From Brevibacterium sanguinis (GTDB lineage Bacteria > Actinomycetota > Actinomycetes > Actinomycetales > Brevibacteriaceae): 64,000 nucleotides of DNA. The stretch is from the NCBI RefSeq assembly GCF_003315415.1, contig NZ_QNSB01000008.1, positions 1 through 64,000 of the forward strand, written 5' to 3'. The translations under genes and the position numbers were made by a program. Positions 1-64,000 of the stretch are shown piece by piece. A model generated the notes under the pieces. It had not been told where the DNA came from and did not search any database. It was given only the letters and a program-made list of their open reading frames with translations. Each line of letters starts with the position of its first letter. The stretch's first letter is position 1.

Positions 1-131
1 TTCTGCTGCCCGAACGCTTGACCGGCATCCGCACCGACCATGCGGTGACCACTGATCCCGACAGCGCCGATTCGGTCCCTCGAGACGAGGTGACGAGCGA
101 ACTTCCGATCGTGCCCGAACCAGGGGAGTGA
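1..131 (+). CDS. 3' end of an unidentified protein (truncated by window edge)
   Basis: An open frame runs in from the window edge (first full codon at 3) and stops with TGA at 129-131. It gives about 42 residues, rich in Asp, Glu and Pro, ending LPIVPEPGE. The stretch is too short and too low in complexity to assign a family. The following 142 bases up to the convergent crotonase gene hold no gene I can support. Confidence 0.4.
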   Translation, partial: LLPERLTGIRTDHAVTTDPDSADSVPRDEVTSELPIVPEPGE

Positions 132-273
132 ACGGCTTGAGCCGAGGGGACCTGACGGTCATCCGGGTCGGAGCGAACCATGTGACGATCGCCGTCGGAT
201 GTACCACGACTGCGCGCCGACCACGGACGACATGGGCAATAGGCTGAGCGCCCTGGGCGTCTGACCGGTCGGC

Positions 274-1041
274 TCAGTGCCCCTTCCATTCGACCGGAGT
301 CTTCGCCAGGAAGCCCTCCACCGCGGTGGCGAAGTCGCGGCTTCCGTAGACTGCGCCGATGACGTCTGTGTCGTCGACCTCGCTGTCGGCTTCAGACAAC
401 CTGCGGAGGTTCTCCTTGATCGACCACTGGGTCAGAGGCGCACCGCTGACGACTCGGTCGATGAGAGCATCGGCAGTCGAGTCGAGATCCTCGGCGACCT
501 CGGTGAGGAACCCACTGTGCAGTGCTTCCTCGGCAGTGATGCGTCTCGCGGTGAGCAGCATCGACCTGGTGCGCGAATCGCCGAAGCACCGCACGAGCCT
601 GCGCAGAGTATTGGCTGACAAGGTGTTGCCGAGAGTCCTCGCGATCGGCACCGAGAACGATGCGCTCGAGGATCCGATGCGGATGTCGGCGCAGGCGGCG
701 ATCCCGAGCCCTCCGCCCACACAGTGCCCGTCGATGACCGCGATCACGGGCTTGCCCACTGCTTCCAGAGTGCTGAGGACTTCATCGATCCGCTTCTCGT
801 AGGCGACTCCATCTTCGCCCGTGAATCCACGGAACTGGGCGATATCGGTGCCTGCCACGAAGGAGCGACCGCCGGCTCCCCGGAGTACCAGAGCGTGCAG
901 TGACCGGTCTGCGTCCACCCGGGCACACGCCTCGGCGAGCCCCTGGTACATGTCGAAGGTCATCGCATTCCGCGCTTCGGGCCGGTTGAACGTCACATGA
1001 AGCGCACGGCCGCGCACCTCGGCGAGCAGGTCATCAGTCAC
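274..1041 (-). CDS. Enoyl-CoA hydratase/isomerase (crotonase family)
   Basis: A 255-residue single-domain crotonase. It should hydrate, isomerise or otherwise process an acyl-CoA bound in a crotonase pocket. Both oxyanion-hole segments are visible: RSFVAGTDI near residues 59-67 and GHCVGGGLG near 105-113, followed by the usual ACADIRI strand. The start is GTG, whose GTGA overlaps the TGA stop of the CoA-transferase gene, so the two are translationally coupled. It is the last gene of a minus-strand operon (aminotransferase, FAD/Fe-S dehydrogenase, CoA-transferase, crotonase). The acyl-CoA substrate cannot be read from the sequence; a C4-C6 branched or dicarboxylic acyl-CoA is plausible from the neighbours. 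Confidence 0.88.
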   Translation of the reverse strand: MTDDLLAEVRGRALHVTFNRPEARNAMTFDMYQGLAEACARVDADRSLHALVLRGAGGRSFVAGTDIAQFRGFTGEDGVAYEKRIDEVLSTLEAVGKPVIAVIDGHCVGGGLGIAACADIRIGSSSASFSVPIARTLGNTLSANTLRRLVRCFGDSRTRSMLLTARRITAEEALHSGFLTEVAEDLDSTADALIDRVVSGAPLTQWSIKENLRRLSEADSEVDDTDVIGAVYGSRDFATAVEGFLAKTPVEWKGH

Positions 1042-2207
1042 GATTCGTCCTCACGGTTGGAGGTGAACTCGGCCAGCACTCGTTCTGTGTCAGCACCCAA
1101 TGCCGGGCCGGCGTTCCCGTGCCTGACAGCCGAGCGTGAGAATCGCATCGGATTGCCCAGCTGCGTCACTTCGCCGAGGTCTGGATGCGGCGCGGACCAG
1201 AAGTAGCCTCGTGAACTCAGATGTTCGTCCGTGAACACCTGTCCATAGTCATTGATCGGTGCAGCGGGTACGCCCACGCGATTCAACTCATCGACCACCT
1301 CGGCGATAGTCCGTGCGCGCAGGCGGTCTTCGATGACAGCGATGAGTGCCTCCCGGTTCTCGAATCGCAGGGCGGGTGTGGCATACCTGGGGTGTTCCTC
1401 GAGGTCGGCGAAGTCGAAGGCAGAGCAGAACTTCGTCCACGTCGCCGAGGTGTTCGCCCCGATCGTCACATAGCCGTCACTGACCGTCACCGCCTGGTAG
1501 GGGGCCTGTGCTTGATGAGCGGAGCCGTTGGGGCGGCTGACGGTCCCCGCTCCGAAGTAGCTGCCTGCTTCCCACACAGCCAACGACACTGCGGACTCGA
1601 ACAGCGAAACATCGAGATACTGACCGCGGCCCGATCGGGTCCGTTCATGAAGTGCCGAGACGATGCCGAGCGCTACGTAGAGCGCGGTCGTGAGGTCCGA
1701 GATCGGCACGCCCACCTTGGCGGGAGGTTGATCAGGGAAGCCAGTGATGCTCATCAGACCAGAACGGGCCTGTGCCATGATGTCGAGTCCGGCCAACGGT
1801 GCCAATGGCCCGTCCTGTCCCCAGCCCGAAGCCGAGGCGTAGATCAGCTTTGGAAACTCTTCGGCGATTTCCGTGTATCCGAAACCCATCTTTGCCAGCG
1901 CACCAGGCCGCATGTTCTCGACGAGGACATCGGCATGCTCGAGCAGCGAATGCATCCGGGTCCGTCCCTCCTCGGATTTGAGGTCGAGGACGACCGATTC
2001 CTTGTTGCGGTTGAGACGGATGAACGGGCTCGAATGGCCGTCGAGGAACGGTCCCGAGGCTCGCATGGGATCACCTGCGGGCGGTTCGATCTTGATCACC
2101 CGGGCACCCATATCGGCGAGCTGCATCGTCGCATAGGGGCCGGCGATGAAAACGCCGAGCTCGAGGACGGTGATCCCTGCGAGAGGACCGGCAGACTTCT
2201 CAGACAT
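1038..2207 (-). CDS. Class III (CaiB/BaiF family) CoA-transferase
   Basis: A 389-residue family III CoA-transferase, which moves CoA between two carboxylic acids through an aspartyl-CoA thioester. The N-terminus has the family signature LELGVFIAGPYATMQLADMG at about residues 15-34, then KIEPPAGDP and NRNKESVVLDLK. The conserved catalytic Asp is probably Asp142 in the GLDIMAQ motif. The ATG has a clear GGAGG seven bases upstream. It lies 21 bases after the FAD/Fe-S dehydrogenase gene and overlaps the crotonase start by four bases. In this operon it most likely activates the acid that the crotonase then processes. The acid itself is unknown; the family includes formyl-CoA, carnitine, itaconate and citramalate enzymes. 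Confidence 0.9.
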   Translation of the reverse strand: MSEKSAGPLAGITVLELGVFIAGPYATMQLADMGARVIKIEPPAGDPMRASGPFLDGHSSPFIRLNRNKESVVLDLKSEEGRTRMHSLLEHADVLVENMRPGALAKMGFGYTEIAEEFPKLIYASASGWGQDGPLAPLAGLDIMAQARSGLMSITGFPDQPPAKVGVPISDLTTALYVALGIVSALHERTRSGRGQYLDVSLFESAVSLAVWEAGSYFGAGTVSRPNGSAHQAQAPYQAVTVSDGYVTIGANTSATWTKFCSAFDFADLEEHPRYATPALRFENREALIAVIEDRLRARTIAEVVDELNRVGVPAAPINDYGQVFTDEHLSSRGYFWSAPHPDLGEVTQLGNPMRFSRSAVRHGNAGPALGADTERVLAEFTSNREDES

Positions 2208-2228
2208 CGTTGACCTCCAACAGATTCC

Positions 2229-5174
2229 TCATGCCAGGGACCGTTGCCCGTTTCGAGCCGTCTCCGGCAGACGGGCCGCCCGGGCCGACCGCGTACCGTC
2301 GGTTCCGACCCCCAGGAGCAGTTCGGGAAGCGTGACGCCCTGGACGTCAGCGAGATCATCGGCCTGCGTGCGACAGGAGAAGCCGTCGGCGAGGAAGATC
2401 GAATCCGCCGGCGCATCGCGCAGCGCCGGAAGCAGAGCGTTCTCGGCCACAGCCACCGAGGTCTCATAATGTCCGATCTCCATGCCGAAGTTCCCGGCCA
2501 GTCCGCAGCAGCCCGCCAGCTCCCGGATCGTGGCACCTGTGCGTTCGAGCAGACTGCGGTCGGCAGCGTACCCCAGGACAGAGTACTGGTGGCAGTGGGG
2601 CTGCACGACGATGGTGCGTCCCGTCAGGTCCGGGACCTCGATCCCGGACTCCACGAGCACCTCGGCGAGGGTCGATGTCCGCGAGGCGATGAGCCCGGCG
2701 CGGGGATCATCGGGGAACAGATCCCTGAGGTCGCTGCGCAGGACCGCTGTGCAGCTGGGCTCGACGCCGACGATCGGAATGCCCTTGTCGGCGTAAGGTG
2801 CAAGCACTTCCATCGCGCGGCTCAACCGAGATCGTGCCGCATCGAGCTGGCCGGTGGAGATGAGCGTGAGGCCGCAGCATGCCTGCGACTCGGGCAGCAG
2901 CACCTCGAACCCTGCGGCCTCGAGGACCTGGACAGCGGCCTGTGCACCGGCATCCGAGAGGTATTCGGAGAACGAATCGGCCCACAGGAGCACTTGCGGA
3001 CGAACACCTCGGCGAACGTCATCGCTCGAGATGTAGTCATGGGGGACGGCGGGAGCAACCGATCGTCGCGCCCAACGGGAGAAGCGCTCGGAGTTGAAGC
3101 GGACCATCCCGCGCCGCGGGTCCATCCCTCCGCCTGCGAGCACGAGTCGGGCGATGGGACGGACGGACAGCACGGCATTCGCTACAGCGGTCAGTCCGGG
3201 TAGCGCTGTCAGCGCCCTGCCCCACGTCGGCAGCCACCCGAGGGAGTAGTGCGACAGGGGACGAATCCGACCCTTGTACGTTCGATGGAGCACCTCGGAT
3301 TTGTACTGGGCCATGTCGACTCCAGCTGGGCAGTCGCTGCTGCACGCCTTGCAACTCAAGCACAGATCGAGTGACTCATGGACCTCGGGGCTGTCCCAGT
3401 CGGCGAAGAGACCACCGTTCGTCACCTCTTGGAGGACGCGGGCTCGGCCTCGTGTGCTGTCCTTCTCGTCCTTTGTCGCCAGGTATGACGGGCACATGAA
3501 TCCGCCCGACGCCGAGATGTTCGCCCGGCATTTGCCTACACCGACGCATCGGTGCACGGCATTGGTGAAGCTTCCCTTGTCATGCGAGAAGCTGAAACCG
3601 CCATCGGTGGTTCCAATGGAGATCGCCTGCGGGCGGCGCAGGTCCTGGTCGAGCGGCAGTGGGTCGGCGATGATTCCGGGATTGAGGAGGTTGTCCGGGT
3701 CGAACAGCCGCTTCACCTCGGCGAGTGCACGAATGGATTCGGGAGAGTGCTGAATGGCCAGGAGCTCGGATCGGGCCCGTCCGTCACCGTGCTCGCCTGA
3801 GGCAGAGCCACCGAACTTCGCGACCAGACGTCCGGCATCCATGAGGAACCGCCGGAACGTGTCGACACCACCCTCGCGATCGAAGGGAAAGTCCGTGCGC
3901 ATGTGGACGCACCCGTCACCGAAATGACCATACGGCAAACCGGTCACCCCGTAGCTGCGCATGAGCTCATCCTGCTCGCGCAGATAGCTGCCGAGCACTT
4001 CCGGCGGGACCGCGGCATCTTCCCACCCCGTCCACGCGGGGTCACCGGCGGCCGTGCGCCCGGCGAGTCCGCCGGCATCGGCGCGAATGCTCCACAGAGT
4101 CGAGGCTTCAGGACCTGCAGGCATGATTCGATAGGCGTCAGTGCCGGACGCATCGGCGATGAGCTGAGCGTTGGCGACAGCTTCCTCCGCCGAGTTCCCG
4201 GCCACCTCGATGAGCAGCCATCCGGACCCGGCCGGCAGCTCGGGCACGGCGCCTGCGCCCTTGTGCGCCCGGACCATGTCAATGAGTCGGGAGTCGATCC
4301 CTTCGACGGCGAGAGGACCGAAGGGCAGGACACGGGGAACCGCGTCAGCGGCGTCGAACATATCCGGATATCCCAGGGCGAGAACTGTCGGCGACTTAGG
4401 CAAATCCCCCAGGGAGACGACGGCCTCGAGGATGGTCGTCAATGTGCCTTCGCTGCCGACGAGGAACTTGGCGAGATTTCCGCCGTTCTCGGGCAGCAGA
4501 TGTTCGAGAGCGTACGCGGATGCCTGACGGCTGAATCGACCGAATTCGGTGCGGATCTCGCCGAGGTGGCTCCTCGCGATCTCGGCAAGCCCCGGCACTG
4601 GGTCGAGGCTGCTTCCGGCGATGAATCGTCGCCCGTGACCGTCGACGACATCCATCTCCACAGTGTTGTCGACGGTGCGCCCGGCCGAGATCGCATGCGG
4701 GCCGCAGGAGTTGTTGCCGATCATTCCGGCGATCGTCGCCCGGTTCTTTGTCGACGGGTCCGGGCCGAAGGTCAGCCCGTGCGGGGCGCTCGCCTTCTGC
4801 AGCCGGCTCATGATGACACCGGGTTCGACTCGGGCGATCTTCTCCACCGGGTCGATGTCGAGGATGCGTCCCAAGTGCCGGGAGAAGTCGATGACGATTC
4901 CGGTGCCGATCGAATTGCCCGCTTGGGAGGTGCCGCCGCCGCGGGAGGTGACCGGCACCCTGTGAGAGCGTGCGACATCGAGTGTCGCGATGACATCGGC
5001 AGTGGTCTTCGGGAAGACCACGACCTGAGGGACGACGCGATAGTTCGAGGCATCCTCGGCGTACTCTGCGCGCCTGCGCGTTGAGGAGTCGACTGCGCCT
5101 TCGACGCTGCGGGTGAGGTCTGTGATGAAGTCAGTCAAGGGAACTGCACCAACCTGTCGTGAGAGTGCGGACAT
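2229..5174 (-). CDS. FAD- and Fe-S-containing D-2-hydroxyacid dehydrogenase (YdiJ-like)
   Basis: A 981-residue fusion with a GlcD-like half and a GlcF-like half. Domains in order: a VAO-type FAD-binding domain in the first third (VVVFPKTTADV, then SRGGGTSQAGNSIG), the FAD-oxidase C-terminal domain (YGHFGDGCVHMR, ASGEHGDGRARSE), a dicluster ferredoxin segment with CVGVGKC and CLSCKACSSDCP, and two CCG-type regions (ACCGLTL, GCCGLAGNFGME). This is the architecture of E. coli YdiJ, a D-2-hydroxyglutarate dehydrogenase family member. It should oxidise a 2-hydroxyacid to a 2-oxoacid and pass electrons to the respiratory chain. I chose the ATG at 5174, 25 bases after the aminotransferase stop. A TTG at 5222, with GAGG six bases upstream, would add 16 residues and overlap that gene. 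Beside an aminotransferase, it may feed it a 2-oxoacid such as glyoxylate. Confidence 0.88.
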   Translation of the reverse strand: MSALSRQVGAVPLTDFITDLTRSVEGAVDSSTRRRAEYAEDASNYRVVPQVVVFPKTTADVIATLDVARSHRVPVTSRGGGTSQAGNSIGTGIVIDFSRHLGRILDIDPVEKIARVEPGVIMSRLQKASAPHGLTFGPDPSTKNRATIAGMIGNNSCGPHAISAGRTVDNTVEMDVVDGHGRRFIAGSSLDPVPGLAEIARSHLGEIRTEFGRFSRQASAYALEHLLPENGGNLAKFLVGSEGTLTTILEAVVSLGDLPKSPTVLALGYPDMFDAADAVPRVLPFGPLAVEGIDSRLIDMVRAHKGAGAVPELPAGSGWLLIEVAGNSAEEAVANAQLIADASGTDAYRIMPAGPEASTLWSIRADAGGLAGRTAAGDPAWTGWEDAAVPPEVLGSYLREQDELMRSYGVTGLPYGHFGDGCVHMRTDFPFDREGGVDTFRRFLMDAGRLVAKFGGSASGEHGDGRARSELLAIQHSPESIRALAEVKRLFDPDNLLNPGIIADPLPLDQDLRRPQAISIGTTDGGFSFSHDKGSFTNAVHRCVGVGKCRANISASGGFMCPSYLATKDEKDSTRGRARVLQEVTNGGLFADWDSPEVHESLDLCLSCKACSSDCPAGVDMAQYKSEVLHRTYKGRIRPLSHYSLGWLPTWGRALTALPGLTAVANAVLSVRPIARLVLAGGGMDPRRGMVRFNSERFSRWARRSVAPAVPHDYISSDDVRRGVRPQVLLWADSFSEYLSDAGAQAAVQVLEAAGFEVLLPESQACCGLTLISTGQLDAARSRLSRAMEVLAPYADKGIPIVGVEPSCTAVLRSDLRDLFPDDPRAGLIASRTSTLAEVLVESGIEVPDLTGRTIVVQPHCHQYSVLGYAADRSLLERTGATIRELAGCCGLAGNFGMEIGHYETSVAVAENALLPALRDAPADSIFLADGFSCRTQADDLADVQGVTLPELLLGVGTDGTRSARAARLPETARNGQRSLA

Positions 5175-5199
5175 GGTCGCCGAATCGGCCTGGTGGGTC

Positions 5200-6366
5200 T
5201 CACTTGTCCCGAAGGACGTCAAGGGCGGCCTCGAGTCCGCTCGGATCGACCTTCACCCCTGCCAGCTGAAGCCCCATCTGGACGCCGGCGAGTGTTCCTG
5301 CCAGCGTGAGATCACTGAGGTCGCCGAGGTGACCGATGCGGAACACCTTGCCGGCGAGCTTGGACAGCCCCGCCCCCAGGGACATGTTGAACTTGTCGAG
5401 GATGATCGCCCGGAGCTCATCAGCGTCTTGTCCGTCGGGCATGACGACGGCAGTGAGGACCGGTGAGTGCTCGTTCTCGTTCGTGCAGAGCACCTCCAGC
5501 CCCCATGTATCGACCGCAGTTCGAGTCGCCTTGCCGAACCGCCGATGTCGTGCGAAGACATTCTCAAGCCCCTCCTCGTCGAGGATGCGCAATGACTCTT
5601 TGAGACCGAAGAGGATGTTGGTGTTCGGTGTGTACGGGGTCCGCCCGTCGCGGCCCGCGGCGAGCATCTCCGACCAGTTCCACACCGATTTCGGCAACGT
5701 GGAGCGCTCGTGAGCCTCCAGGGCCTTGTCGCTGACGGCTGTGAACGACAGACCCGGTGGCAGCATGAGCCCCTTCTGCGAGCCGGAGACGGTGACGTCG
5801 ACCCTCCACTCGTCATGGCGGTAGTCGACCGACCCGAGAGATGAGATCGTGTCGACCATGAACAGTGCGGGGTGCCCCGTCTCATCGATCGCGCGGCGGA
5901 TCTCAGGAATGCGGCTGGTCACCCCTGTCGAAGTTTCATTGTGCACCACGCACACGGCCTTGAACCGATGCTCCGAATCATTCTCCAGGGCCGCTCGGAT
6001 CTTCTCCGGATCCGCTCCGGTGCGCCAGTCACCTGGAATCGTCGTGGGTTTGAGGCCCCATCGTTCGGCCATCGACTTCCACAGTGAAGAGAAATGACCG
6101 GTTTCATAACAGAGAATCTCGTCGCCGGGGCTGAGTGTATTCACCAAGGCCGCCTCCCACGCTCCCGTTCCGGTGGCAGGATAGATGACCACTTGGTTTC
6201 TGGTGCCGAATATCTTCGCCATTCCCTCCAGGACGTGGAGGAACAATTCTTGGAATTCTGGACCACGGTGATCGATTGTAGGCATGGAGATTGCGCGTAA
6301 GACCGTGTCCGGTACATTGCTCGGCCCGGGAATCTGGAGAAAATGCCGGCCGCTGGGTCGCGTCAT
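5200..6366 (-). CDS. Class V aminotransferase (alanine-glyoxylate / serine-pyruvate type)
   Basis: A 388-residue PLP-dependent fold-type I aminotransferase of the AGXT/serine-glyoxylate group. The N-terminal QIPGPSNVPD (11-20) is the family's substrate-loop signature. TGTGAWEAALVN near 65-76 binds PLP phosphate. VDTISSLGSV (171-180) carries the PLP-ring Asp, and Lys198 in SGSQKGLMLPPG is the Schiff-base lysine. The ATG at 6366 has AAGGA about eight bases upstream. The open frame extends further but the added residues look non-coding. It is the first gene of the minus-strand operon, behind the divergent operator region. Transamination of glyoxylate or another 2-oxoacid made by the next gene is the simplest role; the amino donor is unknown. 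Confidence 0.9.
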   Translation of the reverse strand: MTRPSGRHFLQIPGPSNVPDTVLRAISMPTIDHRGPEFQELFLHVLEGMAKIFGTRNQVVIYPATGTGAWEAALVNTLSPGDEILCYETGHFSSLWKSMAERWGLKPTTIPGDWRTGADPEKIRAALENDSEHRFKAVCVVHNETSTGVTSRIPEIRRAIDETGHPALFMVDTISSLGSVDYRHDEWRVDVTVSGSQKGLMLPPGLSFTAVSDKALEAHERSTLPKSVWNWSEMLAAGRDGRTPYTPNTNILFGLKESLRILDEEGLENVFARHRRFGKATRTAVDTWGLEVLCTNENEHSPVLTAVVMPDGQDADELRAIILDKFNMSLGAGLSKLAGKVFRIGHLGDLSDLTLAGTLAGVQMGLQLAGVKVDPSGLEAALDVLRDK

Positions 6367-6834
6367 CGGGAGATCCTTTCGGAAACAGATGTGTTCGGTA
6401 ATTGAGCCGTATGAAAGTGAGGTGGAGGGGAGCCAATGTGGATCCGGCGCGCGTCGAGGGTGAGGGGTGATTGAGATCGTCTGACCTGGGGGAATGATGA
6501 AACCATGCGCGAAGAATCCTCCTTGATTCCACGATGTGGTAGCCAAGTTTCATTTTACGCTATCACAATCTCGGCTGGATGGAACCGATTTCGGGCGAAG
6601 GTTTTCGCAGGATGGGCTCTGGCATAGCGTAAGGCTGATTGCCGTGCCTTACGCGTCCTTACCTCCGCAGTAGCTTTGCTTGGCGAAGTGCGAACTCGTG
6701 ACGCAAACCCCTTGACGAATGTGCTTGGAGGAGGAAGAATTCCAGAAAGGCCGACACGAATTCCGCATTATGGAAGTTTGCGGTTGGCGAGTCGGCTGAT
6801 GTCGATTATTCAGCACATCGCATTGGAGCGGACT
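6367..6834. promoter_or_regulatory. Divergent promoter region of the organic-acid module
   Basis: This 468-base gap separates the minus-strand aminotransferase operon from the plus-strand permease and is visibly AT-richer than the flanking genes. It holds a perfect 9-bp inverted repeat, GCGTAAGGC (6627-6635) and GCCTTACGC (6646-6654). It also holds TTACGCTAT (6555-6563), whose reverse complement ATAGCGTAA recurs at 6624-6632. On the minus strand the first site overlaps a -10-like TAAAAT (6552-6557). On the plus strand the second overlaps a -10-like TAGCGT. This looks like a repressor or activator site controlling both directions. No regulator gene lies next to it, so the protein is unknown. 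Confidence 0.55.
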
Positions 6835-8238
6835 GTGTCTTTGGAAATTGCGTCAATTCTCGTCCTTGTGGCCGTGTTTCTCGTCGCCACTTTATTGTCC
6901 GTTCACATGGGTGCTCTGGCACTGATGGCGACTTTCCTCTTCGGGACGTTCGTGCTCGGTGAAGACGTCGATACGCTGCTATCGGGATTTCCGGCGGATC
7001 TCTTTCTCATTCTCGTCGGGGTGACATATCTGTTCGCTCTGGCCAAGGACAATGGGACCGTCGACTGGATGGTCCATGCATTGGTTCGAGCGGTCGCCGG
7101 CCGGGTCGCTCTCATCCCCTGGGTGTTCTTCGTCGTCACCGGAATACTGACAGGGTTCGGGGCGGTCGTTCCCGCGGCAGTCGCGATCATTGCTCCCATG
7201 GGAATGGGATTCGCTCGGAAGTACGGGATTCGACCACTTCTCATGGGACTGATGGTCATCAACGGCGCGACTGCTGGCGGCTTCTCACCGCTGAGCATCT
7301 TCGGCACGATCACCAATCAGGTCGTTGAACGCAATGACCTTCCGGGTAGTCCGGTGCTGCTCTTCCTGGCGTCCATGGCGTTCAACATCGTCCTCGGCAT
7401 CGTCTGTTTCTTCCTCTTCGGTGGTCGAGCGCTGATCGGTCAACGCGACAGGGGGCACGGACTCGAGTCCGCGAATGCTGAGCTCACTGAGAGTGATGCA
7501 CAGGTTCCGAGCAATGGCAGCGAGCCGGGAGCAGGGAAGCCGGTCGTTCCGAGAAGCGATCCCGGACGGCGAGCCGCACGTCGATCGATGCAGACGACGA
7601 TGGTCAAGGATGATGACGCCGATGAAGCCGTAACCAAACTTGATGGCATTCGCATCGTCACCCTCGTCGGGCTCGTCGTTCTCGCCGTCATGGTCGTCCC
7701 ACCCCTGAATCAAGATGTCGGCTTCACTGCCATTTGCATCGCAGTGATCATCTCGCTGTTCTCGCCGAAGGTGAGCAAGGGTGCGGTGAGCAAGATCGCA
7801 TGGCCGACAGTCCTCCTCATCTGCGGCATTGTCACGTACGTCGAACTCATGCAGCGTCTGGGGACGATCGACTGGCTCGGCGGTCAAGTCGCGGAACTGG
7901 GTGCACCTCTTGTCGCTGCCCTGTTGATCTGCGCGATCGGAGCCGTTGTGTCCGCGTTCGCTTCGACGACCGGCATTCTGGGAGCACTCATTCCACTGGC
8001 GGTGCCGTTCCTTCTCACCGGTTCGGTCGGCGAGATCGGAATGATCATTGCGCTGGCGATCTCCTCATCGGTCGTCGACTCGAGCCCGTTCTCCACGTCG
8101 GGCGCCCTTGTCGTCGCGAACTCGCCGGAGGAGCATCGCGACAAAGTCTTCAAGCAGCTCATGGTGTGGGGATTCTCGATGGTGGTGATCGCCCCTGTCG
8201 TCACCTGGCTCCTGTTCGTCGTCCCCGGTTGGGGCTGA
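6835..8238 (+). CDS. MatC-like / SLC13-type dicarboxylate permease
   Basis: An integral membrane protein of about 467 residues with roughly 11-12 hydrophobic segments. Two homologous halves are separated by a hydrophilic loop rich in Gly, Arg and Asp between about residues 205 and 265. The N-terminal half resembles the MatC N-terminal (malonate/dicarboxylate carrier) domain, and INGATAGGFSPLSIFGTITNQ is a typical re-entrant-loop region of the ion-transporter superfamily; SSSVVDSSPFSTSGA is the matching C-terminal segment. I chose GTG at 6835 because GGAG lies six bases upstream; ATG at 6799 and TTG at 6676 are in frame but have weak ribosome sites. It is divergent from the acid-degrading operon and probably imports that operon's substrate. 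Confidence 0.82.
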   Translation: MSLEIASILVLVAVFLVATLLSVHMGALALMATFLFGTFVLGEDVDTLLSGFPADLFLILVGVTYLFALAKDNGTVDWMVHALVRAVAGRVALIPWVFFVVTGILTGFGAVVPAAVAIIAPMGMGFARKYGIRPLLMGLMVINGATAGGFSPLSIFGTITNQVVERNDLPGSPVLLFLASMAFNIVLGIVCFFLFGGRALIGQRDRGHGLESANAELTESDAQVPSNGSEPGAGKPVVPRSDPGRRAARRSMQTTMVKDDDADEAVTKLDGIRIVTLVGLVVLAVMVVPPLNQDVGFTAICIAVIISLFSPKVSKGAVSKIAWPTVLLICGIVTYVELMQRLGTIDWLGGQVAELGAPLVAALLICAIGAVVSAFASTTGILGALIPLAVPFLLTGSVGEIGMIIALAISSSVVDSSPFSTSGALVVANSPEEHRDKVFKQLMVWGFSMVVIAPVVTWLLFVVPGWG

Positions 8239-8276
8239 GGGCGGACCGGCTCGTCCAGCGCTCCGAACGGGGCACT

Positions 8277-9191
8277 TCACCCTCCCGTACTCACCCCGGC
8301 AAGCCGGGCGTAGTCCTCCTTGATGACATCGAAATGGGTCCACGTCTCCAGGGCTGCGACGTCCTCGAGTGCGCGCAGCTGCTCGATGATGTCGAGGACC
8401 TCGACCGACGACGCCCCGACCACGGTCGCGACGAAGTCGTGGGCGCCGTGGGAGCGGGCGGCGAACTCGACGGCGGGGCTGTCGAGGATGAACCGGCGGA
8501 CCGGATCGGGGTCCCCGGACACGGTGATGCCGATGCCCGTCGCGAAGCGACTGGGGGACAGCACCCCGGACTTGATCGCCGCGATCCGCATGACTCCGGC
8601 GTCGATGAGCCGGCGCACCCGTGAGCGCACCGCGGACGGGGACCGGTGGACCGCCTCGGCGAGGGCACGGTAGCTGATCCGGCCATCGGTCTGGAGGATC
8701 CCGATGAGCTCGCGGTCGAGGTCGTCGAGGACGATGTCCTCCCGCCGGGCGGCGACGAAGAATCCGCGGAGCACCTCGGCGTAGGTCGTCACCCGGATCC
8801 CGCGGACCCCGCGAATAGCCCGCACCGAGTCGAGGGTCGCGTGGAGCCCGGCGACCGTGGCATGCCGGGACTCGACGACCAGCGGACGCTCACCACTGGC
8901 CAGCGAGACGAACACGGCGTCGGGAAGACGCGCCACCGCCTCGGCGACGGGACGGACGGGACCATCGATGCTGACCATGGAATGGGTGAGCACGTGGTGG
9001 CCGGCGAACCCGGGGTCCAGCGCCGCGACCACGCGCAGGCCGTCGCGCTCGGTGAGCACCTGCAGCCGCTCGGCGATGACGTGCCGGGAGACGCCGTGAG
9101 CGCGGGCGAGGTCGAGGACGCTCGCCCGGCCGTCGCGCTGCAGCGCCCGGATGAGCGCGGCATCGAGTCGAGATTGCTCCGTCTGCCTCAT
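8277..9191 (-). CDS. Lrp/AsnC-type transcriptional regulator with two HTH units
   Basis: A 304-residue regulator, about twice the length of classical Lrp/AsnC proteins. An AsnC-type HTH occupies residues 6-50 (LIRALQRDGRASVLDLARAH, then RHVIAERLQVL). A second complete HTH starts near 152 (DRELIGILQTDGRISYRALA, VRSRVRRLIDAGVMR). A RAM-like ligand domain makes up the C-terminus. The ATG at 9191 has GGAGG four to five bases upstream. It is divergent from the MHS permease gene and presumably controls that module in response to an amino-acid-like ligand. Long two-HTH forms are well represented in actinobacteria; whether both HTHs contact DNA here is unknown. Confidence 0.88.
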   Translation of the reverse strand: MRQTEQSRLDAALIRALQRDGRASVLDLARAHGVSRHVIAERLQVLTERDGLRVVAALDPGFAGHHVLTHSMVSIDGPVRPVAEAVARLPDAVFVSLASGERPLVVESRHATVAGLHATLDSVRAIRGVRGIRVTTYAEVLRGFFVAARREDIVLDDLDRELIGILQTDGRISYRALAEAVHRSPSAVRSRVRRLIDAGVMRIAAIKSGVLSPSRFATGIGITVSGDPDPVRRFILDSPAVEFAARSHGAHDFVATVVGASSVEVLDIIEQLRALEDVAALETWTHFDVIKEDYARLAGVSTGG

Positions 9192-9303
9192 CCGACCTCC
9201 AAGCGTGCGGTGAAACGTCCTCATCGGCTTCCATCCGTGAGCATACGGCAGGATCGCGCGACAGCTGTGCGGCAATCGTGTCCGATCTGCTGACCCTTTG
9301 CCG

Positions 9304-9332
9304 GTGACAACGGAACTCGGCGGGTCTATCAT
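9304..9332 (+). promoter_or_regulatory. Sigma-70-type promoter for the MHS permease operon
   Basis: GTGACA at 9304-9309 (five of six matches to the -35 consensus) is followed, after exactly 17 bases, by TATCAT at 9327-9332 (five of six matches to the -10). It points at the permease start at 9382. It is the best promoter match in the divergent region. Confidence 0.6.
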
Positions 9333-9381
9333 CACAGCAGCGCCACGCTCTCCAATGGTCGCCCGAGCAAAGGAGCTCCCG

Positions 9382-10677
9382 ATGACGTCCGCACCCACCG
9401 CCCCCGAGCGCTCTCACCGGCGCGCGCTCAAGGCCGGATTCGCCGCCTCGGTCGGCACGACGATCGAATGGTACGACTTCTACGTCTACGCCACGGCCGC
9501 GGCGATCGTCTTCCCGCGGATCTTCTTCCCCGACGCCGAGCCGACCCTGGGCACCCTCGCCTCCTTCGGCACCTACGCGGTCGCATTCTTCGTCCGCCCC
9601 CTCGGCGGGATCATCTTCGGCCACGTCGGCGACCGCCTCGGCCGCAAGCCGGCGCTGACGATCACCCTGCTGCTCATGGGCGTGGCCACCGTCCTCGTCG
9701 GCTGCCTGCCCGGCTACGCGAGCATCGGCATCACCGCGCCGATCCTCCTCATCATCCTCCGCATCGCCCAGGGCCTGGCCGTCGGCGGCGAATGGGGCGG
9801 GGCGAGCCTCATGGCCGTCGAATCCGCGCCCGAGAAGTACAAGACCTTCTACGGCGGCTTCACCCAGCTCGGCAACCCGCTCGGCGCACTCCTGTCCTCC
9901 GGTGCCTTCTGGATCCTCTCCCTCATGGGCGACGACGTCCTCTTCAGCTGGGGCTGGCGGGTGCCGTTCCTCGCCAGCATCATCCTCATCGGCGTCGGCA
10001 TCTGGGTGCGGCTGCGCATCGAGGAGACCCCGGTGTTCGAACACCTCGGCGAGGCGACCACCACCCCGATCCTCCACGCGCTGCGCTTCAACTGGTATCC
10101 GATCCTCCTCGGCTTCGGGATGGTCGCCATCGCCTCGGGCGGGTACTACCTCGCCACCGCCTACGTCCAGTCCTACGCGACGAGCGAGGAGATCGGTCTC
10201 GCCGCCTCGGTGATCCTCGGCGCGATGACCATCGCCTCCTTCCTCGAAGCCCTCGTCACCCTGCCCCTGGCCTGGCTCGGCGACCGCTGGGGCGGGAAGA
10301 TGATGATGTACCTCGGCGTCGGGCTGTCGTTCCTCTGCTCGATCCCGCTCGTCCTCTCGATCGAGGCCCACAGTGTCGCCCTCATCTACATCCTCGTCTC
10401 CGTGATCCGGGTGACGATGAGCGCCACGTGGGCGCCCCTGTCGGCGCTGATGTCGCAGATGTACCGGCCGCAGGCTCGCTACACCTCGATGTCCCTGGCC
10501 TACGGAGTCGGCGCCGCCGTCTGGGGCGGGCTGTCCCCGATCGCCGCGACCAGCCTGCAGGCGGGCACCGGCACCGTGTGGTCGGTCATCGGGCTCTTCG
10601 CCTTCCTCTCCGTCGTCGCCTGGGTCTCCACGGCACTCGCCCCGCAGCACAGCGACGAAGGCAGCGAGGTCCGCTGA
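9382..10677 (+). CDS. MHS-family (metabolite:H+ symporter) MFS permease
   Basis: A 431-residue, 12-segment MFS protein of the metabolite:H+ symport family. The family signature GTTIEWYDFYVYATAAAIVF is at about residues 25-44, the loop-2 motif GHVGDRLGRKPAL follows, and AVGGEWGGASLMAVE lies in TM4-5. The ATG at 9382 follows AAAGGAG with seven bases' spacing. It lies 101 bases before a YtcJ-like amidohydrolase and then an M20 hydrolase, so it probably imports their substrate, an amide or N-acylated compound. MHS members carry many substrates (proline, betaine, citrate, shikimate), so the ligand cannot be named. Confidence 0.9.
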   Translation: MTSAPTAPERSHRRALKAGFAASVGTTIEWYDFYVYATAAAIVFPRIFFPDAEPTLGTLASFGTYAVAFFVRPLGGIIFGHVGDRLGRKPALTITLLLMGVATVLVGCLPGYASIGITAPILLIILRIAQGLAVGGEWGGASLMAVESAPEKYKTFYGGFTQLGNPLGALLSSGAFWILSLMGDDVLFSWGWRVPFLASIILIGVGIWVRLRIEETPVFEHLGEATTTPILHALRFNWYPILLGFGMVAIASGGYYLATAYVQSYATSEEIGLAASVILGAMTIASFLEALVTLPLAWLGDRWGGKMMMYLGVGLSFLCSIPLVLSIEAHSVALIYILVSVIRVTMSATWAPLSALMSQMYRPQARYTSMSLAYGVGAAVWGGLSPIAATSLQAGTGTVWSVIGLFAFLSVVAWVSTALAPQHSDEGSEVR

Positions 10678-10778
10678 CCCCGCATCCATCCGCTTCACCC
10701 ATCCGATTCACCCACCCCTGCCCCGACTCCCGCCTCGCCACTTTCCCGACTCCCGCACTCTGACCGGAAGGACTTCGA

Positions 10779-12443
10779 ATGAGAGCGCTCGCGACCTTCG
10801 ACGACCGCGACTCCACCCCGACGATCGTCACCGCCGCGGCGATCCGCACCGTCGACCCCGACACCCCCACCGCCGAGGCGCTGCTCATCTCCGGAGGAAT
10901 GATCCTGGCCGTGGGGTCCCTGTCCGACGCCGAGGCGACCGCCGCCGAACGCGGCCTCGATCCCATCCGCGCCGACTTCCCCGGCGCGACGATCGTGCCG
11001 GGATTCGTCGACCCCCACGCCCACCCGCTCATGTACGGCCAGCTGCTCACCTGGATCGACGTCGGCCCCGACAAGGCGGCATCGATCCCCGAGATCGTCG
11101 ACCTGTTCAAGGCGGGAGCGGCGAAGCTGCCCGCCGGCGTGCCGATCCGAGGGTACGGCTACGAGCAGCGCAACCTCGCCGAACGCCGCCACCCGACCCG
11201 GCACGAGCTCGACGCCGTCGCGACCGACCGCGAGGTCTACATCATGAACGCCTCCGGGCACGGCGGCGTCGTCAACACGTACACGCTCGACAAGTACGGG
11301 ATCACCCGCGACACCCCCAATCCCGAGGGTGGAGAGTTCTTCCGGGACGCTTCCGGCGAGCTGACGGGGGAGCTCTCCGACGCCGCGTGCAATGCCCTGA
11401 CCGGGCTCCACGGGGTGAAGATCGGGCACCACGGGCCGAACTTCCACCTCGGCGACGAACCCGCCGAACACCAGCGCCAGCTCGACCTCGTCCAGCGGGA
11501 GTTCCTCGCCGGGGGCGTCACGGCGATCGGCGACGCGCAGGTCTCGAAGCGGGAGTTCGCCGCCTACCTCGAGCTCGTCGACCGCGGGCAGCTGCACCTG
11601 CGGGTGTCGATGTACTTCCTCTCCCACCTCCTCGACTCGGTGCTCGAGCTCGGCCTCACCGGACCCTTCGGCAACGCGTTCCTCTCCGCCGCGGGCATCA
11701 AGCTCTATGCCGACGGGACCCTGGGCGGGTGGACCGCGTACTTCCCCGAGGGGTACGTCGGCGATCCTTGCCGCACGGGCCAGCTCTACCATTCGCCCGA
11801 GGAGTACAGCGAGCTTGTCCACCGGGCCCATGCGGCCGGGCTGCAGACCGCGACCCACGCCCAGTCGCCGACGGCGATCCGGATCGTCGTCGACGCGATC
11901 GAGTCGGCGCTCGCCGCCCGCCCCGACCCCGACGCCCGGCACCGCATCGAGCACTGCGGACTGCCGGAGTCAGGCGACATCGAGCGGATGGCGCGGTTGG
12001 GGATCCGGCCGGTCAACCAGACCCAGCACTACTACAACTGGGGCGAAGGGGTCGAGCAGGCGATCGGCACGCCCGGTGAGCGGTTCAACCCGCTCGGGGA
12101 GTTCCTCGCCGCCGGGGTGCCGGCGACCCTGTCCTCCGACGCGCCGGTGGCCGAACCGCGACCGCTCGAGGCGATCCAGACCGCCGTCACCCGTGTCACC
12201 CGCCGCGGACACCAGCTCGGTCCCGATTCGCTGCGGATCTCCGCCGAGGCGGCCCTGCGTGCCCACACGCTTGAAGGGGCGATCACTCTGGGCCGGGAGC
12301 GGGAGTTCGGGTCGCTGACGGTGGGCAAACGCGCCGACTTCGCCGTCCTCGGGGCCGATCCGCTGAACACGCCCGGACCGGAGATCGCGGCGATCCCCGT
12401 GCTCGAGACCTGGGTCGACGGGACGCGCCGATTCGGTGGCTGA
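10779..12443 (+). CDS. Amidohydrolase family 3 protein (YtcJ-like), module 1
   Basis: A 554-residue metal-dependent amidohydrolase of the YtcJ type. The N-terminal composite beta domain leads to VPGFVDPHAHP near residues 70-80, the HxH metal site. A cis-amide region follows (GYGYEQRNLAERRHPTRHEL), then SAAGIKLYADGTLGG near 305, THAQSPTAIRIVVDAIE with the third His, RHRIEHCGL with the fourth, and LSSDAPV with the metal Asp. GGAAGGA lies about seven bases before the ATG. It sits between the MHS permease and the M20 hydrolase on one strand. YtcJ-like enzymes hydrolyse N-substituted formamides and other amides; the true substrate here is unknown. Confidence 0.88.
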   Translation: MRALATFDDRDSTPTIVTAAAIRTVDPDTPTAEALLISGGMILAVGSLSDAEATAAERGLDPIRADFPGATIVPGFVDPHAHPLMYGQLLTWIDVGPDKAASIPEIVDLFKAGAAKLPAGVPIRGYGYEQRNLAERRHPTRHELDAVATDREVYIMNASGHGGVVNTYTLDKYGITRDTPNPEGGEFFRDASGELTGELSDAACNALTGLHGVKIGHHGPNFHLGDEPAEHQRQLDLVQREFLAGGVTAIGDAQVSKREFAAYLELVDRGQLHLRVSMYFLSHLLDSVLELGLTGPFGNAFLSAAGIKLYADGTLGGWTAYFPEGYVGDPCRTGQLYHSPEEYSELVHRAHAAGLQTATHAQSPTAIRIVVDAIESALAARPDPDARHRIEHCGLPESGDIERMARLGIRPVNQTQHYYNWGEGVEQAIGTPGERFNPLGEFLAAGVPATLSSDAPVAEPRPLEAIQTAVTRVTRRGHQLGPDSLRISAEAALRAHTLEGAITLGREREFGSLTVGKRADFAVLGADPLNTPGPEIAAIPVLETWVDGTRRFGG

Positions 12444-12510
12444 GGGCGGGGTGGGGCCACCCCACACCACTTCCTCACCCGTCTTCCGCACTGTCACCAC
12501 TGTCCCCCGG

Positions 12511-12571
12511 CGATCGAGGTCATTCTGGTCGGCATTTCCGCGCGATTCTCCGACCAGAATGACCTCGATCG
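12511..12571. repeat. Long inverted repeat, copy 1 of a two-copy family
   Basis: Two perfect 22-bp arms (12511-12532 and 12550-12571) flank a 17-base loop. The arm core is GAGGTCATTCTGGTCGG. The same core forms a second hairpin at 14240-14296, on the other side of the M20 gene. There is no T-run, so it is either an actinobacterial-type terminator without a U-tail or a REP-like repeated element. Confidence 0.8.
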
Positions 12572-12611
12572 GTCGGCCGGAGGCACCAACCACTTTCGAG
12601 GAGCAGACATC

Positions 12612-14201
12612 GTGAACCAGGGCACCACGAACCAGGGCACCGCCGCCGCGGCGAAGGAGACCGCTCGGGAGTGGATCGAGGGCCACCTCGGCGAGCTCCT
12701 CGACTGGCACACCCACATCTGGGAGCTCGCGGAACCCGCGTGGCGGGAGTACGACTCCCAGGCCTGGTACGTCCGGCGTCTGCGGGCCGACGGCTTCGAG
12801 GTCGAGGACGGCTCGGCCGGGATGCCCACGGCGTTCAGCGCCCGGTGGACGAACGGCGAGGGACCGACCCTGCTCACCTACGCCGAATACGACGCCGTGC
12901 CCGGCAACAGTCAGGCCGCGACGACGCACGAGGAGCCCCGGGAAGGACTCTCGCGGTTCGCGCCCGGGCACACCGACCCGCATTCGGCGCTCGGGATCTC
13001 GACCCTGGCGGGGCTGCTCGCGACCAAGCACGCGATGGAGACGCACGGGATCACCGGCACCCTGCTCTACACGGGGGAGCCGGCGGAGAAGATGCACGGC
13101 TCGAAGGTCGTCCACGGCGTGCGCGGCTACTACGACGACGCCGATGCGATCGTCTCCTTCCACCCCTTCTACATGCTGCCGCTGTGCAACACCGCACGCT
13201 GGGACACCCAGTGCGGGGCGTATTACAGCAAGGTGTATTCCTTCATCTGTGACGCGCCGGAGACGTGGCAGCACTCGAGCGTGGACCCGCATTCGCCCAT
13301 CCCTGCCTCCCACTCGGCGGCCAGGGCACCGGGGGCGAACCTGGCGCTGACGCAGATGTACACCGCGTCGCGGGCGATGCTCGACTCGATGCTGCCGGCC
13401 ACCGGCGGCTGGAGCTTCTCCGATGCGATCCTCACCGACGGGCAGGCGACGGCGGACAACCTGCCCCAGCGGGTCGCGCGGATCCAGTTCTCGTGGCGCA
13501 CCCCCGACATCGAGATGGCCGAGCACATCCTCGCGGTCCTCGACCGCAACGCCGAGGCCGCGGCGATGATGGGCTACTGCACCGTCGAGGAGCGATGGAT
13601 CGCGCGCAGCCGTCCGGGCCGGACGAATCATGCGCTCGCTTCTGTGCTCTTCGACAACCTCGCCGAGGTGGGGCCGCCGTCCTATGGTCCTGACGCGGTG
13701 GCCCGTGCCCAGGAGATCCAACGGTCGCTGGGGCTCGAGGCCAGTGACCGGCCGTTCCTGCCCGAGACCGAGCAGCTCATCACCCCACAGGAGGCCGAAC
13801 GGCTGCTGCGGGAGCAGATGCCGGCGTGGCAGCGGCACTGGACGAGCGACGACTACGTCGAGATGAGCCATTACGCGCCGCTCGTCCGGTTCTATGTCGC
13901 ACGGCCCGCATTGAGCCCCGCGCCTGGGGCGGGCCCGTACCCGGCATGGGTGATGAACGCCCTGGGCGGGATGCCGGAGACGATCGCACCGACGATCGTC
14001 ACCGCCGGCAAGACGGTGGCCGGAACCTTCCTCGATCTGCTCACCCGACCCGACGTCCTCGCCGAGGCCAAGGCGGAGTTCGAGTCCCGAGTTGCGGCCG
14101 AGCCGATGCCGGCGCTGCTGCCGCCCGACTTCGAGCCGCCCATCGACCTGCCCTGGCCGGACTACCGGGTGGACCGAGGGAGCGGGGATCGGTGGTGGTG
14201 A
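12612..14201 (+). CDS. M20-family amidohydrolase (AbgB-like)
   Basis: A 529-residue M20/M28-superfamily amidohydrolase resembling AbgB, the p-aminobenzoyl-glutamate hydrolase subunit, and related N-acyl-amino-acid hydrolases. TYAEYDAVPGNSQ at about residues 90-102 is the first metal motif. HTDPHSALGISTLAGLLATK carries the bridging region, and YTGEPAEKMHGSKVVH provides the acidic pair and a His. SHSAARAPGANLALTQMY introduces the dimerisation domain. GTG at 12612 follows GAGGAG by about eight bases. It is flanked by two copies of one inverted repeat, so it may be transcribed separately from the upstream amidohydrolase. Its role is probably release of an amino acid from an amide brought in by the MHS permease. 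Confidence 0.85.
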   Translation: MNQGTTNQGTAAAAKETAREWIEGHLGELLDWHTHIWELAEPAWREYDSQAWYVRRLRADGFEVEDGSAGMPTAFSARWTNGEGPTLLTYAEYDAVPGNSQAATTHEEPREGLSRFAPGHTDPHSALGISTLAGLLATKHAMETHGITGTLLYTGEPAEKMHGSKVVHGVRGYYDDADAIVSFHPFYMLPLCNTARWDTQCGAYYSKVYSFICDAPETWQHSSVDPHSPIPASHSAARAPGANLALTQMYTASRAMLDSMLPATGGWSFSDAILTDGQATADNLPQRVARIQFSWRTPDIEMAEHILAVLDRNAEAAAMMGYCTVEERWIARSRPGRTNHALASVLFDNLAEVGPPSYGPDAVARAQEIQRSLGLEASDRPFLPETEQLITPQEAERLLREQMPAWQRHWTSDDYVEMSHYAPLVRFYVARPALSPAPGAGPYPAWVMNALGGMPETIAPTIVTAGKTVAGTFLDLLTRPDVLAEAKAEFESRVAAEPMPALLPPDFEPPIDLPWPDYRVDRGSGDRWW

Positions 14202-14239
14202 GGGCGCCAGACTGAGCTCGGCGCCGCCACTCTTCATGC

Positions 14240-14296
14240 ATTGAGGTCGTTCTGGTCGGGCAGATCGCTCCCGTGCCCGACCAGAATGACCTCGAT
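14240..14296. repeat. Long inverted repeat, copy 2 of the same family
   Basis: Arms of 23 bases (14240-14262 and 14274-14296) match at 21 positions around an 11-base loop. The core is the same as in copy 1 at 12511-12571. It lies between the convergent M20 and SNF2 genes and could terminate both. Confidence 0.78.
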
Positions 14297-14311
14297 TGTC
14301 CACGTGACCCC

Positions 14312-17300
14312 CTACCCCTCGAACAGCCCCCGGATGTCCTCGACCGACACGGCCTGACTGAACGCCTGGCCGTCGTTCATGAGCAGGTCGAACAGCTCGG
14401 ACTTCTTCCGCTGCAGGGCGAGGACCTTCTCCTCGATCGTGCCCTCGGCGACATAGCGGTAGACCATGACGCTCTTCGTCTGCCCGATGCGGTGGGCCCG
14501 GTCGATCGCCTGGTTCTCCGCGGCCGGATTCCACCACGGGTCCATGAGAAAGACGTAGTCCGCCTCGGTGAGGGTGAGCCCGAAACCGCCGGCCTTGAGG
14601 CTGATGAGGAACACCGGCGCCGTGCCCTTGCGGAACTGGTCGACGACCTGGCCGCGGTTGCGGGTCGACCCGTCGAGGACGACGTAGGGGATGCCGCGTC
14701 GATCGAGCTCCTCGCCCACGTTGTCGAGGAACGAGGTGAACTGGCTGAACACGATCGAGCGATGCCCCTCGGCGATGATGTCGTCGAGCCGTTCGAGGAG
14801 CGCGGAGAGTTTGCTCGACCGCACGTCACTATGCTCGACGTCGACGATCCGCGGGTCGAGCGCGAGCATCCGCAGCAGGGTCAGCGACCGGAACACGATG
14901 AAACGCTGCTTGTCGTAGTCACTGTCGATGAAGCCGAGGATCTTCTTCCGCTCCTTCTGCAGGATCCGCTCATAGAGCGAGCGGTGGGCGGAATTGAGTT
15001 CGACGGTGATGACCTGCTCTTGCTTCTCCGGCAAGTCGGCGGCGACGAGATCCTTCGTCCGGCGCATCATGAAGGGCCGGACCCGGCGCTGCAGACGCTC
15101 CATCCGCCCGGTGTTCTCACCGCTTTCGATCGGTCGCACGTACTCCTGCTCGAACCGGTGCGCACTGGGGAAGAGGCCCGGCGCCGTGATCGACAGCAGC
15201 GACCACAGGTCCGTCAGCGAGTTCTCCATCGGCGTGCCGGTCAACGCCAGGCGGAACGGGGCGCTGACGGACTTCGCCGCCTGGTGGGCGAGGGAGGCGC
15301 TGTTCTTGACGAACTGCGCCTCGTCGAGGATGAGCCCGGCCCACTCCAGCCGCGAGATCGGATCCTCGTCGAGGCGGAGGACCGCGTACGACATGACAAT
15401 GACATCGGCCCCGGCGACCACCTCGGCCAGCGGTGTGCGTCTCTTCTTCGTCGACTCCGCAACGATCCGGACGTCGAGGTCAGGGGTGAACGTCGCTGCC
15501 TCCTGCGCCCAGTTGTGGACCACCGAGGTGGGGGCGACGACGAGGAACGGCGACCGGGCGCTGTCGTCGGCTGGCGGAGCGGAGTCGACCGCGATGGGCT
15601 CGCTGCCGGCCGCACCGGAAGCACCTTCGGCGGCCCCGCGCTGGACGTGGGCGATGAGGGCCAGGGTCTGCAGCGTCTTGCCCAGGCCCATATCGTCGGC
15701 GAGGATCCCGCCGAGGCGGCACCGATGGAGCAGCGCCAGCCAACGGAAGCCCTGGACCTGGTAGGGACGCATGGTCACCCCGGCCAAGGCCGGAACCTCG
15801 GTCTCGGGGAGGTGGTCGAGATCGAGCAGCGCCTGCGCCGTGCGCTGCCAGGAGACCGCGGGCTCGGATTCGTCGGCGAGGTCCTCGAACTCCGACCACA
15901 GGCCGACGTGGAGCCGGCTGATCCGCGGGGACTCCGGGGTCCATTCGGGGATGAGGTCCGCCTCGGCGAGGAGGGCCTTGATCCGATCGAACACGGGACG
16001 GTTGAGGGAGAGGAATGAGTTGTCGGCGAGCTTGAGCTTCTTCTGCCCCGCGGCGAGTGCCTTGAACAGCCGGACGAAGGGCACGCTGCGGCCGGCCACG
16101 GTGATCTGGAACCCGAGGTCGAACCAATCGTTCTTGTCCGATTCGACGGCGGTGACCTTGATGTCGGGTTCGCCGCCGAGCTCACGGTAGGGCTGCTTCT
16201 TGCCGCGCTCGATGATCTTCACGTGCTCGATGTCCTCGAGCTTGGGGAGGACGTTGACGACGAAGTCGGCGGTGTCGGCGTCGTGGAGGTCCGTGTCCTT
16301 CGGAACGCCGAGGAGCGGAGTGTCGGTGAGCCGGTCTTCGACCTGGGTGAGGACGCTGATTTCGTGGTCGACGTCGCGCTCGTCCCGGGGGTTCGCCGCA
16401 CGGTTCCCCGTGTCCATGAGCCCTGATCGGGGGATCACCGGCAGGCTGCGACGCGGGCCCCAGTACTCCCAGTACCACTGCAGATTGAGCGCATCGTTGC
16501 TGCCGTAGGTGAGGAACAGGACGAGCCGGGGCTCGCGGAATCGAGGGAAGCGCACCGATTCGTCGGTGCTCACGACCTCCGTGCTCGTGCGCAGCAGCGG
16601 GTAGTACTCCTCGAAGAACTCCTCGGCCTCCTCGGTGGGGATCGTGATCGGGTCCGGGGAGTCGAATACGGGCAGGGCGGCCTGTGTCGTTTCCTTGGCG
16701 GCTCGGGCCAGGGTGACCTCGAATCCGGAGCGCAGATCGATCCCGAAGAACCCGTGCGTCCACACCGGTTTGACGAGCCCGGGGGCGAATTCGCGCTCGT
16801 CGATGCTCACCCGCGGCTGCACCTGGAGGCGGTAGGCCAGCTGGATGACGTCGACGACGGCCCTGGACTCGCGGCCGATGTGCACGCTCATGCCCTGGTT
16901 GACGCCGACGAACTCGATCCCGAGCCTCGTTCCCTGGGTGAAGAGGTCCCAGAGCAGGGGAGTGCGGAAATCGCCGACGCGGTACGGCGCACCATCGGGC
17001 GTGAAGTCGGTGCGGTCGCGGTGCCGGAGGCCGGCGAGCTGCGCGAACCACTCCTGGTGCCGCGGGTCGATGCCGAACTGGGTTGTGAAACGGTCGACGT
17101 TGCGCCACGTCAGCGACCCCTTGACCCAGTTGCCCGAGGGGCTGAGGAGCAGCGGGCGGATCGTCAGCTGGGGGTTGACTCCGGGAGTGACCTCCCGCTT
17201 CTTCAGGGTCACGGTGTGTTGGGGTTCGAACCACGTGCGGGCGACGATCTCGACGAGCTCGAACCCCAGGGCCACGGGGGTGTGCTGCTTCGCGGTCGCC

Positions 17301-17377
17301 TCGGTGAGGCCGGCGAACGCGTCACGCCACCCCGTCGAGGCGGTCGTGCGGGTAGCTGGGGGATTGTCGGGCACCAT
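14312..17377 (-). CDS. SNF2/HepA-type DEAD/DEAH-box ATPase
   Basis: A 1021-residue Swi2/Snf2 ATPase. The last ~500 residues hold both RecA lobes: GGILADDMGLGKTLQTLALIAHV (motif I), LVVAPTSVVHNW (Ia), LILDEAQFVKN (II, DEAQ form), ALTGTPMENSLTDLWSLL (III), then the C-lobe with IVFSQFTSFLDNVGEEL, LDGSTRNRGQVVDQF, LISLKAGGFGLTLTEADYVF and DPWWNPAAENQAIDRAHRIGQTK (V/VI). The first ~450 residues are not recognisable by eye, and no SWIM CxC...CxH zinc site is visible there. Such standalone proteins are thought to remodel protein-nucleic acid complexes, RapA/HepA-like. It stands alone in its operon, convergent with the M20 gene and divergent from the small 'Tol' gene. No nuclease or methylase neighbours suggest a defence role. 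Confidence 0.92.
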   Translation of the reverse strand: MVPDNPPATRTTASTGWRDAFAGLTEATAKQHTPVALGFELVEIVARTWFEPQHTVTLKKREVTPGVNPQLTIRPLLLSPSGNWVKGSLTWRNVDRFTTQFGIDPRHQEWFAQLAGLRHRDRTDFTPDGAPYRVGDFRTPLLWDLFTQGTRLGIEFVGVNQGMSVHIGRESRAVVDVIQLAYRLQVQPRVSIDEREFAPGLVKPVWTHGFFGIDLRSGFEVTLARAAKETTQAALPVFDSPDPITIPTEEAEEFFEEYYPLLRTSTEVVSTDESVRFPRFREPRLVLFLTYGSNDALNLQWYWEYWGPRRSLPVIPRSGLMDTGNRAANPRDERDVDHEISVLTQVEDRLTDTPLLGVPKDTDLHDADTADFVVNVLPKLEDIEHVKIIERGKKQPYRELGGEPDIKVTAVESDKNDWFDLGFQITVAGRSVPFVRLFKALAAGQKKLKLADNSFLSLNRPVFDRIKALLAEADLIPEWTPESPRISRLHVGLWSEFEDLADESEPAVSWQRTAQALLDLDHLPETEVPALAGVTMRPYQVQGFRWLALLHRCRLGGILADDMGLGKTLQTLALIAHVQRGAAEGASGAAGSEPIAVDSAPPADDSARSPFLVVAPTSVVHNWAQEAATFTPDLDVRIVAESTKKRRTPLAEVVAGADVIVMSYAVLRLDEDPISRLEWAGLILDEAQFVKNSASLAHQAAKSVSAPFRLALTGTPMENSLTDLWSLLSITAPGLFPSAHRFEQEYVRPIESGENTGRMERLQRRVRPFMMRRTKDLVAADLPEKQEQVITVELNSAHRSLYERILQKERKKILGFIDSDYDKQRFIVFRSLTLLRMLALDPRIVDVEHSDVRSSKLSALLERLDDIIAEGHRSIVFSQFTSFLDNVGEELDRRGIPYVVLDGSTRNRGQVVDQFRKGTAPVFLISLKAGGFGLTLTEADYVFLMDPWWNPAAENQAIDRAHRIGQTKSVMVYRYVAEGTIEEKVLALQRKKSELFDLLMNDGQAFSQAVSVEDIRGLFEG

Positions 17378-17573
17378 CCGATTGTCTCATTGGCCCCGGA
17401 CATGGGAGCGGCGGCGATCTCGTGGGTCAGGTGCTCCGGTGCTTCAGTGCCGCAGTGCCGTGAACCGCGGCGGTCTCGTGGGCTCGGATGCACCAGCGCC
17501 CGGCACCTCGTGTTGCGGCGACCTGCCGCCGGCCAGGCAGCACACTCACGGCACGGGGGTCTATGGTGACCGT

Positions 17574-17882
17574 GTGAACACTGAAGACGAGGATCGCCGC
17601 ACCGACGACGAGAAGTGGATGGTCATCAACGACCGGCGCTGGCGGCGGACGGATCCGGAGCTTCCCGCCGAGGTGGTCGAGGAGCTCAAGAGCCACCTCG
17701 GCAAGGCGCGCAGCGGTGTCCGCGTCGCCAAGAAGTCGGGCGACGAGGAACAACTGCGAGACGTGCGGAACAGGGTGAACATCGCCAAGCACGGACTCGG
17801 GGAGCGCGGCGACTACTGGTGGGAGATGGGCATCGAGGAGCGACGGCGGCGCGCGGAACAGGCGCTCCGGGAGCTCGAATGA
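17574..17882 (+). CDS. Small conserved actinobacterial protein (annotated elsewhere as 'biopolymer transporter Tol')
   Basis: A 102-residue, highly charged soluble protein starting at GTG 17574 (VNTEDEDRR). The pattern KWMVINDRRWRRTDPELP followed by a helical stretch rich in Arg, Lys and Glu matches a short actinobacterial family usually labelled 'biopolymer transporter Tol'. It has no membrane segment and no resemblance to TolR that would justify the name. The C-terminal IEERRRRAEQALRELE is likely an amphipathic helix. Function is unknown. It starts 196 bases from the divergent SNF2 gene and is followed after about 107 bases by the HNH-repeat gene. Confidence 0.75.
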   Translation: MNTEDEDRRTDDEKWMVINDRRWRRTDPELPAEVVEELKSHLGKARSGVRVAKKSGDEEQLRDVRNRVNIAKHGLGERGDYWWEMGIEERRRRAEQALRELE

Positions 17883-17989
17883 GCTCTTCGCAACCTCGAC
17901 GAGGAGGCGCTTGGGAGCTCGGACGAAGCGCACGCGGCGGTGGGCCGCCTCGACGTGTTCGCCTCTCGACTAGTCCTCGTCCGCATAGG

Positions 17990-18667
17990 ATGGTGGCCGT
18001 GAACGAGGTTGCGAACGGGAAGTCCCACACGTCCACGCCTGCGGTGCTGGGAGCGCTGCTCTACGTCGCCGCGAAGGAGCACGGCATGGTCGCCGAGGTG
18101 ACCACGGCGAGGGACGGTTCCGCCCCGAACACGGAGACCTCCTCACTGAGCGCCGACGACCGGGAGATCCTCGCCGAGGTGGAGGCCTCCCTCCGCAGCC
18201 AAGCCCGTGCCGACGAGTCCGCAGCAGCGATGATCGCCGAGGTGACGCGATCGATCACAGCCCTGCGCGCGCGAAGCGAGCCGGTGGCCTTGTCGGCGGC
18301 ACGTTACGAAGCGCGCAGGACCGCGATCCTCACGGACCTCGGCGCGACCTCCACCAAGGGGGCGAGCATCTGGCCGCCGACGAGCCAGACCGCCATCCAG
18401 CGATTCGGCTCGTGGAACGCCGCGCTGGGAGCCGCCGGACTGGCGACGAGCGCTGCCGGCCGCGCGAAGGGCCAGCTGCGCTTCGACGCGGACGCCTACG
18501 CTCGGACGATGACGGCATTCGTCGCCGATTGCGGGAAGCGGGGGGTCGCTGCGACCTACAAGGAGTACGGTGCCTTCGCCGCCGAGCGCAAGGGCGAGGT
18601 GCCCTCGGCCGCGGCGGTGCGGAAGTTCTACGGAAGCTGGAAGCAGGCGCTCGCTTCGGCGGACTGA
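17990..18667 (+). CDS. HNH-repeat (homing-endonuclease-associated repeat) protein
   Basis: A 225-residue protein whose C-terminal 110 residues carry two copies of a repeat ending in a Gly-Ser-Trp motif: TAIQRFGSWNAALGAAGL near residues 135-152 and AAVRKFYGSWKQALASAD at the very end. Such repeats, thought to be small DNA-binding helix units, accompany homing endonucleases and also occur alone in actinobacteria. No HNH catalytic motif is visible, so nuclease activity is not supported. The N-terminal half is helical and charged. ATG 17990 and the GTGs at 17993 and 17999 are all possible starts; none has a strong ribosome site. It may be a DNA-binding protein of unknown role. Confidence 0.68.
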   Translation: MVAVNEVANGKSHTSTPAVLGALLYVAAKEHGMVAEVTTARDGSAPNTETSSLSADDREILAEVEASLRSQARADESAAAMIAEVTRSITALRARSEPVALSAARYEARRTAILTDLGATSTKGASIWPPTSQTAIQRFGSWNAALGAAGLATSAAGRAKGQLRFDADAYARTMTAFVADCGKRGVAATYKEYGAFAAERKGEVPSAAAVRKFYGSWKQALASAD

Positions 18668-18707
18668 ACCAGAAGGGTGCTGCTGCACATCCTCTGAAGG
18701 ATTTCCC

Positions 18708-18754
18708 GGTACCTCAGGGTCGATTCTGCGGTGGAAAATCGACCCTGACGTACC
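18708..18754. terminator. Hairpin after the HNH-repeat gene
   Basis: Arms of 18 bases (18708-18725 and 18737-18754) match at 17 positions around an 11-base loop; the core is TCAGGGTCGATT. It sits 40 bases past the stop and before the minus-strand VOC remnant, so it could stop transcription from both sides. No T-run follows. Confidence 0.6.
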
Positions 18755-18766
18755 TGGCTTTCGACC

Positions 18767-18991
18767 TCACCGCTCAGGGGAGCGGGGATCCCACAGCAGG
18801 GTGTCGGCGTCGACTTCGTAGGCCTTGCCGTCGGGGAACGAGACGAGCTCGAACTGCATGTCCCACGGGGAGAGGAAGTAGACCCAGCGTTGGCCCCTGC
18901 TCGCACCGCTGCTCGCGGTCGGCTCGCCGAGCACGCGCTCGAGTATTCCCAGAGACTCCCGGATCGGGGTCCGACTGACGCGGATCCCCAC
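18767..18991 (-). pseudogene. Remnant of a VOC/glyoxalase-family gene (C-terminus only)
   Basis: The last ~50 residues read GEPTASSGASRGQRWVYFLS, then PWDMQFELVSFPDGKAYE. These closely match the C-terminal beta-strand and metal-site region of VOC (glyoxalase/bleomycin-resistance) proteins, including the conserved Glu in the FELVSFP motif. Upstream in the same frame the sequence degenerates, and the frame is closed by a stop just past 19068. There is no room for the ~100 missing residues before the USP gene. The first half of the gene is therefore gone or frameshifted beyond recognition. The 402-base gap between 18668 and 19069 otherwise holds only the hairpin described above. Confidence 0.6.
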
Positions 18992-19069
18992 GGCAGAGCT
19001 CGGCCGGAAGAAGTGACGAGCTGCGGGAGCACGTCCGCCTGGCGCGGTTGCGCTCCCGGACGGACGGTG

Positions 19070-19936
19070 TCAGTTCCCGCGACCGACGACGACGACGGGC
19101 ACCGGGGAGTTGCGGACGATCTTCGAGGCGTGGGCCCCGAGGAACAGTCGGCTCACCGGTGAGGTGCTCGCCCCGATCGTCAGCAGGTCTCCCGGTTCCC
19201 AGTCGACCTCCGCGATCGCATCGGTCCAGGAGCGACCGGCCGCGACGACGATCTCCACGGAATCGGGTTCGAGCCCCGCCGCGGACAACGTCGGCTCGAT
19301 CTCGCCGCGCACGGCATCGGCCCATTCCGAGACGACGAGGTCCTCGATGCCGGGTTCGATCGACCCCCGTGCGGGAGGACGGACCGCGAAGCACACGATC
19401 CGCATCGGAATCCCGAACGGCTCGGTGCGCTCGGCGGTCTCGCGCAGCAGGGAGCTGTCACGATCGCCCCGGCCGAATGCGACGGTGACGCGGTGGACGG
19501 TCGCATCCGCCGCTGCGGTGAACCCATTGGGGGCGAAGCAGACGGGCACATCCAGGGTGCTGAGCAGTCGCCGGGCGACACTGCCGAGCGACACGACCCC
19601 GATGGGTCCGCGCGTGTTCGAACCGACCACGACGAACGATGGTTGGAGGCGCTGGGCCAGCTCCGCGACCCCGGATGAGACGGAGCGGGACTCCTCGATG
19701 AGGCTCTCGACGGCAAGACCCTCGAGGATGTCCTCGGCCCGAGCCAGTGCCTCGGCGAAGGTCCGCTTCTGCGCCGCGAGGTACTCCGCATCCCCTCCGA
19801 ACGGACTGGGCGGCCACGGAGCGGGGACGATCGCCGCGGCCGTCACCGACTCCTCCGTCGAGCGGGCGAGCATCCCCGCCAGATGGGCCGCCGCGCTGCC
19901 TCGTTGACCAGTGGCGACGGTGGCGAGGACGGTCAC
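19070..19936 (-). CDS. Tandem universal stress protein (two USP domains)
   Basis: A 288-residue protein with two USP folds. Domain 1 runs about 1-140, with SFVVVGSNTRGPIGVVSLGSVARRLLSTLDVPVCF as the ATP-loop region. Domain 2 runs about 150-288 and ends GDLLTIGASTSPVSRLFLGA and KIVRNSPVPVVVVGRG. The G-2x-G-9x-G-S/T pattern is closer to intact in the second copy. GTG 19936 overlaps the TGA of the APC permease gene by four bases, so translation is coupled to the transporter. This suggests the protein senses nucleotide or stress state on behalf of that permease, a pairing found in other bacteria. The precise role is inferred. Confidence 0.85.
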   Translation of the reverse strand: MTVLATVATGQRGSAAAHLAGMLARSTEESVTAAAIVPAPWPPSPFGGDAEYLAAQKRTFAEALARAEDILEGLAVESLIEESRSVSSGVAELAQRLQPSFVVVGSNTRGPIGVVSLGSVARRLLSTLDVPVCFAPNGFTAAADATVHRVTVAFGRGDRDSSLLRETAERTEPFGIPMRIVCFAVRPPARGSIEPGIEDLVVSEWADAVRGEIEPTLSAAGLEPDSVEIVVAAGRSWTDAIAEVDWEPGDLLTIGASTSPVSRLFLGAHASKIVRNSPVPVVVVGRGN

Positions 19937-21765
19937 TGCTGTGCCTCGGCGGGCTCGGGGTGCACGATGACGTGCCGGACCGGGATCCGCGGATACATCT
20001 CCTTCGCGCGATCGACGACGTCGAAACGCAACCACGCGGACCTGTCCAGCGGCAGGGTGCAGATGACGATCTGATCGGGACGGAACGACTCCACGGAATC
20101 GGTGAGGGCCCGCAGGGGACGGTAGTCGCCGAGTTCGCCGCGGACGTCGAGATTCTCGCTCTGCAGCAGCGAAACCGTGCGATCGACGCGCTCCTGAGCG
20201 GCCTGAACGGTTCGATCCCAGATGTAGACCGCACCCGAGTGCATGGCCTGACCGGTGTCGATCGGATTCGCCGGCACGCTGATGAGGTACTCGGCGTCGC
20301 CGTTCCTGTCGATGGCGCGGAGTTCGTCGAGGAGCTCCGTGCCTTCGACAGTCTCATTGGCGAGGACGAGCACGCGATGGGCATCACCTGTCGGAGCTGC
20401 CTCCGGTGTCTCGACGGGCCCGCGGTCGCGGATCCGCTTCGTCGCGAAGAAGACGACGAGCAGGACCGCCCAGGACAAGAGGCTGAGCAGCAGCTGTGAA
20501 CGGGTGTCGGGGTCGAAGAGCATCTGTACGAGGACCGCCACGATCGCGAGGATGACGATGATCGACAACCCCGGGAATAGCCACATCTTCACGGTCAGCT
20601 TCGCATCGGGGGTGCGGCGACGAAGGACCACCTGGGACACGGCGATGAGCAGATAGACGAAGAGGATGACGGCGCCGGAGGAGTTGAGGAGGAACAGGAA
20701 CACCTTGTCCTCCGAGATCGCCGCCGCGATCACGCAGAGGAACCCGACGACGCTCGAGCTGAGGATCGCGGCGAACGGTACCCCACGTCGACCCACCTTC
20801 ATCAGGGCCACCGGCGCTTCGCGGCGGGCGGCGAGGACGAACAGCATGCGGGAGGCCGTGTAGAGGCCCGAGTTCAGGCAGGAGAGGACAGCGGTGAGCA
20901 CGACGGCATTCATGATGTGGTCGGCGAACGGAATGCCCATCGTCTGGAACGCCGAGACATATGGCGAGGCCGCGAGGTTCTCCGAGTTCCAGGGGAGGAT
21001 CGCGGTGAGGAGGAAGATCGAGCCGACGAAGAACACCGCGATGCGCAGGATCACGGAGTTGGTCGCCTTGGCGATCGCATGTCCGGGATCGGGTGACTCG
21101 GCGGCGGCGATGGTGGCGATCTCGGCTCCGACCATGGAGAAGATGATGACGACGCCGGCGGTGAAGATCGTGCCGACGCCGTTGGGGAAGAAGCCGCCGT
21201 GCGCCCACAGGTTGCTGAAATCCAGGCTCTGACCGGGCCAGAGCCCGAGCACGAAGAAAGTGCCGAGCGCGAGGAAGACGATGATCGCGGCGACTTTGAC
21301 CCCTGCGAACCAGAACTCGAACTCGCCGAACGACGACACGGAGAACAGGTTGGTCGCCGTCATCAGTGCCATGAGGATGAGGGACAGCACCCACAGCGGC
21401 ACTTCCGGCAGCCAGAACTGGATGATCTTCGCTCCAGCCACGGCTTCGAAGCCGACGACGATGACCCAGAAGTACCAGTACAGCCAGGCCGAGGAGAACC
21501 CTGCCCAGCTGCCGAGGGCCTCCCGAGCGTAGTCGGCGAAGGAGCCAGTGGAGGGGTTGGCGACGGCCATCTCGCCGAGCATCCTCATGATGAGGATGAC
21601 GAGGACGCCTGTCAGGGCATAGGCGAGGAATGTCGCCGGCCCGGTTTCCCCGATCACCACACCGGAACCGACGAAGAGGCCGGCTCCGATGACCCCGCCC
21701 ATCGCGATCATGGTGAGATGCCGCTGTTTCAGGCCCTTTTTGAGTTCGGTCGGTGGAGCACCCAT
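19933..21765 (-). CDS. APC-superfamily amino-acid permease with C-terminal USP-like cytosolic domain
   Basis: A 610-residue permease of the amino-acid transporter (AAT) family, to which GabP, AnsP and ProY belong. About 12 membrane segments fill residues 15-440, and GGVIGAGLFVGSGVVIGETGPA near 23-44 is the TM1 substrate loop. Residues 465-610 form a soluble alpha/beta domain starting HRVLVLANETVEGTELLDEL, resembling a USP/Rossmann fold. ATG 21765 follows GAGGA by seven bases; the upstream in-frame ATG lacks a site. It overlaps the downstream tandem-USP gene by four bases. The FAD amine oxidase gene lies upstream on the same strand, so amine, GABA or another amino acid is a likely substrate. 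Confidence 0.88.
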   Translation of the reverse strand: MGAPPTELKKGLKQRHLTMIAMGGVIGAGLFVGSGVVIGETGPATFLAYALTGVLVILIMRMLGEMAVANPSTGSFADYAREALGSWAGFSSAWLYWYFWVIVVGFEAVAGAKIIQFWLPEVPLWVLSLILMALMTATNLFSVSSFGEFEFWFAGVKVAAIIVFLALGTFFVLGLWPGQSLDFSNLWAHGGFFPNGVGTIFTAGVVIIFSMVGAEIATIAAAESPDPGHAIAKATNSVILRIAVFFVGSIFLLTAILPWNSENLAASPYVSAFQTMGIPFADHIMNAVVLTAVLSCLNSGLYTASRMLFVLAARREAPVALMKVGRRGVPFAAILSSSVVGFLCVIAAAISEDKVFLFLLNSSGAVILFVYLLIAVSQVVLRRRTPDAKLTVKMWLFPGLSIIVILAIVAVLVQMLFDPDTRSQLLLSLLSWAVLLVVFFATKRIRDRGPVETPEAAPTGDAHRVLVLANETVEGTELLDELRAIDRNGDAEYLISVPANPIDTGQAMHSGAVYIWDRTVQAAQERVDRTVSLLQSENLDVRGELGDYRPLRALTDSVESFRPDQIVICTLPLDRSAWLRFDVVDRAKEMYPRIPVRHVIVHPEPAEAQQ

Positions 21766-21857
21766 GGCGAATCCTCGTTGATCGGTGGGGTCCATGATCG
21801 GCACTGATGTGCATGCCCGTCGGCCCTGCGGGGGAACGGGCGGCCTACATGGATTGA

Positions 21858-21899
21858 AGAGCGTATTGAACTATGCTCTCCATCGCCTCGGATTGTCAA
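21858..21899 (-). promoter_or_regulatory. Promoter and operator of the permease-USP operon
   Basis: On the minus strand TTGACA (21899-21894) is followed after 18 bases by CATAGT (21875-21870). An imperfect inverted repeat, AGAGCGTA (21858-21865) and TATGCTCT (21872-21879), covers the -10 and start region with a six-base spacer. That is a typical place for a repressor to bind. Confidence 0.55.
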
Positions 21900-22018
21900 C
21901 AGCTGCGGATCAACCACTTCCCATGCCGCCGACGCTCTCAGCCTTCCCCGCCTGTGCCGCCGCTGTCACGGTGCCGACATCGGGCCCGGTCGTCCCATCA
22001 GGCAGACGCCCCCGGCCC

Positions 22019-23473
22019 CTACTCCGCGAGGCCGGCCAGGTGGGAGCCGAACCGGGCGAGGAGGCTCGTGCGCTTCGCCCCGGCCGTCTTCTCCCATGCA
22101 TCGGCGACGGTGAAGATCTTGTACATCGAGCGCACGCCCAGCCAGCGGATCGGCTCGGGCTCCCATTGCCCCGAGAAGTGGTCGTTCCACGGCAGGGCCG
22201 TGAGCGGCGTCGAGGCGCCGGCGGCGCGGTCGAGCAGGGTCTTCGCGGCCAGGTGGGTCGCCGTCACCCCGTGCCCGGCATAGCCGCGGGCCACACCGAT
22301 CCGCTGCGACTGGTCGAAGAAGATCCCGGCGCACCAGTCGCGGGTCACCCCGAGCGCACCCCGCCACGCATGGGCGACCTCGAAGTCGAGGTCGGGGAAC
22401 AGCGAGGACAGGCGGCCCCGGAGCAGGTCGACCACCTCGGCGGGGACCTCCCCAGCACCGGGCAGACCGGACCGGAAAGCATACGGCGCTCCGCGACCGC
22501 CGATCGCGATCCGGTCGTCAGCGGTGCGCTGGGCGTAGATGAAGGTGTGCGCGGTGTCGCCGAGGCACTCCCTGCCCTCCCAGCCTATCGACGCCCAGGC
22601 GTCGGCCGGCAGCGGGTTCGTCGCGATCATCGACGAGAACACGGGGATGACCTGCCGCCCCTCGAGACCGGGCAGATCGCCGGTGACGGTGTCCGAATAG
22701 CCCTCGAGGCACACGAGGATCGTCTCCCCCGACACGGGTCCGCGGTTCGTCGCGACGGCTCCTGGGGAGATGTGCGCGGCCGCGGTGTCCTCGCAGATCG
22801 TCACCCCCCGGTCGCGGAGCACTCGGGCCAGGCCGCGGACCAGGAGTGCGGGGTCGATGCGGGCGGTGCCGGGGACGAACACTCCGCCCATCGCCTGGTC
22901 GACGTTGACCCGGGCCCTCGTCTGCTCGGCATCGAGGACCTCCATGTCCTCCGGACCGTAGCCGTACTTCTCGTTCGCCTCGACGAGCTCCTCGAGCCGG
23001 GCCATGCCGGCCTGAGTCTGCGCGACGTCGAGGTGGCCCCCGCGGACCTGATGCGCGTCGATGCCCTCTCGGTCGAGGACGTCGAGGACCTCGTCGATCG
23101 AGTCGAACAGCGCGGACTGGAACGATCGCACCGACTCGACGCCGTCGAGCCCGGCCGAACCGACGGGGCCGGTGGGATCGGCGGAGCGAGCGCGGTCGAC
23201 CGCCTCGGCGAATCGCGCCCGATTGCCCGGCATCAGCGTCGACAGCCAACCACCGTTGCGTCCCGACGCCCCGTAGCCGACGTGCTTGGCCTCGATGACC
23301 GTGATCGACCACTCCGGATGGGCGCGACGTGCGTAGTAGGCCGACCACAGCCCGGTCATTCCGCCACCGACGATGACGAGATCCTGCTTCTCGGTGGGCA
23401 GGGGCACGAGCGGGGTGGGCTCGGCCGGCGACTGTGCCAGCCAGTGTGCGGCCTCACCGTTGAGGTACGACAT
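22019..23473 (-). CDS. FAD-dependent oxidoreductase (gamma-glutamylputrescine oxidase / DAO family)
   Basis: A 484-residue flavoprotein of the DAO family, similar to PuuB. The dinucleotide motif DLVIVGGGMTGLWSAYYARR is at about 31-50, followed by VIEAKHVGYGASGRNGGWLS (the ATG/GD-type substrate-FAD region). YAGHGVTATHLAAKTLLDR near 415-433 is the C-terminal FAD contact. It should oxidise a secondary or primary amine with O2, giving an aldehyde, ammonia and H2O2. The ATG follows AGGAG by six bases. The same-strand permease downstream and the divergent cupin gene fit a small amine or polyamine utilisation unit. No puuA, puuC or puuD homologue is present, so the exact substrate is open. Confidence 0.85.
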   Translation of the reverse strand: MSYLNGEAAHWLAQSPAEPTPLVPLPTEKQDLVIVGGGMTGLWSAYYARRAHPEWSITVIEAKHVGYGASGRNGGWLSTLMPGNRARFAEAVDRARSADPTGPVGSAGLDGVESVRSFQSALFDSIDEVLDVLDREGIDAHQVRGGHLDVAQTQAGMARLEELVEANEKYGYGPEDMEVLDAEQTRARVNVDQAMGGVFVPGTARIDPALLVRGLARVLRDRGVTICEDTAAAHISPGAVATNRGPVSGETILVCLEGYSDTVTGDLPGLEGRQVIPVFSSMIATNPLPADAWASIGWEGRECLGDTAHTFIYAQRTADDRIAIGGRGAPYAFRSGLPGAGEVPAEVVDLLRGRLSSLFPDLDFEVAHAWRGALGVTRDWCAGIFFDQSQRIGVARGYAGHGVTATHLAAKTLLDRAAGASTPLTALPWNDHFSGQWEPEPIRWLGVRSMYKIFTVADAWEKTAGAKRTSLLARFGSHLAGLAE

Positions 23474-23514
23474 CGGGAACTCCTGGAGAAAGGGTGAAGG
23501 GGTGTACGGATTCA

Positions 23515-23543
23515 GTTCTATCCCACGTCATGGGCATTGTAAA
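23515..23543 (-). promoter_or_regulatory. Promoter of the FAD oxidoreductase gene
   Basis: On the minus strand TTTACA (23543-23538) is followed after exactly 17 bases by TAGAAC (23520-23515), about 42 bases before the ATG at 23473. Five of six -35 bases and four of six -10 bases match consensus. Confidence 0.5.
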
Positions 23544-23644
23544 CAGTCGCCGGTGACCGTCCTGTCATCTGGATACAGCGATTCGGCCCGCAGAATCCGT
23601 GCTTCCGACAACCGGATGGGACCGCCCCTGGATAGACTGGGGCC

Positions 23645-24043
23645 ATGAGCGCAACGGAGCCGCACCCCAGTGATGAGATCGTCCTCGACACCCACTCGGT
23701 CAGCCTCGACCACGCACCGATCGAGGACTGGCAGAGCCTCGACGGAGGAAGCGACCGCCGGTCCGCGACGACGACAGGGACCGCGGAGCTCGGGCACATC
23801 GGCGGTGCCGAGTTCGGACTCTGGGAGATGAGCCGGGGCAGCATGCGCGACATCGAGGGCGACGAGGTCTTCGTCGTCCTCTCCGGCTCCGGGCGGATCG
23901 AGTTCGACGAGCCCGTCCGCGAGCCCATCGCACTGACGCCGGGAACGCTGGTGCGCCTCGGCGACGGGATGAGGACCCGCTGGTACGTCGACGGCGAACC
24001 CCTGCGCAAGCTCTACATCGCCCCCGGGGGAGAAGCCTGCTGA
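23645..24043 (+). CDS. Small cupin-domain protein (cupin_3 / DUF861 type)
   Basis: A 132-residue protein with one cupin barrel over about residues 45-125. DEVFVVLSGSGRIEFDE is the first cupin motif in reduced form, and LTPGTLVRLGDGMRTRWYVD the second; the metal-binding His residues of motif 1 appear to be replaced. The family includes (S)-ureidoglycine aminohydrolase-like and PuuR-associated cupins, and short members often sit beside amine-oxidising flavoproteins as here. It is divergent from the FAD oxidoreductase and ends three bases before the convergent LacI gene. Enzymatic or sensory function is unknown. Confidence 0.75.
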   Translation: MSATEPHPSDEIVLDTHSVSLDHAPIEDWQSLDGGSDRRSATTTGTAELGHIGGAEFGLWEMSRGSMRDIEGDEVFVVLSGSGRIEFDEPVREPIALTPGTLVRLGDGMRTRWYVDGEPLRKLYIAPGGEAC

Positions 24044-24046
24044 CCG

Positions 24047-25060
24047 TCAGCGGGTGGTCGACTCCCGGACCTCCAGGGTGTTCTCCGGCGGATTCGGCAG
24101 GTCGTCGAGGCCGCGACCCTCTGCGATCTCGATCGCGCTCCTGACCGCGAGAACGGCGAGTTCCTCCGGTCTGAGGTCGAGGCTCGTGATCGACGGGGAG
24201 TCCGTGCGATTCTGGATCGTCCCGGACCCGGCCGCGACGAGGAGATCCTCGGGCACTCGGAGCCCGCGGGACTGGGCCGCCCTGACCACTCCGGTCGCAT
24301 GCCTGCCCATGAGGCAGTAGAAGGCGTCGGGCTTCTCGCGATCGAAGTGACCGAGAATGCGCTCGCCGGCAGCCTCGCCCTCGACCTCGGGGACCGCGAG
24401 CACCAGGGTCTCCTGCCCGTGATCGCGGTACCAGCTCCGGGCCGCCTCCGTCGTGCCGAGGTTCCACTGGTTCTCATCCGTTCCCGTCACCAGGGCGATC
24501 CTCTTCGCCCCCGCCTCGGTGAGGTGGGAGTAGACGAGATCGACCTGCCGTGACGCGTCCTCGACGATCGCCGCGAATTCCTGCGGACGGGCGGGGTCCG
24601 CGCCCAGGCAGACGAACGGCTTGCGCTCATGTGCGAGGAAGCTGAGCACCGGGTCGTCGGCAACAGGCTCGGTGACGATGTAGGCGTCGGCGGTGAGGGC
24701 TCCGAAGGGTGCGCCCGGCTTGCTCGGATCATCGACGAACATGAGGGTGTAGTTGCGCTCCATCGCCGCCAGGGAGGCGGCCCCGATGATGCGGATGAAG
24801 TAGTCGACGCCGTTCGGCAGGAATGTGTCGAGGGAGGCGAGTGGACGCATGACGAGGGCGAGGATCCCCATCCTGGGCTGCTGCAGACCGCGGGCGATCT
24901 CGCTCGGGCGGTAGTTGATCTCCGCGGCGATCCGCTCGATGCGCTGGATCGTGGACGAGCTGACGTTGCCCTTGCGATTGAGCGCGTGGGACACGGTGGT
25001 GGGCGAGACTCCCGCCGCTTTTGCGAGATCGCGAATGGTCGGTCGACGGGTGGGATGCAT
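24047..25060 (-). CDS. LacI-family transcriptional regulator
   Basis: A 337-residue LacI/GalR repressor. The N-terminal HTH is RRPTIRDLAKAAGVSPTTVS (5-24), then HALNRKGNVSSSTIQRI, and the hinge helix YRPSEIARGLQ is near 52-62. A periplasmic-binding-protein-like ligand domain fills the rest. The ATG at 25060 has no ribosome site, but TATCCT lies six bases before it on the minus strand, so the message may be leaderless. It is divergent from the C45 hydrolase, permease and amidohydrolase operon, and the 12-bp LacI-type inverted repeat at 25123-25152 lies between them. The natural inducer is probably the module's substrate, not a sugar. Confidence 0.9.
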   Translation of the reverse strand: MHPTRRPTIRDLAKAAGVSPTTVSHALNRKGNVSSSTIQRIERIAAEINYRPSEIARGLQQPRMGILALVMRPLASLDTFLPNGVDYFIRIIGAASLAAMERNYTLMFVDDPSKPGAPFGALTADAYIVTEPVADDPVLSFLAHERKPFVCLGADPARPQEFAAIVEDASRQVDLVYSHLTEAGAKRIALVTGTDENQWNLGTTEAARSWYRDHGQETLVLAVPEVEGEAAGERILGHFDREKPDAFYCLMGRHATGVVRAAQSRGLRVPEDLLVAAGSGTIQNRTDSPSITSLDLRPEELAVLAVRSAIEIAEGRGLDDLPNPPENTLEVRESTTR

Positions 25061-25122
25061 GACGACAGGATAGCCGTTCGCCCACTGCACGGGATGCCTG
25101 CCCGGGCGCGGGGACGACGTCA

Positions 25123-25161
25123 ACCAAAACGGTTGACGTAAACCGTTTTGGTCGGTAGGGT
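25123..25161 (+). promoter_or_regulatory. LacI-type operator overlapping the C45-permease-amidohydrolase promoter
   Basis: ACCAAAACGGTT (25123-25134) and AACCGTTTTGGT (25141-25152) form a perfect 12-bp inverted repeat around a six-base spacer. A -35 TTGACG (25133-25138) lies inside it and a -10 TAGGGT (25156-25161) follows after 17 bases. Binding of the adjacent LacI protein would block the operon directly. Confidence 0.8.
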
Positions 25162-25304
25162 CGTTCTCGGCGTGACTCAGTCCACAGCCGGTGCTGTCGC
25201 AGCCGACAGCTCAGGTCGCCGCCATCGGAACCGCGGGAGCGACGTCCCGCGCCGACGGCGGCTGGTGGACACGGCGCCCTGGGCTGACATCAACGAGGAG
25301 AGAC

Positions 25305-26390
25305 ATGACCCTGACGACGGTCGAACGCAAGCACCTGGTACTCACCGGAGCGACTCATCGCGAACTGGGCTCGGCACGGGGCCGCGCGCTGCGCGACGAG
25401 CTGCCTGGCGCGTATGCGAAGTACTCCGAGCTCTTCCGGCTGCTCGGCATCGATCCCGAGGCCGAAGCGGCCGCAGTGGCGACGGTGCTCGCAACTGTGG
25501 GGCGGTGGCGACCCGAGATCGTCGATGAGCTCACGGGCATCGCCGAGGCTGCCGGCCTCGACCTCGCCTGCATCGTCGCGCTCAACGCCCGCACGGAGAT
25601 CCTCGCGCTGAGCCGAAAGCCGTCCCATGAGTGCTCGACGTTCTCCCGTGTCATCGACGGGAAGCGCTGCGGAGTGCAGACCTGGGACTGGCATGTCGAG
25701 CTCGACCCGTACTGGCACATTCAGTCGGTCGAGGGTCCCGGTCACCGCTTCGCCGGGCTGACCGAGCACGGGATCCTGTCGAAGATCGGCGTGAACTCGG
25801 CCGGGCTGGCCGTGCACTTCAATTTCCTCCAGCACGAGGAGGACAGCGCCGACGGGGTGCCCGTCCACCTCCTCCAGCGTGTGCTCCTGTCCGAATGCGC
25901 GAGCGTCGCCGAGGCGATCGACCTGATCCGTTCGACCCCGATCCACTCGTCCTCGGCGTTCACCCTGATCGACGCCGAGCGGGCCGCATCTGTCGAAGTG
26001 AGCCCGGTCGGGGTCTTCGTCATCGATGAGACCGAGGGGTCGGTCCTGCGGACGAACCACTTCCAGGACCCCCTCCCTCTGAGCAGGCAGAAGCCGGAGA
26101 TCGACGAATCGGAATCGGTCGAACGATTCGCCCTCGTGCGTGAGCGACTCGAGGCGCACCCGCCGGCGAGCACCGCGGAGATGGTGGCGCTGCTCCAGAC
26201 CGCTCCGGATCAGGCTCCTCTCACCTGCATTCCCGATATGAGCCTGGGGTTCGGCGATCGGTGGGCTTCTCTCGCGACGATCATCACCGAGCCGACCGAC
26301 CGGAGGATCAGCATCCTGTCCGGCGCCCCCACCGAGCTGTCGACCGGGCAGTGGCAGGTCCTCGAGGTCGGGGAGCCGATCGCCGGCTGA
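25305..26390 (+). CDS. C45-family Ntn-hydrolase (acyl-CoA:6-APA acyltransferase-like)
   Basis: A 361-residue protein of peptidase family C45, whose fungal member is the penicillin acyltransferase. GATHRELGSARGRALRDELP near 14-33 is the conserved N-terminal region. ALNARTEILALS leads to the probable nucleophile Cys in HECSTFSRV near residue 107, where autocatalytic cleavage would free the N-terminal Cys. GVQTWDWHVEL and GLTEHGILSKIGVNSAGLAV follow the family pattern. ATG 25305 has GAGGAG five bases upstream. It opens an operon with an MHS permease and a YtcJ-like amidohydrolase under LacI control. Bacterial members probably hydrolyse N-acyl or peptide bonds; the residue before the nucleophile is Glu, not the Gly of the fungal enzyme. 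Confidence 0.8.
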   Translation: MTLTTVERKHLVLTGATHRELGSARGRALRDELPGAYAKYSELFRLLGIDPEAEAAAVATVLATVGRWRPEIVDELTGIAEAAGLDLACIVALNARTEILALSRKPSHECSTFSRVIDGKRCGVQTWDWHVELDPYWHIQSVEGPGHRFAGLTEHGILSKIGVNSAGLAVHFNFLQHEEDSADGVPVHLLQRVLLSECASVAEAIDLIRSTPIHSSSAFTLIDAERAASVEVSPVGVFVIDETEGSVLRTNHFQDPLPLSRQKPEIDESESVERFALVRERLEAHPPASTAEMVALLQTAPDQAPLTCIPDMSLGFGDRWASLATIITEPTDRRISILSGAPTELSTGQWQVLEVGEPIAG

Positions 26391-26485
26391 GCCGCCACAC
26401 CACCGCAACCGCAGCGCCGCCTCCAATACAGCATCGACCGATATCCACCCGTCCACCACCCTGACACGAGTCAATGGAGACTTCC

Positions 26486-27802
26486 ATGAGCACGACACAC
26501 CAGACACCTGGGCAGCGGCAGCGCCGATCCATCATCGGCGCCTTCGTCGGCACCTCGATCGAGTGGTACGACTTCTTCCTCTTCGGCACGGCCGCCGCCC
26601 TGGTCTTCGGCGACGTCTTCTACCCCGACCTCGCACCCGGCGCCGGCCTCCTCGCGTCCTTCGCCACCTTCTGGGTCGGATTCCTCGCCCGACCCATCGG
26701 CGGACTCGTCTTCAGCCACCTCGGCGACAAGTTCGGGCGGAAGAACACCCTCATCGCGACCCTCCTCATCATGGGAGTCTCGACGACGGGCATCGGCCTG
26801 CTGCCCGGATTCGCGACGATCGGGATGGCCGCGCCCATCCTGCTCATCGTCCTCCGCGCCACTCAGGGCCTGGCCGTCGGCGGCGAATGGGGCGGCGCCG
26901 TCGTCCTTGCCACGGAGAACGCCTCGGACAAGAAGCGCGGGCTCGCCGGCGCCTGGGTCCAGCAGGGCTCGCCGGCGGGAGCGATCCTCTCCACGCTCGC
27001 CTTCATGCTCGTCGGCCTGCTCCCCGACGAGGCGTTCCTCTCCTGGGGCTGGAGGATCCCGTTCCTCTTCTCCGCGGTTCTCGTCATCATCGCCTTCGTC
27101 ATCCGCTCCAAGGTCGAGGAATCACAGGAGTTCACGAAGGTCAAGGAGCAGGGCGAGGTGCCCAAGGTGCCCGTCGCCGAGGCGTTCACCGTCGCTCCAC
27201 TGCTCATCGTCTGTGGTGTCTTCGCCTCGATCGTCGGCATCGCCTCGGCGTACTTCAACAACACCTTCATGCTCTCGTGGACGACCGAGATCCTCGGCAT
27301 GGACCGCGCGGTCGTCCTCAACCTCATTCTCCTCTCGGCGGTCGTCCAGTTCTTCTGGCAGCCGATCGCGGCGACGATCGCCGAGCGGATCGGCCTCCAG
27401 GCGGTGCTCATCTGGGGACTGGTCATCACCGGAGTCGGCACCCCGCCGTTCTTCATGGCGATCCAGTCGACGAACGCGACCTTCCTCGGCATCACGATCG
27501 TCATCAATACCATCGGAGCGACGGCGTACTACGCGATGCTCGCCACCGCACTCGCCGAGTCGTTTCCGGCCCGCATCCGCTACACCGGAGTGTCACTGGC
27601 CTACCAGTTGTGTGCGACGATCTTCGGCGGATCGACGCCGATCATCGCGCAGTGGCTGCTCAACTCGACCGGCAACAGCCCATGGGCGGTGATGTGGTTC
27701 TACATCGCCCAGGTCGTGCTCACGATCCTCGGCGTCATCGGCCTCGCCAAGCTGCGGCCGAAGGACGTCCACGCTCCCTCGACGGAAGGAACACTCGAAT
27801 GA
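26486..27802 (+). CDS. MHS-family MFS permease, module 2
   Basis: A 438-residue, 12-segment metabolite:H+ symporter. GAFVGTSIEWYDFFLFGTAA is at about 20-39, HLGDKFGRKNTLIATLLIMG is the loop-2 motif, and GLAVGGEWGGAVVLATE lies in TM4-5. I chose ATG 26486 (GGAGA six bases upstream) over ATG 26474, which has no clear site. The stop overlaps the ATG of the following amidohydrolase by four bases (ATGA). It resembles the permease at 9382 in every motif, and both precede a YtcJ-like amidohydrolase, so the two modules look like relatives adapted to different amides. Confidence 0.9.
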   Translation: MSTTHQTPGQRQRRSIIGAFVGTSIEWYDFFLFGTAAALVFGDVFYPDLAPGAGLLASFATFWVGFLARPIGGLVFSHLGDKFGRKNTLIATLLIMGVSTTGIGLLPGFATIGMAAPILLIVLRATQGLAVGGEWGGAVVLATENASDKKRGLAGAWVQQGSPAGAILSTLAFMLVGLLPDEAFLSWGWRIPFLFSAVLVIIAFVIRSKVEESQEFTKVKEQGEVPKVPVAEAFTVAPLLIVCGVFASIVGIASAYFNNTFMLSWTTEILGMDRAVVLNLILLSAVVQFFWQPIAATIAERIGLQAVLIWGLVITGVGTPPFFMAIQSTNATFLGITIVINTIGATAYYAMLATALAESFPARIRYTGVSLAYQLCATIFGGSTPIIAQWLLNSTGNSPWAVMWFYIAQVVLTILGVIGLAKLRPKDVHAPSTEGTLE

Positions 27803-29439
27803 CGATCGACAGCCTGTGGCACGGGCGGTTCTGGACCGGTGACCCCACCCACCCGGAAGCGCGCACCCTCGCCGTCCATCAGGGTCGGATCCTCGCCGTC
27901 GACGAGGTGGACGGGCTCGACGCGGCAGCCGAGTACGACCTCGGTGACGCCCGGGTCGTCCCCGGCCTCCACGACGCCCACCACCACACGATGGGCACCG
28001 GGGAGCAGCTGGCCAACGTCGACCTGCGCTACCCTGCGGTGACGAGCCTCGACGAACTCTATGAGGCGCTGCGCCGGCGGGCGGAGACCCTGCCGCCGGG
28101 CGCCTGGGTGCGCGGCAGCGGTTACGACCAGAACCGCCTCGGCGCCCATCCCACCGCCGAGGGCCTCGATGCGGTCACGGGCGGGCGTCCGGCGATCATC
28201 GAGCACGTCTCCCACCACATGATCGTCGCCAACACCCGGGCCTTCGAACTCGTCGGCGCCACTGGTCGCCTCGGCTACCCCGACGTCGCCGGCGGCAGGG
28301 TCGTCCGCGACTCCGCGGGCCGCGCCGAGGGGCTGCTCCAGGAGGCCGCCGGCGAGCTCATCCAGCTCGAGGCCGCCAAGGTCACCCAGGAGGAGGCGAT
28401 CGAGAGCCTGCGGCTCGCCTCCGACCAGGCTCTCGCCTACGGGCTGACCAGCCTCACCGAGCCGGGGATCCTCGTCGGCGGGGCCATGGGCGTCAACTCC
28501 CCGGTCCTCGACACCTACCAGCGGGCGATCGAGACGAACCGGCTGCGGCCGCGGATGACGGTCATGCCCTTCCACCAGGTCCTCCACGAACTCGATCTCA
28601 ACAGTGACGGCCTGCGAACCCTCGACCTCGGGGTGCGGACGGGTTTCGGCGACGATCGACTCCGCTTCGGGCCGGTGAAGATCATCTCCGACGGATCGCT
28701 CATCGGCCGGTCCGCCGCCGTCCACGACTGCTTCTGCGGCGAGCCGGAGAATCGCGGCATCATGGTCGTCGATCCCGAGGAGCTCCTCGAGCTCGTCCCC
28801 GCCTACCACCGGGCCGGCTGGACGGTGGCGACCCATGCGATCGGCGACCGCGCGATCGACCATGCCCTCGAGGCGGTCGCCGCGGCACAGTCCGCCCTGC
28901 CGCGACGGGCCCGCCATCGCATCGAGCATTTCGCCATCGCCACCGACGCCCAGGTCGCCCGAGCCGCGGAGCTCGGCGTCATCCCGGTGCCCCAGGGAGT
29001 GTTCATCTCCGAGTTCGGCGACGGCATCATCGACGCGATCGGCCCCGAGCGGGCACGCGGAACCTATCGGATGCGCTCACTGCTCGACGCCGGCATCGTC
29101 GTGCCCGGCTCGACCGACTCCCCGGTCTCCGACGCCAACCCCTTCGTCTCGATGCACGACCTCGTCAATCGGAAGACGTCCTCGGGCGCCGATTTCGCCC
29201 CGGAGGAGAAGGTCGCCATCGCCGAGGCGCTGCGGGCCTACACCTTCGGCTCGGCTCATGCGGTCGGCCGGGAGGAGCACGTCGGCACCCTGCGGGCAGG
29301 GCAGCTTGCCGATTTCGTCGCGCTCAGCCAGGACATCCTCGCCGTCGAGCCGGAGCGGATCCGGGACACGCAGGCCCGGGTCACGGTCATCGGCGGCGAG
29401 CCGGTCCACGGCGCCGAGGCAATCCCCGGCCTCCGCTGA
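27799..29439 (+). CDS. Amidohydrolase family 3 protein (YtcJ-like), module 2
   Basis: A 546-residue YtcJ-type amidohydrolase. The first metal site reads VVPGLHDAHHHTMGTG near residues 51-66, with HxxHHH spacing instead of the HxH of module 1. WVRGSGYDQNRLGAHPT, FGPVKIISDGSLIGRSAAVH, THAIGDRAIDHALEAV, RHRIEHFAIA and PGSTDSPVSDANPF are the further conserved blocks, giving the third and fourth His and the metal Asp. The ATG overlaps the permease stop (ATGA), and GGAAGGA lies eight bases upstream. It is the last gene of the LacI-controlled operon. It may cleave the same compound as the C45 hydrolase or its product; neither is known. Confidence 0.88.
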   Translation: MTIDSLWHGRFWTGDPTHPEARTLAVHQGRILAVDEVDGLDAAAEYDLGDARVVPGLHDAHHHTMGTGEQLANVDLRYPAVTSLDELYEALRRRAETLPPGAWVRGSGYDQNRLGAHPTAEGLDAVTGGRPAIIEHVSHHMIVANTRAFELVGATGRLGYPDVAGGRVVRDSAGRAEGLLQEAAGELIQLEAAKVTQEEAIESLRLASDQALAYGLTSLTEPGILVGGAMGVNSPVLDTYQRAIETNRLRPRMTVMPFHQVLHELDLNSDGLRTLDLGVRTGFGDDRLRFGPVKIISDGSLIGRSAAVHDCFCGEPENRGIMVVDPEELLELVPAYHRAGWTVATHAIGDRAIDHALEAVAAAQSALPRRARHRIEHFAIATDAQVARAAELGVIPVPQGVFISEFGDGIIDAIGPERARGTYRMRSLLDAGIVVPGSTDSPVSDANPFVSMHDLVNRKTSSGADFAPEEKVAIAEALRAYTFGSAHAVGREEHVGTLRAGQLADFVALSQDILAVEPERIRDTQARVTVIGGEPVHGAEAIPGLR

Positions 29440-29448
29440 GGTGTGTCG

Positions 29449-29501
29449 CGGTCCCGGGCCTGTCGTGCTCGAGGCGCCGGACCTCGCCGGGCCCGGGACC
29501 G
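29449..29501. terminator. Hairpin between convergent genes
   Basis: CGGTCCCGGGCC (29449-29460) and GGCCCGGGACCG (29490-29501) are perfect 12-bp arms. They stand just after the amidohydrolase stop and before the stop of the convergent gene at 29590, consistent with bidirectional termination. Confidence 0.55.
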
Positions 29502-29589
29502 AGCCCGGGCGACCAGGCACGCGCGGACCGTCCCGGTCTTCGCGGTCCTTCCCGGCCGTCTGGGCGCATCTGTCCGCGCCCGCGGACGG

Positions 29590-30252
29590 TCACGACATCG
29601 GCTGGGCCGTGGAGCCGGGTGGGAGCAGATGCGCGAGCACGCGGACTCCCGGCCCGGTGAGACGGGGCACGGCTGAAGACGTGCGTCCGGTCGTGAGCAG
29701 AAGCAGATCGACCAGGTGCCCTTCGACCACCTCGCCGCCGCCGACGTCGATGTCCGCATCGTCGGCGATCAGGCGCAGACCGCGCAGCCGGCGTCTGGCG
29801 AAGAACGGCCAGCCCATCGACCACGCATGGCGGAAGGCGGACGCCCCTCCGAGCGGACGCAGCGGATGGTCGATCCCGAGTGGTCGGGTGATGTCCTGAG
29901 CGTGAACGAGGACATCGAGGAGGCAGTTATCGCCGTTCGTCAGTGCCGGCAGGTGCCGGGACGCCGCGTCGCGGCGGAGCTCGGCGACGATCACCTCGAC
30001 GGGGCGCTTGGCGTGTTCACGGGCGACGTCCCTGCCGAAGTCCCAGATGCGCCCGCGAGCCTTGACCAGGCCGCGGGCGATCGCGCCGAGCGACGGTTCG
30101 GTGGGCGTCATGGACAGGTGTGCGGCGACGTCGCGCACCCGCCATTGGGCACACAGGGACTGTGTCTCCCACTGGTCGGGGGAAAGCGTGGAGAGCAGGT
30201 CGGCGAGGCTGAGTCGTTCCGCCTCGACTTCGGACCACAGTGTCGAGTCCAT
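29590..30252 (-). CDS. Maleylpyruvate-isomerase/DinB-family protein (mycothiol-dependent type)
   Basis: A 220-residue four-helix-bundle protein of the DinB/MDMPI superfamily. The pattern is typical of the actinobacterial group: an N-terminal helix with ERLSLADLLSTLSPDQWETQ, then SLCAQWRVRDVAAHLSM with the first metal His, and CLLDVLVHAQDITRPLG with the second. Such proteins use mycothiol as co-substrate for isomerase or S-transfer reactions. It is divergent from a MarR regulator with a palindromic operator between them, so its expression is probably induced by whatever MarR senses. The physiological substrate is unknown. Confidence 0.8.
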   Translation of the reverse strand: MDSTLWSEVEAERLSLADLLSTLSPDQWETQSLCAQWRVRDVAAHLSMTPTEPSLGAIARGLVKARGRIWDFGRDVAREHAKRPVEVIVAELRRDAASRHLPALTNGDNCLLDVLVHAQDITRPLGIDHPLRPLGGASAFRHAWSMGWPFFARRRLRGLRLIADDADIDVGGGEVVEGHLVDLLLLTTGRTSSAVPRLTGPGVRVLAHLLPPGSTAQPMS

Positions 30253-30319
30253 CGTCGGACTTCTTTCAGTGAGCAGGTCGGTGGGAGAGTGAGGTGCTGA
30301 GACGGCGCATCCGATGATT

Positions 30320-30338
30320 TAGTCAGATAGTCTGACTA
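30320..30338. promoter_or_regulatory. MarR-type operator
   Basis: TAGTCAGA (30320-30327) and TCTGACTA (30331-30338) are perfect 8-bp arms around a three-base spacer, in the AT-rich divergent region between the DinB-family and MarR genes. The size and spacing fit MarR dimers, which commonly repress both divergent genes. Confidence 0.7.
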
Positions 30339-30406
30339 TTATAGATCTCATCGGTGCGACTCCACAAGAGGTCGCGCGAACCCTGTTTGAATTGAATGGA
30401 GGAGAG

Positions 30407-30868
30407 ATGACGGATGAACCAAGCCTCGGGGTGCTGGCGTTCCTCCCCTATCGGCACATGGAGCAGAGGGTGTTCGACGCGGCCGTCGCCGCCGGCTACG
30501 ACATCACGCTCGCTCAGGGCCGGCTGTTCCAGCGCGTCAACGACAACGGTTCGCGACTGACCGAACTGGCCGAGTCCGCCCAGCTGACCAAGCAGAGCGC
30601 GGCCTACCTCGTCGACGAGCTCGTCTCCTCCGGATTCCTCACTCGGTCACCCGACCCCAGCGACGGGCGGGCACGGCTGATCACGATCACCGATCGCGGT
30701 CGGGAGGCGATCGCGTTCGCCCGCCGGATCGAGGCCGACGTCGAGGCGGAATGGAGGGCTCACCTCGGCGATGCCGATCTCGAGACGCTGCGGTCGATCC
30801 TGCTGCGCCTGCGGGAGATCGTCGACCCCTACGCTCCCGGGCCCGACCGGGCCGCCGGCGCGGGCTGA
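30407..30868 (+). CDS. MarR-family transcriptional regulator
   Basis: A 153-residue winged-helix regulator. The recognition region is RLTELAESAQLTKQSAAYLV near residues 46-65, and the wing is GFLTRSPDPSDGRARLITITDRG near 74-96, with the family's DPxDxR signature. ATG 30407 follows GGAGGAG by a few bases; an in-frame ATG at 30392 has no site. It is divergent from the DinB-family gene, with a palindromic operator in between. It is followed 21 bases later by a LysR gene on the same strand that more likely belongs to the next module. Confidence 0.9.
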   Translation: MTDEPSLGVLAFLPYRHMEQRVFDAAVAAGYDITLAQGRLFQRVNDNGSRLTELAESAQLTKQSAAYLVDELVSSGFLTRSPDPSDGRARLITITDRGREAIAFARRIEADVEAEWRAHLGDADLETLRSILLRLREIVDPYAPGPDRAAGAG

Positions 30869-30889
30869 CCGCGTGCGATGATGTGAGCC

Positions 30890-31807
30890 ATGGCCCTTGA
30901 CTACACGCTCGTGCAGCTGCGGTACTTCCAGGAGGTCGCGCGGCGGGAGAACATGACCGAGGCGGCGAAGAAGCTCAACGTCACCCAATCGGCGATCTCC
31001 ACGGCGATGGCGCAGCTGGAGAGGACCCTGGGCATCGACCTGTTCATCCGGCAGAAGAACCGGGCGGTCGTGCTCTCACCGGCGGGACGACGGTTCCTGT
31101 CCGAGGTCACGACATTCCTCGACGCGTCCGAAGCCCTTGGCGAGGCGGCGCAGGGGCTCGGGCGCTCGGTGACCGGCCGCCTCACGGTCGGCGTGTTCTC
31201 GCCGATCGCGCCGGTGCGCCTGCCCCTCATCCACCAGGAGTTCGAGAAGCGCTACCCGGACGTCACCGTCAACTACTTCGAGGCGGACCTCGACACACTG
31301 CAGCGGGCCCTGCTCTCCGGCGACTGCGACATCGCGCTCATGTACACGCTCGGGCTCACCGACCGCTTCGACACCTATCTCGTCGACGTCGTCCACCCGC
31401 ACGCGCTCGTCTCGCCCACGCACCGCTTCGCCGGGGGAGAGGGTGAGCCGGAGCCGATCCATCTGCGCGAGCTCGCCGAGGAGAACTACATCCAGCTCGA
31501 CATGCCCTACAGCCGGCAATACTACGACGAGCTCTTCCGCATCGCCGGCGTCACCCCGAAGGTCCGTCATCGCTTCTCCGGCTACGAGACCGTGCGCTCG
31601 TTCGTCGCGATGGGGCACGGGTACACGCTGCTCAACCAGAGCGTGTCCTCGGGGACGTACATCGGCACGCGCACCGTCGACGTCCCCCTCCTCGACGACT
31701 TCCCGAGCATCGACCTCGCCCTCGTGTGGCCGGAGGGGCTGCGGCTGAGCAGGCGCGCCGAGGCGTTCTGCGAGCTGAGCAAGGAAGTGCTCGGGTCCGG
31801 CTCATAG
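30890..31807 (+). CDS. LysR-family transcriptional regulator
   Basis: A 305-residue LTTR. The HTH spans about 1-62: LVQLRYFQEVARRENMTEAA, then KKLNVTQSAISTAMAQLER, LGIDLFIRQKNRAVVLSPAG. The effector domain starts at GRLTVGVFSPIAPVRLPLIH near 98. It is co-directional with, and 98 bases before, the MHS permease, carbamoylase-type hydrolase and amidase, so it is their likely activator. Co-oriented rather than divergent placement is less usual for LysR genes. The effector is unknown. Confidence 0.88.
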   Translation: MALDYTLVQLRYFQEVARRENMTEAAKKLNVTQSAISTAMAQLERTLGIDLFIRQKNRAVVLSPAGRRFLSEVTTFLDASEALGEAAQGLGRSVTGRLTVGVFSPIAPVRLPLIHQEFEKRYPDVTVNYFEADLDTLQRALLSGDCDIALMYTLGLTDRFDTYLVDVVHPHALVSPTHRFAGGEGEPEPIHLRELAEENYIQLDMPYSRQYYDELFRIAGVTPKVRHRFSGYETVRSFVAMGHGYTLLNQSVSSGTYIGTRTVDVPLLDDFPSIDLALVWPEGLRLSRRAEAFCELSKEVLGSGS

Positions 31808-31905
31808 ATTCGATCAATGCCGAAGTCAACGAGTATCTGTTGGACTGATGCACTCCGGCTCCACGAGAATGGTGGCGACCTGGACGCCAGAGCAAGGGAG
31901 CTTCA

Positions 31906-33207
31906 ATGTCCGCGACACAAGCGAATGAGTACAGGCCGACGACGAGCATGCAGAAGAAGGTGCTCCTCGGCGGCAGCATCGGTCAGTTCGTCGAGTTCTA
32001 CGACTTCACCCTCTACGGGCTCTCCGCCGTCATCCTCACCGATCACTTCTTCCCCGCCGGGGACCCCGTCACAGGCCTCCTCGTCATTTTCGCGACCTTC
32101 GGTGTGGCATTCGGGATGCGGCCGCTGGGCGGACTGTTCTTCGGGGCGCTGGGCGACAAGATCGGCCGCCGGAAGACGCTGACGATCACGATCTTCCTCG
32201 TCGGCGCGTGCACCGCCCTCATCGGCATCCTGCCCGGATTCGCGACCATCGGCTGGGCCGCCCCGATCCTCCTCGTCCTGTGCCGCCTGGGCCAGGGCTT
32301 CTCCGCCGGAGGGGAGTCCGTGGGCGGGCCCTCGTTCGTCTACGAGCACGCCCCCGTCGACAAGCGCGGGATGTGGATCAACATCACCCTGGCGGCGACG
32401 GCCCTGCCGTCCGTGTGCGCCGGCGGCCTCATCCTGCTGCTCAGCTCGATGATGAGCGACGCGTCCTTCGACTCGTGGGGCTGGCGGATCCCGTTCCTTC
32501 TCGCCCTGCCGCTGTCGGGCGTGGGCCTGTGGATCCGGTCGCGCACCGAGGAGAGCGAGCTGTTCAAGGCCGTCGCCGAGGAGCGCCCCAAGGAATTCAG
32601 CCCCATCAGGGAGTCCTTCCGGGAGAACTGGAAGGGCATGCTCCAGGTCTTCTTCGTCCTCGGACTCACCGCCCTCGGCTTCTACATGCTCTCCGCCTAC
32701 TTCGTCACCTACATCCAGACGACCGGCGACCTCAGCCGCGAACAGGCGCTGCTCACCAACGCCCTCGCGATGGCCAGCTACACGATCCTCCTGCCGATCT
32801 TCGGCCACCTGTCCGACCGGTTCGGCCGCAAACCGCTCCTCATCACCGGCTCCGTCCTCCTCGCGGTCTCCTCGATCCCGGCGTTCGGCCTCGTCACCAG
32901 CGGCAACCTCGGGCTCGCCTTCCTCGGGCAGACGATCTTCGTCATCTCCCTGACCTGCTACGGCGGCGGCTGCTACACCTTCTTCTGTGAGCGGTTCTCG
33001 ACCAGGACCCGATTCACCTCGGCGGCCATCAGCTACAACATCTCCTACGCCGTCTTCGGCGGGACCGCACCCTTCGTCGGCACGTGGCTCGTCGAGGCGA
33101 CCGGGGTCAACGCTGCCCCGGGCTGGTACATGAGCGCGATCGCCGTCGCGGTGCTCGCCCTCATCGTCATCACCCGACTGCCCGAGACCCGCGGCCGTCT
33201 CGGCTGA
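31906..33207 (+). CDS. MHS-family MFS permease, module 3
   Basis: A 433-residue, 12-segment metabolite:H+ symporter. GSIGQFVEFYDFTLYGLSAV near 24-43 is the TM1 signature (EFYDF in place of EWYDF). GALGDKIGRRKTLTITIFLVG is the loop-2 motif and GQGFSAGGESVGGPSFVYEH the TM4-5 region, where the usual GGEWGG is GGESVGG. AGGGAGC precedes the ATG. It is more divergent from the permeases at 9382 and 26486 than those are from each other. Lying before an M20 carbamoylase-type hydrolase and an amidase, it probably imports their amide, carbamoyl or hydantoin-derived substrate. Confidence 0.9.
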   Translation: MSATQANEYRPTTSMQKKVLLGGSIGQFVEFYDFTLYGLSAVILTDHFFPAGDPVTGLLVIFATFGVAFGMRPLGGLFFGALGDKIGRRKTLTITIFLVGACTALIGILPGFATIGWAAPILLVLCRLGQGFSAGGESVGGPSFVYEHAPVDKRGMWINITLAATALPSVCAGGLILLLSSMMSDASFDSWGWRIPFLLALPLSGVGLWIRSRTEESELFKAVAEERPKEFSPIRESFRENWKGMLQVFFVLGLTALGFYMLSAYFVTYIQTTGDLSREQALLTNALAMASYTILLPIFGHLSDRFGRKPLLITGSVLLAVSSIPAFGLVTSGNLGLAFLGQTIFVISLTCYGGGCYTFFCERFSTRTRFTSAAISYNISYAVFGGTAPFVGTWLVEATGVNAAPGWYMSAIAVAVLALIVITRLPETRGRLG

Positions 33208-33248
33208 CCCGACCCTCAGGAATGCTCTGCCGCATAGCTCATCACTTC

Positions 33249-33288
33249 TGGAACCAGTCATCTGTTCCGGAACAGATGACTGGTTCCA
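33249..33288. repeat. Perfect 40-bp palindrome without spacer
   Basis: GGAACCAGTCATCTGTTCC (33250-33268) is followed directly by its reverse complement (33269-33287), and the flanking T/A pair extends the palindrome to 40 bp. It lies 41 bases after the permease stop and 48 bases before the hydrolase ATG. It may be an intercistronic terminator or processing hairpin, a dimeric operator, or an element remnant. Confidence 0.85.
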
Positions 33289-33336
33289 CAACCGATGGGA
33301 CCGCCCGCACTCGAACCGCACAGTAAGGAACCCCTC

Positions 33337-34650
33337 ATGACCGACACAGCAGAACCCTCGAGCGACGCGACCTTCCTCGCCGACTTCCACCACGTCGCGA
33401 CGATCGGCGCCACCGACAACAACGGAGTCGACCGGCAGGCCGCGACCGCCGAGGACGCCCGCACCCGGGACTGGATGCGCTCCTGGGCCGAGGCCAACGG
33501 CTTCGAGGTCCGCGTCGACGCGATCGGCAACATGTTCGCCTGCCTCGAGTTCGTGCCCGGCGCCCCCTACGTCCTCATCGGCTCCCACCTCGACTCCCAG
33601 CCGCTGGGCGGCAGGTTCGACGGCGCCTACGGTGTCATCGCCGCCCTGTTCGCGGCCCTGCGGGTCAAGGAGGCCGTCGCCGAGGCGGGGCCCGCCCCGA
33701 CGTACAACCTCGCCGTCGTCAACTGGTTCAACGAGGAGGGCGGGCGCTTCGCCCCGTCGATCATGGGCAGCTCGGTCTACGCGGGGCTGTTCGACCTCGA
33801 GGAGATGCTCGCCGTCACCGATCTCGAGGGGACGTCGGTCGCCGAGGCGCTGGCCGCCATCGGGTACGCCGGCACCGACACTCCGCCGGAGGCGATCACC
33901 TACGCCGAGATCCACATCGAGCAGGGCCGCATCCTCGAGCGGGAGGCGATCGACATCGGCGTCGTCGAGTCGAGCTGGTACACCCAGAAGCTCGATATCG
34001 ACGTCATCGGCGAACAGTCCCACACCGGCGCCACGGCGATGGCCGATCGCCACGACGCCCTCGTCTCCGCGGCGAAGGTCGTCCTCGCCGTCCACGACGT
34101 GACCAACGAGTTCGCCGACGAAGCCCTCGTCTCCTCCGTCGGTCAGCACGTCGTCGAACCCAACTCGCCGATCGTCGTGCCCCGCCGGGTGCACATGGTC
34201 GCCGACCTCCGGTCCTCCGACCCCGAGATCGTCCGGGCCGCCCGGGAGATCCTCCTCGACCAGATCGACACGATCGCCCGCGGGCACGACATCACGATCA
34301 ACGTCGAGGACTTCGACATCCGCGAGAAGCGCCACTTCCCCGAGGCCGGCGTGGAGCTCGCGGAGAAGGCCGTGGCCAACGAGGGACTGACCATCCGCCG
34401 ACTCGAGACGATGGCCGGGCACGACTCGGTCGCGCTCAACGCCCGGGTGCCCGCGGTGATGATGTTCGTCCCCAGCGTCGACGGCGTCTCCCACTGCGAG
34501 CGCGAGTTCACCACCGACGAGGACATGGTCCGCGGTCTCGGCGTCCTCACCCGCGTGGCCACCGAACTCGTCCACGGACAGCTCTCCGACGTCCGCGGAG
34601 GAGAGACCTGGGCCGGCAGGTCCGTGCGGACCGGGGCGGAGGCCCGGTGA
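33337..34650 (+). CDS. M20-family Zn-dependent hydrolase (N-carbamoyl-L-amino-acid hydrolase / beta-ureidopropionase type)
   Basis: A 437-residue amidase of the hydantoinase/carbamoylase branch of M20. Metal-site motifs in order: LIGSHLDSQPLGGRFDGAYG (His and bridging Asp) near 83-102, VVNWFNEEGGRFAPS (Glu pair), YAEIHIEQGRILE (His) and VDGVSHCEREF near the end. SHTGATAMADRHDALVSAAK marks the dimerisation domain. ATG 33337 has AAGGA about seven bases upstream; an earlier in-frame codon is not supported. It should remove a carbamoyl or similar group from an N-substituted amino acid. Its stop overlaps the amidase start region, so the two are translationally coupled. Confidence 0.88.
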   Translation: MTDTAEPSSDATFLADFHHVATIGATDNNGVDRQAATAEDARTRDWMRSWAEANGFEVRVDAIGNMFACLEFVPGAPYVLIGSHLDSQPLGGRFDGAYGVIAALFAALRVKEAVAEAGPAPTYNLAVVNWFNEEGGRFAPSIMGSSVYAGLFDLEEMLAVTDLEGTSVAEALAAIGYAGTDTPPEAITYAEIHIEQGRILEREAIDIGVVESSWYTQKLDIDVIGEQSHTGATAMADRHDALVSAAKVVLAVHDVTNEFADEALVSSVGQHVVEPNSPIVVPRRVHMVADLRSSDPEIVRAAREILLDQIDTIARGHDITINVEDFDIREKRHFPEAGVELAEKAVANEGLTIRRLETMAGHDSVALNARVPAVMMFVPSVDGVSHCEREFTTDEDMVRGLGVLTRVATELVHGQLSDVRGGETWAGRSVRTGAEAR

Positions 34651-36212
34651 TGACGACCGACGACCACCCCTCGGACGCCGCTGCCGTGACGTCGTTCGCG
34701 GGCTCAGGCCGCGCCTCGGAGGCCGCTGACGTGCCGTCGTCCGCGGGCTCAGCCCCCGCCTCGGCGGAGCCCTGGACCTGGACCGCCGCCGAGGCGCTCG
34801 CCACCTTCCGCACCCGGCAGCTGTCCCCGGTCGACTACCTCGATTCCCTCGCCGCGCGCATCGCCGAGCAGGACCCCGAGATCAACGCCGTCACCGAGGT
34901 CGTCGAGGAGGCGAGGTCCGCCGCCGTCGCGGCGGAGAGGGTCTATGCCTCGTCCTCGGAGGAGACCCTCGCCGAGGCGCTCGCCGCCCAGCCGCTGCTC
35001 GGCCTTCCCGTGCTCGCCAAGGAGAAGCACGCCCTGGCCGGGCACACGCTGAGCCAGGGACTCGTCCACCTGAGCGACGAGGTCGCGAGCGAGGATGCGA
35101 CGATCATCTCCCGCATCAGGGCCGCGGGAGGCTTCGTCCACGCCCGCGTCACCTCCCCGGAGTTCAGCTGCGCCACCTTCACCCACAGTCCGATGTGGGG
35201 AGTCACCCGCAATCCGTGGAACCTCGAGCTCTCGCCCGGCGGGTCCTCGGGCGGGTCCGGCGCGGGACTCGCCGCAGGCTACGGCCCGCTGGCCACCGCC
35301 TCGGACATCGCCGGGTCGACCCGGCTGCCGGCCGCGTTCACCGGCACGGTCGGGTACAAGGCACCCTACGGCCGCATCCCCGGGGCCGCTCCGCTCTCAC
35401 TCGACTGGTACCGCGGGGACGGGCCGATGGCGAGGACCGTCGCGGACACCGCACTGCTCGCGCAGGTGATGGTCGGAGTGGCGCCCGGGGACCACAGCTC
35501 GGTGCCGTCCCCGGGCTTCCTCGCCGGATTCGACGCGCTCTCCGGAGCCGTCGTCGACTCGCTGGCCGGGCGGCGCATCGCCCTGTGTGTGCGCCTCGGC
35601 GACTTCCCCGTCGCCGCCGACATCGAGGCGAACACCCGGAAGGTCGCCGCCGTCCTCGAATCCACGGGCGCGGTCGTCGAGGAGATCGAACTGCCGTGGA
35701 CGGTCGAGCGCATCTTCGAGACCGCATTCACCCATTTCGGGACCATCCTCGCCCCTGCCATGCGCGCCCTGACGCGGGGCCACGAGGACACGCTCGCCGA
35801 CTACACGCTGCGATTCATGGACGTCGCCGAGGCGATCGCCGCGCGGCGCAGCTTCTACGACGGACTCGCGATGGAGGCGCAGATCCAGGCGGAGCTCGCC
35901 ACCGCGATGGACGGGTACGACGTTCTCCTCGCCCCCACCTCGGCGGTGGCCGCGCTCGAGGCCGACGGCACCTACCTCGACGGGATCAGCGTCGGGGAGC
36001 GGACGTTCGAGCACTACTGGCAGGCCCACATGACGGTGCCGTTCAACATCGCCAATCGGGTCCCGATCGTCAACGTGCCCTCCGGCATGGCCGACTGCGG
36101 GATCCCGACCGGCCTGCAGGTCATCGGGCATCCCTACGAGGACCGCAGCGCCTTCGACGTCGCCGCGGCGATCGAGCAGCTCCTGCCGTGGACGGGGCTC
36201 GCGCCACGCTGA
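34650..36212 (+). CDS. Amidase-signature (AS) family amidase
   Basis: A 520-residue amidase of the Ser-cisSer-Lys type. Lys is in LPVLAKEKHALAGHTLSQG near 117-135 and the glycine-serine stretch is LSPGGSSGGSGAGLAAGYGP near 195-214, followed by ATASDIAGSTRLPAAFTGTVG with the cis-Ser and nucleophile Ser. ATG 34650 follows GGAGG with seven bases' spacing; GTG 34647, overlapping the upstream TGA, is also possible. Residues ~10-45 are an Ala/Ser-rich leader made of a 15-residue tandem repeat, absent from typical amidases. It probably finishes amide hydrolysis begun by the M20 enzyme. Confidence 0.9.
   Translation: MTTDDHPSDAAAVTSFAGSGRASEAADVPSSAGSAPASAEPWTWTAAEALATFRTRQLSPVDYLDSLAARIAEQDPEINAVTEVVEEARSAAVAAERVYASSSEETLAEALAAQPLLGLPVLAKEKHALAGHTLSQGLVHLSDEVASEDATIISRIRAAGGFVHARVTSPEFSCATFTHSPMWGVTRNPWNLELSPGGSSGGSGAGLAAGYGPLATASDIAGSTRLPAAFTGTVGYKAPYGRIPGAAPLSLDWYRGDGPMARTVADTALLAQVMVGVAPGDHSSVPSPGFLAGFDALSGAVVDSLAGRRIALCVRLGDFPVAADIEANTRKVAAVLESTGAVVEEIELPWTVERIFETAFTHFGTILAPAMRALTRGHEDTLADYTLRFMDVAEAIAARRSFYDGLAMEAQIQAELATAMDGYDVLLAPTSAVAALEADGTYLDGISVGERTFEHYWQAHMTVPFNIANRVPIVNVPSGMADCGIPTGLQVIGHPYEDRSAFDVAAAIEQLLPWTGLAPR
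34677..34766 (+). repeat. 45-bp tandem duplication inside the amidase N-terminus
   Basis: Two imperfect copies of a 45-base unit (34677-34721 and 34722-34766) keep the reading frame and encode two 15-residue Ala/Ser-rich repeats. The two copies differ at only a handful of positions, pointing to fairly recent slippage duplication. Confidence 0.75.
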
Positions 36213-36237
36213 GGAATCGGGTGAGATACTGCTGACC

Positions 36238-36978
36238 ATGCAGCACAGCCGAATCATCACGAGTTCCGACGACCTCCGCGCGAACCTCAGCGTGATCCCG
36301 GCGCTCGTGATCAGCGGCGTGCTCGTCTTCGGCCTCGGGTTCGAACCCCTGGCCGCGAGCGGCGACACTGGTGGACCCGGCGACGTCGGCGGCTCCCTCA
36401 TCGGGATGTTCCTCCTCGCCTGGCCGCTCTACGGGGGCATCTATCTGCTGTGGACCCACCTCGGTCTGCGTGAACTCGACGAGACCGAGCTCATCGTCCA
36501 TTCCCGCTGGGTCGTCGCGAGGAGGAGGGCCTGGTGGATCAGGATGTTCGGCAACGGCGGCGCGGTCTCGTGGGCGATGGTCGCCGCGTTCGTCGCCGTC
36601 CTCCTCAACATCGTGGTCGCGTCCTCGGGTCCGGTCGAGAACTCGCCGCTGGCCGCCTGTCTCGGCCTGCTCGACGTCGTCGTGTCGTGGGCGGTCATGG
36701 TGTACTCGTTCGCGCTCGAGTTCATGCGCCTCGACCTCGGCGGAGGGGGCAGTGCGCACGCTCGGCACCTCGACTTCGACATGCGGGAACCGCGATCGTT
36801 CGGTGACTACCTGACGTTCTCGGTGCTGTCGTCGACGATGACGGCCGCGCTGCCCGGGAAGGCGATCACCGCAGCCGGGTGGCGGCTCGTGCGCAGCAAC
36901 GTCATCGTCGCATTCGCATTCAACTCGGTGGTCGTGGCGACGCTCGTGTCGATGATCCTCTCCTACCTCATGGGGTGA
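36238..36978 (+). CDS. DUF1345-family membrane protein
   Basis: A 246-residue membrane protein with about five hydrophobic segments (near 17-37, 50-72, 100-122, 132-155 and 218-245). The C-terminal half, EPRSFGDYLTFSVLSSTMTA then WRLVRSNVIVAFAFNSVVVATL, matches the DUF1345 pattern of a DYL.FS motif and a terminal FNT/FNS helix. No enzyme or transport motif is visible and function is unknown. It begins 26 bases after the amidase stop and ends 25 bases from the convergent TauE/SafE gene. Confidence 0.7.
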   Translation: MQHSRIITSSDDLRANLSVIPALVISGVLVFGLGFEPLAASGDTGGPGDVGGSLIGMFLLAWPLYGGIYLLWTHLGLRELDETELIVHSRWVVARRRAWWIRMFGNGGAVSWAMVAAFVAVLLNIVVASSGPVENSPLAACLGLLDVVVSWAVMVYSFALEFMRLDLGGGGSAHARHLDFDMREPRSFGDYLTFSVLSSTMTAALPGKAITAAGWRLVRSNVIVAFAFNSVVVATLVSMILSYLMG

Positions 36979-37003
36979 GGCGAGTCAGGCTGCGAGGCGG
37001 GCA

Positions 37004-37738
37004 TCAGCGGACGACCAGTGTGAGTGCCGCCTCGACGATGACGAGCACTGCGCCCACGATCGACGCGCAGATGGCAATTCGGTAGAGCACTGTGCGGTCG
37101 GCTCGGCGGATGACGGGGTTCGACAGCCAGAGCCCCACGATCATGAACGGCACCAGGCTGGCCGCGGCGATCAGGTGAACCGCGGTGACCTCGCCGCTGA
37201 TTGCCAGACCGGTGAGCGACAGAACGGTGCCCAGGGTGAAGTACGCGCTCATCGTCGACCGCATCGCCGACGGTTCGAGTGAACGGAGCACAAGTGAGAT
37301 CGGCGGACCGCCAATACTGGTTGCGGTGCCGAAGACCCCTGAGACAGCGCTGGTCACGACCATGTTCCGCCTGCTCGCAATCGGCGCCCAGCCGTTCATG
37401 CTGAAAGCGACTCCACCGAGCACCGTGAGAGCCAACAGGACGGACAGTCCGGCCTGTGGCAGCAGCACCACGGCGACCGTTCCGACCACGATGCCGGGCA
37501 ATCGGCCGAGTACTCCCCAGCCGACGAGGCTCCAATCGACATCGGACCGTTCGCGCAGAAACGCTGTCAGCGACGTGAGCACGGCGAGAAGCAGCAAGGC
37601 CGAAGGGAGAAGGTCGGGACGCAGGAGCGCCAGCACGGGGGCCGTGATCATGCCGAGGCCGAACCCGATCGAACCCTGCAGACACGCCGAGCCGAGCACC
37701 ACCGTACCGATGATGATGATGAAGTGGGCGAGCTCCAC
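37004..37738 (-). CDS. TauE/SafE-family membrane transporter
   Basis: A 244-residue membrane protein with about eight segments and the family's repeat pattern: GSACLQGSIGFGLGMITAPVL near 16-36 and SAVSGVFGTATSIGGPPISL near 130-150, each with a Gly-rich G.G.G half. Members export sulfite, sulfoacetate or other small organic anions. GTG 37738 has AAGGAG nine bases upstream. It is divergent from the Nramp-like transporter at the start of the sugar-acid cluster and shares its operator-containing intergenic region, so it may be part of that regulon. The substrate is unknown. Confidence 0.82.
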   Translation of the reverse strand: MELAHFIIIIGTVVLGSACLQGSIGFGLGMITAPVLALLRPDLLPSALLLLAVLTSLTAFLRERSDVDWSLVGWGVLGRLPGIVVGTVAVVLLPQAGLSVLLALTVLGGVAFSMNGWAPIASRRNMVVTSAVSGVFGTATSIGGPPISLVLRSLEPSAMRSTMSAYFTLGTVLSLTGLAISGEVTAVHLIAAASLVPFMIVGLWLSNPVIRRADRTVLYRIAICASIVGAVLVIVEAALTLVVR

Positions 37739-37855
37739 GGGATTCCGCTCCTTAGCGAGGTGTGACCTGGGGTGCGTAGATTACGCCTCTACTCTGCCAC
37801 AGTGTTGCGCGTTATGTGCTGAGATCCTTAGGGAAACCGCGAAATGATGCGCAGA

Positions 37856-37873
37856 CTACGCAGAAATGCGCTA
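37856..37873. promoter_or_regulatory. Candidate cluster operator, site A
   Basis: This segment contains GAAATGCGC (37863-37871), which recurs exactly in site B (43993-44001). A related GCGAAATGATGCGCAG lies just upstream from about 37839. It sits in the divergent region between the TauE/SafE and Nramp-like genes. Confidence 0.5.
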
Positions 37874-37976
37874 TAGTCGTCGCATACCGCGCAGGCGCCG
37901 TCCTGTCAGCCACATGGAGGTGGGTGCTGTGCCGGTGTGTCAACAATGAGTCGTCTACCCGTTCGGAGCCCACGCC

Positions 37977-39350
37977 ATGGCCAGCGACGTCCATAGCTCT
38001 ATCAACTCTCCTCAGTCTTCGAAACCGGAGCAGGTGCCCATTCCGCGTGGCCTCGGCCTCATCACCTCGGTGGGGCCGGGCCTTGTGCTCGCGATGTCCT
38101 TCTTGGGGACGGGCGACCTCGTGAGTTCGTCGGTCTCGGGAGCATCGTACGGCTACGCCCTGCTGTGGACCCTGGTCCTCTCACTGATCGCGCGCACATT
38201 CATCATCTCGTCCATCGCCAAGTACACGCTGATGAACAGGTATGGGGACACGCAGATCCTTGACGGGTTCGCGCGGCTCTCCCCCGCACTCCCAGGAATC
38301 ATGGCTGCAGTCGTGCTCATCGCCGGCTTCATCACGCAGGCGACCTTCGTTCTCGCAGCGGCGACCGGCCTGCACGAACTCACCGGTGGTGAGTGGGGAG
38401 GGACATGGGGACGATTCCTGTGCGCGGTGATCATCGTGGCTCTGACCCTGACTCTTGTCATGCTGCGCAAGCAGTTCACTGTGCTCGAATACTTCGCGAG
38501 GTTCGCCTCCGTCGCGATGATCGCTGCCTTCGTCTATGCGCTGATCCAGATCGGCACGTTCGATCTCTCGGCGTTCTTCCAGGGCCTCGCTTTCGAGATT
38601 CCGGCGGAGCAGAACACTTCGGCATTCGCTCCCATCGTCATCGCTTCAGCGACCATCGGCACCATCGCCGGCAACATGCCCAACCTGCTGTATTCCGGCT
38701 TCATGCGCGACAAGGGCTGGGTGGGACCGAAATACCGCAAGCTGCAGCAGTTCGACCTCATCGTCGGCATGGCTCCGCTGCTCATCATCAACCTCCTGTT
38801 CTGGATCGTGGCCGCCGAGTTCCGAGCCGGACACACCGGTTTCTCGATCTCCGATGAATACGACCTGTCTCATATGCTCACCGTCGCCGTCGGACCGATC
38901 GGTCCGTTCCTCCTGTGGATGTGCATCTTCTTCGCAGCGATGACGAGCTTCCCACCTCAATCGCGCGGTTTCGCCCAACTGGCGATCAACGGAATCAACC
39001 ACACTTTTCCCTCGATGCGCCAGTACCTTGGCCGGGATGAGGAGAATCCGGCCTTCCGGTGGATCCAGGCGATCGTCTTCATCATCGTCCCCCTGGTGTC
39101 GACCATTCCGGGTGCTCCCGACCTCATCTCCCTCAACATCGTCGGCACGGCGATCTCGACGGTGCTGAGCCTGCCCATCATCGTCGTCTGCATTCTCCTG
39201 CTCACTTCGCGCAAGAAGCACATGCAGGATTACGCCGTGAATCGGTTCTGGCAGACTGGACTGCTGATGCTCCTCGGTGCTATCGCGATCATCATCGGAT
39301 TCCAGATCGCTATGCAGATCCCCTCCATGTTCGAAACTGCTTTCGGCTGA
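37977..39350 (+). CDS. Nramp-fold transporter without the metal-binding motif (type 1)
   Basis: A 457-residue, 11-12-segment LeuT-fold protein related to the Nramp family. The overall pattern is Nramp: GLGLITSVGPGLVLAMSFLG in TM1a, then the unwound region. The canonical TM1 DPGN is replaced by GTGD, and the TM6 MPH is MPN (IAGNMPNLLYSGFMRDKG near 227-244). The direct metal ligands are thus missing, and Mn2+/Fe2+ transport is unlikely. The gene precedes a BNR sialidase-fold gene, in a cluster of sugar-acid enzymes with an operator shared by two other promoters. I infer transport of an organic cluster substrate; that is not shown by homology. Confidence 0.8.
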   Translation: MASDVHSSINSPQSSKPEQVPIPRGLGLITSVGPGLVLAMSFLGTGDLVSSSVSGASYGYALLWTLVLSLIARTFIISSIAKYTLMNRYGDTQILDGFARLSPALPGIMAAVVLIAGFITQATFVLAAATGLHELTGGEWGGTWGRFLCAVIIVALTLTLVMLRKQFTVLEYFARFASVAMIAAFVYALIQIGTFDLSAFFQGLAFEIPAEQNTSAFAPIVIASATIGTIAGNMPNLLYSGFMRDKGWVGPKYRKLQQFDLIVGMAPLLIINLLFWIVAAEFRAGHTGFSISDEYDLSHMLTVAVGPIGPFLLWMCIFFAAMTSFPPQSRGFAQLAINGINHTFPSMRQYLGRDEENPAFRWIQAIVFIIVPLVSTIPGAPDLISLNIVGTAISTVLSLPIIVVCILLLTSRKKHMQDYAVNRFWQTGLLMLLGAIAIIIGFQIAMQIPSMFETAFG

Positions 39351-39439
39351 TTATGGGACCATTGGCCGCCGACTGAAACGGTCTGCAACGGACTGAGCTC
39401 TTCGTTCTCTGACTACCGCCGATATTCACAGGAGTGATC

Positions 39440-40609
39440 ATGACCTTGCTCTCGCGCTCGACTCTCGAGCAAGTGGCAGCACCGGCCGCCGACGGTCGAT
39501 TGCGATTCTTCGAGGATTCCGGCAGCGCCGCAGCTGTCATTCCCACCGACCGCAGATCCAACCATGCCCCCTCGATACTGGCGCCGAGGGGCGGCGGCCT
39601 GCTTGCGGCCTGGTTCGGGGGAAGCGACGAGGGGAACAAGGACATCGACATCCTGGTCTCCCGCTTCGATGGAAGGACGCGGCAATGGTCGGAGTCGGCT
39701 GCCGTGACCGATGACGAGATCCGATCGGATCAGAATCCGGGGCTGTTCGAGACTCCGGGAGGCCAGATATGGCTGGTCTACACCTCTCAGCTCTCACGTC
39801 AGTCCGGTGTGCCTGAGACGTTCAATCTTCAGCACACTTCCGTCGTCAAGGTGATCAGATCCGATGACGGTGGGGCCACGTGGAGCAAGCCGGAGACCCT
39901 CTTCGATCGGGAGGGCACGTTCTGTCGTCAGCCCATCCAGATTCTCAGCGATGGCACGTGGGCGCATGCCCAATGGCTGTGCTTTGACGACGATTCGAAG
40001 AACGGGTCGGACCAGCCGGTACTCCAGATCTCGGAGGACTCCGGAACCACTTGGCACCAAGTCGAATTCCCTGACAGTGCCGGACGTGTCCACCCCAACG
40101 TCGTCGAACTCGAGCGAGGCCGCCTCGTGTGCCTGTTCCGTTCACGGTTCGCCGATTGGGTCTATCTCAGTCGGTCGGAGGACGGCGGGGCGACGTGGAG
40201 CGCTCCTGAACCCACCGAGGTGCCGAACAACAATGCGGGTCTGAGTGCTTTCCGCTTGCCTTCGGGGATGCTCGCATTGGTCTCCAACGAACATCAGGTT
40301 GCGGCTGGCCCCGGCGATGTTGTGTGGCCCTATGAGCGCATGCGCATCGTCATTGCGGTCTCTGCAGACGAGGGCCGCACCTGGCCTGTGCGCCGAGTGA
40401 TCGAGCCCGGCGACGGCTTCTGCGGGGAAGGGAACCTTCGCAGCAACCGACGTCAGGAGTATCCGCACGGGATCGTTGACGCAGAAGGCCTCATTCACGT
40501 CGTCTACGCATACAACTCACGTCGGGCCGTTCGGCACGTCGTCTTCGCGGAGGATTGGATCTCGGGCGTTGAGGACCAGGTGCACACCGACTGCAAACTC
40601 TGGGGATGA
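39440..40609 (+). CDS. BNR-repeat sialidase-fold protein, cytosolic
   Basis: A 389-residue six-bladed beta-propeller protein of the sialidase superfamily (BNR_2 type). Four Asp-boxes (S-x-D-x-G-x-T-W) can be read: SDDGGATWS near 134, SEDSGTTWH near 197, SEDGGATWS near 234 and SADEGRTWP near 304. ATG 39440 follows AGGAG by five bases, and there is no signal peptide. That is odd for a sialidase and suggests an intracellular enzyme acting on an imported small molecule. The neighbours are sugar-acid kinase, dehydrogenase and aldolase genes, with no nanA-nanK-nanE set. The label sialidase should therefore be read as a fold, not an activity. Confidence 0.82.
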   Translation: MTLLSRSTLEQVAAPAADGRLRFFEDSGSAAAVIPTDRRSNHAPSILAPRGGGLLAAWFGGSDEGNKDIDILVSRFDGRTRQWSESAAVTDDEIRSDQNPGLFETPGGQIWLVYTSQLSRQSGVPETFNLQHTSVVKVIRSDDGGATWSKPETLFDREGTFCRQPIQILSDGTWAHAQWLCFDDDSKNGSDQPVLQISEDSGTTWHQVEFPDSAGRVHPNVVELERGRLVCLFRSRFADWVYLSRSEDGGATWSAPEPTEVPNNNAGLSAFRLPSGMLALVSNEHQVAAGPGDVVWPYERMRIVIAVSADEGRTWPVRRVIEPGDGFCGEGNLRSNRRQEYPHGIVDAEGLIHVVYAYNSRRAVRHVVFAEDWISGVEDQVHTDCKLWG

Positions 40610-40619
40610 ATCGACCTTT

Positions 40620-40653
40620 CGCCTTCCGCGCGGAATTCTCCTCGTGGAAGGCG
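40620..40653. terminator. Hairpin between convergent sialidase-fold and DeoR genes
   Basis: CGCCTTCC (40620-40627) and GGAAGGCG (40646-40653) pair perfectly over 8 bp in the 51-base convergent gap, consistent with a shared terminator. Confidence 0.45.
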
Positions 40654-40660
40654 CAGTCGT

Positions 40661-41440
40661 TCAGATTGCGTGACCTGAGGGATCCACTCGGACCACGGTG
40701 ATACCCCGGGACTCGAAAGGTTCGACCTGCTCGAGAGTTGCAGAGGAGTCGGTCACGAGGGTCCACCCGTTGCCCAGGTCGGCCCATGCATGGAACGGTC
40801 GCTGACCCAGCTTTGCGGAGTGCGCGACGACGTAGACGTGTGCAGCTCGCCTGCTCATCAGCTCTTTGAGGCGAACCTGCTCCTGGGTCGCCTCGCACAC
40901 ACCGTCCTCCGCGGTGACCGCGTCGGCGCCGAGGAACGCGAAGTCGAAGGTGAACTTCTCCAAGCCCGCTTCGGTGACCGGGCCGATGAACCCTTGGCTG
41001 ATCGTTCGATACCGCCCGCCGAGCAAGGTGAACTCCACGCCTTCTGCATCGTTCATCTGCTGCAGCGAGGTGAGACCGGTGGACACGACGGCGAGCGGAC
41101 CACAGGTGCGCAGAGCGCGGGCGACCTGCGCGATGGTGCTGCCCGCATCAAGCAGCACATGGGATCCCGCGGGAACCTTTCGAGCGCACCATGCACCCAG
41201 CGCCTGCTTGACGTCAGGAGCTTCGTGGGACCGTTCGTCCAAGGAGCTTTCGGAATGGGATGGCACGGCGATGACACCGCCGTAGGTCCGAGCCAGGTCG
41301 CCCGACTCGGTGAGTCTGGCGAGGTCTCGACGAATGGTCGATGCAGTGACGTCGAGCATCTCCGAGAGTGACTCGACGCTCATCTCGCCCTGTGATCTCA
41401 CGAGTTGGACGATCTGTTCGCGTCGGTCTCCAGCGTTCAT
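40661..41440 (-). CDS. DeoR-family transcriptional regulator
   Basis: A 259-residue DeoR/GlpR-type repressor. The HTH region is RREQIVQLVRSQGEMSVESL, then SEMLDVTASTIRRDLARLTE near 6-45, with the family's TIRRDL signature and GDLARTYGGV following. The ligand domain is the ISOCOT/DeoRC sugar-phosphate sensor: VLLDAGSTIAQVARAL near 94-109, FIGPVTEAGLEKFTFDFAFLG and GVCEATQEQVRLKELM. It is the only regulator in the sugar-acid cluster. A phosphorylated intermediate, such as the product of the DUF1537 kinase, is the likely effector. Sites A-C are its candidate operators. Confidence 0.9.
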   Translation of the reverse strand: MNAGDRREQIVQLVRSQGEMSVESLSEMLDVTASTIRRDLARLTESGDLARTYGGVIAVPSHSESSLDERSHEAPDVKQALGAWCARKVPAGSHVLLDAGSTIAQVARALRTCGPLAVVSTGLTSLQQMNDAEGVEFTLLGGRYRTISQGFIGPVTEAGLEKFTFDFAFLGADAVTAEDGVCEATQEQVRLKELMSRRAAHVYVVAHSAKLGQRPFHAWADLGNGWTLVTDSSATLEQVEPFESRGITVVRVDPSGHAI

Positions 41441-41644
41441 CTCTCTCCCGGGTTGTCAGACGGCGTCGTGCACGTGTACCGCTGAGTGTGAACTCGCGGT
41501 GCGACCAATGTACTGCTGATACGGGCAATCGTCGCTCAGAGGCTTCTGTCTCCCGAGATCCTGCTCAGCAGTGGAGCGGATTGCCCCGATGCCTGCGATC
41601 ATCCTAACCACACGGCGATGGGGATATGCAGCAGTTGGTTCGGA

Positions 41645-42664
41645 TCAGCGGGTGACTGATGCCGGCTCTGTGGAGGCCGATGCCAGCGCGGCGGCTTGGC
41701 GCATCGCCTCGCTCATGCTGGCAGTGTCCGCCTTGCCGGTACCGGCGATGTCGAAGGCGGTGCCGTGGTCCACCGAGGTGCGGATGACGGGGAGGCCGAC
41801 GGTGATGTTCACTCCGGCTTCGATGCCCAGCACCTTGATCGGGCCGTGACCCTGATCGTGATACATGGCGACGATCAGGTCGTAGTCCCCGCGTCCGGCG
41901 AGGAAGAAGGCGGTATCGGCTGGCAGCGGTCCAACCGCGTCGATGCCGTCGGCGGTGAGCACCTCGATGGCAGGCGTGATCTTCTCCTCTTCCTCGCCGT
42001 ACCCGAAGAGACCGTTCTCTCCGGCGTGCGGATTGATCGCACAGACTCCGATGTGCGGCTGTGCGATGCCTGCTCGCACAAGTGCTTCATGGCCTCGGCG
42101 CACAGTGCGCTCGACCAGGCCGGGCTCGATCTTCGCGATCGCGTCGATGAGACCGATATGAGTCGTGACATGGATGACCCGCAAGCTGGGCGAAGACAGC
42201 ATCATCGAGACCTCTTCTGTTCCCGTGAGGGCGGCGAGCATCTCTGTGTGCCCCGGATAGTTGTGTCCGGCGGCGTGCAGTGCTTCCTTGTTGAGGGGAG
42301 CGGTGCAGATCGCCTGCACCTCGCCTGCCATGGCCAATCCGGCTGCGCGCTCGATGTAGCGGAAGGCGGCGTCCCCGGCAACTGGGGACAGTTCGCCCCA
42401 AGCGAGGTCTGGAGGAAGCAGACCGAGGTCGATGACGTTGATGACGCCTGGAACCTGCTTCGCCATGGAGGCCGAGTCGACGACACGGACCACTGCATCC
42501 CTGTCGAGAATCCTTGCCGCCTCTTCCAGGCGGGCGGCATCTCCGATGATCACCGGTTCCGATACGGCCAACACAGAAGGATCGAGGCATGCGGCGACGC
42601 AGATCTCCGGACCGACACCGGCCCCATCACCCATCGTGACGGCGACAGTGGGAAGCGCATTCAT
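41645..42664 (-). CDS. PdxA-family dehydrogenase (PdxA2-type, four-carbon acid phosphate)
   Basis: A 339-residue metal- and NAD-dependent dehydrogenase/decarboxylase of the PdxA family. The N-terminus VAVTMGDGAGVGPEICVAAC is the family signature. NYPGHTEMLAALTG near 135, VTTHIGLIDAI near 165, CAINPHAGENGLFGYGEEEE near 208-227 and MYHDQGHGPIKVLG near 265 carry the metal His residues. It starts with ATGA overlapping the stop of the DUF1537 kinase. That pairing defines the PdxA2 subgroup, which oxidises D-threonate or D-erythronate 4-phosphate and releases CO2 to give dihydroxyacetone phosphate. A role in pyridoxine synthesis is therefore unlikely. Confidence 0.9.
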   Translation of the reverse strand: MNALPTVAVTMGDGAGVGPEICVAACLDPSVLAVSEPVIIGDAARLEEAARILDRDAVVRVVDSASMAKQVPGVINVIDLGLLPPDLAWGELSPVAGDAAFRYIERAAGLAMAGEVQAICTAPLNKEALHAAGHNYPGHTEMLAALTGTEEVSMMLSSPSLRVIHVTTHIGLIDAIAKIEPGLVERTVRRGHEALVRAGIAQPHIGVCAINPHAGENGLFGYGEEEEKITPAIEVLTADGIDAVGPLPADTAFFLAGRGDYDLIVAMYHDQGHGPIKVLGIEAGVNITVGLPVIRTSVDHGTAFDIAGTGKADTASMSEAMRQAAALASASTEPASVTR

Positions 42665-43941
42665 TGGTTCTCCTTCATGGTTCCAACGGTGGAAGTCGAG
42701 TAGTTATCGAGGTGCTCGGCCAAAGCAGCGTGGATGAGAGTCAGTGAGTCCTCGTCCCCATGACCTCCCGGCCGGGTGACGACGCCGCTGACGGCTGCGC
42801 TGTCGACCGCGGAGAGGACGGCACCGGGGTGAATCTCCTTCCGCACGGTGAGGCTCATGATGTCCAGTCGGTCGAGGACCGCGCGAGCGGTCTCCCCGCC
42901 GGCCGCGGCGAGTCGGACAGTCTCGGAATCGCGAAGGACCTGCGCGGTCAGTTCGGCGAGCAGGCCGGGAAGGGGGCGAGGGTCGACCGCCGCCCCGTCG
43001 GAGGTGAGACGGACGATGACGTCGCCTCTCGCCAACTGCGACCGCACGTCGTCAGCCGTGCGTGACAGAGCAGCGCGGTCGGACCTCCAGCTCAGTACCT
43101 GTGACGCGCGAAGATCGACGACCTGGACGTCGGCGTGAGCGCTGAGGTGGGCTATCTGGTCGTTCACTCGGCGGGCTGCGGTTCCCAGGACGAAGAGCAC
43201 TCGCGTCGGTTCAGCGCCGGCGCCGGAAGAACCCGGGCCGGGACTTGCGAGCTGATGAACGGAACGACGATCCGCGAAGGCTCGGGCGAGTGCCGCCGAG
43301 CCGACGAGGACTGCACCGCTGTCCCGGGCCAGATCGATGATCCGCCTCAGGTCATCCATAGTGGCCGCGTCGGCGATGATGAGGCGGGAACCGGCGAGCG
43401 ATGCGAGAGTGTTCCGACCCGATGACCGCAGTGACTCGAGTGTGATGTGCCCCGGCCGTTCGGGGCAGAGATCGCTGAGATGCGCGGGTGCGGCAGCACC
43501 CTCGATGCTCCAGGCCGAGGTGGCGGCCAGAGGTATGCCGTCGTTGAGCGGCACGCCGTCGACCACGGTGCGATTCAGCTGAGGCAGGGCCGGTGAGAAG
43601 ATCACAGGACCGTCGGTGGAACTGAGCGAGGCGCGAAGATGGGCGCGGATGTTCCCACGAAGCAGCGAATCGACCTTGATGAAGACTGTCCTGCCTGAGC
43701 GCAGGTCAGTGATGGCAGACGCAGTCCGAGTCATCGCTTCGGTGGGGGAGAGATAACGGCAGTCGAGATCCACGGCGACGTCGGGGGTGCAGCAGTACTC
43801 GGTGGATCTGCGATTGGAATGATCGAGGGGGTCAGCCCTTGTCAGCAGGATGGGCACGGGCGGGCCGAGCGTCACGGCCGACTCCGCGGCACCGCTGAGG
43901 TCGTCGGCAAGGACGAGAAGGCCGTTGTCGACAGATGTCAT
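42661..43941 (-). CDS. DUF1537-family four-carbon acid sugar kinase
   Basis: A 426-residue kinase of the DUF1537 group. The N-terminal domain begins LLVLADDLSGAAESAVTLG near 8-26 and contains TVFIKVDSLLRGNIRAHL near 100-117 (substrate Asp and Arg). The C-terminal nucleotide-binding domain holds VLFVLGTAARRVNDQI near 274 and RLAAAGGETARAVLDRL near 360-376 with the GGET motif. ATG 43941 follows AAGGAG by five bases. Family members phosphorylate D-threonate, D-erythronate, L-threonate or 3-oxo-tetronates at C4. Coupling to a PdxA2-type enzyme rather than to an aldolase/isomerase pair favours threonate or erythronate. It is divergent from the aldo/keto reductase. Confidence 0.88.
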   Translation of the reverse strand: MTSVDNGLLVLADDLSGAAESAVTLGPPVPILLTRADPLDHSNRRSTEYCCTPDVAVDLDCRYLSPTEAMTRTASAITDLRSGRTVFIKVDSLLRGNIRAHLRASLSSTDGPVIFSPALPQLNRTVVDGVPLNDGIPLAATSAWSIEGAAAPAHLSDLCPERPGHITLESLRSSGRNTLASLAGSRLIIADAATMDDLRRIIDLARDSGAVLVGSAALARAFADRRSVHQLASPGPGSSGAGAEPTRVLFVLGTAARRVNDQIAHLSAHADVQVVDLRASQVLSWRSDRAALSRTADDVRSQLARGDVIVRLTSDGAAVDPRPLPGLLAELTAQVLRDSETVRLAAAGGETARAVLDRLDIMSLTVRKEIHPGAVLSAVDSAAVSGVVTRPGGHGDEDSLTLIHAALAEHLDNYSTSTVGTMKENQ

Positions 43942-43986
43942 GGCACTCCTTCGCGTCCAGTGGTGGGGAACTTCAGAATGACAGAT

Positions 43987-44003
43987 CTGCGTGAAATGCG
44001 CAA
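43987..44003. promoter_or_regulatory. Candidate cluster operator, site B
   Basis: CTGCGTGAAATGCGCAA matches site C (48640-48656) at 16 of 17 positions and shares GAAATGCGC with site A. A second GCGCAGAAATGG lies 25 bases downstream. It is in the 131-base divergent region between the kinase and aldo/keto reductase genes. Confidence 0.6.
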
Positions 44004-44072
44004 GTCGTTGCACAGAGCGCGCAGAAATGGGACGATAGACCGAGAATCTGAAGACTCGACGAGGAGAATCGC

Positions 44073-45053
44073 ATGACCGCAGACAGGAATATCGACATCG
44101 ACGGGGTTCCGGTACCACTGACGCCGTTGGTGTTGGGCACGATGACCTTCGGGGACACCGTCGATGAGGCGACGGCGCACGAGGTGATCGAGGCCGCGAT
44201 CGCTGCCGGAATCACAGGCATCGACACCGCGAACGGCTACGCGAAGTCGACCACGGAATCGCTGATCTCCCCGATGGTCAAGAAGCACCGGGACACGATC
44301 GTGCTCGCGACCAAAGCCGGAATGCCCCATGCTGACGCGGGCGAGAACTCGCCGCTCTCGGCAGCGGGACTGCGCGCCAGCATCGAAGGCTCGCTGCGCC
44401 GACTCGACGTCGACTCCATCGACCTCTTCTACCTCCACCAGCCCGATCGCGCCGCGAGCACGGCCGAGACGCTCGACACCATCGCGCAGCTGCATGCCGA
44501 AGGCAAGATCAGAGCTCTGGGCATCTCGAACTTCGCGGCGTGGCAGGCTGTCGACCTCCAGACGGCAGCTGCCGCCGCAGGCGCTCCGCTTCCCGTCATC
44601 GCGCAGAACGTCTACAGCGTGCTGGCACGGCGGATCGAGGACGAATGGCTCGAATGCGCGTCAGTGCACGGAATTGCCACCATGGCCTACAATCCGCTGG
44701 CCGGTGGTCTGCTGGCCAGGCGTCCTTCCGTCGAGGGAACCCCGGATCGCTTCACCGGCTCGGTTCTGGCACAGATGTACTCCCAGCGCTATCTCTCCGA
44801 TTCGGTCCTCGCCGCCGTCGAGGCATTCGCGGAAGTGGCAGATGAGGCGGGAATGCCCCAAGCAGAGTTGGCGCTGCGCTGGGTGGCCGGAGCGGCCGGC
44901 GTCGACTCGCTGCTTCTGGGCGCGAGTCGTGTCTCCCAGCTCGAGTCGAATCTCGCCTCGATCGCCAAGGGACCGCTTCCCGATGACGTGCTCACTGCGA
45001 TCGACTCCGCCACTGCCGCGGTCCGCGGTTCGCAGCCGAAGTACAACCGCTGA
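44073..45053 (+). CDS. Aldo/keto reductase
   Basis: A 326-residue NAD(P)H-dependent AKR with the full catalytic tetrad: Asp51 and Tyr56 in GIDTANGYAKS, Lys81 in LATKAGM, and His122 in FYLHQPD. LLLGASRVSQLESNL near the C-terminus is the coenzyme phosphate-binding region. GAGGAG precedes the ATG by seven bases. It shares a 131-base divergent promoter region with the kinase and is followed after 70 bases by a DHDPS-family aldolase. It may oxidise or reduce a sugar, sugar acid or aldehyde produced by that aldolase. Confidence 0.9.
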   Translation: MTADRNIDIDGVPVPLTPLVLGTMTFGDTVDEATAHEVIEAAIAAGITGIDTANGYAKSTTESLISPMVKKHRDTIVLATKAGMPHADAGENSPLSAAGLRASIEGSLRRLDVDSIDLFYLHQPDRAASTAETLDTIAQLHAEGKIRALGISNFAAWQAVDLQTAAAAAGAPLPVIAQNVYSVLARRIEDEWLECASVHGIATMAYNPLAGGLLARRPSVEGTPDRFTGSVLAQMYSQRYLSDSVLAAVEAFAEVADEAGMPQAELALRWVAGAAGVDSLLLGASRVSQLESNLASIAKGPLPDDVLTAIDSATAAVRGSQPKYNR

Positions 45054-45123
45054 CGCGGCCTGCTCACTCGTTCCTCTGACTCTGCGCGGAGACGCGCGCG
45101 TCACCATTTCGAAGGGAAACCAC

Positions 45124-46017
45124 ATGTCCTCCATCAAGGGAATTCTCGCCGCGATCGCCACGCCGTTCGACGACGACGAGCAGATCGACGAGGCGGCCCT
45201 GCGAGCGCACGTACGCCGCCAACTCGAGGCCGGGGTCCACGGCATCTTCGCCTTGGGCACCAACGGCGAGTTCTACGCGCAGTCCGCGGCTGAGCGTGCA
45301 GAGGCAGCACGCATCGTCATCGACGAGGTCGCGGGTCAGGTGCCTGTCGTCATCGGCGCCGGTGCCGCCACCACTCGCGAGACGATCCGCATCGCGGAGG
45401 ACGCAGCCGCAGCCGGAGCAGATGCTCTCTCGATCATCACACCCTACTTCGCAGCCGCCTCACAGGCGGAGATCGAGAACCACTTCCGCGCAGTCGCCGA
45501 CTCCGTGGGCACTCCGGTCGTCGTCTACAACATCCCCGCACGCACCGGCAATGCCGTCGCTCCCGCCACGCTCGAGAAGCTGGCGGCTGTCGACAACATC
45601 ACTGCGGTCAAGGATTCGAGCGGCAACTTCGACACTATTCTCCAGTATCTCGAGCGCACGGACCGGGGCGGCTTCGATGTGATCTCCGGCAACGATTCGC
45701 TCATCCTCTGGACCCTCATAGCCGGCGGTGCCGGTGGCATCAGCGGCATCGCGAACATCTACCCGAAAACCATGGCCGCGATATACGATCTGTTCCTCGA
45801 CGGGGATGTCGAGGCGGCGCGGACCGCGCAGGACAGCATCCGACCGATCCGCAACTGCCTGGCACTCGGCAACCCCAACACCGTGGTCAAGCATGCGGCC
45901 AACGCCCGTGGTTTTGGACTGGGACCCGCCCGCGCCCCGTTCAACGCACTGTCCGTCGAGGCGAAACAGCAGATCGAAGCCACTGTCATGGCAGACGTGG
46001 AGCGCGGCTTGGCGTAA
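45124..46017 (+). CDS. DHDPS/NAL/KDG-aldolase family enzyme
   Basis: A 297-residue class I lyase of the DHDPS family, with GTNGE at residues 45-49 (carboxylate-binding loop), Tyr135 in VVYNIPARTG and the Schiff-base Lys163 in AVKDSSG. The residue after GT is Asn, unlike the GTTGE or GSTGE of most lysine-biosynthetic enzymes. With the catabolic context this favours a 2-keto-3-deoxy-acid or related aldolase that releases pyruvate. It follows the aldo/keto reductase on the same strand and ends before two strong convergent hairpins. The exact sugar acid cannot be named. Confidence 0.88.
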   Translation: MSSIKGILAAIATPFDDDEQIDEAALRAHVRRQLEAGVHGIFALGTNGEFYAQSAAERAEAARIVIDEVAGQVPVVIGAGAATTRETIRIAEDAAAAGADALSIITPYFAAASQAEIENHFRAVADSVGTPVVVYNIPARTGNAVAPATLEKLAAVDNITAVKDSSGNFDTILQYLERTDRGGFDVISGNDSLILWTLIAGGAGGISGIANIYPKTMAAIYDLFLDGDVEAARTAQDSIRPIRNCLALGNPNTVVKHAANARGFGLGPARAPFNALSVEAKQQIEATVMADVERGLA

Positions 46018-46040
46018 ATCTGAGCAGCGTTCAAGAGGTC

Positions 46041-46078
46041 GGTTCGGTCCGATTCCCCGCAGGGAACCGGACCGAACC
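46041..46078. terminator. Convergent hairpin 1 after the aldolase gene
   Basis: GGTTCGGTCCG (46041-46051) and CGGACCGAACC (46068-46078) are perfect 11-bp arms with a 16-base loop, 24 bases past the aldolase stop. Confidence 0.6.
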
Positions 46079-46087
46079 GCTTCCCAA

Positions 46088-46141
46088 CGCAGTCTGCCCC
46101 TGCTCGAGCCGTGAACACGGCTTGATCAGGGGCAGACTGCG
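46088..46141. terminator. Convergent hairpin 2 before the hydroxyacid dehydrogenase stop
   Basis: CGCAGTCTGCCCCTG (46088-46102) and CAGGGGCAGACTGCG (46127-46141) are perfect 15-bp arms. With hairpin 1 they make a paired terminator, one per direction. Confidence 0.62.
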
Positions 46142-46157
46142 GGGGACAGGTGAGAAG

Positions 46158-47102
46158 TCAGTGCACGGGGAACCGGGGTTCCTCTCCCTGCAGCACCCGA
46201 ACCACATCCTCGACGGCCCAGGATCCCATGTTCGCGTTCGCGATATCGGAATAGGCGCCGATGTGTGGCGTGGCGATGAGATTGGGTGCGTGCAGCAGCG
46301 GGTCATCCGCGGCCGGGGGTTCGGTGGCGAAAGCGTCGAGTGCAGCGAACGACAGATTTCCCTCGTGCAGCGCCGAGGCGAGTGCGGGCTCGTCGACCAG
46401 CCCGCCGCGAGCGGCATTGATGAGGCCCGCGCCCGCAGGCATCGACTCGATGAGCTCCCGATGGAGCAGGGGCTCATCTCCAGCAGGCAGGTGGAGAGTG
46501 AGGAAATCCGAGCCGGCGACGGCCTCGGCGAGGCTCATCGGGACGGCACCTGCCTCCGCGATGGCGTGATCAGGGACGAACGGATCGTATGCTGCGATCC
46601 GCATTCCGAACCCGACCGCCCGCCTGGCGACCGCGCGTCCGATTCGGCCGAAGCCGAGGATGCCCAACTGCTTCCCGGTGAGCTCCGTGCCGAAGAAGAC
46701 TTCCCACCTGCCGGCGCGCAGTGAGTCCTCTGCCTCTCGGATGCGACGCGCTCCCATGATCAGCAGGCCCATCGTCAGATCCGCGACGGCATCGGCATTG
46801 GCACCAGGGGTGTTGACGACTGTGACCCCCGCCGCCGCAGCGGCATCGAGGTCGATGTTGTCCACACCGGCGCCGTGCTTCGCGACAACCTTGAGTTCAG
46901 GACACGCGGCGAGGACGTCGGCGTCGATCGTGTCGAGACCGACGAGGACCGCCTCTGCCCCGGCCAGAGCATCGATGAGCGTCTGGCCGGATTTCGGGTG
47001 GTTCTCGGTCCGATGATCGAGCTCGAGGCCCAGCGCAGCGGCACGAGCGATCGGAGTCGACGAGAGCTTTCCGAACGACGGGGTGAGTACTGTCAGTCGC
47101 AT
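46158..47102 (-). CDS. D-isomer-specific 2-hydroxyacid dehydrogenase
   Basis: A 314-residue NAD-dependent dehydrogenase of the phosphoglycerate/D-lactate dehydrogenase family, without an ACT domain. The Rossmann motif is LGILGFGRIGRAVARRAVGFG near 143-163. The catalytic Arg is in LINAARGGLVDEPAL near 226-240, the Glu about 28 residues on, and the His in IATPHIGAYSD near 286-296. Its ATG overlaps the stop of the upstream Nramp-like gene, so the pair is co-translated. It probably interconverts a 2-hydroxyacid and a 2-oxoacid in the sugar-acid route fed by that transporter. Confidence 0.9.
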   Translation of the reverse strand: MRLTVLTPSFGKLSSTPIARAAALGLELDHRTENHPKSGQTLIDALAGAEAVLVGLDTIDADVLAACPELKVVAKHGAGVDNIDLDAAAAAGVTVVNTPGANADAVADLTMGLLIMGARRIREAEDSLRAGRWEVFFGTELTGKQLGILGFGRIGRAVARRAVGFGMRIAAYDPFVPDHAIAEAGAVPMSLAEAVAGSDFLTLHLPAGDEPLLHRELIESMPAGAGLINAARGGLVDEPALASALHEGNLSFAALDAFATEPPAADDPLLHAPNLIATPHIGAYSDIANANMGSWAVEDVVRVLQGEEPRFPVH

Positions 47103-48535
47103 CAGGCCCCGATCTCGATGCCGAAGGTTTCGAACACCGAGTAGATGCCCAGGAGGGCGATCGCCAGCGAAGCGAAGACGAGCATGACGGTGAAGAAGTT
47201 GTTGGACTTGAATTCAGCGGGGACTTCGCGTGATCGGAGGTGCCAGACGGCGATGACGACAGCGACGAGGAAGATGCCGCTGGCGACCCCGCCGATCTGC
47301 ACCATGATGACCGGTGACTGGATGATGAGGTAGCCGATCGCCCAGAGGATGGGGAAGGCCACCGTCAGTGCGCGGATGATCCGCGTTCGTGTCGCGAGAT
47401 TATCCCAATCGAAGAACCCGAGGATCGAAAGAGTGTTCGTCCACAGCCGGGGCACGCTCGCGGAGGAGGCGATGAAGGTCGAGAACAGGACGGCGAATGC
47501 GCCGATGAGGAAGATCCAGCGACCGGCTTCGCCCATGGTGGAGGAGTACATGGACGACAGGGTGGTGATCATGTCGTTGCCTTCGGGGACGAGACCCTGA
47601 GGGTGGAGGATGGCGGCTCCGATGACGTAGAAGGACATCGTGCAGACGGTGGAGATGATCCAGGAGACGAGGACGTCAGTGCGCATGACGGAGATCCATC
47701 CGTGCGCGCGCCGTGCGCGTTCCGCGCTGCCATCGTTCGGCCCCGTGTAGCGGGCGTAGCCCTTCTCGAGGCACCAGTAGGTGTAGGTGGTCATTTCGTC
47801 CGCGCCGACTCCGGTGATGCCGAACATGGCGACTGCGAAGCCGAGCGTGCCCGCGGGGATGGCGAACGTCAGCCCGCTGAGAACGTCCGCCGAGGTGTAG
47901 GCGAAGTCCGTGAAGGGCAGGGAGACCGCGAGTCCGACGGTGGAGACCGTGAAGATGATGACAGCGCCGACCGAGAGCTTCTCGACGATGCTGTACTTGT
48001 TCGTCACCAACAGTGAGATGACGACGGCCAGCGCGACGACCGTCCAGAAGACGAGCGATGGAGTGGAGAGGGGATCGCCGAAGACCGGGATCATGATGCT
48101 CAGGGCTGCCACTGCGCCGCCGATGATTCCTCCGCGCTGCAGCACCTTGGCGAAGTCCATGAGGATCCACAGCAGGTTGATCCACCCGGCCCGACCGAAC
48201 AAGCGGGGCCCGACATGTCCGTAGCCTTCGAGCGCGGGCTTGCCGGAGAGAATGGTCCACTGAGCGATTTCCAGCTGGATCCAGACTTTGACCGCAGTCG
48301 AGATGATGACGAGCCAGAGCAGGACGAACCCTGCTTTCGCACCGAGCGCTGTGGTGGTGATGAGCTCTCCGGATCCGATCACCGCGGCGGAGATGACCAG
48401 GCCGGGTCCGAGGTACTTGAGCTTGCCCGCGAAGGTGGTGGGCGGCTCGAGCACATCCTTGGGGTCGAGCCGATAGGGGTCGACCGTTGCTCGCGGGGCG
48501 AACTCCTCGACGCTGTCAGTGTGATTCGTTGTCAT
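47102..48535 (-). CDS. Nramp-fold transporter without the metal-binding motif (type 2)
   Basis: A 477-residue LeuT-fold protein in the wider Nramp family, unlike the first one. TM1 reads YLGPGLVISAAVIGSGELIT near 40-59, with GSGE where DPGN belongs. TM6 reads FGITGVGADEMTTYTYWCLE near 221-240, with ADEM in place of the metal-binding MPH. Acidic groups remain (Glu in GSGE, Asp-Glu in ADEM), so proton or cation coupling is possible. ATG 48535 follows AAGGAAG by seven bases. It overlaps the hydroxyacid dehydrogenase gene, which ties it to sugar-acid metabolism rather than metal uptake. Confidence 0.8.
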   Translation of the reverse strand: MTTNHTDSVEEFAPRATVDPYRLDPKDVLEPPTTFAGKLKYLGPGLVISAAVIGSGELITTTALGAKAGFVLLWLVIISTAVKVWIQLEIAQWTILSGKPALEGYGHVGPRLFGRAGWINLLWILMDFAKVLQRGGIIGGAVAALSIMIPVFGDPLSTPSLVFWTVVALAVVISLLVTNKYSIVEKLSVGAVIIFTVSTVGLAVSLPFTDFAYTSADVLSGLTFAIPAGTLGFAVAMFGITGVGADEMTTYTYWCLEKGYARYTGPNDGSAERARRAHGWISVMRTDVLVSWIISTVCTMSFYVIGAAILHPQGLVPEGNDMITTLSSMYSSTMGEAGRWIFLIGAFAVLFSTFIASSASVPRLWTNTLSILGFFDWDNLATRTRIIRALTVAFPILWAIGYLIIQSPVIMVQIGGVASGIFLVAVVIAVWHLRSREVPAEFKSNNFFTVMLVFASLAIALLGIYSVFETFGIEIGA

Positions 48536-48639
48536 GCTCGGCTTCCTTGCGCGAAATGTGATTCGACTGCTCCTGCCCGCCCCAGCTCGCGTGGAACGCG
48601 CGCCGCGAACAGACGGTGACGAGAGCAAGTGTGTCACTG

Positions 48640-48656
48640 CTGCGTGATATGCGCAA
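48640..48656. promoter_or_regulatory. Candidate cluster operator, site C
   Basis: CTGCGTGATATGCGCAA differs from site B at one of 17 positions. A further related TTGCGCGAAATGTGA lies at 48547-48561, nearer the ATG. Both are upstream of the second Nramp-like gene. Confidence 0.6.
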
Positions 48657-48735
48657 CACGAGTGCATGAAATACGCATGCACGGGGGAGAATCCGAGACA
48701 GAGGCGCAAGTAGACGGATCCGGATCTGTGTCGGA

Positions 48736-49812
48736 TCAGCCCAGCAGGGCGACCATCGCGGCGGCGAGCAGTCCCCCGAGCGCGACGGCTGTCGCCATCG
48801 CCGTCGTCGCCCTCCAGCCGAGGGCTTTGCCGACCATCACCATCGACGGAACGCTCAGGGCCGGCAGCGTGATGAGCAGAGCTCCCGTCGTGCCGGCCCC
48901 GACGCCGACTCCGAGCAGGGCGACGATGATCGGAATCTCACCCCCGGTGGGGATGACGAGCAGGGTTCCGACGATGACCGCCAGCACGATCGCGAGTGCC
49001 CCCACCTGGGCGTCGAGACCGTACATCCCGGTCAGCCACGGGCTCACCAGACCGATGAGGAAGACGAGGACGATGTGCTCGGGGATGAGAACGAGGCCGA
49101 AGCGGGCCAGGGAACGGGCGAACCGAACCGGCAGGGACCGCAGCGGCACGGGCTGCTCGGGTGCCGCGAGGGGAACCGCCTCGGCGCGACCGGACAGCCA
49201 CCGGCCGATGAGCGCACTCGCCCCGATGACGATGAGAAGACCGACGACCACCCTGGTGGCCACGTACTGCCAGGGCAGGACGAGCGCGAGGAAGATCAGC
49301 ACCGCGGGGTTGAGGAGCGGATTGCCCACCCAGTACGCCAGGGCGGCGCTCCGACGCACGCCCGAACCGCGCAGGCCCGCGGTCACCGGGGCGGCGCAGC
49401 ACGTGCACATCATGCTCGGGAGGGACAGGGACGCGCCGACGAGCGACTGACCGCCGTGGCTCGGACGATTCATGAGACGGACCAGCCAGTCGCGGGGGAC
49501 CAGGGCGTCGATCGCAGCGGCGACGAGCAGCGCCACCAGCAGCGCCTTCCACACCGCGTCGAAGTAGACGAGAGTGAAGGTCCAGGCTCCGGCCAGGGAG
49601 ACCGTATCGCCGGCGGCGGCGAAGAGCGGTTCGCCCGACCAGGCGGAGGTCGCGGCGATGGTCCAGGCCTTGTCCCAGTAGGGCATCCATTTGGACCAGG
49701 TCAGTCCGACGACGAGGATCAGCGCCAGGACTCCGACGCCGATCCACTCGGCCGGAGTCGACCGCCGTCTGGTCGGCGATTCGTCGCGCAACTCCTGAGA
49801 CACCAGCGCCAC
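48736..49812 (-). CDS. CTCC-motif permease (DUF318/ArsP-like)
   Basis: A 358-residue membrane protein with about ten segments, in the two-repeat permease family that includes ArsP-like and YraQ-like proteins. The hallmark is SLPSMMCTCCAAPVTAGLRG near 128-147, with vicinal cysteines in the membrane, and a mirrored LVIPTGGEIPIIVALLG near 285-301. Such proteins export methylarsenicals or other soft-metal species, but many are uncharacterised. GTG 49812 or GTG 49803 may be the start. No ars regulator is adjacent. An 8-bp inverted repeat at 49848-49865 lies just upstream. Confidence 0.75.
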   Translation of the reverse strand: MALVSQELRDESPTRRRSTPAEWIGVGVLALILVVGLTWSKWMPYWDKAWTIAATSAWSGEPLFAAAGDTVSLAGAWTFTLVYFDAVWKALLVALLVAAAIDALVPRDWLVRLMNRPSHGGQSLVGASLSLPSMMCTCCAAPVTAGLRGSGVRRSAALAYWVGNPLLNPAVLIFLALVLPWQYVATRVVVGLLIVIGASALIGRWLSGRAEAVPLAAPEQPVPLRSLPVRFARSLARFGLVLIPEHIVLVFLIGLVSPWLTGMYGLDAQVGALAIVLAVIVGTLLVIPTGGEIPIIVALLGVGVGAGTTGALLITLPALSVPSMVMVGKALGWRATTAMATAVALGGLLAAAMVALLG

Positions 49813-49847
49813 CTCATCCTGTCACCGAACCCAGTCCTCTGATCGTT

Positions 49848-49865
49848 CCCGCACAGATGTGCGGG
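49848..49865. promoter_or_regulatory. Inverted repeat upstream of the CTCC permease
   Basis: CCCGCACA and TGTGCGGG are perfect 8-bp arms with a two-base spacer, 36 bases before the GTG start. It is a plausible operator for an unlinked repressor. Confidence 0.4.
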
Positions 49866-49977
49866 CAGGAATCGGAGCCGGTCCGAATGGTCCGAATGGG
49901 TTGCGTGCGCGCCGATCGTAGCACCCGGATGATCCGGCGGATCGCCCCGGTCACTCACCGGTCCCGCAGGCGCGGAA

Positions 49978-50003
49978 GTGCCCGCCCCTCAGGGGACGGG
50001 CAC
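49978..50003. terminator. GC-rich hairpin after the DUF4235 gene
   Basis: GTGCCCG pairs with CGGGCAC, and an inner CCCC/GGGG stem closes on a three-base loop with one bulged A. It lies about 85 bases past the DUF4235 stop on the minus strand. No T-run follows. Confidence 0.4.
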
Positions 50004-50087
50004 CGGATCGGATCGGCCTGCGTCTCGGTGTCGGAGGCCGGCGGCCCAGATGTGCGGGTCTGCGCCTCGGCGCTGGAGTGAGCCGGA

Positions 50088-50384
50088 TCAGTCGCCCGGC
50101 CATTCTCCGGTCAGCTTCTGGAATCCGCGCGCACCGGCACGGTCGACGGCGGCCTTGACGACTGCGAAGATCGCGCCCTGCACCGCGGCTGCGAGGAGGA
50201 TCTCCTTGACGTCGAACTCGGATTCCAGGGCCTTCGGGGCGTCTTCCGTGTGCGAGGGCGTGACGCGCTTCCACACCTGTTTGAACACGATGCCGGCGAG
50301 GGCGCCGCTGATGACTCCGCTGAGCAGTCCGATGGGACGGTAGAGGATCTTCGCCGAGGTGTTGGACGACTTCTTCTTGGTCAT
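50088..50384 (-). CDS. DUF4235-family small membrane protein
   Basis: A 98-residue protein with a basic N-terminus (MTKKKSSNTSAK), a first membrane-like helix ILYRPIGLLSGVISGALAGIVF, and a second around ILLAAAVQGAIFAVVKAAVD. The pattern, including FKQVWKRVTPSHTEDAPKAL, matches actinobacterial DUF4235 proteins. AAGGA precedes the ATG. It follows the DUF3618 and holin-like genes on the same strand, a grouping conserved in actinobacteria. Function is unknown; envelope or membrane-stress roles are guesses. Confidence 0.8.
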   Translation of the reverse strand: MTKKKSSNTSAKILYRPIGLLSGVISGALAGIVFKQVWKRVTPSHTEDAPKALESEFDVKEILLAAAVQGAIFAVVKAAVDRAGARGFQKLTGEWPGD

Positions 50385-50427
50385 CGTTCGTTCCTTCCTC
50401 AGTTGCTGAGATTGGGGGCGGCGGCAG

Positions 50428-51123
50428 TCAGCCGCGGGAGCGCCGGATGAGGATGACGGCCAGGGCCGCCAGGGAGAGCGCGCTGACCGCGAGGCCGATC
50501 CACGCGGTGTCGTTCGGTCTGCCCGTCTCGTCCGTGAACGTGTCCTTCGCCTTCCGGGCATAGTCGCTCGCCGTCCGTCTGACCTCGTCGACCTGGGAGG
50601 ACACCTGCTGCTTCGCGGTGTCGATCTGCTCCCGGGTCTGGGCCTTGACGTCGAGCTTGTGCGAGAGCGCATCGACGGTCTCGCCGAGATCGTGGCGAGT
50701 CCGTTCGATGTCCTCTTCGATCTCCTCGGGCGAGGCCTCCTCTCCGGGCTCGGGAGTCGAAGCGGTGCGTCGCGCGGCCTCGGGGTCGGTGACGACGGCC
50801 GGCCCGGGAGACGTCGCCGGCGTCGTGGTCGACGGGGTACCCGCGGGAGTCCTCGCCTCCGCCGGTGACTTCGTGCCGCGGGTCTGCGAGGTCGTCGGCG
50901 TGGCGCCGCTGGACGGGACGGTCAGCGAGGACGTCGAACTGTGGGTGCCGGCCGCATCGGCCGCCGACTCGGGTGGATTCTGCGTGGGCTCCGCGACGTC
51001 CGGGACGCTGCTGCCCGCCTGTCCCGCAGCGGGCGGAGTGTCGCCTGCAGGGACGGCCGCGCTGGGAATCCCCGGCTCGTTCGGCGGTGTGGGTGCCTGC
51101 GGATCGCGATCAGGGCGTGTCAT
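50428..51123 (-). CDS. DUF3618-family membrane-anchored protein
   Basis: A 231-residue protein in three parts. Residues 1-130 are low-complexity, rich in Pro, Thr, Ser, Ala and Glu. Residues ~132-165 carry the DUF3618 signature, EEIEEDIERTRHDLGETVDALSHKLDVKAQ. The rest is an amphipathic coil ending in one membrane helix, WIGLAVSALSLAALAVILI, with a basic RRSRG tail. Such proteins are predicted to be membrane-attached with a long disordered domain. The start overlaps the end of the holin-like gene by 14 bases. The disordered leader is longer than usual for the family. Function is unknown. Confidence 0.8.
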   Translation of the reverse strand: MTRPDRDPQAPTPPNEPGIPSAAVPAGDTPPAAGQAGSSVPDVAEPTQNPPESAADAAGTHSSTSSLTVPSSGATPTTSQTRGTKSPAEARTPAGTPSTTTPATSPGPAVVTDPEAARRTASTPEPGEEASPEEIEEDIERTRHDLGETVDALSHKLDVKAQTREQIDTAKQQVSSQVDEVRRTASDYARKAKDTFTDETGRPNDTAWIGLAVSALSLAALAVILIRRSRG

Positions 51124-51520
51124 GTCGGCTGCTCTCCTTCACTTCGGCGACGTCTCGCTGGAGATTGGTCATTGTCCGTTCGGGCGTCGGTGAGAGGTTC
51201 TCCACCTTCTTCTTGCCCATCATGGCCGCGATTCCGGCGGCGATGAACAGCACCACCGTGACGATCAGCGCCGCCGCCCAGGCGGGCAGGATCAGGGCCA
51301 GGGCGATGATGGCCGTGGCGATGAGCGAGCCGAACCCGAACAGGGCGAGGACCCCTCCGGCACCGAGGTAGCCGGCCCCGATCCCGCCCTGCTTGGCCTT
51401 CGCCGTGAGCTCGGCTCGAGCCAGCTTCATCTCGTCGCGGACCAGGCGTGAGGTCTGTTCGGACAGGCGAGTGATCAATTCGGCGGTCGTCGGTTCCGGC
51501 CGCGGTTCCGGGTGGCTCAT
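51110..51520 (-). CDS. Phage-holin-family (DUF1469-like) membrane protein
   Basis: A 136-residue protein with an N-terminal amphipathic region (ELITRLSEQTSRLVRDEMKL, ARAELTAKAKQGG) and two adjacent membrane helices (about 50-75 and 78-102), typical of the so-called phage holin family found chromosomally in actinobacteria. ATG 51520 follows AGGGG by six bases. There are no phage genes nearby, so lysis is not implied. It heads a three-gene group with DUF3618 and DUF4235 proteins. Confidence 0.8.
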   Translation of the reverse strand: MSHPEPRPEPTTAELITRLSEQTSRLVRDEMKLARAELTAKAKQGGIGAGYLGAGGVLALFGFGSLIATAIIALALILPAWAAALIVTVVLFIAAGIAAMMGKKKVENLSPTPERTMTNLQRDVAEVKESSRHDTP

Positions 51521-51664
51521 GTCTGCCCCTAACTTCAAGTGGTCTTGCGAGTTAGTGTGTCGAAGCTATCACCGGGGTCAGAGAGGGTCAACGGTCGGAG
51601 TTGCCTCGCGGAAACCACCGGGGGAGGGCCTGCCGCTGCCGGGAACGCAGACGATCGCGCGTCC

Positions 51665-52111
51665 TCACTCCATCGCCGCGGCGATGTCGAGGGCCCCGGG
51701 ATCGGGTGCGGGAATGACGCCTATCTGCACCATCGCGCCGACTTCATCGCGCACGCCCCAGTGCTCGGCGAGCCGGTCGCCCTCGGTGCGGTAGATGTGG
51801 ACGGTCGACATCGCGTACTCGCGTCCGACGGCGGCCGGTCCGTGCACATCGGCGACTCCCGGTCCTCGGGCGATGGCCCGGAAGACGATGCGGTCGGGAG
51901 TGACGATGGTGTCGGCGATCTCGTAGCGCAGCTGCAGTACACGGACGACCCAGGTGAGGATCCGGGTGTAGCCGTCGGGGCCGGGCGCGATCGGGAAGGG
52001 AGAGCCGTGGTCGACGAAGTCGCTCGTGACGCAGGCGGGGATTGCCGAGAGGTCCCCGGAGTTGATGGCGGCGAAGACGGTGCGGGCCGCAGGCAGGGCT
52101 GGATTGGACAT
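51665..52111 (-). CDS. SnoaL-like (NTF2-fold) ester cyclase family protein
   Basis: A 148-residue single-domain NTF2-fold protein. VFAAINSGDLSAIPACVTSDFVDHGSPFP near 12-40 is the SnoaL-type N-terminal helix and first strand with the DH pair, and RLAEHWGVRDEVGAMVQIGV near 113-132 the last strands. AAGGAAG lies about eight bases before the ATG. It is divergent from a TetR regulator with a palindromic operator between them, so it is probably the regulator's main target. The substrate is unknown; the family covers polyketide cyclases and many small isomerases. Confidence 0.8.
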   Translation of the reverse strand: MSNPALPAARTVFAAINSGDLSAIPACVTSDFVDHGSPFPIAPGPDGYTRILTWVVRVLQLRYEIADTIVTPDRIVFRAIARGPGVADVHGPAAVGREYAMSTVHIYRTEGDRLAEHWGVRDEVGAMVQIGVIPAPDPGALDIAAAME

Positions 52112-52153
52112 GGCACACTTCCTTGTGAGCAGATGCGGGATCCGATATTTGAA

Positions 52154-52168
52154 TAGAATGACATTCTA
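52154..52168. promoter_or_regulatory. TetR-type operator
   Basis: TAGAATG and CATTCTA are perfect 7-bp arms around a single A, in the AT-rich 79-base divergent gap between the SnoaL-like and TetR genes. It is likely the autoregulatory site of the TetR protein. Confidence 0.68.
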
Positions 52169-52190
52169 ATCAATGTGAAGGACGGTGGCA

Positions 52191-52832
52191 ATGGTTTCGC
52201 GGCGGAGCTATGACAACTCTCAGCGAACGGAGTCCGCACGCGCCACGCGCAGGCGGATCCTCGAGTCCGCTCGAGAGATCCTCCTGAGCGGCGGGTATGC
52301 CGGGATGACCGTGGCCCGGCTCGCCGCCGCCGCCGAGGTGAGCCCCCAGACCGTCTACAACGCCGTCGGAGGGAAGGCCGCCGTGGTCAAGGCGGTCTAC
52401 GACGTCATGCTCGCCGGGGATGAGGAGCCGGTCCCGATGAGCAGCCGTCCGGAGTTCATGGCGATGCGCGGGAGCGGTGATGCCATCGAGTTCCTGGCCG
52501 CCTATGCCGCGTGGTGCCGGGGAATCTACGAGCGAGTCGGGGCGCTGCTCGGGGTGCTGCTCGAAGGCGGCAGCGGCGGCGATGCGATGCTGCGGGACTT
52601 CGTCTCCACCATCGAGGCGGAGCGGAGGGTCGGCAACGGCCACGCGCTGTCTCTCCTCGAGCAGACCCACGGTATTCCCGATCCTCCCGGTCGGGAGCGA
52701 TTGCATGACATCGTGTGGACGCTCACCGCCCCCGAAGTGGCCGATCGTCTGATCCGCCGCTGCTCGTGGTCGCCGGCCGACTACGAGAACTGGCTCGCCG
52801 GGCAGCTGGCGGCATCCCTCCGGCAGGGGTGA
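52191..52832 (+). CDS. TetR-family transcriptional regulator
   Basis: A 213-residue TetR regulator. The HTH is RRRILESAREILLSGGYAGM near 20-39, then TVARLAAAAEVSPQTVYNAVGGKAAVVKAVYD. The C-terminal ligand domain has several helices with CxGIYERVGALLGVLLEGG in the middle. ATG 52191 has AAGGA eight bases upstream, better than GTG 52185. It is divergent from the SnoaL-like gene. Its closeness to the hut operon (316 bases) leaves a role there possible, but the IclR gene inside that operon is the better candidate. Confidence 0.88.
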   Translation: MVSRRSYDNSQRTESARATRRRILESAREILLSGGYAGMTVARLAAAAEVSPQTVYNAVGGKAAVVKAVYDVMLAGDEEPVPMSSRPEFMAMRGSGDAIEFLAAYAAWCRGIYERVGALLGVLLEGGSGGDAMLRDFVSTIEAERRVGNGHALSLLEQTHGIPDPPGRERLHDIVWTLTAPEVADRLIRRCSWSPADYENWLAGQLAASLRQG

Positions 52833-53148
52833 GGGCGTGGAGGTCCGGGAGGCTGAGGAGCGCTTGCCCAGCGAGAGGAATCGACGATCCGGCAGGCCGG
52901 CCGCGCCGGCGTGCGCACTCTCCGTCCGCCCGCTGCGGCACTGAACCGTCGATGATGCTGTCCGAAATATCGGACACAACTTCCCGAAAATGGCTTCCGT
53001 CGGCCGTGGGAGTCGGCAGAATGGATGGTGCAGGCAACGCAGTCGCCGGCCGAGCCCCCCGACCGGATTCTCGGGGAGATCGAGCGCGGCGACTGGTACC
53101 ACCCACTTCTTCGAACCGCGCTTCATCACGACGACAAGGGAGAGTCAC
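52833..53148. promoter_or_regulatory. Promoter region of the hut operon
   Basis: This 316-base gap contains a perfect 7-bp inverted repeat, TGTCCGA (52959-52965) and TCGGACA (52970-52976), with a four-base AATA spacer. Its position about 170 bases before hutU fits a regulator site upstream of, or overlapping, the promoter. I see no other conserved structure and no convincing -35/-10 pair. Confidence 0.55.
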
Positions 53149-54918
53149 ATGACCGCCACCTCCGAAACCTCGGACACCACCTCGGCGACGGAATCGACCG
53201 TCACCAAGCCCACCTTCACCCAGCACGATCCCTCTCGCGTCATCCGCGCCGACCGCGGCACCGAGATCACCGCCAAGAACTGGCAGACCGAAGCCGCCAA
53301 GCGGATGCTCATGAACAACCTCGACCCCGAGGTCGCCGAGCGCCCCGAGGACCTCGTCGTCTACGGCGGCACCGGCCGTGCGGCCCGCTCGTGGGAGGCC
53401 TACGACGCGATCGTGCGGACCCTCGATGACCTCGAGGCCGACGAGACCCTCCTCGTCCAGTCCGGAAAGCCGGTCGCGGTCCTGCGCACCCACGAATGGG
53501 CGCCCCGCGTCATCATCGCCAACTCCAACCTCGTCGGCGACTGGGCCAACTGGGAGCACTTCCGTCACCTCGAGGCCGAGGGCCTGATGATGTACGGCCA
53601 GATGACCGCCGGGTCCTGGATCTACATCGCCACCCAGGGCATCCTCCAGGGCACCTACGAGACCTTCGCCGCGATCGCCAAGAAGCGCTACGACGGCACC
53701 CTCGCCGGCACCCTGACCATCACCGGCGGCTGCGGCGGCATGGGCGGAGCCCAGCCCCTGGCCGTGACCCTCAACGGCGGCGCCTGCCTGATCATCGACG
53801 TCGACAAGACCCGCCTCGACCGTCGTCAGTCCAAGCGCTACCTCGACGAGGTCGAGACCGACCTCGACACCGCGCTCGCCAAGGTCATCGAGGCGAAGAA
53901 GAACAAGCAGGCGCTCTCCGTCGGCCTCGTCGGCAACGCCGCCGAGATCCTGCCGCTCATCCTCGAGCGCCCCGAAGCCGCAGAGGTCGACATCGTCACC
54001 GACCAGACCTCGGCCCACGACCCCCTGTCCTACCTGCCGATCGGCGTCAGCGTCGAGGACTGGCACGACGAGGCCGAGCAGGACCCGGAGAAGTTCACCC
54101 TCCGCGCCCAGGAGGCCATGGGCAAGCACGTGCGCGCCATGGTCGAGTTCCAGGACCGCGGCGCCGAGGTGTTCGACTACGGCAACTCGATCCGCGACGA
54201 GGCCCGCAAGGCCGGCTACGACCGCGCGTTCGAGTTCCCCGGCTTCGTCCCGGCCTACATCCGCCCGCTCTTCTGCGAAGGACTCGGACCGTTCCGCTGG
54301 GTCGCCCTGTCCGGCGACCCCAAGGACATCGAAGTCACCGACAACGCCCTCAAGGAGCTCTTCCCCGAGAACGAGGGCCTGCACCGCTGGCTCGACGCCG
54401 CGCAGGAGTACGTCGAGTACGAAGGCCTCCCGGCCCGCATCTGCTGGCTCGGATACAAGGAGCGCCACCAGGCCGGACTGCTGTTCAACCAGCTCGTCGC
54501 CGAGGGCAAGGTCTCGGCCCCGATCGTCATCGGACGCGACCACCTCGACTCCGGTTCGGTCGCCAGCCCCTACCGTGAGACCGAGGCGATGCTCGACGGC
54601 ACCGACGCGGTCGCCGACTGGCCGCTGCTCAACGCCCTCGTCAACACCTCCTCGGGTGCCACCTGGGTCTCGATCCACCACGGCGGCGGCGTCGGCATCG
54701 GCCGTTCGATCCACGCCGGTCAGGTCTCGGTCGCCGACGGCACCGACCTCGCCGCGCAGAAGCTCGCCCGCCTGCTCACCAACGACCCGGGCATGGGCGT
54801 CATCCGCCACGTCGACGCCGGCTACGATCGCGCAGCCGAGGTCGCCGCGGAGCGCGGAATGCGCATCCCGATGGTGCCCGAACTCGACAAGCGCGACGAA
54901 GAGTCCGCCGCCCAGTGA
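53149..54918 (+). CDS. hutU: Urocanate hydratase (HutU)
   Basis: A 589-residue urocanase, which adds water to urocanate to give 4-imidazolone-5-propionate, using tightly bound NAD+. Family landmarks: [20 protein letters not shown] near 69-88, [15 protein letters not shown] near 124-138, [20 protein letters not shown] near 190-209 (NAD+ loop), [13 protein letters not shown] near 372-384 with the active-site Cys, and [17 protein letters not shown] near 505-521. AAGGGAG precedes ATG 53149. It is about 30 residues longer than typical because of an N-terminal Thr/Ser-rich extension. It is the first gene of the hut operon. Confidence 0.97.
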
Positions 54919-54925
54919 CCCGATT

Positions 54926-54987
54926 CCGTTCACATTCGGTGCAGCAGTTCAGGTTCGAATCCGAAAGACTGCACCGAATGTGAACGG
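54926..54987. terminator. Long hairpin between hutU and hutI
   Basis: CCGTTCACATTCGGTGCAG (54926-54944) and its exact reverse complement (54969-54987) form 19-bp arms around a 24-base loop, directly after the hutU stop. It may attenuate or process the operon transcript between hutU and hutI. Confidence 0.6.
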
Positions 54988-55030
54988 ACTTCGACCGTCG
55001 ATCCACAAACCCTTCGCGAAAGGCAGCCCG

Positions 55031-56296
55031 TTGCAGCTCATCACCGGCATCAGCGAACTCGTCACCAACGCCGCCCCGGCCAGTGGGGCCGACGCCCCGG
55101 CTTCCGGTGCCGACGGCACGACCTCCGCCCACCCCACCGCCGAGGTGGGACGGCTGAACGTCGTCGCCGACGCTGCGCTCATCATCGATGGTGAGCGGGT
55201 CGCCTGGTCGGGGCCCGCCGCCGAGGCCGGCGCCGCCCTCGCGGGACTCGGCGCCGGCGACGCCGAGACCATCGACCTCGGCGGGAAGGCCGTGATCCCG
55301 GGCTTCGTCGACAGCCACAACCATCTCGTCTTCGCCGGTGACCGGTCTGCCGAGTTCGCCGCCCGGATGGCCGGCGAGAAGTACTCGGCCGGCGGCATCG
55401 CCACCACCGTGGCCGCCACCCGAGCCGCCACCGATGAGGAGCTCGAGGACAACCTCGTCCACCTCCTCGACCAGGCGAGGCGACAGGGGACGACGACCTT
55501 CGAGATCAAGACCGGCTACGGACTGACACTCGACGACGAGATCCGGGCGCTGCGCATCATCAACCGGCACACCGAGGAGTCGACGCTCATCGCCGCCCAC
55601 GTCGTGCCGCCGGAGCACAAGGAGAACCCGGAGGCCTACGTGTCCCTCGTCATCGACGAGATCATCCCGGCCGCCGCGGGACAGGCGAAGTGGATCGACG
55701 TGTTCTGCGAGAAGGGCGCCTTCGACGAGGACCAGACCCGCCGCATCATCGAAGCCGGCAAGGCCGCGGGCATGAAGCCGCGCCTGCACGCCAACCAGCT
55801 CACCGACGGCGGAGCGCTCAAGCTCGGGGCCGAACTCGGCTGCGTCTCCGTCGACCACGCGACCTTCGCCTCGGACGACGACCTCGCGGTCCTGGCCCAC
55901 GCGGGCACCGTGGTCACCCTCCTGCCCGGAGTCGAGTTCTCCACCCGGCAGCCCTACCCCGATGCGAGGCGCTACCTCGCCGCCGGGGTCACCCTGGCCA
56001 TCGCCTCGGACTGCAACCCGGGATCCTGCTTCACCAACAGCCTCCCGTTCTGCATCGCCCTGGCCGTGCGCGACATGCACTTCACTGTCGACCAGGCCGT
56101 GTGGGCAGCGACGGCCGGGGGAGCCCACGCTCTCGAGCGCACCGATGTCGGTCACCTCGGCGCCGGTGCCCGGGCGGACCTCGTCGTGCTCGACGCGCCC
56201 AGCTACCGGCATCTGGCCTACCGTCCCGGCGTGCACCTCGTCGAACGGGTCCTCGCCGCAGGCGAACTCGTCGCCGACAACCGTCCGCGACCCTGA
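55031..56296 (+). CDS. hutI: Imidazolonepropionase (HutI)
   Basis: A 421-residue amidohydrolase that opens imidazolone propionate to N-formimidoyl-L-glutamate. The metal site is [22 protein letters not shown] near 91-112. [20 protein letters not shown] near 155-174 binds substrate, and [20 protein letters not shown] and [13 protein letters not shown] carry further metal and catalytic His residues. [15 protein letters not shown] holds the conserved Asp. The start is TTG 55031, with AAAGG seven bases upstream; no better codon is in frame. Residues ~14-28 contain a 7-residue Ala/Ser/Gly tandem repeat not usual in HutI. Confidence 0.95.
55073..55114 (+). repeat. 21-bp tandem repeat in the hutI N-terminus
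   Basis: Two 21-base units (55073-55093, 55094-55114) encode APASGAD twice. The copies differ at a few positions and keep frame. Confidence 0.6.
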
Positions 56297-56319
56297 ACCG
56301 CAGGATTCGAAGGAGAATC

Positions 56320-57639
56320 ATGGACACCCCCACCAACGAGGTGACGACGAGGAAGCCGGCCGGCACGTGGCGATTCTTCGCCTACAGCGCCATCGGCATC
56401 TTCATGTTCTTCGTCCCGGTGACCATCGGCGGCACCTCGACGATCATGCTCGATCACATCGTCACCGCGATCCGCACCTTCGCCGGCCCCGTCGTGCCGT
56501 TCATCGCCCTGGCGCTCATCGCAGCCGGCACCCTCCGGCCGTTCGTCACCGGGAGCTGGAAGGCCTCGGCGACGAAGGGAATCTTCGCGTTCCTCAACAT
56601 CCTCGGTCTCGTCATCGCCGTTCTCATCCTCACCCGCCCGCCGGCCTGGCTCGCCGCCGAGGACATCGGCCCGTTCCTGTGGGACAAGCTCGTCATCCCG
56701 GTCGGACTCATCGTCCCCGTGGGCGCGATCTTCCTCGCCCTCCTCGTCAGCTACGGCCTCATGGAGTACATCGGCGTGGTCGTCCAGCCGATCATGCGTC
56801 CGGTCTTCAGGACTCCCGGCCGTTCGGCGATCGACGCCGTCGCGTCCTTCGTCGGCAGCTACTCGCTCGGCCTGCTCATCACCAACCGCGTGTACAAGGA
56901 GGGAAAGTACACGGCGCGCGAGGCCGCGATCATCGCGACCGGATTCTCCACGGTCTCGGCAACATTCATGATCGTCGTCGCCAAGACGCTCGACCTCATG
57001 GACCACTGGCTGCTCTACTTCTTCTTCACCCTCGTCGTCACCTTCATCGTCACTGCCATCACCGTCCACATCCCGCCGCTGCGGACGATCAAGGACGACT
57101 ACCACCCGGCGGCGACCCCGCAGCCGGAGGAGAAGGTGACGACGAACCGCCTCGGCGTCGCCTGGAGAGAGGCGAAGGAGACTCTGCGCGAGGCCCCGTC
57201 CCTGGGTGTCAACCTGTGGTCGAACCTGCGTGACGGGCTGCTCATGGCGTCCTCGATCCTCCCGTCGATCCTGTCGGTCGGGCTCATCGGACTGCTGCTG
57301 GCGAAGTTCACGCCGATCTTCGACTTCCTCGGCTACATCTTCGTGCCCTTCACCTGGGTCACCCGCCTCTCCGACCCGATCCTCGCCGGCAAGGCCTCGG
57401 CCGTGGGCCTCGTCGAGATGTTCCTGCCCGCCACCCAGGTCGCCGGCTCCGAGGACCTCGTCCTCCGGTTCACGATCGCCGTCGTGTCGGTATCGGGCGT
57501 GATCTTCTTCTCCGCCATGGTCCCGTCGATCCTCGCCACGGAGATCCCGATCGGCATCGGCTCCCTCGTGGTCATCTGGTTCGAACGCGTCGTCCTCACG
57601 ATCCTCATCGCCGCACCACTGGCCCACCTGCTCCTCTGA
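56320..57639 (+). CDS. YjiH-family membrane protein, probable histidine/urocanate permease
   Basis: A 439-residue membrane protein with about 10-11 segments and a nucleoside-recognition 'Gate' domain, as in YjiH. FVGSYSLGLLITNRVYKEGK and YTAREAAIIATGFSTVSATF near 185-225 form the core gate region, and ILAGKASAVGLVEMFLPATQ near 350-370 the second. AAGGAG precedes the ATG. It lies between hutI (23 bases) and hutH (54 bases), and no other transporter is in the operon. Import of histidine or urocanate is the natural inference, but the family has no firmly established substrate. Confidence 0.82.
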   Translation: MDTPTNEVTTRKPAGTWRFFAYSAIGIFMFFVPVTIGGTSTIMLDHIVTAIRTFAGPVVPFIALALIAAGTLRPFVTGSWKASATKGIFAFLNILGLVIAVLILTRPPAWLAAEDIGPFLWDKLVIPVGLIVPVGAIFLALLVSYGLMEYIGVVVQPIMRPVFRTPGRSAIDAVASFVGSYSLGLLITNRVYKEGKYTAREAAIIATGFSTVSATFMIVVAKTLDLMDHWLLYFFFTLVVTFIVTAITVHIPPLRTIKDDYHPAATPQPEEKVTTNRLGVAWREAKETLREAPSLGVNLWSNLRDGLLMASSILPSILSVGLIGLLLAKFTPIFDFLGYIFVPFTWVTRLSDPILAGKASAVGLVEMFLPATQVAGSEDLVLRFTIAVVSVSGVIFFSAMVPSILATEIPIGIGSLVVIWFERVVLTILIAAPLAHLLL

Positions 57640-57693
57640 CCGCCTGCCCGACAACGTCACCACTCAACCGCACCATCCACCGAAAGGCCTCTG

Positions 57694-59334
57694 ATGTCCG
57701 TTCTCATCGATCTCGATCCCGATACCCTCACCTTCGCCCAGGTCGTCGACGTCGCCCGCAATGACGCCAAAGTCGCTCTGAGCGAGACCACCCTGGCCCG
57801 CGTCGCGAAGTACCGCGAGGCCATCGACGCACTCGCCGCAGCTCCGAAGCCCGTCTACGGCGTGTCCACCGGCTTCGGCGCGCTCGCCCAGCGGCATATC
57901 CCGGCCGAGCTGCGCACCCAGCTGCAGAAGTCGCTCATCCGCTCCCACGCCGCCGGAGTCGGCGAGCCCGTCGAGCGCGAGGTCGTCCGGGCGCTGATGC
58001 TGCTGCGCGCCCGCACCCTGGCCACCGGCCGCGCCGGCGTCCGCCCCGAGGTGCTCCAGACCTACGTCGACATGCTCAACGCCGGCATCACCCCGGTCGT
58101 CCACGAGTACGGTTCGCTCGGCTGCTCCGGCGACCTCGCGCCGCTGTCGGCCTGCGCCCTCGTCGTCATGGGCGAAGGCGTGGCCGCCGGTCCCGACGGC
58201 ATCGCCCGCCCGGCGGCCGAGGTCCTTAGCGAGGCGGGGATCACCCCCGTCACCCTCGCCGAGAAGGAAGGTCTGGCGCTGGTCAACGGCACCGACGGAA
58301 TGCTCGGCATGCTCATCCTCGCCCTCACCGACCTCGAGAACCTCCTCACCGCCGTCGACGTCTCGGCCGCGATGAGCATCGAGGGGCTCTTCGGCACCGA
58401 CGCCGTGTTCGAGCCGGCCCTCCACTACGCCCTGCGCCCGCACGACGGGCAGGCCGCCTCGGCGGCGAACATGCTCGCCGCGCTCAAGGACTCGCAGATC
58501 GTCGCCAGCCACCGCGACTCCACCCACCTGGTCCAGGACGCCTACTCGATGCGCTGCGCCCCGCAGGTCAACGGCGCCGCCCGCGACGCCGTCGCCTTCG
58601 CGACCCAGGTCGCCGAGCGCGAACTCCGCTCGGCCATCGACAACCCGGTCGTCCTCACCAACGGCCAGGTGTCCTCGAACGGCAACTTCCACGGCGCGCC
58701 GCTGGCCCACGCCCTCGACTTCCTCGCCATCGTCGCCGCCGACGTCGCCTCGATGTCCGAGCGCCGCACCGACCGGATGATGGACCGCTCCCGCAATCAG
58801 GACCTCACCCCGTTCCTCGCCGACGACGCCGGCGTCGACTCCGGTCTGATGATCGCCCACTACACCCAGGCGGCGATGGTCTCCGAGGCCAAGCGCAACG
58901 CGACTCCTGCCTCGGTGGACTCGATCCCGTCCTCGGCGATGCAGGAGGACCACGTGTCGATGGGATGGTCGGCCGCCCGCAAGCTGCGTAAGGTCGTCGA
59001 CAACCTCGCCAGCGTCATCGGCATCGAGTTCTACGCCGCCGCCCGCGCCTGCGACATGCGTGAGGTCGCTCCGGCACCGGTCACCGGCGCCGTCATCGCC
59101 AAGATCCGTGAGACCGTGCCCGGCCCCGGCCCGGACCGGTTCCTGTCCCCGGAGCTCGCCGACACGATCACCAAGGTCAAGGACGGCACCCTCGTGGCCG
59201 CCGCCGAGGCGATCGCGCCGCTGGCCCACACCGTCACGGAGGCGGCCGGAACCTGGCTGCCCCAGGGCGGATCGGCCGCCGTCAACGACCCCGAGTTCAC
59301 CGCTCTGGGCAACCTCGGCGACGAAGCGAACTGA
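57694..59334 (+). CDS. hutH: Histidine ammonia-lyase (HutH)
   Basis: A 546-residue HAL, which deaminates L-histidine to trans-urocanate using an autocatalytic MIO cofactor. Tyr55 is in PVYGVSTGFG. The MIO tripeptide is Cys144-Ser145-Gly146 in GSLGCSGDLAPLSACALVVM, with Cys where most enzymes have Ala. NGTDGMLGML near 199, DAYSMRCAPQVNGAARDAV near 282-300 and FHGAPLAHALDFLAI near 332-346 are further family blocks. The length is near the family's usual 500-550. It starts 54 bases after the permease stop and ends two bases before the next gene's ATG. The first pathway step is thus encoded fourth in the operon. Confidence 0.97.
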   Translation: MSVLIDLDPDTLTFAQVVDVARNDAKVALSETTLARVAKYREAIDALAAAPKPVYGVSTGFGALAQRHIPAELRTQLQKSLIRSHAAGVGEPVEREVVRALMLLRARTLATGRAGVRPEVLQTYVDMLNAGITPVVHEYGSLGCSGDLAPLSACALVVMGEGVAAGPDGIARPAAEVLSEAGITPVTLAEKEGLALVNGTDGMLGMLILALTDLENLLTAVDVSAAMSIEGLFGTDAVFEPALHYALRPHDGQAASAANMLAALKDSQIVASHRDSTHLVQDAYSMRCAPQVNGAARDAVAFATQVAERELRSAIDNPVVLTNGQVSSNGNFHGAPLAHALDFLAIVAADVASMSERRTDRMMDRSRNQDLTPFLADDAGVDSGLMIAHYTQAAMVSEAKRNATPASVDSIPSSAMQEDHVSMGWSAARKLRKVVDNLASVIGIEFYAAARACDMREVAPAPVTGAVIAKIRETVPGPGPDRFLSPELADTITKVKDGTLVAAAEAIAPLAHTVTEAAGTWLPQGGSAAVNDPEFTALGNLGDEAN

Positions 59335-59335
59335 C

Positions 59336-60613
59336 ATGAGCGACGTCGTCTCCCTGCTGCGTCAGATCGAGGACACCGGCCGCGACTCGCGCGGTCCCGG
59401 CTACCAGCGTCCCGGGTTCTCCCCGACCGAACGGGAGCTGCGGGACTGGTTCCTCGCCGAGGCGGACCGTCGCGGTCTCGACACCGAGATCGACGCCAAC
59501 GGCATCACCTGGGCGTGGGCGACCAGCCCGGGTGAGAACGCCGTCGTCACCGGTTCTCACCTCGACTCCGTCCCCGGTGGCGGCGCCTTCGACGGTCCCC
59601 TGGGCGTCGCCTCGGCGCTCGCGGCCTTCGACGAGCTCAAGTCCTCCGGCGCGCTCGAGCGGGCCCGGCGCCCGCTCGCGCTGGCGGTGTTCCCCGAGGA
59701 GGAGGGCTCGCGCTTCGGCGTGGCCTGCCTCGGCTCGCGTCTCATCACCGGCGCGATCGACGCCGACAGGGCACTGGGCCTCAAGGACGCCGCGGGTGAC
59801 TCCTTCGCCGATGTCGCGCGTGGCTATGGCCTCGATCCGAACCGGATCGGGCGTGATGAGTCGCGGCTGGCGGGGATCGGATCATTCATCGAACTCCATG
59901 TCGAACAGGGCGTCGGGCTGATCAACACCGATCAGGCCGTGGCCATCGGGTCCTCCATCATCGGGCACGGTCGCTGGCACTTCGCGTTCACCGGTCAGGG
60001 CAATCACGCGGGAACCACTCCCATGAGCCACCGTGCCGACCCCGTGGTCGCGGCCTCCCGCGTCATCGGTGACATCCCGACGCTAGCGGCCGCCACTGAC
60101 GCGAGAGCGGTCGCGACCGTCGGGCGCACCCTCATCCACCCGGGCGGCACGAACGTCATCGCCTCGGCGATGAGCTTCTGGCTCGACATCCGGCATGCCG
60201 ACGACGCCGTCGTCGAGCAGGTGCTCGCGGCGATCTCCGCCCGGGCGCAGGAGCACGCGGCCGGTGCCGGCGTCGCGGTGAGCATCTCCCAGGAGTCGTA
60301 CTCACCGACGACGCACTTCACCGCCGAGCTCAACGACCGGCTGCGCTCGGTCCTGCCGGACGCACCGATGCTGCCCTCGGGAGCCGGCCACGACGCCGGC
60401 ATCCTCGCGGCGCACGTGCCCTCCGCGATGCTCTACGTCCGCAACCCGACCGGGGTCTCGCACGCCCCGGAAGAGGCCTGCGAGGACGCTGACGCACGGA
60501 CCGGAGTGCAGGCGCTGGCCGCGGTGCTCGAACGCGAGCTCGGCGCCGCCGGCTCGAATCCTGCGGGTTCCGGGTCTGCCGGATCCGCGAATCATGCCGG
60601 AGGTGGGGAATGA
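59336..60613 (+). CDS. M20-family amidohydrolase (allantoate amidohydrolase-like) in the hut operon
   Basis: A 425-residue hydrolase of the AllC/carbamoylase branch of M20. The metal motifs are VVTGSHLDSVPGGGAFDGPL near 64-83, VFPEEEGSRFG near 116-126, FIELHVEQGVGL and GVSHAPEEACEDADA. GNHAGTTPMSHRADPVVAAS marks the dimerisation domain. It lies between hutH and hutF, overlapping hutF by four bases. No HutG-type deformylase occurs in the operon, so this enzyme is the best candidate for hydrolysing N-formylglutamate to glutamate and formate; the general annotation 'allantoate amidohydrolase' is then misleading. The last ~20 residues are a Gly/Ser/Ala tail. Confidence 0.85.
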   Translation: MSDVVSLLRQIEDTGRDSRGPGYQRPGFSPTERELRDWFLAEADRRGLDTEIDANGITWAWATSPGENAVVTGSHLDSVPGGGAFDGPLGVASALAAFDELKSSGALERARRPLALAVFPEEEGSRFGVACLGSRLITGAIDADRALGLKDAAGDSFADVARGYGLDPNRIGRDESRLAGIGSFIELHVEQGVGLINTDQAVAIGSSIIGHGRWHFAFTGQGNHAGTTPMSHRADPVVAASRVIGDIPTLAAATDARAVATVGRTLIHPGGTNVIASAMSFWLDIRHADDAVVEQVLAAISARAQEHAAGAGVAVSISQESYSPTTHFTAELNDRLRSVLPDAPMLPSGAGHDAGILAAHVPSAMLYVRNPTGVSHAPEEACEDADARTGVQALAAVLERELGAAGSNPAGSGSAGSANHAGGGE

Positions 60614-62031
60614 GCACTCAGTACTGGTGCGAGTCGGCCTGGGTCGACGGGGCCTTTGCCACCGGCGTCCTCCTCACCTCGGATGACACCGGCACACTGA
60701 CCGCGGTCGAGACCGGGATCGCCTCCGCTCCGGCCGGCGCCGAGGTGGTCCCCGGGTTCACGCTGCCCGGCGGCGTCAATGCCCACTCCCACGCGTTCCA
60801 CCGGATCCTGCGCGGACGCACCCATGGCGACGGCGGCACGTTCTGGACATGGCGCGAGGTCATGTACTCCGTCGCCGCTCGGCTCACCCCGGAGAACTAC
60901 GAGACCGTCGCCCGCGCCGTGTTCGCGGAGATGCTCGCCGGGGGCTACACCTCGGTGGGGGAGTTCCACTACGTCCACCACGCGCCCGACGGCACCCCCT
61001 ACGGGGCGAGGGCGGACGCAGCACCGAATGTGGACGCGGCACCGGACGCGGTCGCCTCGGCGGGCTCCGACTCCGGCGCACACGCGATGGAACGGGCACT
61101 GGCCCGGGCGGCCGCCTCGGCGGGACTGCGGATCCGACTGCTCGACACCTGCTACCTCACCGGCGGCATCGACACCGAGCTCTCCGCCGAGCAGGCCCGG
61201 TTCGGCGACGGCACGATCGACGGCTACCTGGACCGGCACGCCTCTCTGGCGGCCGACCTCGCAGCCGAGTTCCCCGTCGGCGCACCCGGGGAGAGCTTCG
61301 TCCGCCTCGGTGCGGCGATCCACTCGATCCGTGCGGTCCCGGCCGCCAACCTGCCGCGCTTCACCGAGCTCACCGGCCCGGTGCACGTGCACCTGTCCGA
61401 GCAGCCGGCGGAGAACGAGGCCTGCGAGGCCGCCTACGGCACGACCCCGACGCAGGTGCTCGAGCGCTCGGGCGTCGTCACGACCGACCTCTCGGCCGTC
61501 CACGCCACCCACCTGTCCGACGACGACATCACGACCCTCGGGCAGGCGCAGGCGGCGATCGTCATGTGCCCGTGCACGGAGGCCGACCTCGCCGACGGCA
61601 TCGGACCGGCTCGGGAGCTCGCGGATGCGGGCGCGATCATCGCGATCGGCTCCGATCAGCACGTCGTCCTCGACGCGCTGCGCGAGACCCAGGCCATGGA
61701 GGCGGGGGAACGGCTGCGCTCGGGACAGCGCGGACGCTTCTCACCGGCAGAGCTCATCGCCGCGCTCACCGAGGGCGGGGCGAAGAGCCTCGAACTGCCC
61801 GTCGGCTCATTGGAACCGGGGAAGGCGTGCGACTTCATCGCGCTGAGGACAGACAGCATGCGCACGTTCGGCTCGGTGGAGGAACAGGTCGTCCTCTCCG
61901 CCACTGCCGCCGATGTCCACCTGACGGTCAGCGGTGGACAGGTGCGAGTGCGCGACGGCGTCCACACCGAGCTCGGCGAGATCTCGGCGCTGTACGCGGA
62001 GGCGTTCGCGGCGCTGGGTCTGAAGGGCTGA
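60610..62031 (+). CDS. hutF: Formimidoylglutamate deiminase (HutF)
   Basis: A 473-residue amidohydrolase that deiminates N-formimidoyl-L-glutamate to N-formylglutamate and ammonia. GFTLPGGVNAHSHAFHRILR near 49-68 holds the HxH metal site, FWTWREVMYSVAARLTPENY the substrate loop, SVGEFHYVHHAPDGTPY the HutF-specific block, and GPVHVHLSEQPAENEAC the third metal His. SDQHVVLD near 350 carries the metal Asp. ATG overlaps the preceding stop (ATGA). Compared with other HutF proteins there is an extra Ala/Asp-rich stretch near residues 133-157, encoded by an 18-bp tandem repeat. Confidence 0.95.
   Translation: MSTQYWCESAWVDGAFATGVLLTSDDTGTLTAVETGIASAPAGAEVVPGFTLPGGVNAHSHAFHRILRGRTHGDGGTFWTWREVMYSVAARLTPENYETVARAVFAEMLAGGYTSVGEFHYVHHAPDGTPYGARADAAPNVDAAPDAVASAGSDSGAHAMERALARAAASAGLRIRLLDTCYLTGGIDTELSAEQARFGDGTIDGYLDRHASLAADLAAEFPVGAPGESFVRLGAAIHSIRAVPAANLPRFTELTGPVHVHLSEQPAENEACEAAYGTTPTQVLERSGVVTTDLSAVHATHLSDDDITTLGQAQAAIVMCPCTEADLADGIGPARELADAGAIIAIGSDQHVVLDALRETQAMEAGERLRSGQRGRFSPAELIAALTEGGAKSLELPVGSLEPGKACDFIALRTDSMRTFGSVEEQVVLSATAADVHLTVSGGQVRVRDGVHTELGEISALYAEAFAALGLKG
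61015..61050 (+). repeat. 18-bp tandem repeat in hutF
   Basis: Two 18-base units (61015-61032, 61033-61050) encode DAAPNV and DAAPDA in an Ala-rich insertion between two conserved HutF blocks. Confidence 0.55.
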
Positions 62032-62074
62032 GCCATGGCCGAGTCGGTGTGCCGGGGAACGCGGGTTCCGGACC

Positions 62075-62818
62075 ATGGCTGAGGTCCCCGCCCTGCGGAG
62101 ATCGGTGGCGATCCTGCGGCACCTCGCCGCCTCGAACCGCCCGATCTCCGCGGGTGCGCTCGTCCGCACCCTCGACATCCCGCGCTCGAGCGCCTATGAG
62201 CTGCTCGGGGTCCTCGAGGAGCTCGGACTCGTCGCCCGGGCCGGTTCCGGATACGTCCTCGGCGCCGGAGTCCACGAGCTCGGCAGCTCCTATCTCCGCA
62301 CGAACCCTCTCCAGCGCCTGGCCCAGCCGATCGTCCGCCAGCTCGCGGAGGACACCTCGGCGACTGCGCAGCTTGCCGTCATCCGGGGATGGGAGACCGT
62401 GTACGTGCTCAAGGAGCAGTCGCTGAGATCCGTCGCGGTCATCACCGCGACGGGGGTGCGCATGCCCAGCTACCTCACCGCCACCGGTCGGGCGATTCTC
62501 GCGGATCTGCCCAAGTCGGAGGTGCTCGCGATGCTCCAGTCCGAGTCCGGGTTCGTCACCCGCACGGGCAGGGGACCGACGACGGTCAAGCAGCTCAATG
62601 CGATCCTCGCCCAGACCAGACGGCTCGGCTGGGCGATCGAGCACGGTGAGGTGACGCCCGGGATCTCGACGATCGCCGCGCCCGTCCACGACGTGCTCTC
62701 CCGCCCGATCGCGGCGATCGGCCTGTCGATCTCCGAGGAGTCCTACGCGGAGGATTCCGAGCCGCTCATCGAGAAGGTCGTCGACGCCGCCGCCGAGGTG
62801 ACCGCCAAGCTCCAGTGA
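62075..62818 (+). CDS. IclR-family transcriptional regulator (probable hut regulator)
   Basis: A 247-residue IclR protein. The winged HTH is LRRSVAILRHLAASNRPISA, then GALVRTLDIPRSSAYELLGV near 25-44. The C-terminal ligand domain contains ATGVRMPSYLTATGRAILAD near 127-146 and the closing APVHDVLSRPIAAIGLSI. It follows hutF after 43 bases on the same strand and is the last hut-linked gene, so it is probably the hut regulator, responding to urocanate or histidine. The palindrome at 52959-52976 is a candidate site. The ATG has no strong ribosome site. Confidence 0.88.
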   Translation: MAEVPALRRSVAILRHLAASNRPISAGALVRTLDIPRSSAYELLGVLEELGLVARAGSGYVLGAGVHELGSSYLRTNPLQRLAQPIVRQLAEDTSATAQLAVIRGWETVYVLKEQSLRSVAVITATGVRMPSYLTATGRAILADLPKSEVLAMLQSESGFVTRTGRGPTTVKQLNAILAQTRRLGWAIEHGEVTPGISTIAAPVHDVLSRPIAAIGLSISEESYAEDSEPLIEKVVDAAAEVTAKLQ

Positions 62819-62828
62819 CATGCCGGCA

Positions 62829-62908
62829 GTCGCATACCGCACCGTTGGCCGCACACCCTCCCGTCGGCGTCGCATACCGCCTCACTGGCCGCACACCCTC
62901 CCGTTGCA
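62829..62908. repeat. 40-bp tandem repeat upstream of the MNT-like gene
   Basis: Two 40-base copies (62829-62868, 62869-62908) each begin GTCGCATACCGC and share GGCCGCACACCCTCCCGT. They lie between the IclR stop and the GTG start at 62954, so they may affect expression of that small gene or mark past slippage. Confidence 0.7.
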
Positions 62909-62953
62909 CCGCGGTGTTTTACGCGCGACGGTGCGGAGTGCCACAATGGCCGC

Positions 62954-63256
62954 GTGGCAAGCGAGCCGAACGTCGACCTGTCCGAGATCGCTCGGGTGTG
63001 CGAGCGGTTCGGTGTGGCCAGCCTGCGCGTCACCGGGGCCGCCCTGACCGACAGCGAGGTGCCGCCGACGAGCAGCCTCACCTTCCTCGTCGAATTCCGA
63101 CCCGACGCACAGCGGGACTTCGGCACCTTCTTCACGCTCGGCGACGAACTCCAGCGCATAGTCGGCCGGCCCGTCGAGCTGTTCGATCGCCGCAGCCTGA
63201 GCGGTCCCGACGCACCGCCACCCGGCGGCGAGACGCACGTCGTCTATCCCGTCTGA
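62954..63256 (+). CDS. MNT-like nucleotidyltransferase-fold protein with degraded active site
   Basis: A 100-residue protein starting at GTG 62954. The layout follows minimal nucleotidyltransferases of the MntA type: an N-terminal helix (IARVCERFGVASLRVTG), a strand-loop-strand, FLVEFRPDAQRDFGTFFTLG, and DELQRIVGRPVELFDRRSL at the end. In active MNTs the loop holds a GS motif and a D-x-D pair; here the corresponding region is TGAALTDSEVPPTSSLTFLV, with no DxD. It is probably catalytically dead. No HEPN partner gene follows, as would be expected for a MntA/HepT pair. Confidence 0.65.
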   Translation: MASEPNVDLSEIARVCERFGVASLRVTGAALTDSEVPPTSSLTFLVEFRPDAQRDFGTFFTLGDELQRIVGRPVELFDRRSLSGPDAPPPGGETHVVYPV

Positions 63257-63410
63257 GACCTCGCCACGCAGCTGGTCACTGGTACAGCCGAGGCAGCGGT
63301 ACGCCATCTGAGTCACCACTCAGCCCTGGCGCGATCATCGCGCATCTGCCTACCCTGGCAGTGTCGACTCGAGCCGGCCGCACGACCTCTGCAGAACAGG
63401 AAGGCGCACA

Positions 63411-64000
63411 ATGACGGACGACACCCGCACCGAGGTCGCCACCAAGCACGAACGACTCGTCGCGATCCTCGACGAACGGGCGCTCGACGCCCTGCTCCTC
63501 ACCACGGCCGGCAGCGTGTCCTGGCTCCTGGCAGGCGCCCGCACCACGGTCGATGCCGCCTCGGGGCCGGTGTTCCAGGCGCTGGTCACACGCACGGGGA
63601 TCCACTTGGGAATCTCGGCCAATGAGGTCAACCGGATCCTCGCCGAGGAGGTCCCCGAGTCCCTGGCCCACGACGGATTCGTCACCGTCCATCCCGTCCC
63701 CTGGCACGAACCGGTGGGCGAGTTCGTCACCTCGGTCCCGGGGGCCGACCAGTGGGCGATCGGGGAGGAAGCCGATCATGCCGCGGCCCTGCGCGGCGCT
63801 CGAGCCGTCCTCCTCGACGCCGACCTCGACCGCTACCGGCCGCTCGCCCAGGACCTCGCCTCGGCGATGAGCGATGTCCTCTTCGACGCCTCGCCCGAGA
63901 TGAGCGAACTCGACCTCACCGCGGGCCTGGCCGGCCGAGCCCGGGCCGGCGGCGTCGAACCCCTCGTCCTGCTCGCGTGCGGGGAGTCGCGGGCGCCGTT
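63411..64000 (+). CDS. M24-family aminopeptidase-P-like protein (5' part; cut by window end)
   Basis: An open frame from ATG 63411 runs to the window edge, giving 196 residues. AGGAAGG precedes the start by about six bases. The sequence matches the N-terminal creatinase/prolidase domain of M24 proteins: LVAILDERALDALLLTTAGS then VSWLLAGARTTVDAASGP near 16-52. The second domain starts near 165, MSELDLTAGLAGRARAGGVE and PLVLLACGE. The catalytic metal residues would lie beyond the window. It probably cleaves Xaa-Pro bonds or a related amide. It starts 154 bases after the MNT-like gene, with no clear structure between them. Confidence 0.82.
   Translation, partial: MTDDTRTEVATKHERLVAILDERALDALLLTTAGSVSWLLAGARTTVDAASGPVFQALVTRTGIHLGISANEVNRILAEEVPESLAHDGFVTVHPVPWHEPVGEFVTSVPGADQWAIGEEADHAAALRGARAVLLDADLDRYRPLAQDLASAMSDVLFDASPEMSELDLTAGLAGRARAGGVEPLVLLACGESRAP

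Follow-up and report, generated by a model that had tools for sequence, protein, structure and literature searches.

A Nramp-related protein without the canonical metal-site residues is conserved with sugar-acid catabolic genes in Brevibacterium and probably imports a sugar acid

NrampA of Brevibacterium sanguinis, a 457-residue Nramp-related (G-motif) carrier encoded on the plus strand at positions 37977 to 39350 of the 64,000-nucleotide stretch that we analyzed (the window), probably works as a secondary transporter within the "G-motif" branch of Nramp-related proteins, taking up an organic sugar acid that its own catabolic cluster would use. We hold with still greater confidence the broader view that it carries an organic solute of any kind, and "metal transporter" is likely the wrong name for it. 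The initial annotation of this DNA had suggested an organic substrate for the Nramp fold. That suggestion is well supported by a conserved sugar-acid linkage, seen within the genus, in other genera, and through a shared palindrome, and from this linkage we infer transport itself.

Results

NrampA keeps the Nramp fold

In the open reading frame list, the NrampA frame is intact and has an ATG start. Its product matched the PF01566 profile at 83 bits (cut-off, 29.8) and the NCBIfam model NF037982, "Nramp family divalent metal transporter," at 57.8 bits (cut-off, 50), whereas its score with the MntH model NF001923 was only 34.5 bits (cut-off, 430). The NF037982 match supplies an automatic name and is no test of function. 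An AlphaFold2 model made from 62 aligned sequences (61 of the 79 loci collected below plus the window protein) had a mean pLDDT of 83.2 and a pTM of 0.82, and in it the helices are interrupted at residues 43-44 and again at 232-233. DraNramp (6d91) was the best solved match of this model (Foldseek E value, 2.9e-12), with a Z score of 40.0 and an rmsd of 2.8 over 389 residues; the Z score against AdiC was 26.6. The membrane architecture is thus kept, as had been noted from the sequence, by both the PF01566 match and the predicted model.

The residues of the canonical metal site are replaced

The motif register was taken from two alignments, one of the clade profile with DraNramp and one made with MAFFT and 13 canonical proteins. 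For DraNramp we assumed the residue numbering used here, which matches passages of PMC12873925. Both alignments agreed that DraNramp D56, N59, A227, M230, and H232 correspond to G44, D47, T229, G232, and M234 of NrampA. The TM1 break is therefore GTGD (residues 44 to 47; positions 38106 to 38117, plus strand) in place of DPGN, at the helix break of the model. The TM6 break reads G232-N-M-P-N236-L-L-Y239 (positions 38670 to 38693, plus strand), again with a helix break in the model at 232-233. In the MAFFT alignment, the TM3 acids E124, D131, and E134 are replaced by L114, Q121, and F124.

The initial annotation had described both metal-binding motifs as altered, with GTGD for DPGN and MPN for MPH. 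The TM1 replacement stands. The MPN of residues 234 to 236 is two residues out of register, and the positions of M230-P231-H232 are held by G232-N233-M234. Across the NrampA clade, N236 of this MPN is kept in 77 of 78 sequences, while its M and P vary. The same 78 sequences conserve G44-x-G46-D47, G232, N236, and Y239, the D47 position being D in 76 of them, and also R73, N87, Q257, W276, and E281; L116 and L118, which have internal stops, were left out of the motif alignment. R73 was Arg in 34/34 clade rows versus Ala in 13/13 canonical rows. Because GTGD and GNMPN were unchanged in all 11 of the congeneric orthologues found, these motifs are not due to chance.

NrampA branches outside the canonical metal transporters

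PF01566 gave nine matches in the genome; as two of them are fragments of a single broken gene, they amount to eight proteins. One of the eight is a canonical DPGN/MPH Nramp, and visual inspection suggests a DtxR-like gene as its neighbor. To place NrampA, we built a FastTree phylogeny of 89 rows, which included 33 of the 79 loci and the window protein, and an IQ-TREE phylogeny of 66 of those 89 rows. The group names used here, except canonical and PxpT, were coined in this analysis; the NRMT-like label of L142 to L149 was assigned from their motifs, and the PxpT rows are proteins encoded beside pxp-like genes in Brevibacterium and its relatives, the C. glutamicum protein itself not being among them. 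In the IQ-TREE phylogeny, the NrampA (A) clade was supported at 100/100, the canonical clade at 100/99 without NrampA, and the NRMT-like clade at 100/98. The NrampA, canonical, NRMT-like, DIGD, GAxD, NrampB, and PxpT groups each fell on one side of a branch with 99 to 100 bootstrap support. NrampA thus branches outside the canonical metal transporters, and a position inside them is ruled out by the tree. A phylogeny had been proposed with the first description, for which a place among canonical transporters was the refuting outcome; we ran it, and that outcome did not occur.

NrampA was also separate from the NRMT-like and PxpT clades. The NrampA, GAxD, and NrampB groups together formed a 48-tip set with a FastTree support of 0.999, which was 0.888 when PxpT was added. 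The neighborhoods agree with the separation from PxpT, in that pxpBC-like genes lay within 7 kb of 0/79 A-clade loci versus 4/5 PxpT-like loci.

NrampA sits in a conserved sugar-acid gene cluster

The genes around NrampA form a run of ten. Divergent from it is a conserved neighbor encoding a TauE/SafE-family membrane protein (37004 to 37738, minus strand; PF01925). Downstream lie genes for a BNR_2, sialidase-like propeller protein (39440 to 40609, plus strand; PF13088, 205.9 bits), a DeoR-family regulator (40661 to 41440, minus strand; PF00455 and PF08220), a PdxA2-type 4-phospho-sugar-acid dehydrogenase (41645 to 42664, minus strand; PF04166), and a four-carbon acid sugar kinase of the DUF1537 kind with SBD_N and NBD_C domains (42661 to 43941, minus strand; PF07005 and PF17042). 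These are followed by an aldo/keto reductase (AKR; 44073 to 45053, plus strand; PF00248), a DHDPS/NAL-family aldolase or dehydratase (45124 to 46017, plus strand; PF00701), a D-2-hydroxyacid dehydrogenase (46158 to 47102, minus strand; PF00389 and PF02826), and NrampB (47102 to 48535, minus strand; PF01566, 50.1 bits), a second Nramp-related carrier with GSGE in TM1 that is only distantly related to NrampA (19% identical). NrampA had been said to head a sugar-acid cluster. The linkage is strong and conserved, but NrampA is not clearly the head of an operon: the next gene, BNR_2, is co-directional with it, whereas the DeoR, PdxA, and kinase genes are on the opposite strand.

The PDB relatives of the PdxA2-type protein include D-threonate 4-phosphate dehydrogenase, and because PdxJ was not found in the genome, this PdxA is unlikely to serve pyridoxine synthesis. 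Those of the DHDPS-family protein are mostly DapA, followed by the 2-keto-3-deoxy-galactonate aldolase YagE. Among the ten window proteins scanned, there was no sugar-acid dehydratase of the types represented by enolase, IlvD, or GD_AH; DHDPS-family enzymes can themselves act as dehydratases. An enolase-type gene lay within 7 kb in one of the 11 Brevibacterium loci.

NrampA orthologues (87 to 94% identical) were found in 11 of 36 congeners and in 0 of 22 order-mates. BNR_2 and NrampA have the same distribution in the genus: orthologues of BNR_2 (77 to 88%) occurred in the 12 of 37 genomes that encode NrampA and in none of the others. The full ten-gene run was present in 10 of 11 congener stretches, although some of these end within NrampB; the eleventh stops short of that gene. 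By tblastn, the kinase was present in 11/11 Brevibacterium loci. NrampB is less tightly tied to the cluster, as it also occurs (86%) in two more congeners that lack NrampA. More distant relatives of BNR_2 (39 to 42%) occur in three order-mates, near genes that were identified by eye as dipeptide-type ABC genes.

A shared palindrome lies upstream of several genes of the cluster

A pattern scan of the window found three operator-like palindromes of the form TGCGYRNNNYRCGCA, all listed on the plus strand: TGCGCAGACTACGCA at 37848 to 37862, about 115 to 130 bp upstream of NrampA; TGCGTGAAATGCGCA at 43988 to 44002, between the kinase and AKR genes and upstream of the kinase; and TGCGTGATATGCGCA at 48641 to 48655, upstream of NrampB. 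The expectation for the window was 0.20, which is to be read with the pattern being post hoc, as it was written after we had viewed the intergenic regions of the window and the regions upstream of NrampA in 8 congeners. It was written without sight of the promoters that precede the kinase and NrampB genes in the congeners. A first pattern, GCGTANNNTACGC with up to 2 mismatches, had shown no enrichment (18 found versus 20.09 expected) and was rejected.

Genome-wide, TGCGYRNNNYRCGCA had 11 distinct sites in 3.77 Mb versus 3 for a reversed control pattern. It occurred 107 to 135 bp before NrampA in 11/11 congeners that have NrampA and in the kinase/reductase gap of 11/11 congeners, so that with the window included, 12/12 Brevibacterium genomes with the cluster carry both sites. 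In mononucleotide shuffles of the regions upstream of NrampA, the palindrome arose at a rate of 0.00025 each. Upstream of NrampB, the palindrome was present in 9 of the 10 genomes whose region was covered, again with the window included; L182 had no exact site there. Outside the genus, Brachybacterium phenoliresistens, whose NrampA is 76% identical, has the palindrome before NrampA, before NrampB, and before a kinase-PdxA fusion, and it was absent from the seven more distant NrampA loci scanned. The DeoR-family protein is the candidate reader of this palindrome. Additional TGCGYRNNNYRCGCA sites lie inside genes at several congener loci.

The linkage to sugar-acid genes extends to other genera

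We scanned one genome per species, 84,980 species in all, with two peptide patterns; this returned 213 candidates, of which the best 79 were kept as loci. NrampA-like proteins (46 to 76% identical) were found in Brachybacterium, Brooklawnia, Terribacillus, Virgibacillus, Kushneria, Salinicola, Halomonas, a gammaproteobacterium, and Hephaestia. Within 7 kb of the gene in these 11 loci of other genera, a DHDPS-family gene, the kinase, and PdxA were each present in 10/11, and at least one of the three was present in 11/11. BNR_2 was found within 7 kb in 5/11. Neighbor counts are lower bounds where contig ends cut the loci (e.g., L062, L081, L088, and L127), and the phmmer neighbor count is insensitive, detecting the kinase in 2/11 Brevibacterium loci versus 11/11 by tblastn.

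For a comparison with other PF01566 genes, we counted six sugar-acid families (DHDPS, kinase, PdxA, MR_MLE, HpcH, and GD_AH) around 40 control loci, comprising 12 canonical, 8 NRMT-like, 12 DIGD, 6 GAxD, and 2 PxpT-like loci. None of the 40 lay near any of the six families. Outside the 11 Brevibacterium orthologue loci, which were left out of this comparison, 34 of 68 A-clade loci had at least one family and 27 of 68 had DHDPS. The Fisher P values (3e-9 for any family and 4e-7 for DHDPS) are not true probabilities, as the loci are related and the controls all come from the window's class whereas the A-clade loci come from many phyla. The wider A clade is mixed, with 22 of 53 loci positive and 31 of 53 without any of the six families; in the group with 35 to 39% identity, 1 of 4 loci was positive and 3 had none. 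A missing metal regulator was dropped as an argument, because a DtxR-type neighbor was found at 0/12 canonical controls.

NrampA-like proteins probably fill the carrier slot of catabolic runs

By a simple hydropathy count, 8 of the 11 loci of other genera encode no polytopic protein in the gene run besides the NrampA-like one. Four of these (L066, L067, L068, and L070) share the order Nramp, DHDPS, kinase, PdxA, 3-hydroxyisobutyrate-type dehydrogenase, in some cases BNR_2, and DeoR, with no other open reading frame having more than two predicted membrane segments; the remaining four are L065, L069, L071, and L074. Because L065, L069, and L074 are close relatives, there are fewer than eight independent cases. 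L064 encodes an MFS carrier in addition to the Nramp; the presence of an MFS carrier next to the Nramp of Terribacillus halophilus speaks against sugar-acid import by NrampA.

We also looked at what stands near the kinase when it occurs on plasmids, using 9 of 32 plasmid kinase matches, 6 kb to each side, with gene tables that are incomplete. Eight of the nine loci had a non-Nramp carrier and no Nramp in the stretch covered. In Caballeronia sp. SBC2, the run of dapA, Fe-ADH, kinase-PdxA, sialidase, and DeoR genes matches except that it contains an SSS carrier. A KdgT-type permease was near the kinase in four of the nine loci, an MFS carrier was near it in Pantoea and on a Comamonadaceae plasmid (there with a tripartite tricarboxylate binding protein), and ABC genes were present at the Rhizobium locus. 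The ninth locus, from Rubrobacter, has a GSGE-type Nramp amid lactate-utilization, kinase, and PdxA genes.

Discussion

Relation to known proteins

The idea that an organic substrate would be a new function for the family is not supported. C. glutamicum is reported to require pxpT for growth on 5-oxoproline, with metal transport not excluded there, and PxpT is a PF01566-type relative of YcsG (available passages of PMC13274462). YcsG is argued to import Mn2+ as MntG (available passages of PMC10448178), and the substrate of PxpT/YcsG is disputed in B. subtilis. Like NrampA, PxpT/YcsG (MntG; TCDB 2.A.55) combines the PF01566 fold with Gly for the TM1 aspartate and the TM6 methionine and is encoded with organic-acid catabolic genes. 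It differs in forming its own clade (100/100), in having GPGF and GGY where NrampA has GTGD and GNM, and in being linked to pxpABC rather than to kinase, PdxA, and DHDPS genes.

Nramp-related proteins without DPGN and MPH have also been described already, by Ray, Berry, and Gaudet in 2026; according to the available passages, these groups are entirely uncharacterized except for EleNRMT and the hypothesized MntG (PMC12873925). As portrayed there, the G-motif groups share with NrampA the absence of DPGN, of MPH, and of the proton path. NrampA is a PF01566 protein with neither motif and with Gly at the TM1 Asp position, and it is very probably a member of one such group. The passages give no substrate for them except for the hypothesized MntG, whereas a substrate class is proposed here for NrampA.

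EleNRMT-type Mg2+ transporters likewise have the Nramp fold and no proton path. All 8 NRMT-like controls, however, have the TM1 D, and all 8 are acidic at the position of TM3 E134; NrampA has neither feature and belongs to a separate clade. Canonical Nramp/MntH proteins (DraNramp and EcoDMT) resemble NrampA in fold, as the comparison with 6d91 indicates, but have DPGN, MPH, E124, D131, and E134, all of which are replaced in NrampA, and form a clade that excludes it. APC-fold carriers (GkApcT, BasC, and AdiC) share the LeuT-type fold and a Gly-rich TM1 break, the carboxylate binding at this break being theirs; they belong to a different Pfam family, and one hhalign test detected no sequence relation. 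Among the matches listed from the open-licence literature, no title or abstract start mentioned a sugar-acid-linked Nramp, and no sugar-acid tie, operator, or carrier-slot evidence for a Nramp was found. The idea of an organic substrate for this fold is not new.

Automatic annotation labels G-motif members metal transporters. For these mostly uncharacterized Nramp-related groups, the NrampA locus offers a concrete, testable substrate class and a candidate operator, and it points to organisms from two further phyla (Bacillota and Pseudomonadota) whose short catabolic run encodes no polytopic protein other than the carrier. A wider reading, to which we give slightly less than even credence, is that the G-motif superclade (the NrampA, NrampB, and GAxD clades, with PxpT beside them) comprises organic-acid carriers that use a Gly-rich TM1, that many "divalent metal transporter" genes move no metal, and that metal transport is one specialized branch. 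An organic substrate for NrampA would also bear on whether organic solutes were the original cargo of the Nramp fold or a later return.

Alternative explanations

PdxA-type dehydrogenases and kinases require divalent metals, so a metal supplier in the same operon would make sense, and NrampA could be co-regulated with the pathway because it provides its metal-dependent enzymes with Mn2+, Mg2+, or Co2+. The retained Nramp fold is consistent with this, as are the claim that YcsG, of the PF01566 type and encoded in the pxp operon, is the Mn2+ importer MntG and the Mg2+/Mn2+ data for NrmT, in whose group a protein without an M-box seemed to be mainly a Mn2+ carrier. We nevertheless consider metal supply unlikely. 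Every canonical site residue is replaced and the TM3 acids are gone; the genome already has its canonical DPGN/MPH Nramp beside the DtxR-like gene; and in eight of the nine related plasmid modules, with Rubrobacter as the exception, the stretch covered includes a carrier for organic solutes but no Nramp. Moreover, the runs in which NrampA is the sole polytopic protein would otherwise have no substrate carrier. The same runs make it improbable, to a greater degree, that NrampA exports or exchanges an organic acid, as an overflow product or antiport partner, while TauE/SafE or NrampB serves as the importer in Brevibacterium. Both candidates do belong to the cluster, and NrampB is also preceded by the palindrome, but by phmmer a TauE-like gene was found in only 1 of the 11 loci outside Brevibacterium (Brachybacterium) and in none of the runs from other phyla.

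A nitrogenous or other organic solute, e.g., an amino-sugar acid or a cyclic amide carried as by PxpT, with the sugar-acid enzymes acting downstream of a larger conjugate, is the least probable of the alternatives that we weighed. PxpT is a precedent, paralogues lie beside amidases, and the sialidase-like BNR_2 suggests a conjugate or a sialic-type acid. An amidase gene does lie near NrampA in 8/11 Brevibacterium loci, but its counterpart in the window is a separate gene at 34647 to 36212 (its place was checked in the window only), and no amidase was found near the NrampA-like gene in the 11 loci of other genera.

Proposed mechanism and substrate

Import of a sugar acid thus remains our preferred reading. 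In the mechanism that we propose, a DeoR-type repressor would bind the palindrome and be released by a sugar-acid intermediate, and NrampA would then bring the sugar acid into the cell. Cleavage of a 2-keto-3-deoxy (ulosonic/ulosaric) acid by the DHDPS-family enzyme could yield pyruvate and a C4 semialdehyde, the reductase could turn the semialdehyde into a tetronate, and the kinase and PdxA2 could convert the tetronate to dihydroxyacetone phosphate. The substrate carboxylate might be held by the backbone amides of the broken TM1 (G44-T45-G46), as in APC amino-acid carriers, and D47 would perhaps serve coupling. According to the passages available, TM1 of GkApcT contacts the carboxyl group of the substrate through the amides of Thr43 and Gly44 (PMC5803215), and BasC does so through those of Ala20 and Gly21 (PMC6472337). 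NrampA has a related fold, and the G-T-G break of its corresponding helix suggests, by analogy, that a carboxylate would be bound likewise. A homology between GTGD and the GTG motif in a carrier identified by eye as CAT-type was rejected (hhalign probability, 0.4%, with a one-sequence partner alignment), which leaves this likeness as analogy only. D47, acidic in 76 of 78 sequences, is close to the presumed carboxylate position, an observation that speaks against sugar-acid import.

Our best guess at the substrate is a 2-keto-3-deoxy (ulosonic) or a four-carbon sugar acid. The closest PDB relative of the Kushneria dehydrogenase is a tartronate-semialdehyde reductase. This likeness, the YagE-related enzyme, and the lack of an enolase, IlvD, or GD_AH dehydratase among the proteins scanned fit an acid that is already 2-keto-3-deoxy, and we put forward the 2-keto-3-deoxy ulosonic version, taken alone, as a tentative and rather doubtful choice. 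The 3-deoxy-lyxo-heptulosaric acid of pectin would fit the proposed pathway. On a Croceibacterium plasmid, for which the source was a sponge, a 48% homologue of NrampA is encoded beside kinase, PdxA, DHDPS-family, and Fe-ADH genes and adjoins genes for pectate lyase, GH28, pectinesterase, and GH95.

Gene neighborhoods of related carriers

The window encodes, at 47102-48535 (-), a further Nramp-related carrier, NrampB, which carries GSGE in TM1 and is 19% identical to NrampA, the carrier of the sugar-acid cluster; NrampB is a second Nramp-related subfamily. Near its relatives lie genes for galactarate/altronate dehydratase and DHDPS (locus L188), DeoC (L187), a xylose-isomerase-like protein (L186), hydantoinase-like proteins, which were named by eye (L184), and lactate utilization (L205).

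Two more Nramp-related paralogues of the B. sanguinis genome, with GAGD and GASD motifs, adjoin amidase genes (L042:6851-9689 and L043:5936-9539); here too the setting is organic and not metal-related. The same genome holds a gene like that of PxpT, an Nramp-related protein linked to 5-oxoproline genes, which adjoins pxpA- and pxpBC-like genes (C1:290274-291372, locus L044) and is broken by a frameshift in the assembly. Across the other Brevibacterium genomes, a frame of at least 425 amino acids covers the PxpT-like query piece in 26 of 36.

In Brevibacterium epidermidis and a relative, the sister subfamily with GAGDLV and SMAN motifs (L047:2988-5278, L112, and L115) has as neighbors genes for a DHDPS-family enzyme and for an enolase of the mandelate-racemase type, which suggests an aldaric-acid pathway. 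Mycobacterium dioxanotrophicus and Rhodococcus pseudokoreensis carry plasmid-borne 36-37% homologues (L192 and L193) that adjoin genes for an FAD-linked oxidase, a CoA-transferase, and an FCD-type regulator, a different organic context.

Enzyme fusions and the BNR_2 gene

A single open frame joins the DUF1537 kinase, a four-carbon acid sugar kinase, to PdxA in Kushneria (L067:12224-14557) and Brachybacterium (L061:12578-14809), in keeping with successive pathway steps. Additionally, one long pdxA gene in the Caballeronia SBC2 record spans the kinase match as well.

The sialidase-like propeller protein BNR_2 (window positions 39440-40609) may be dispensable, because 2 of 11 congeners (L031 and L038) match it only as two separate pieces even though the genes around it appear whole.
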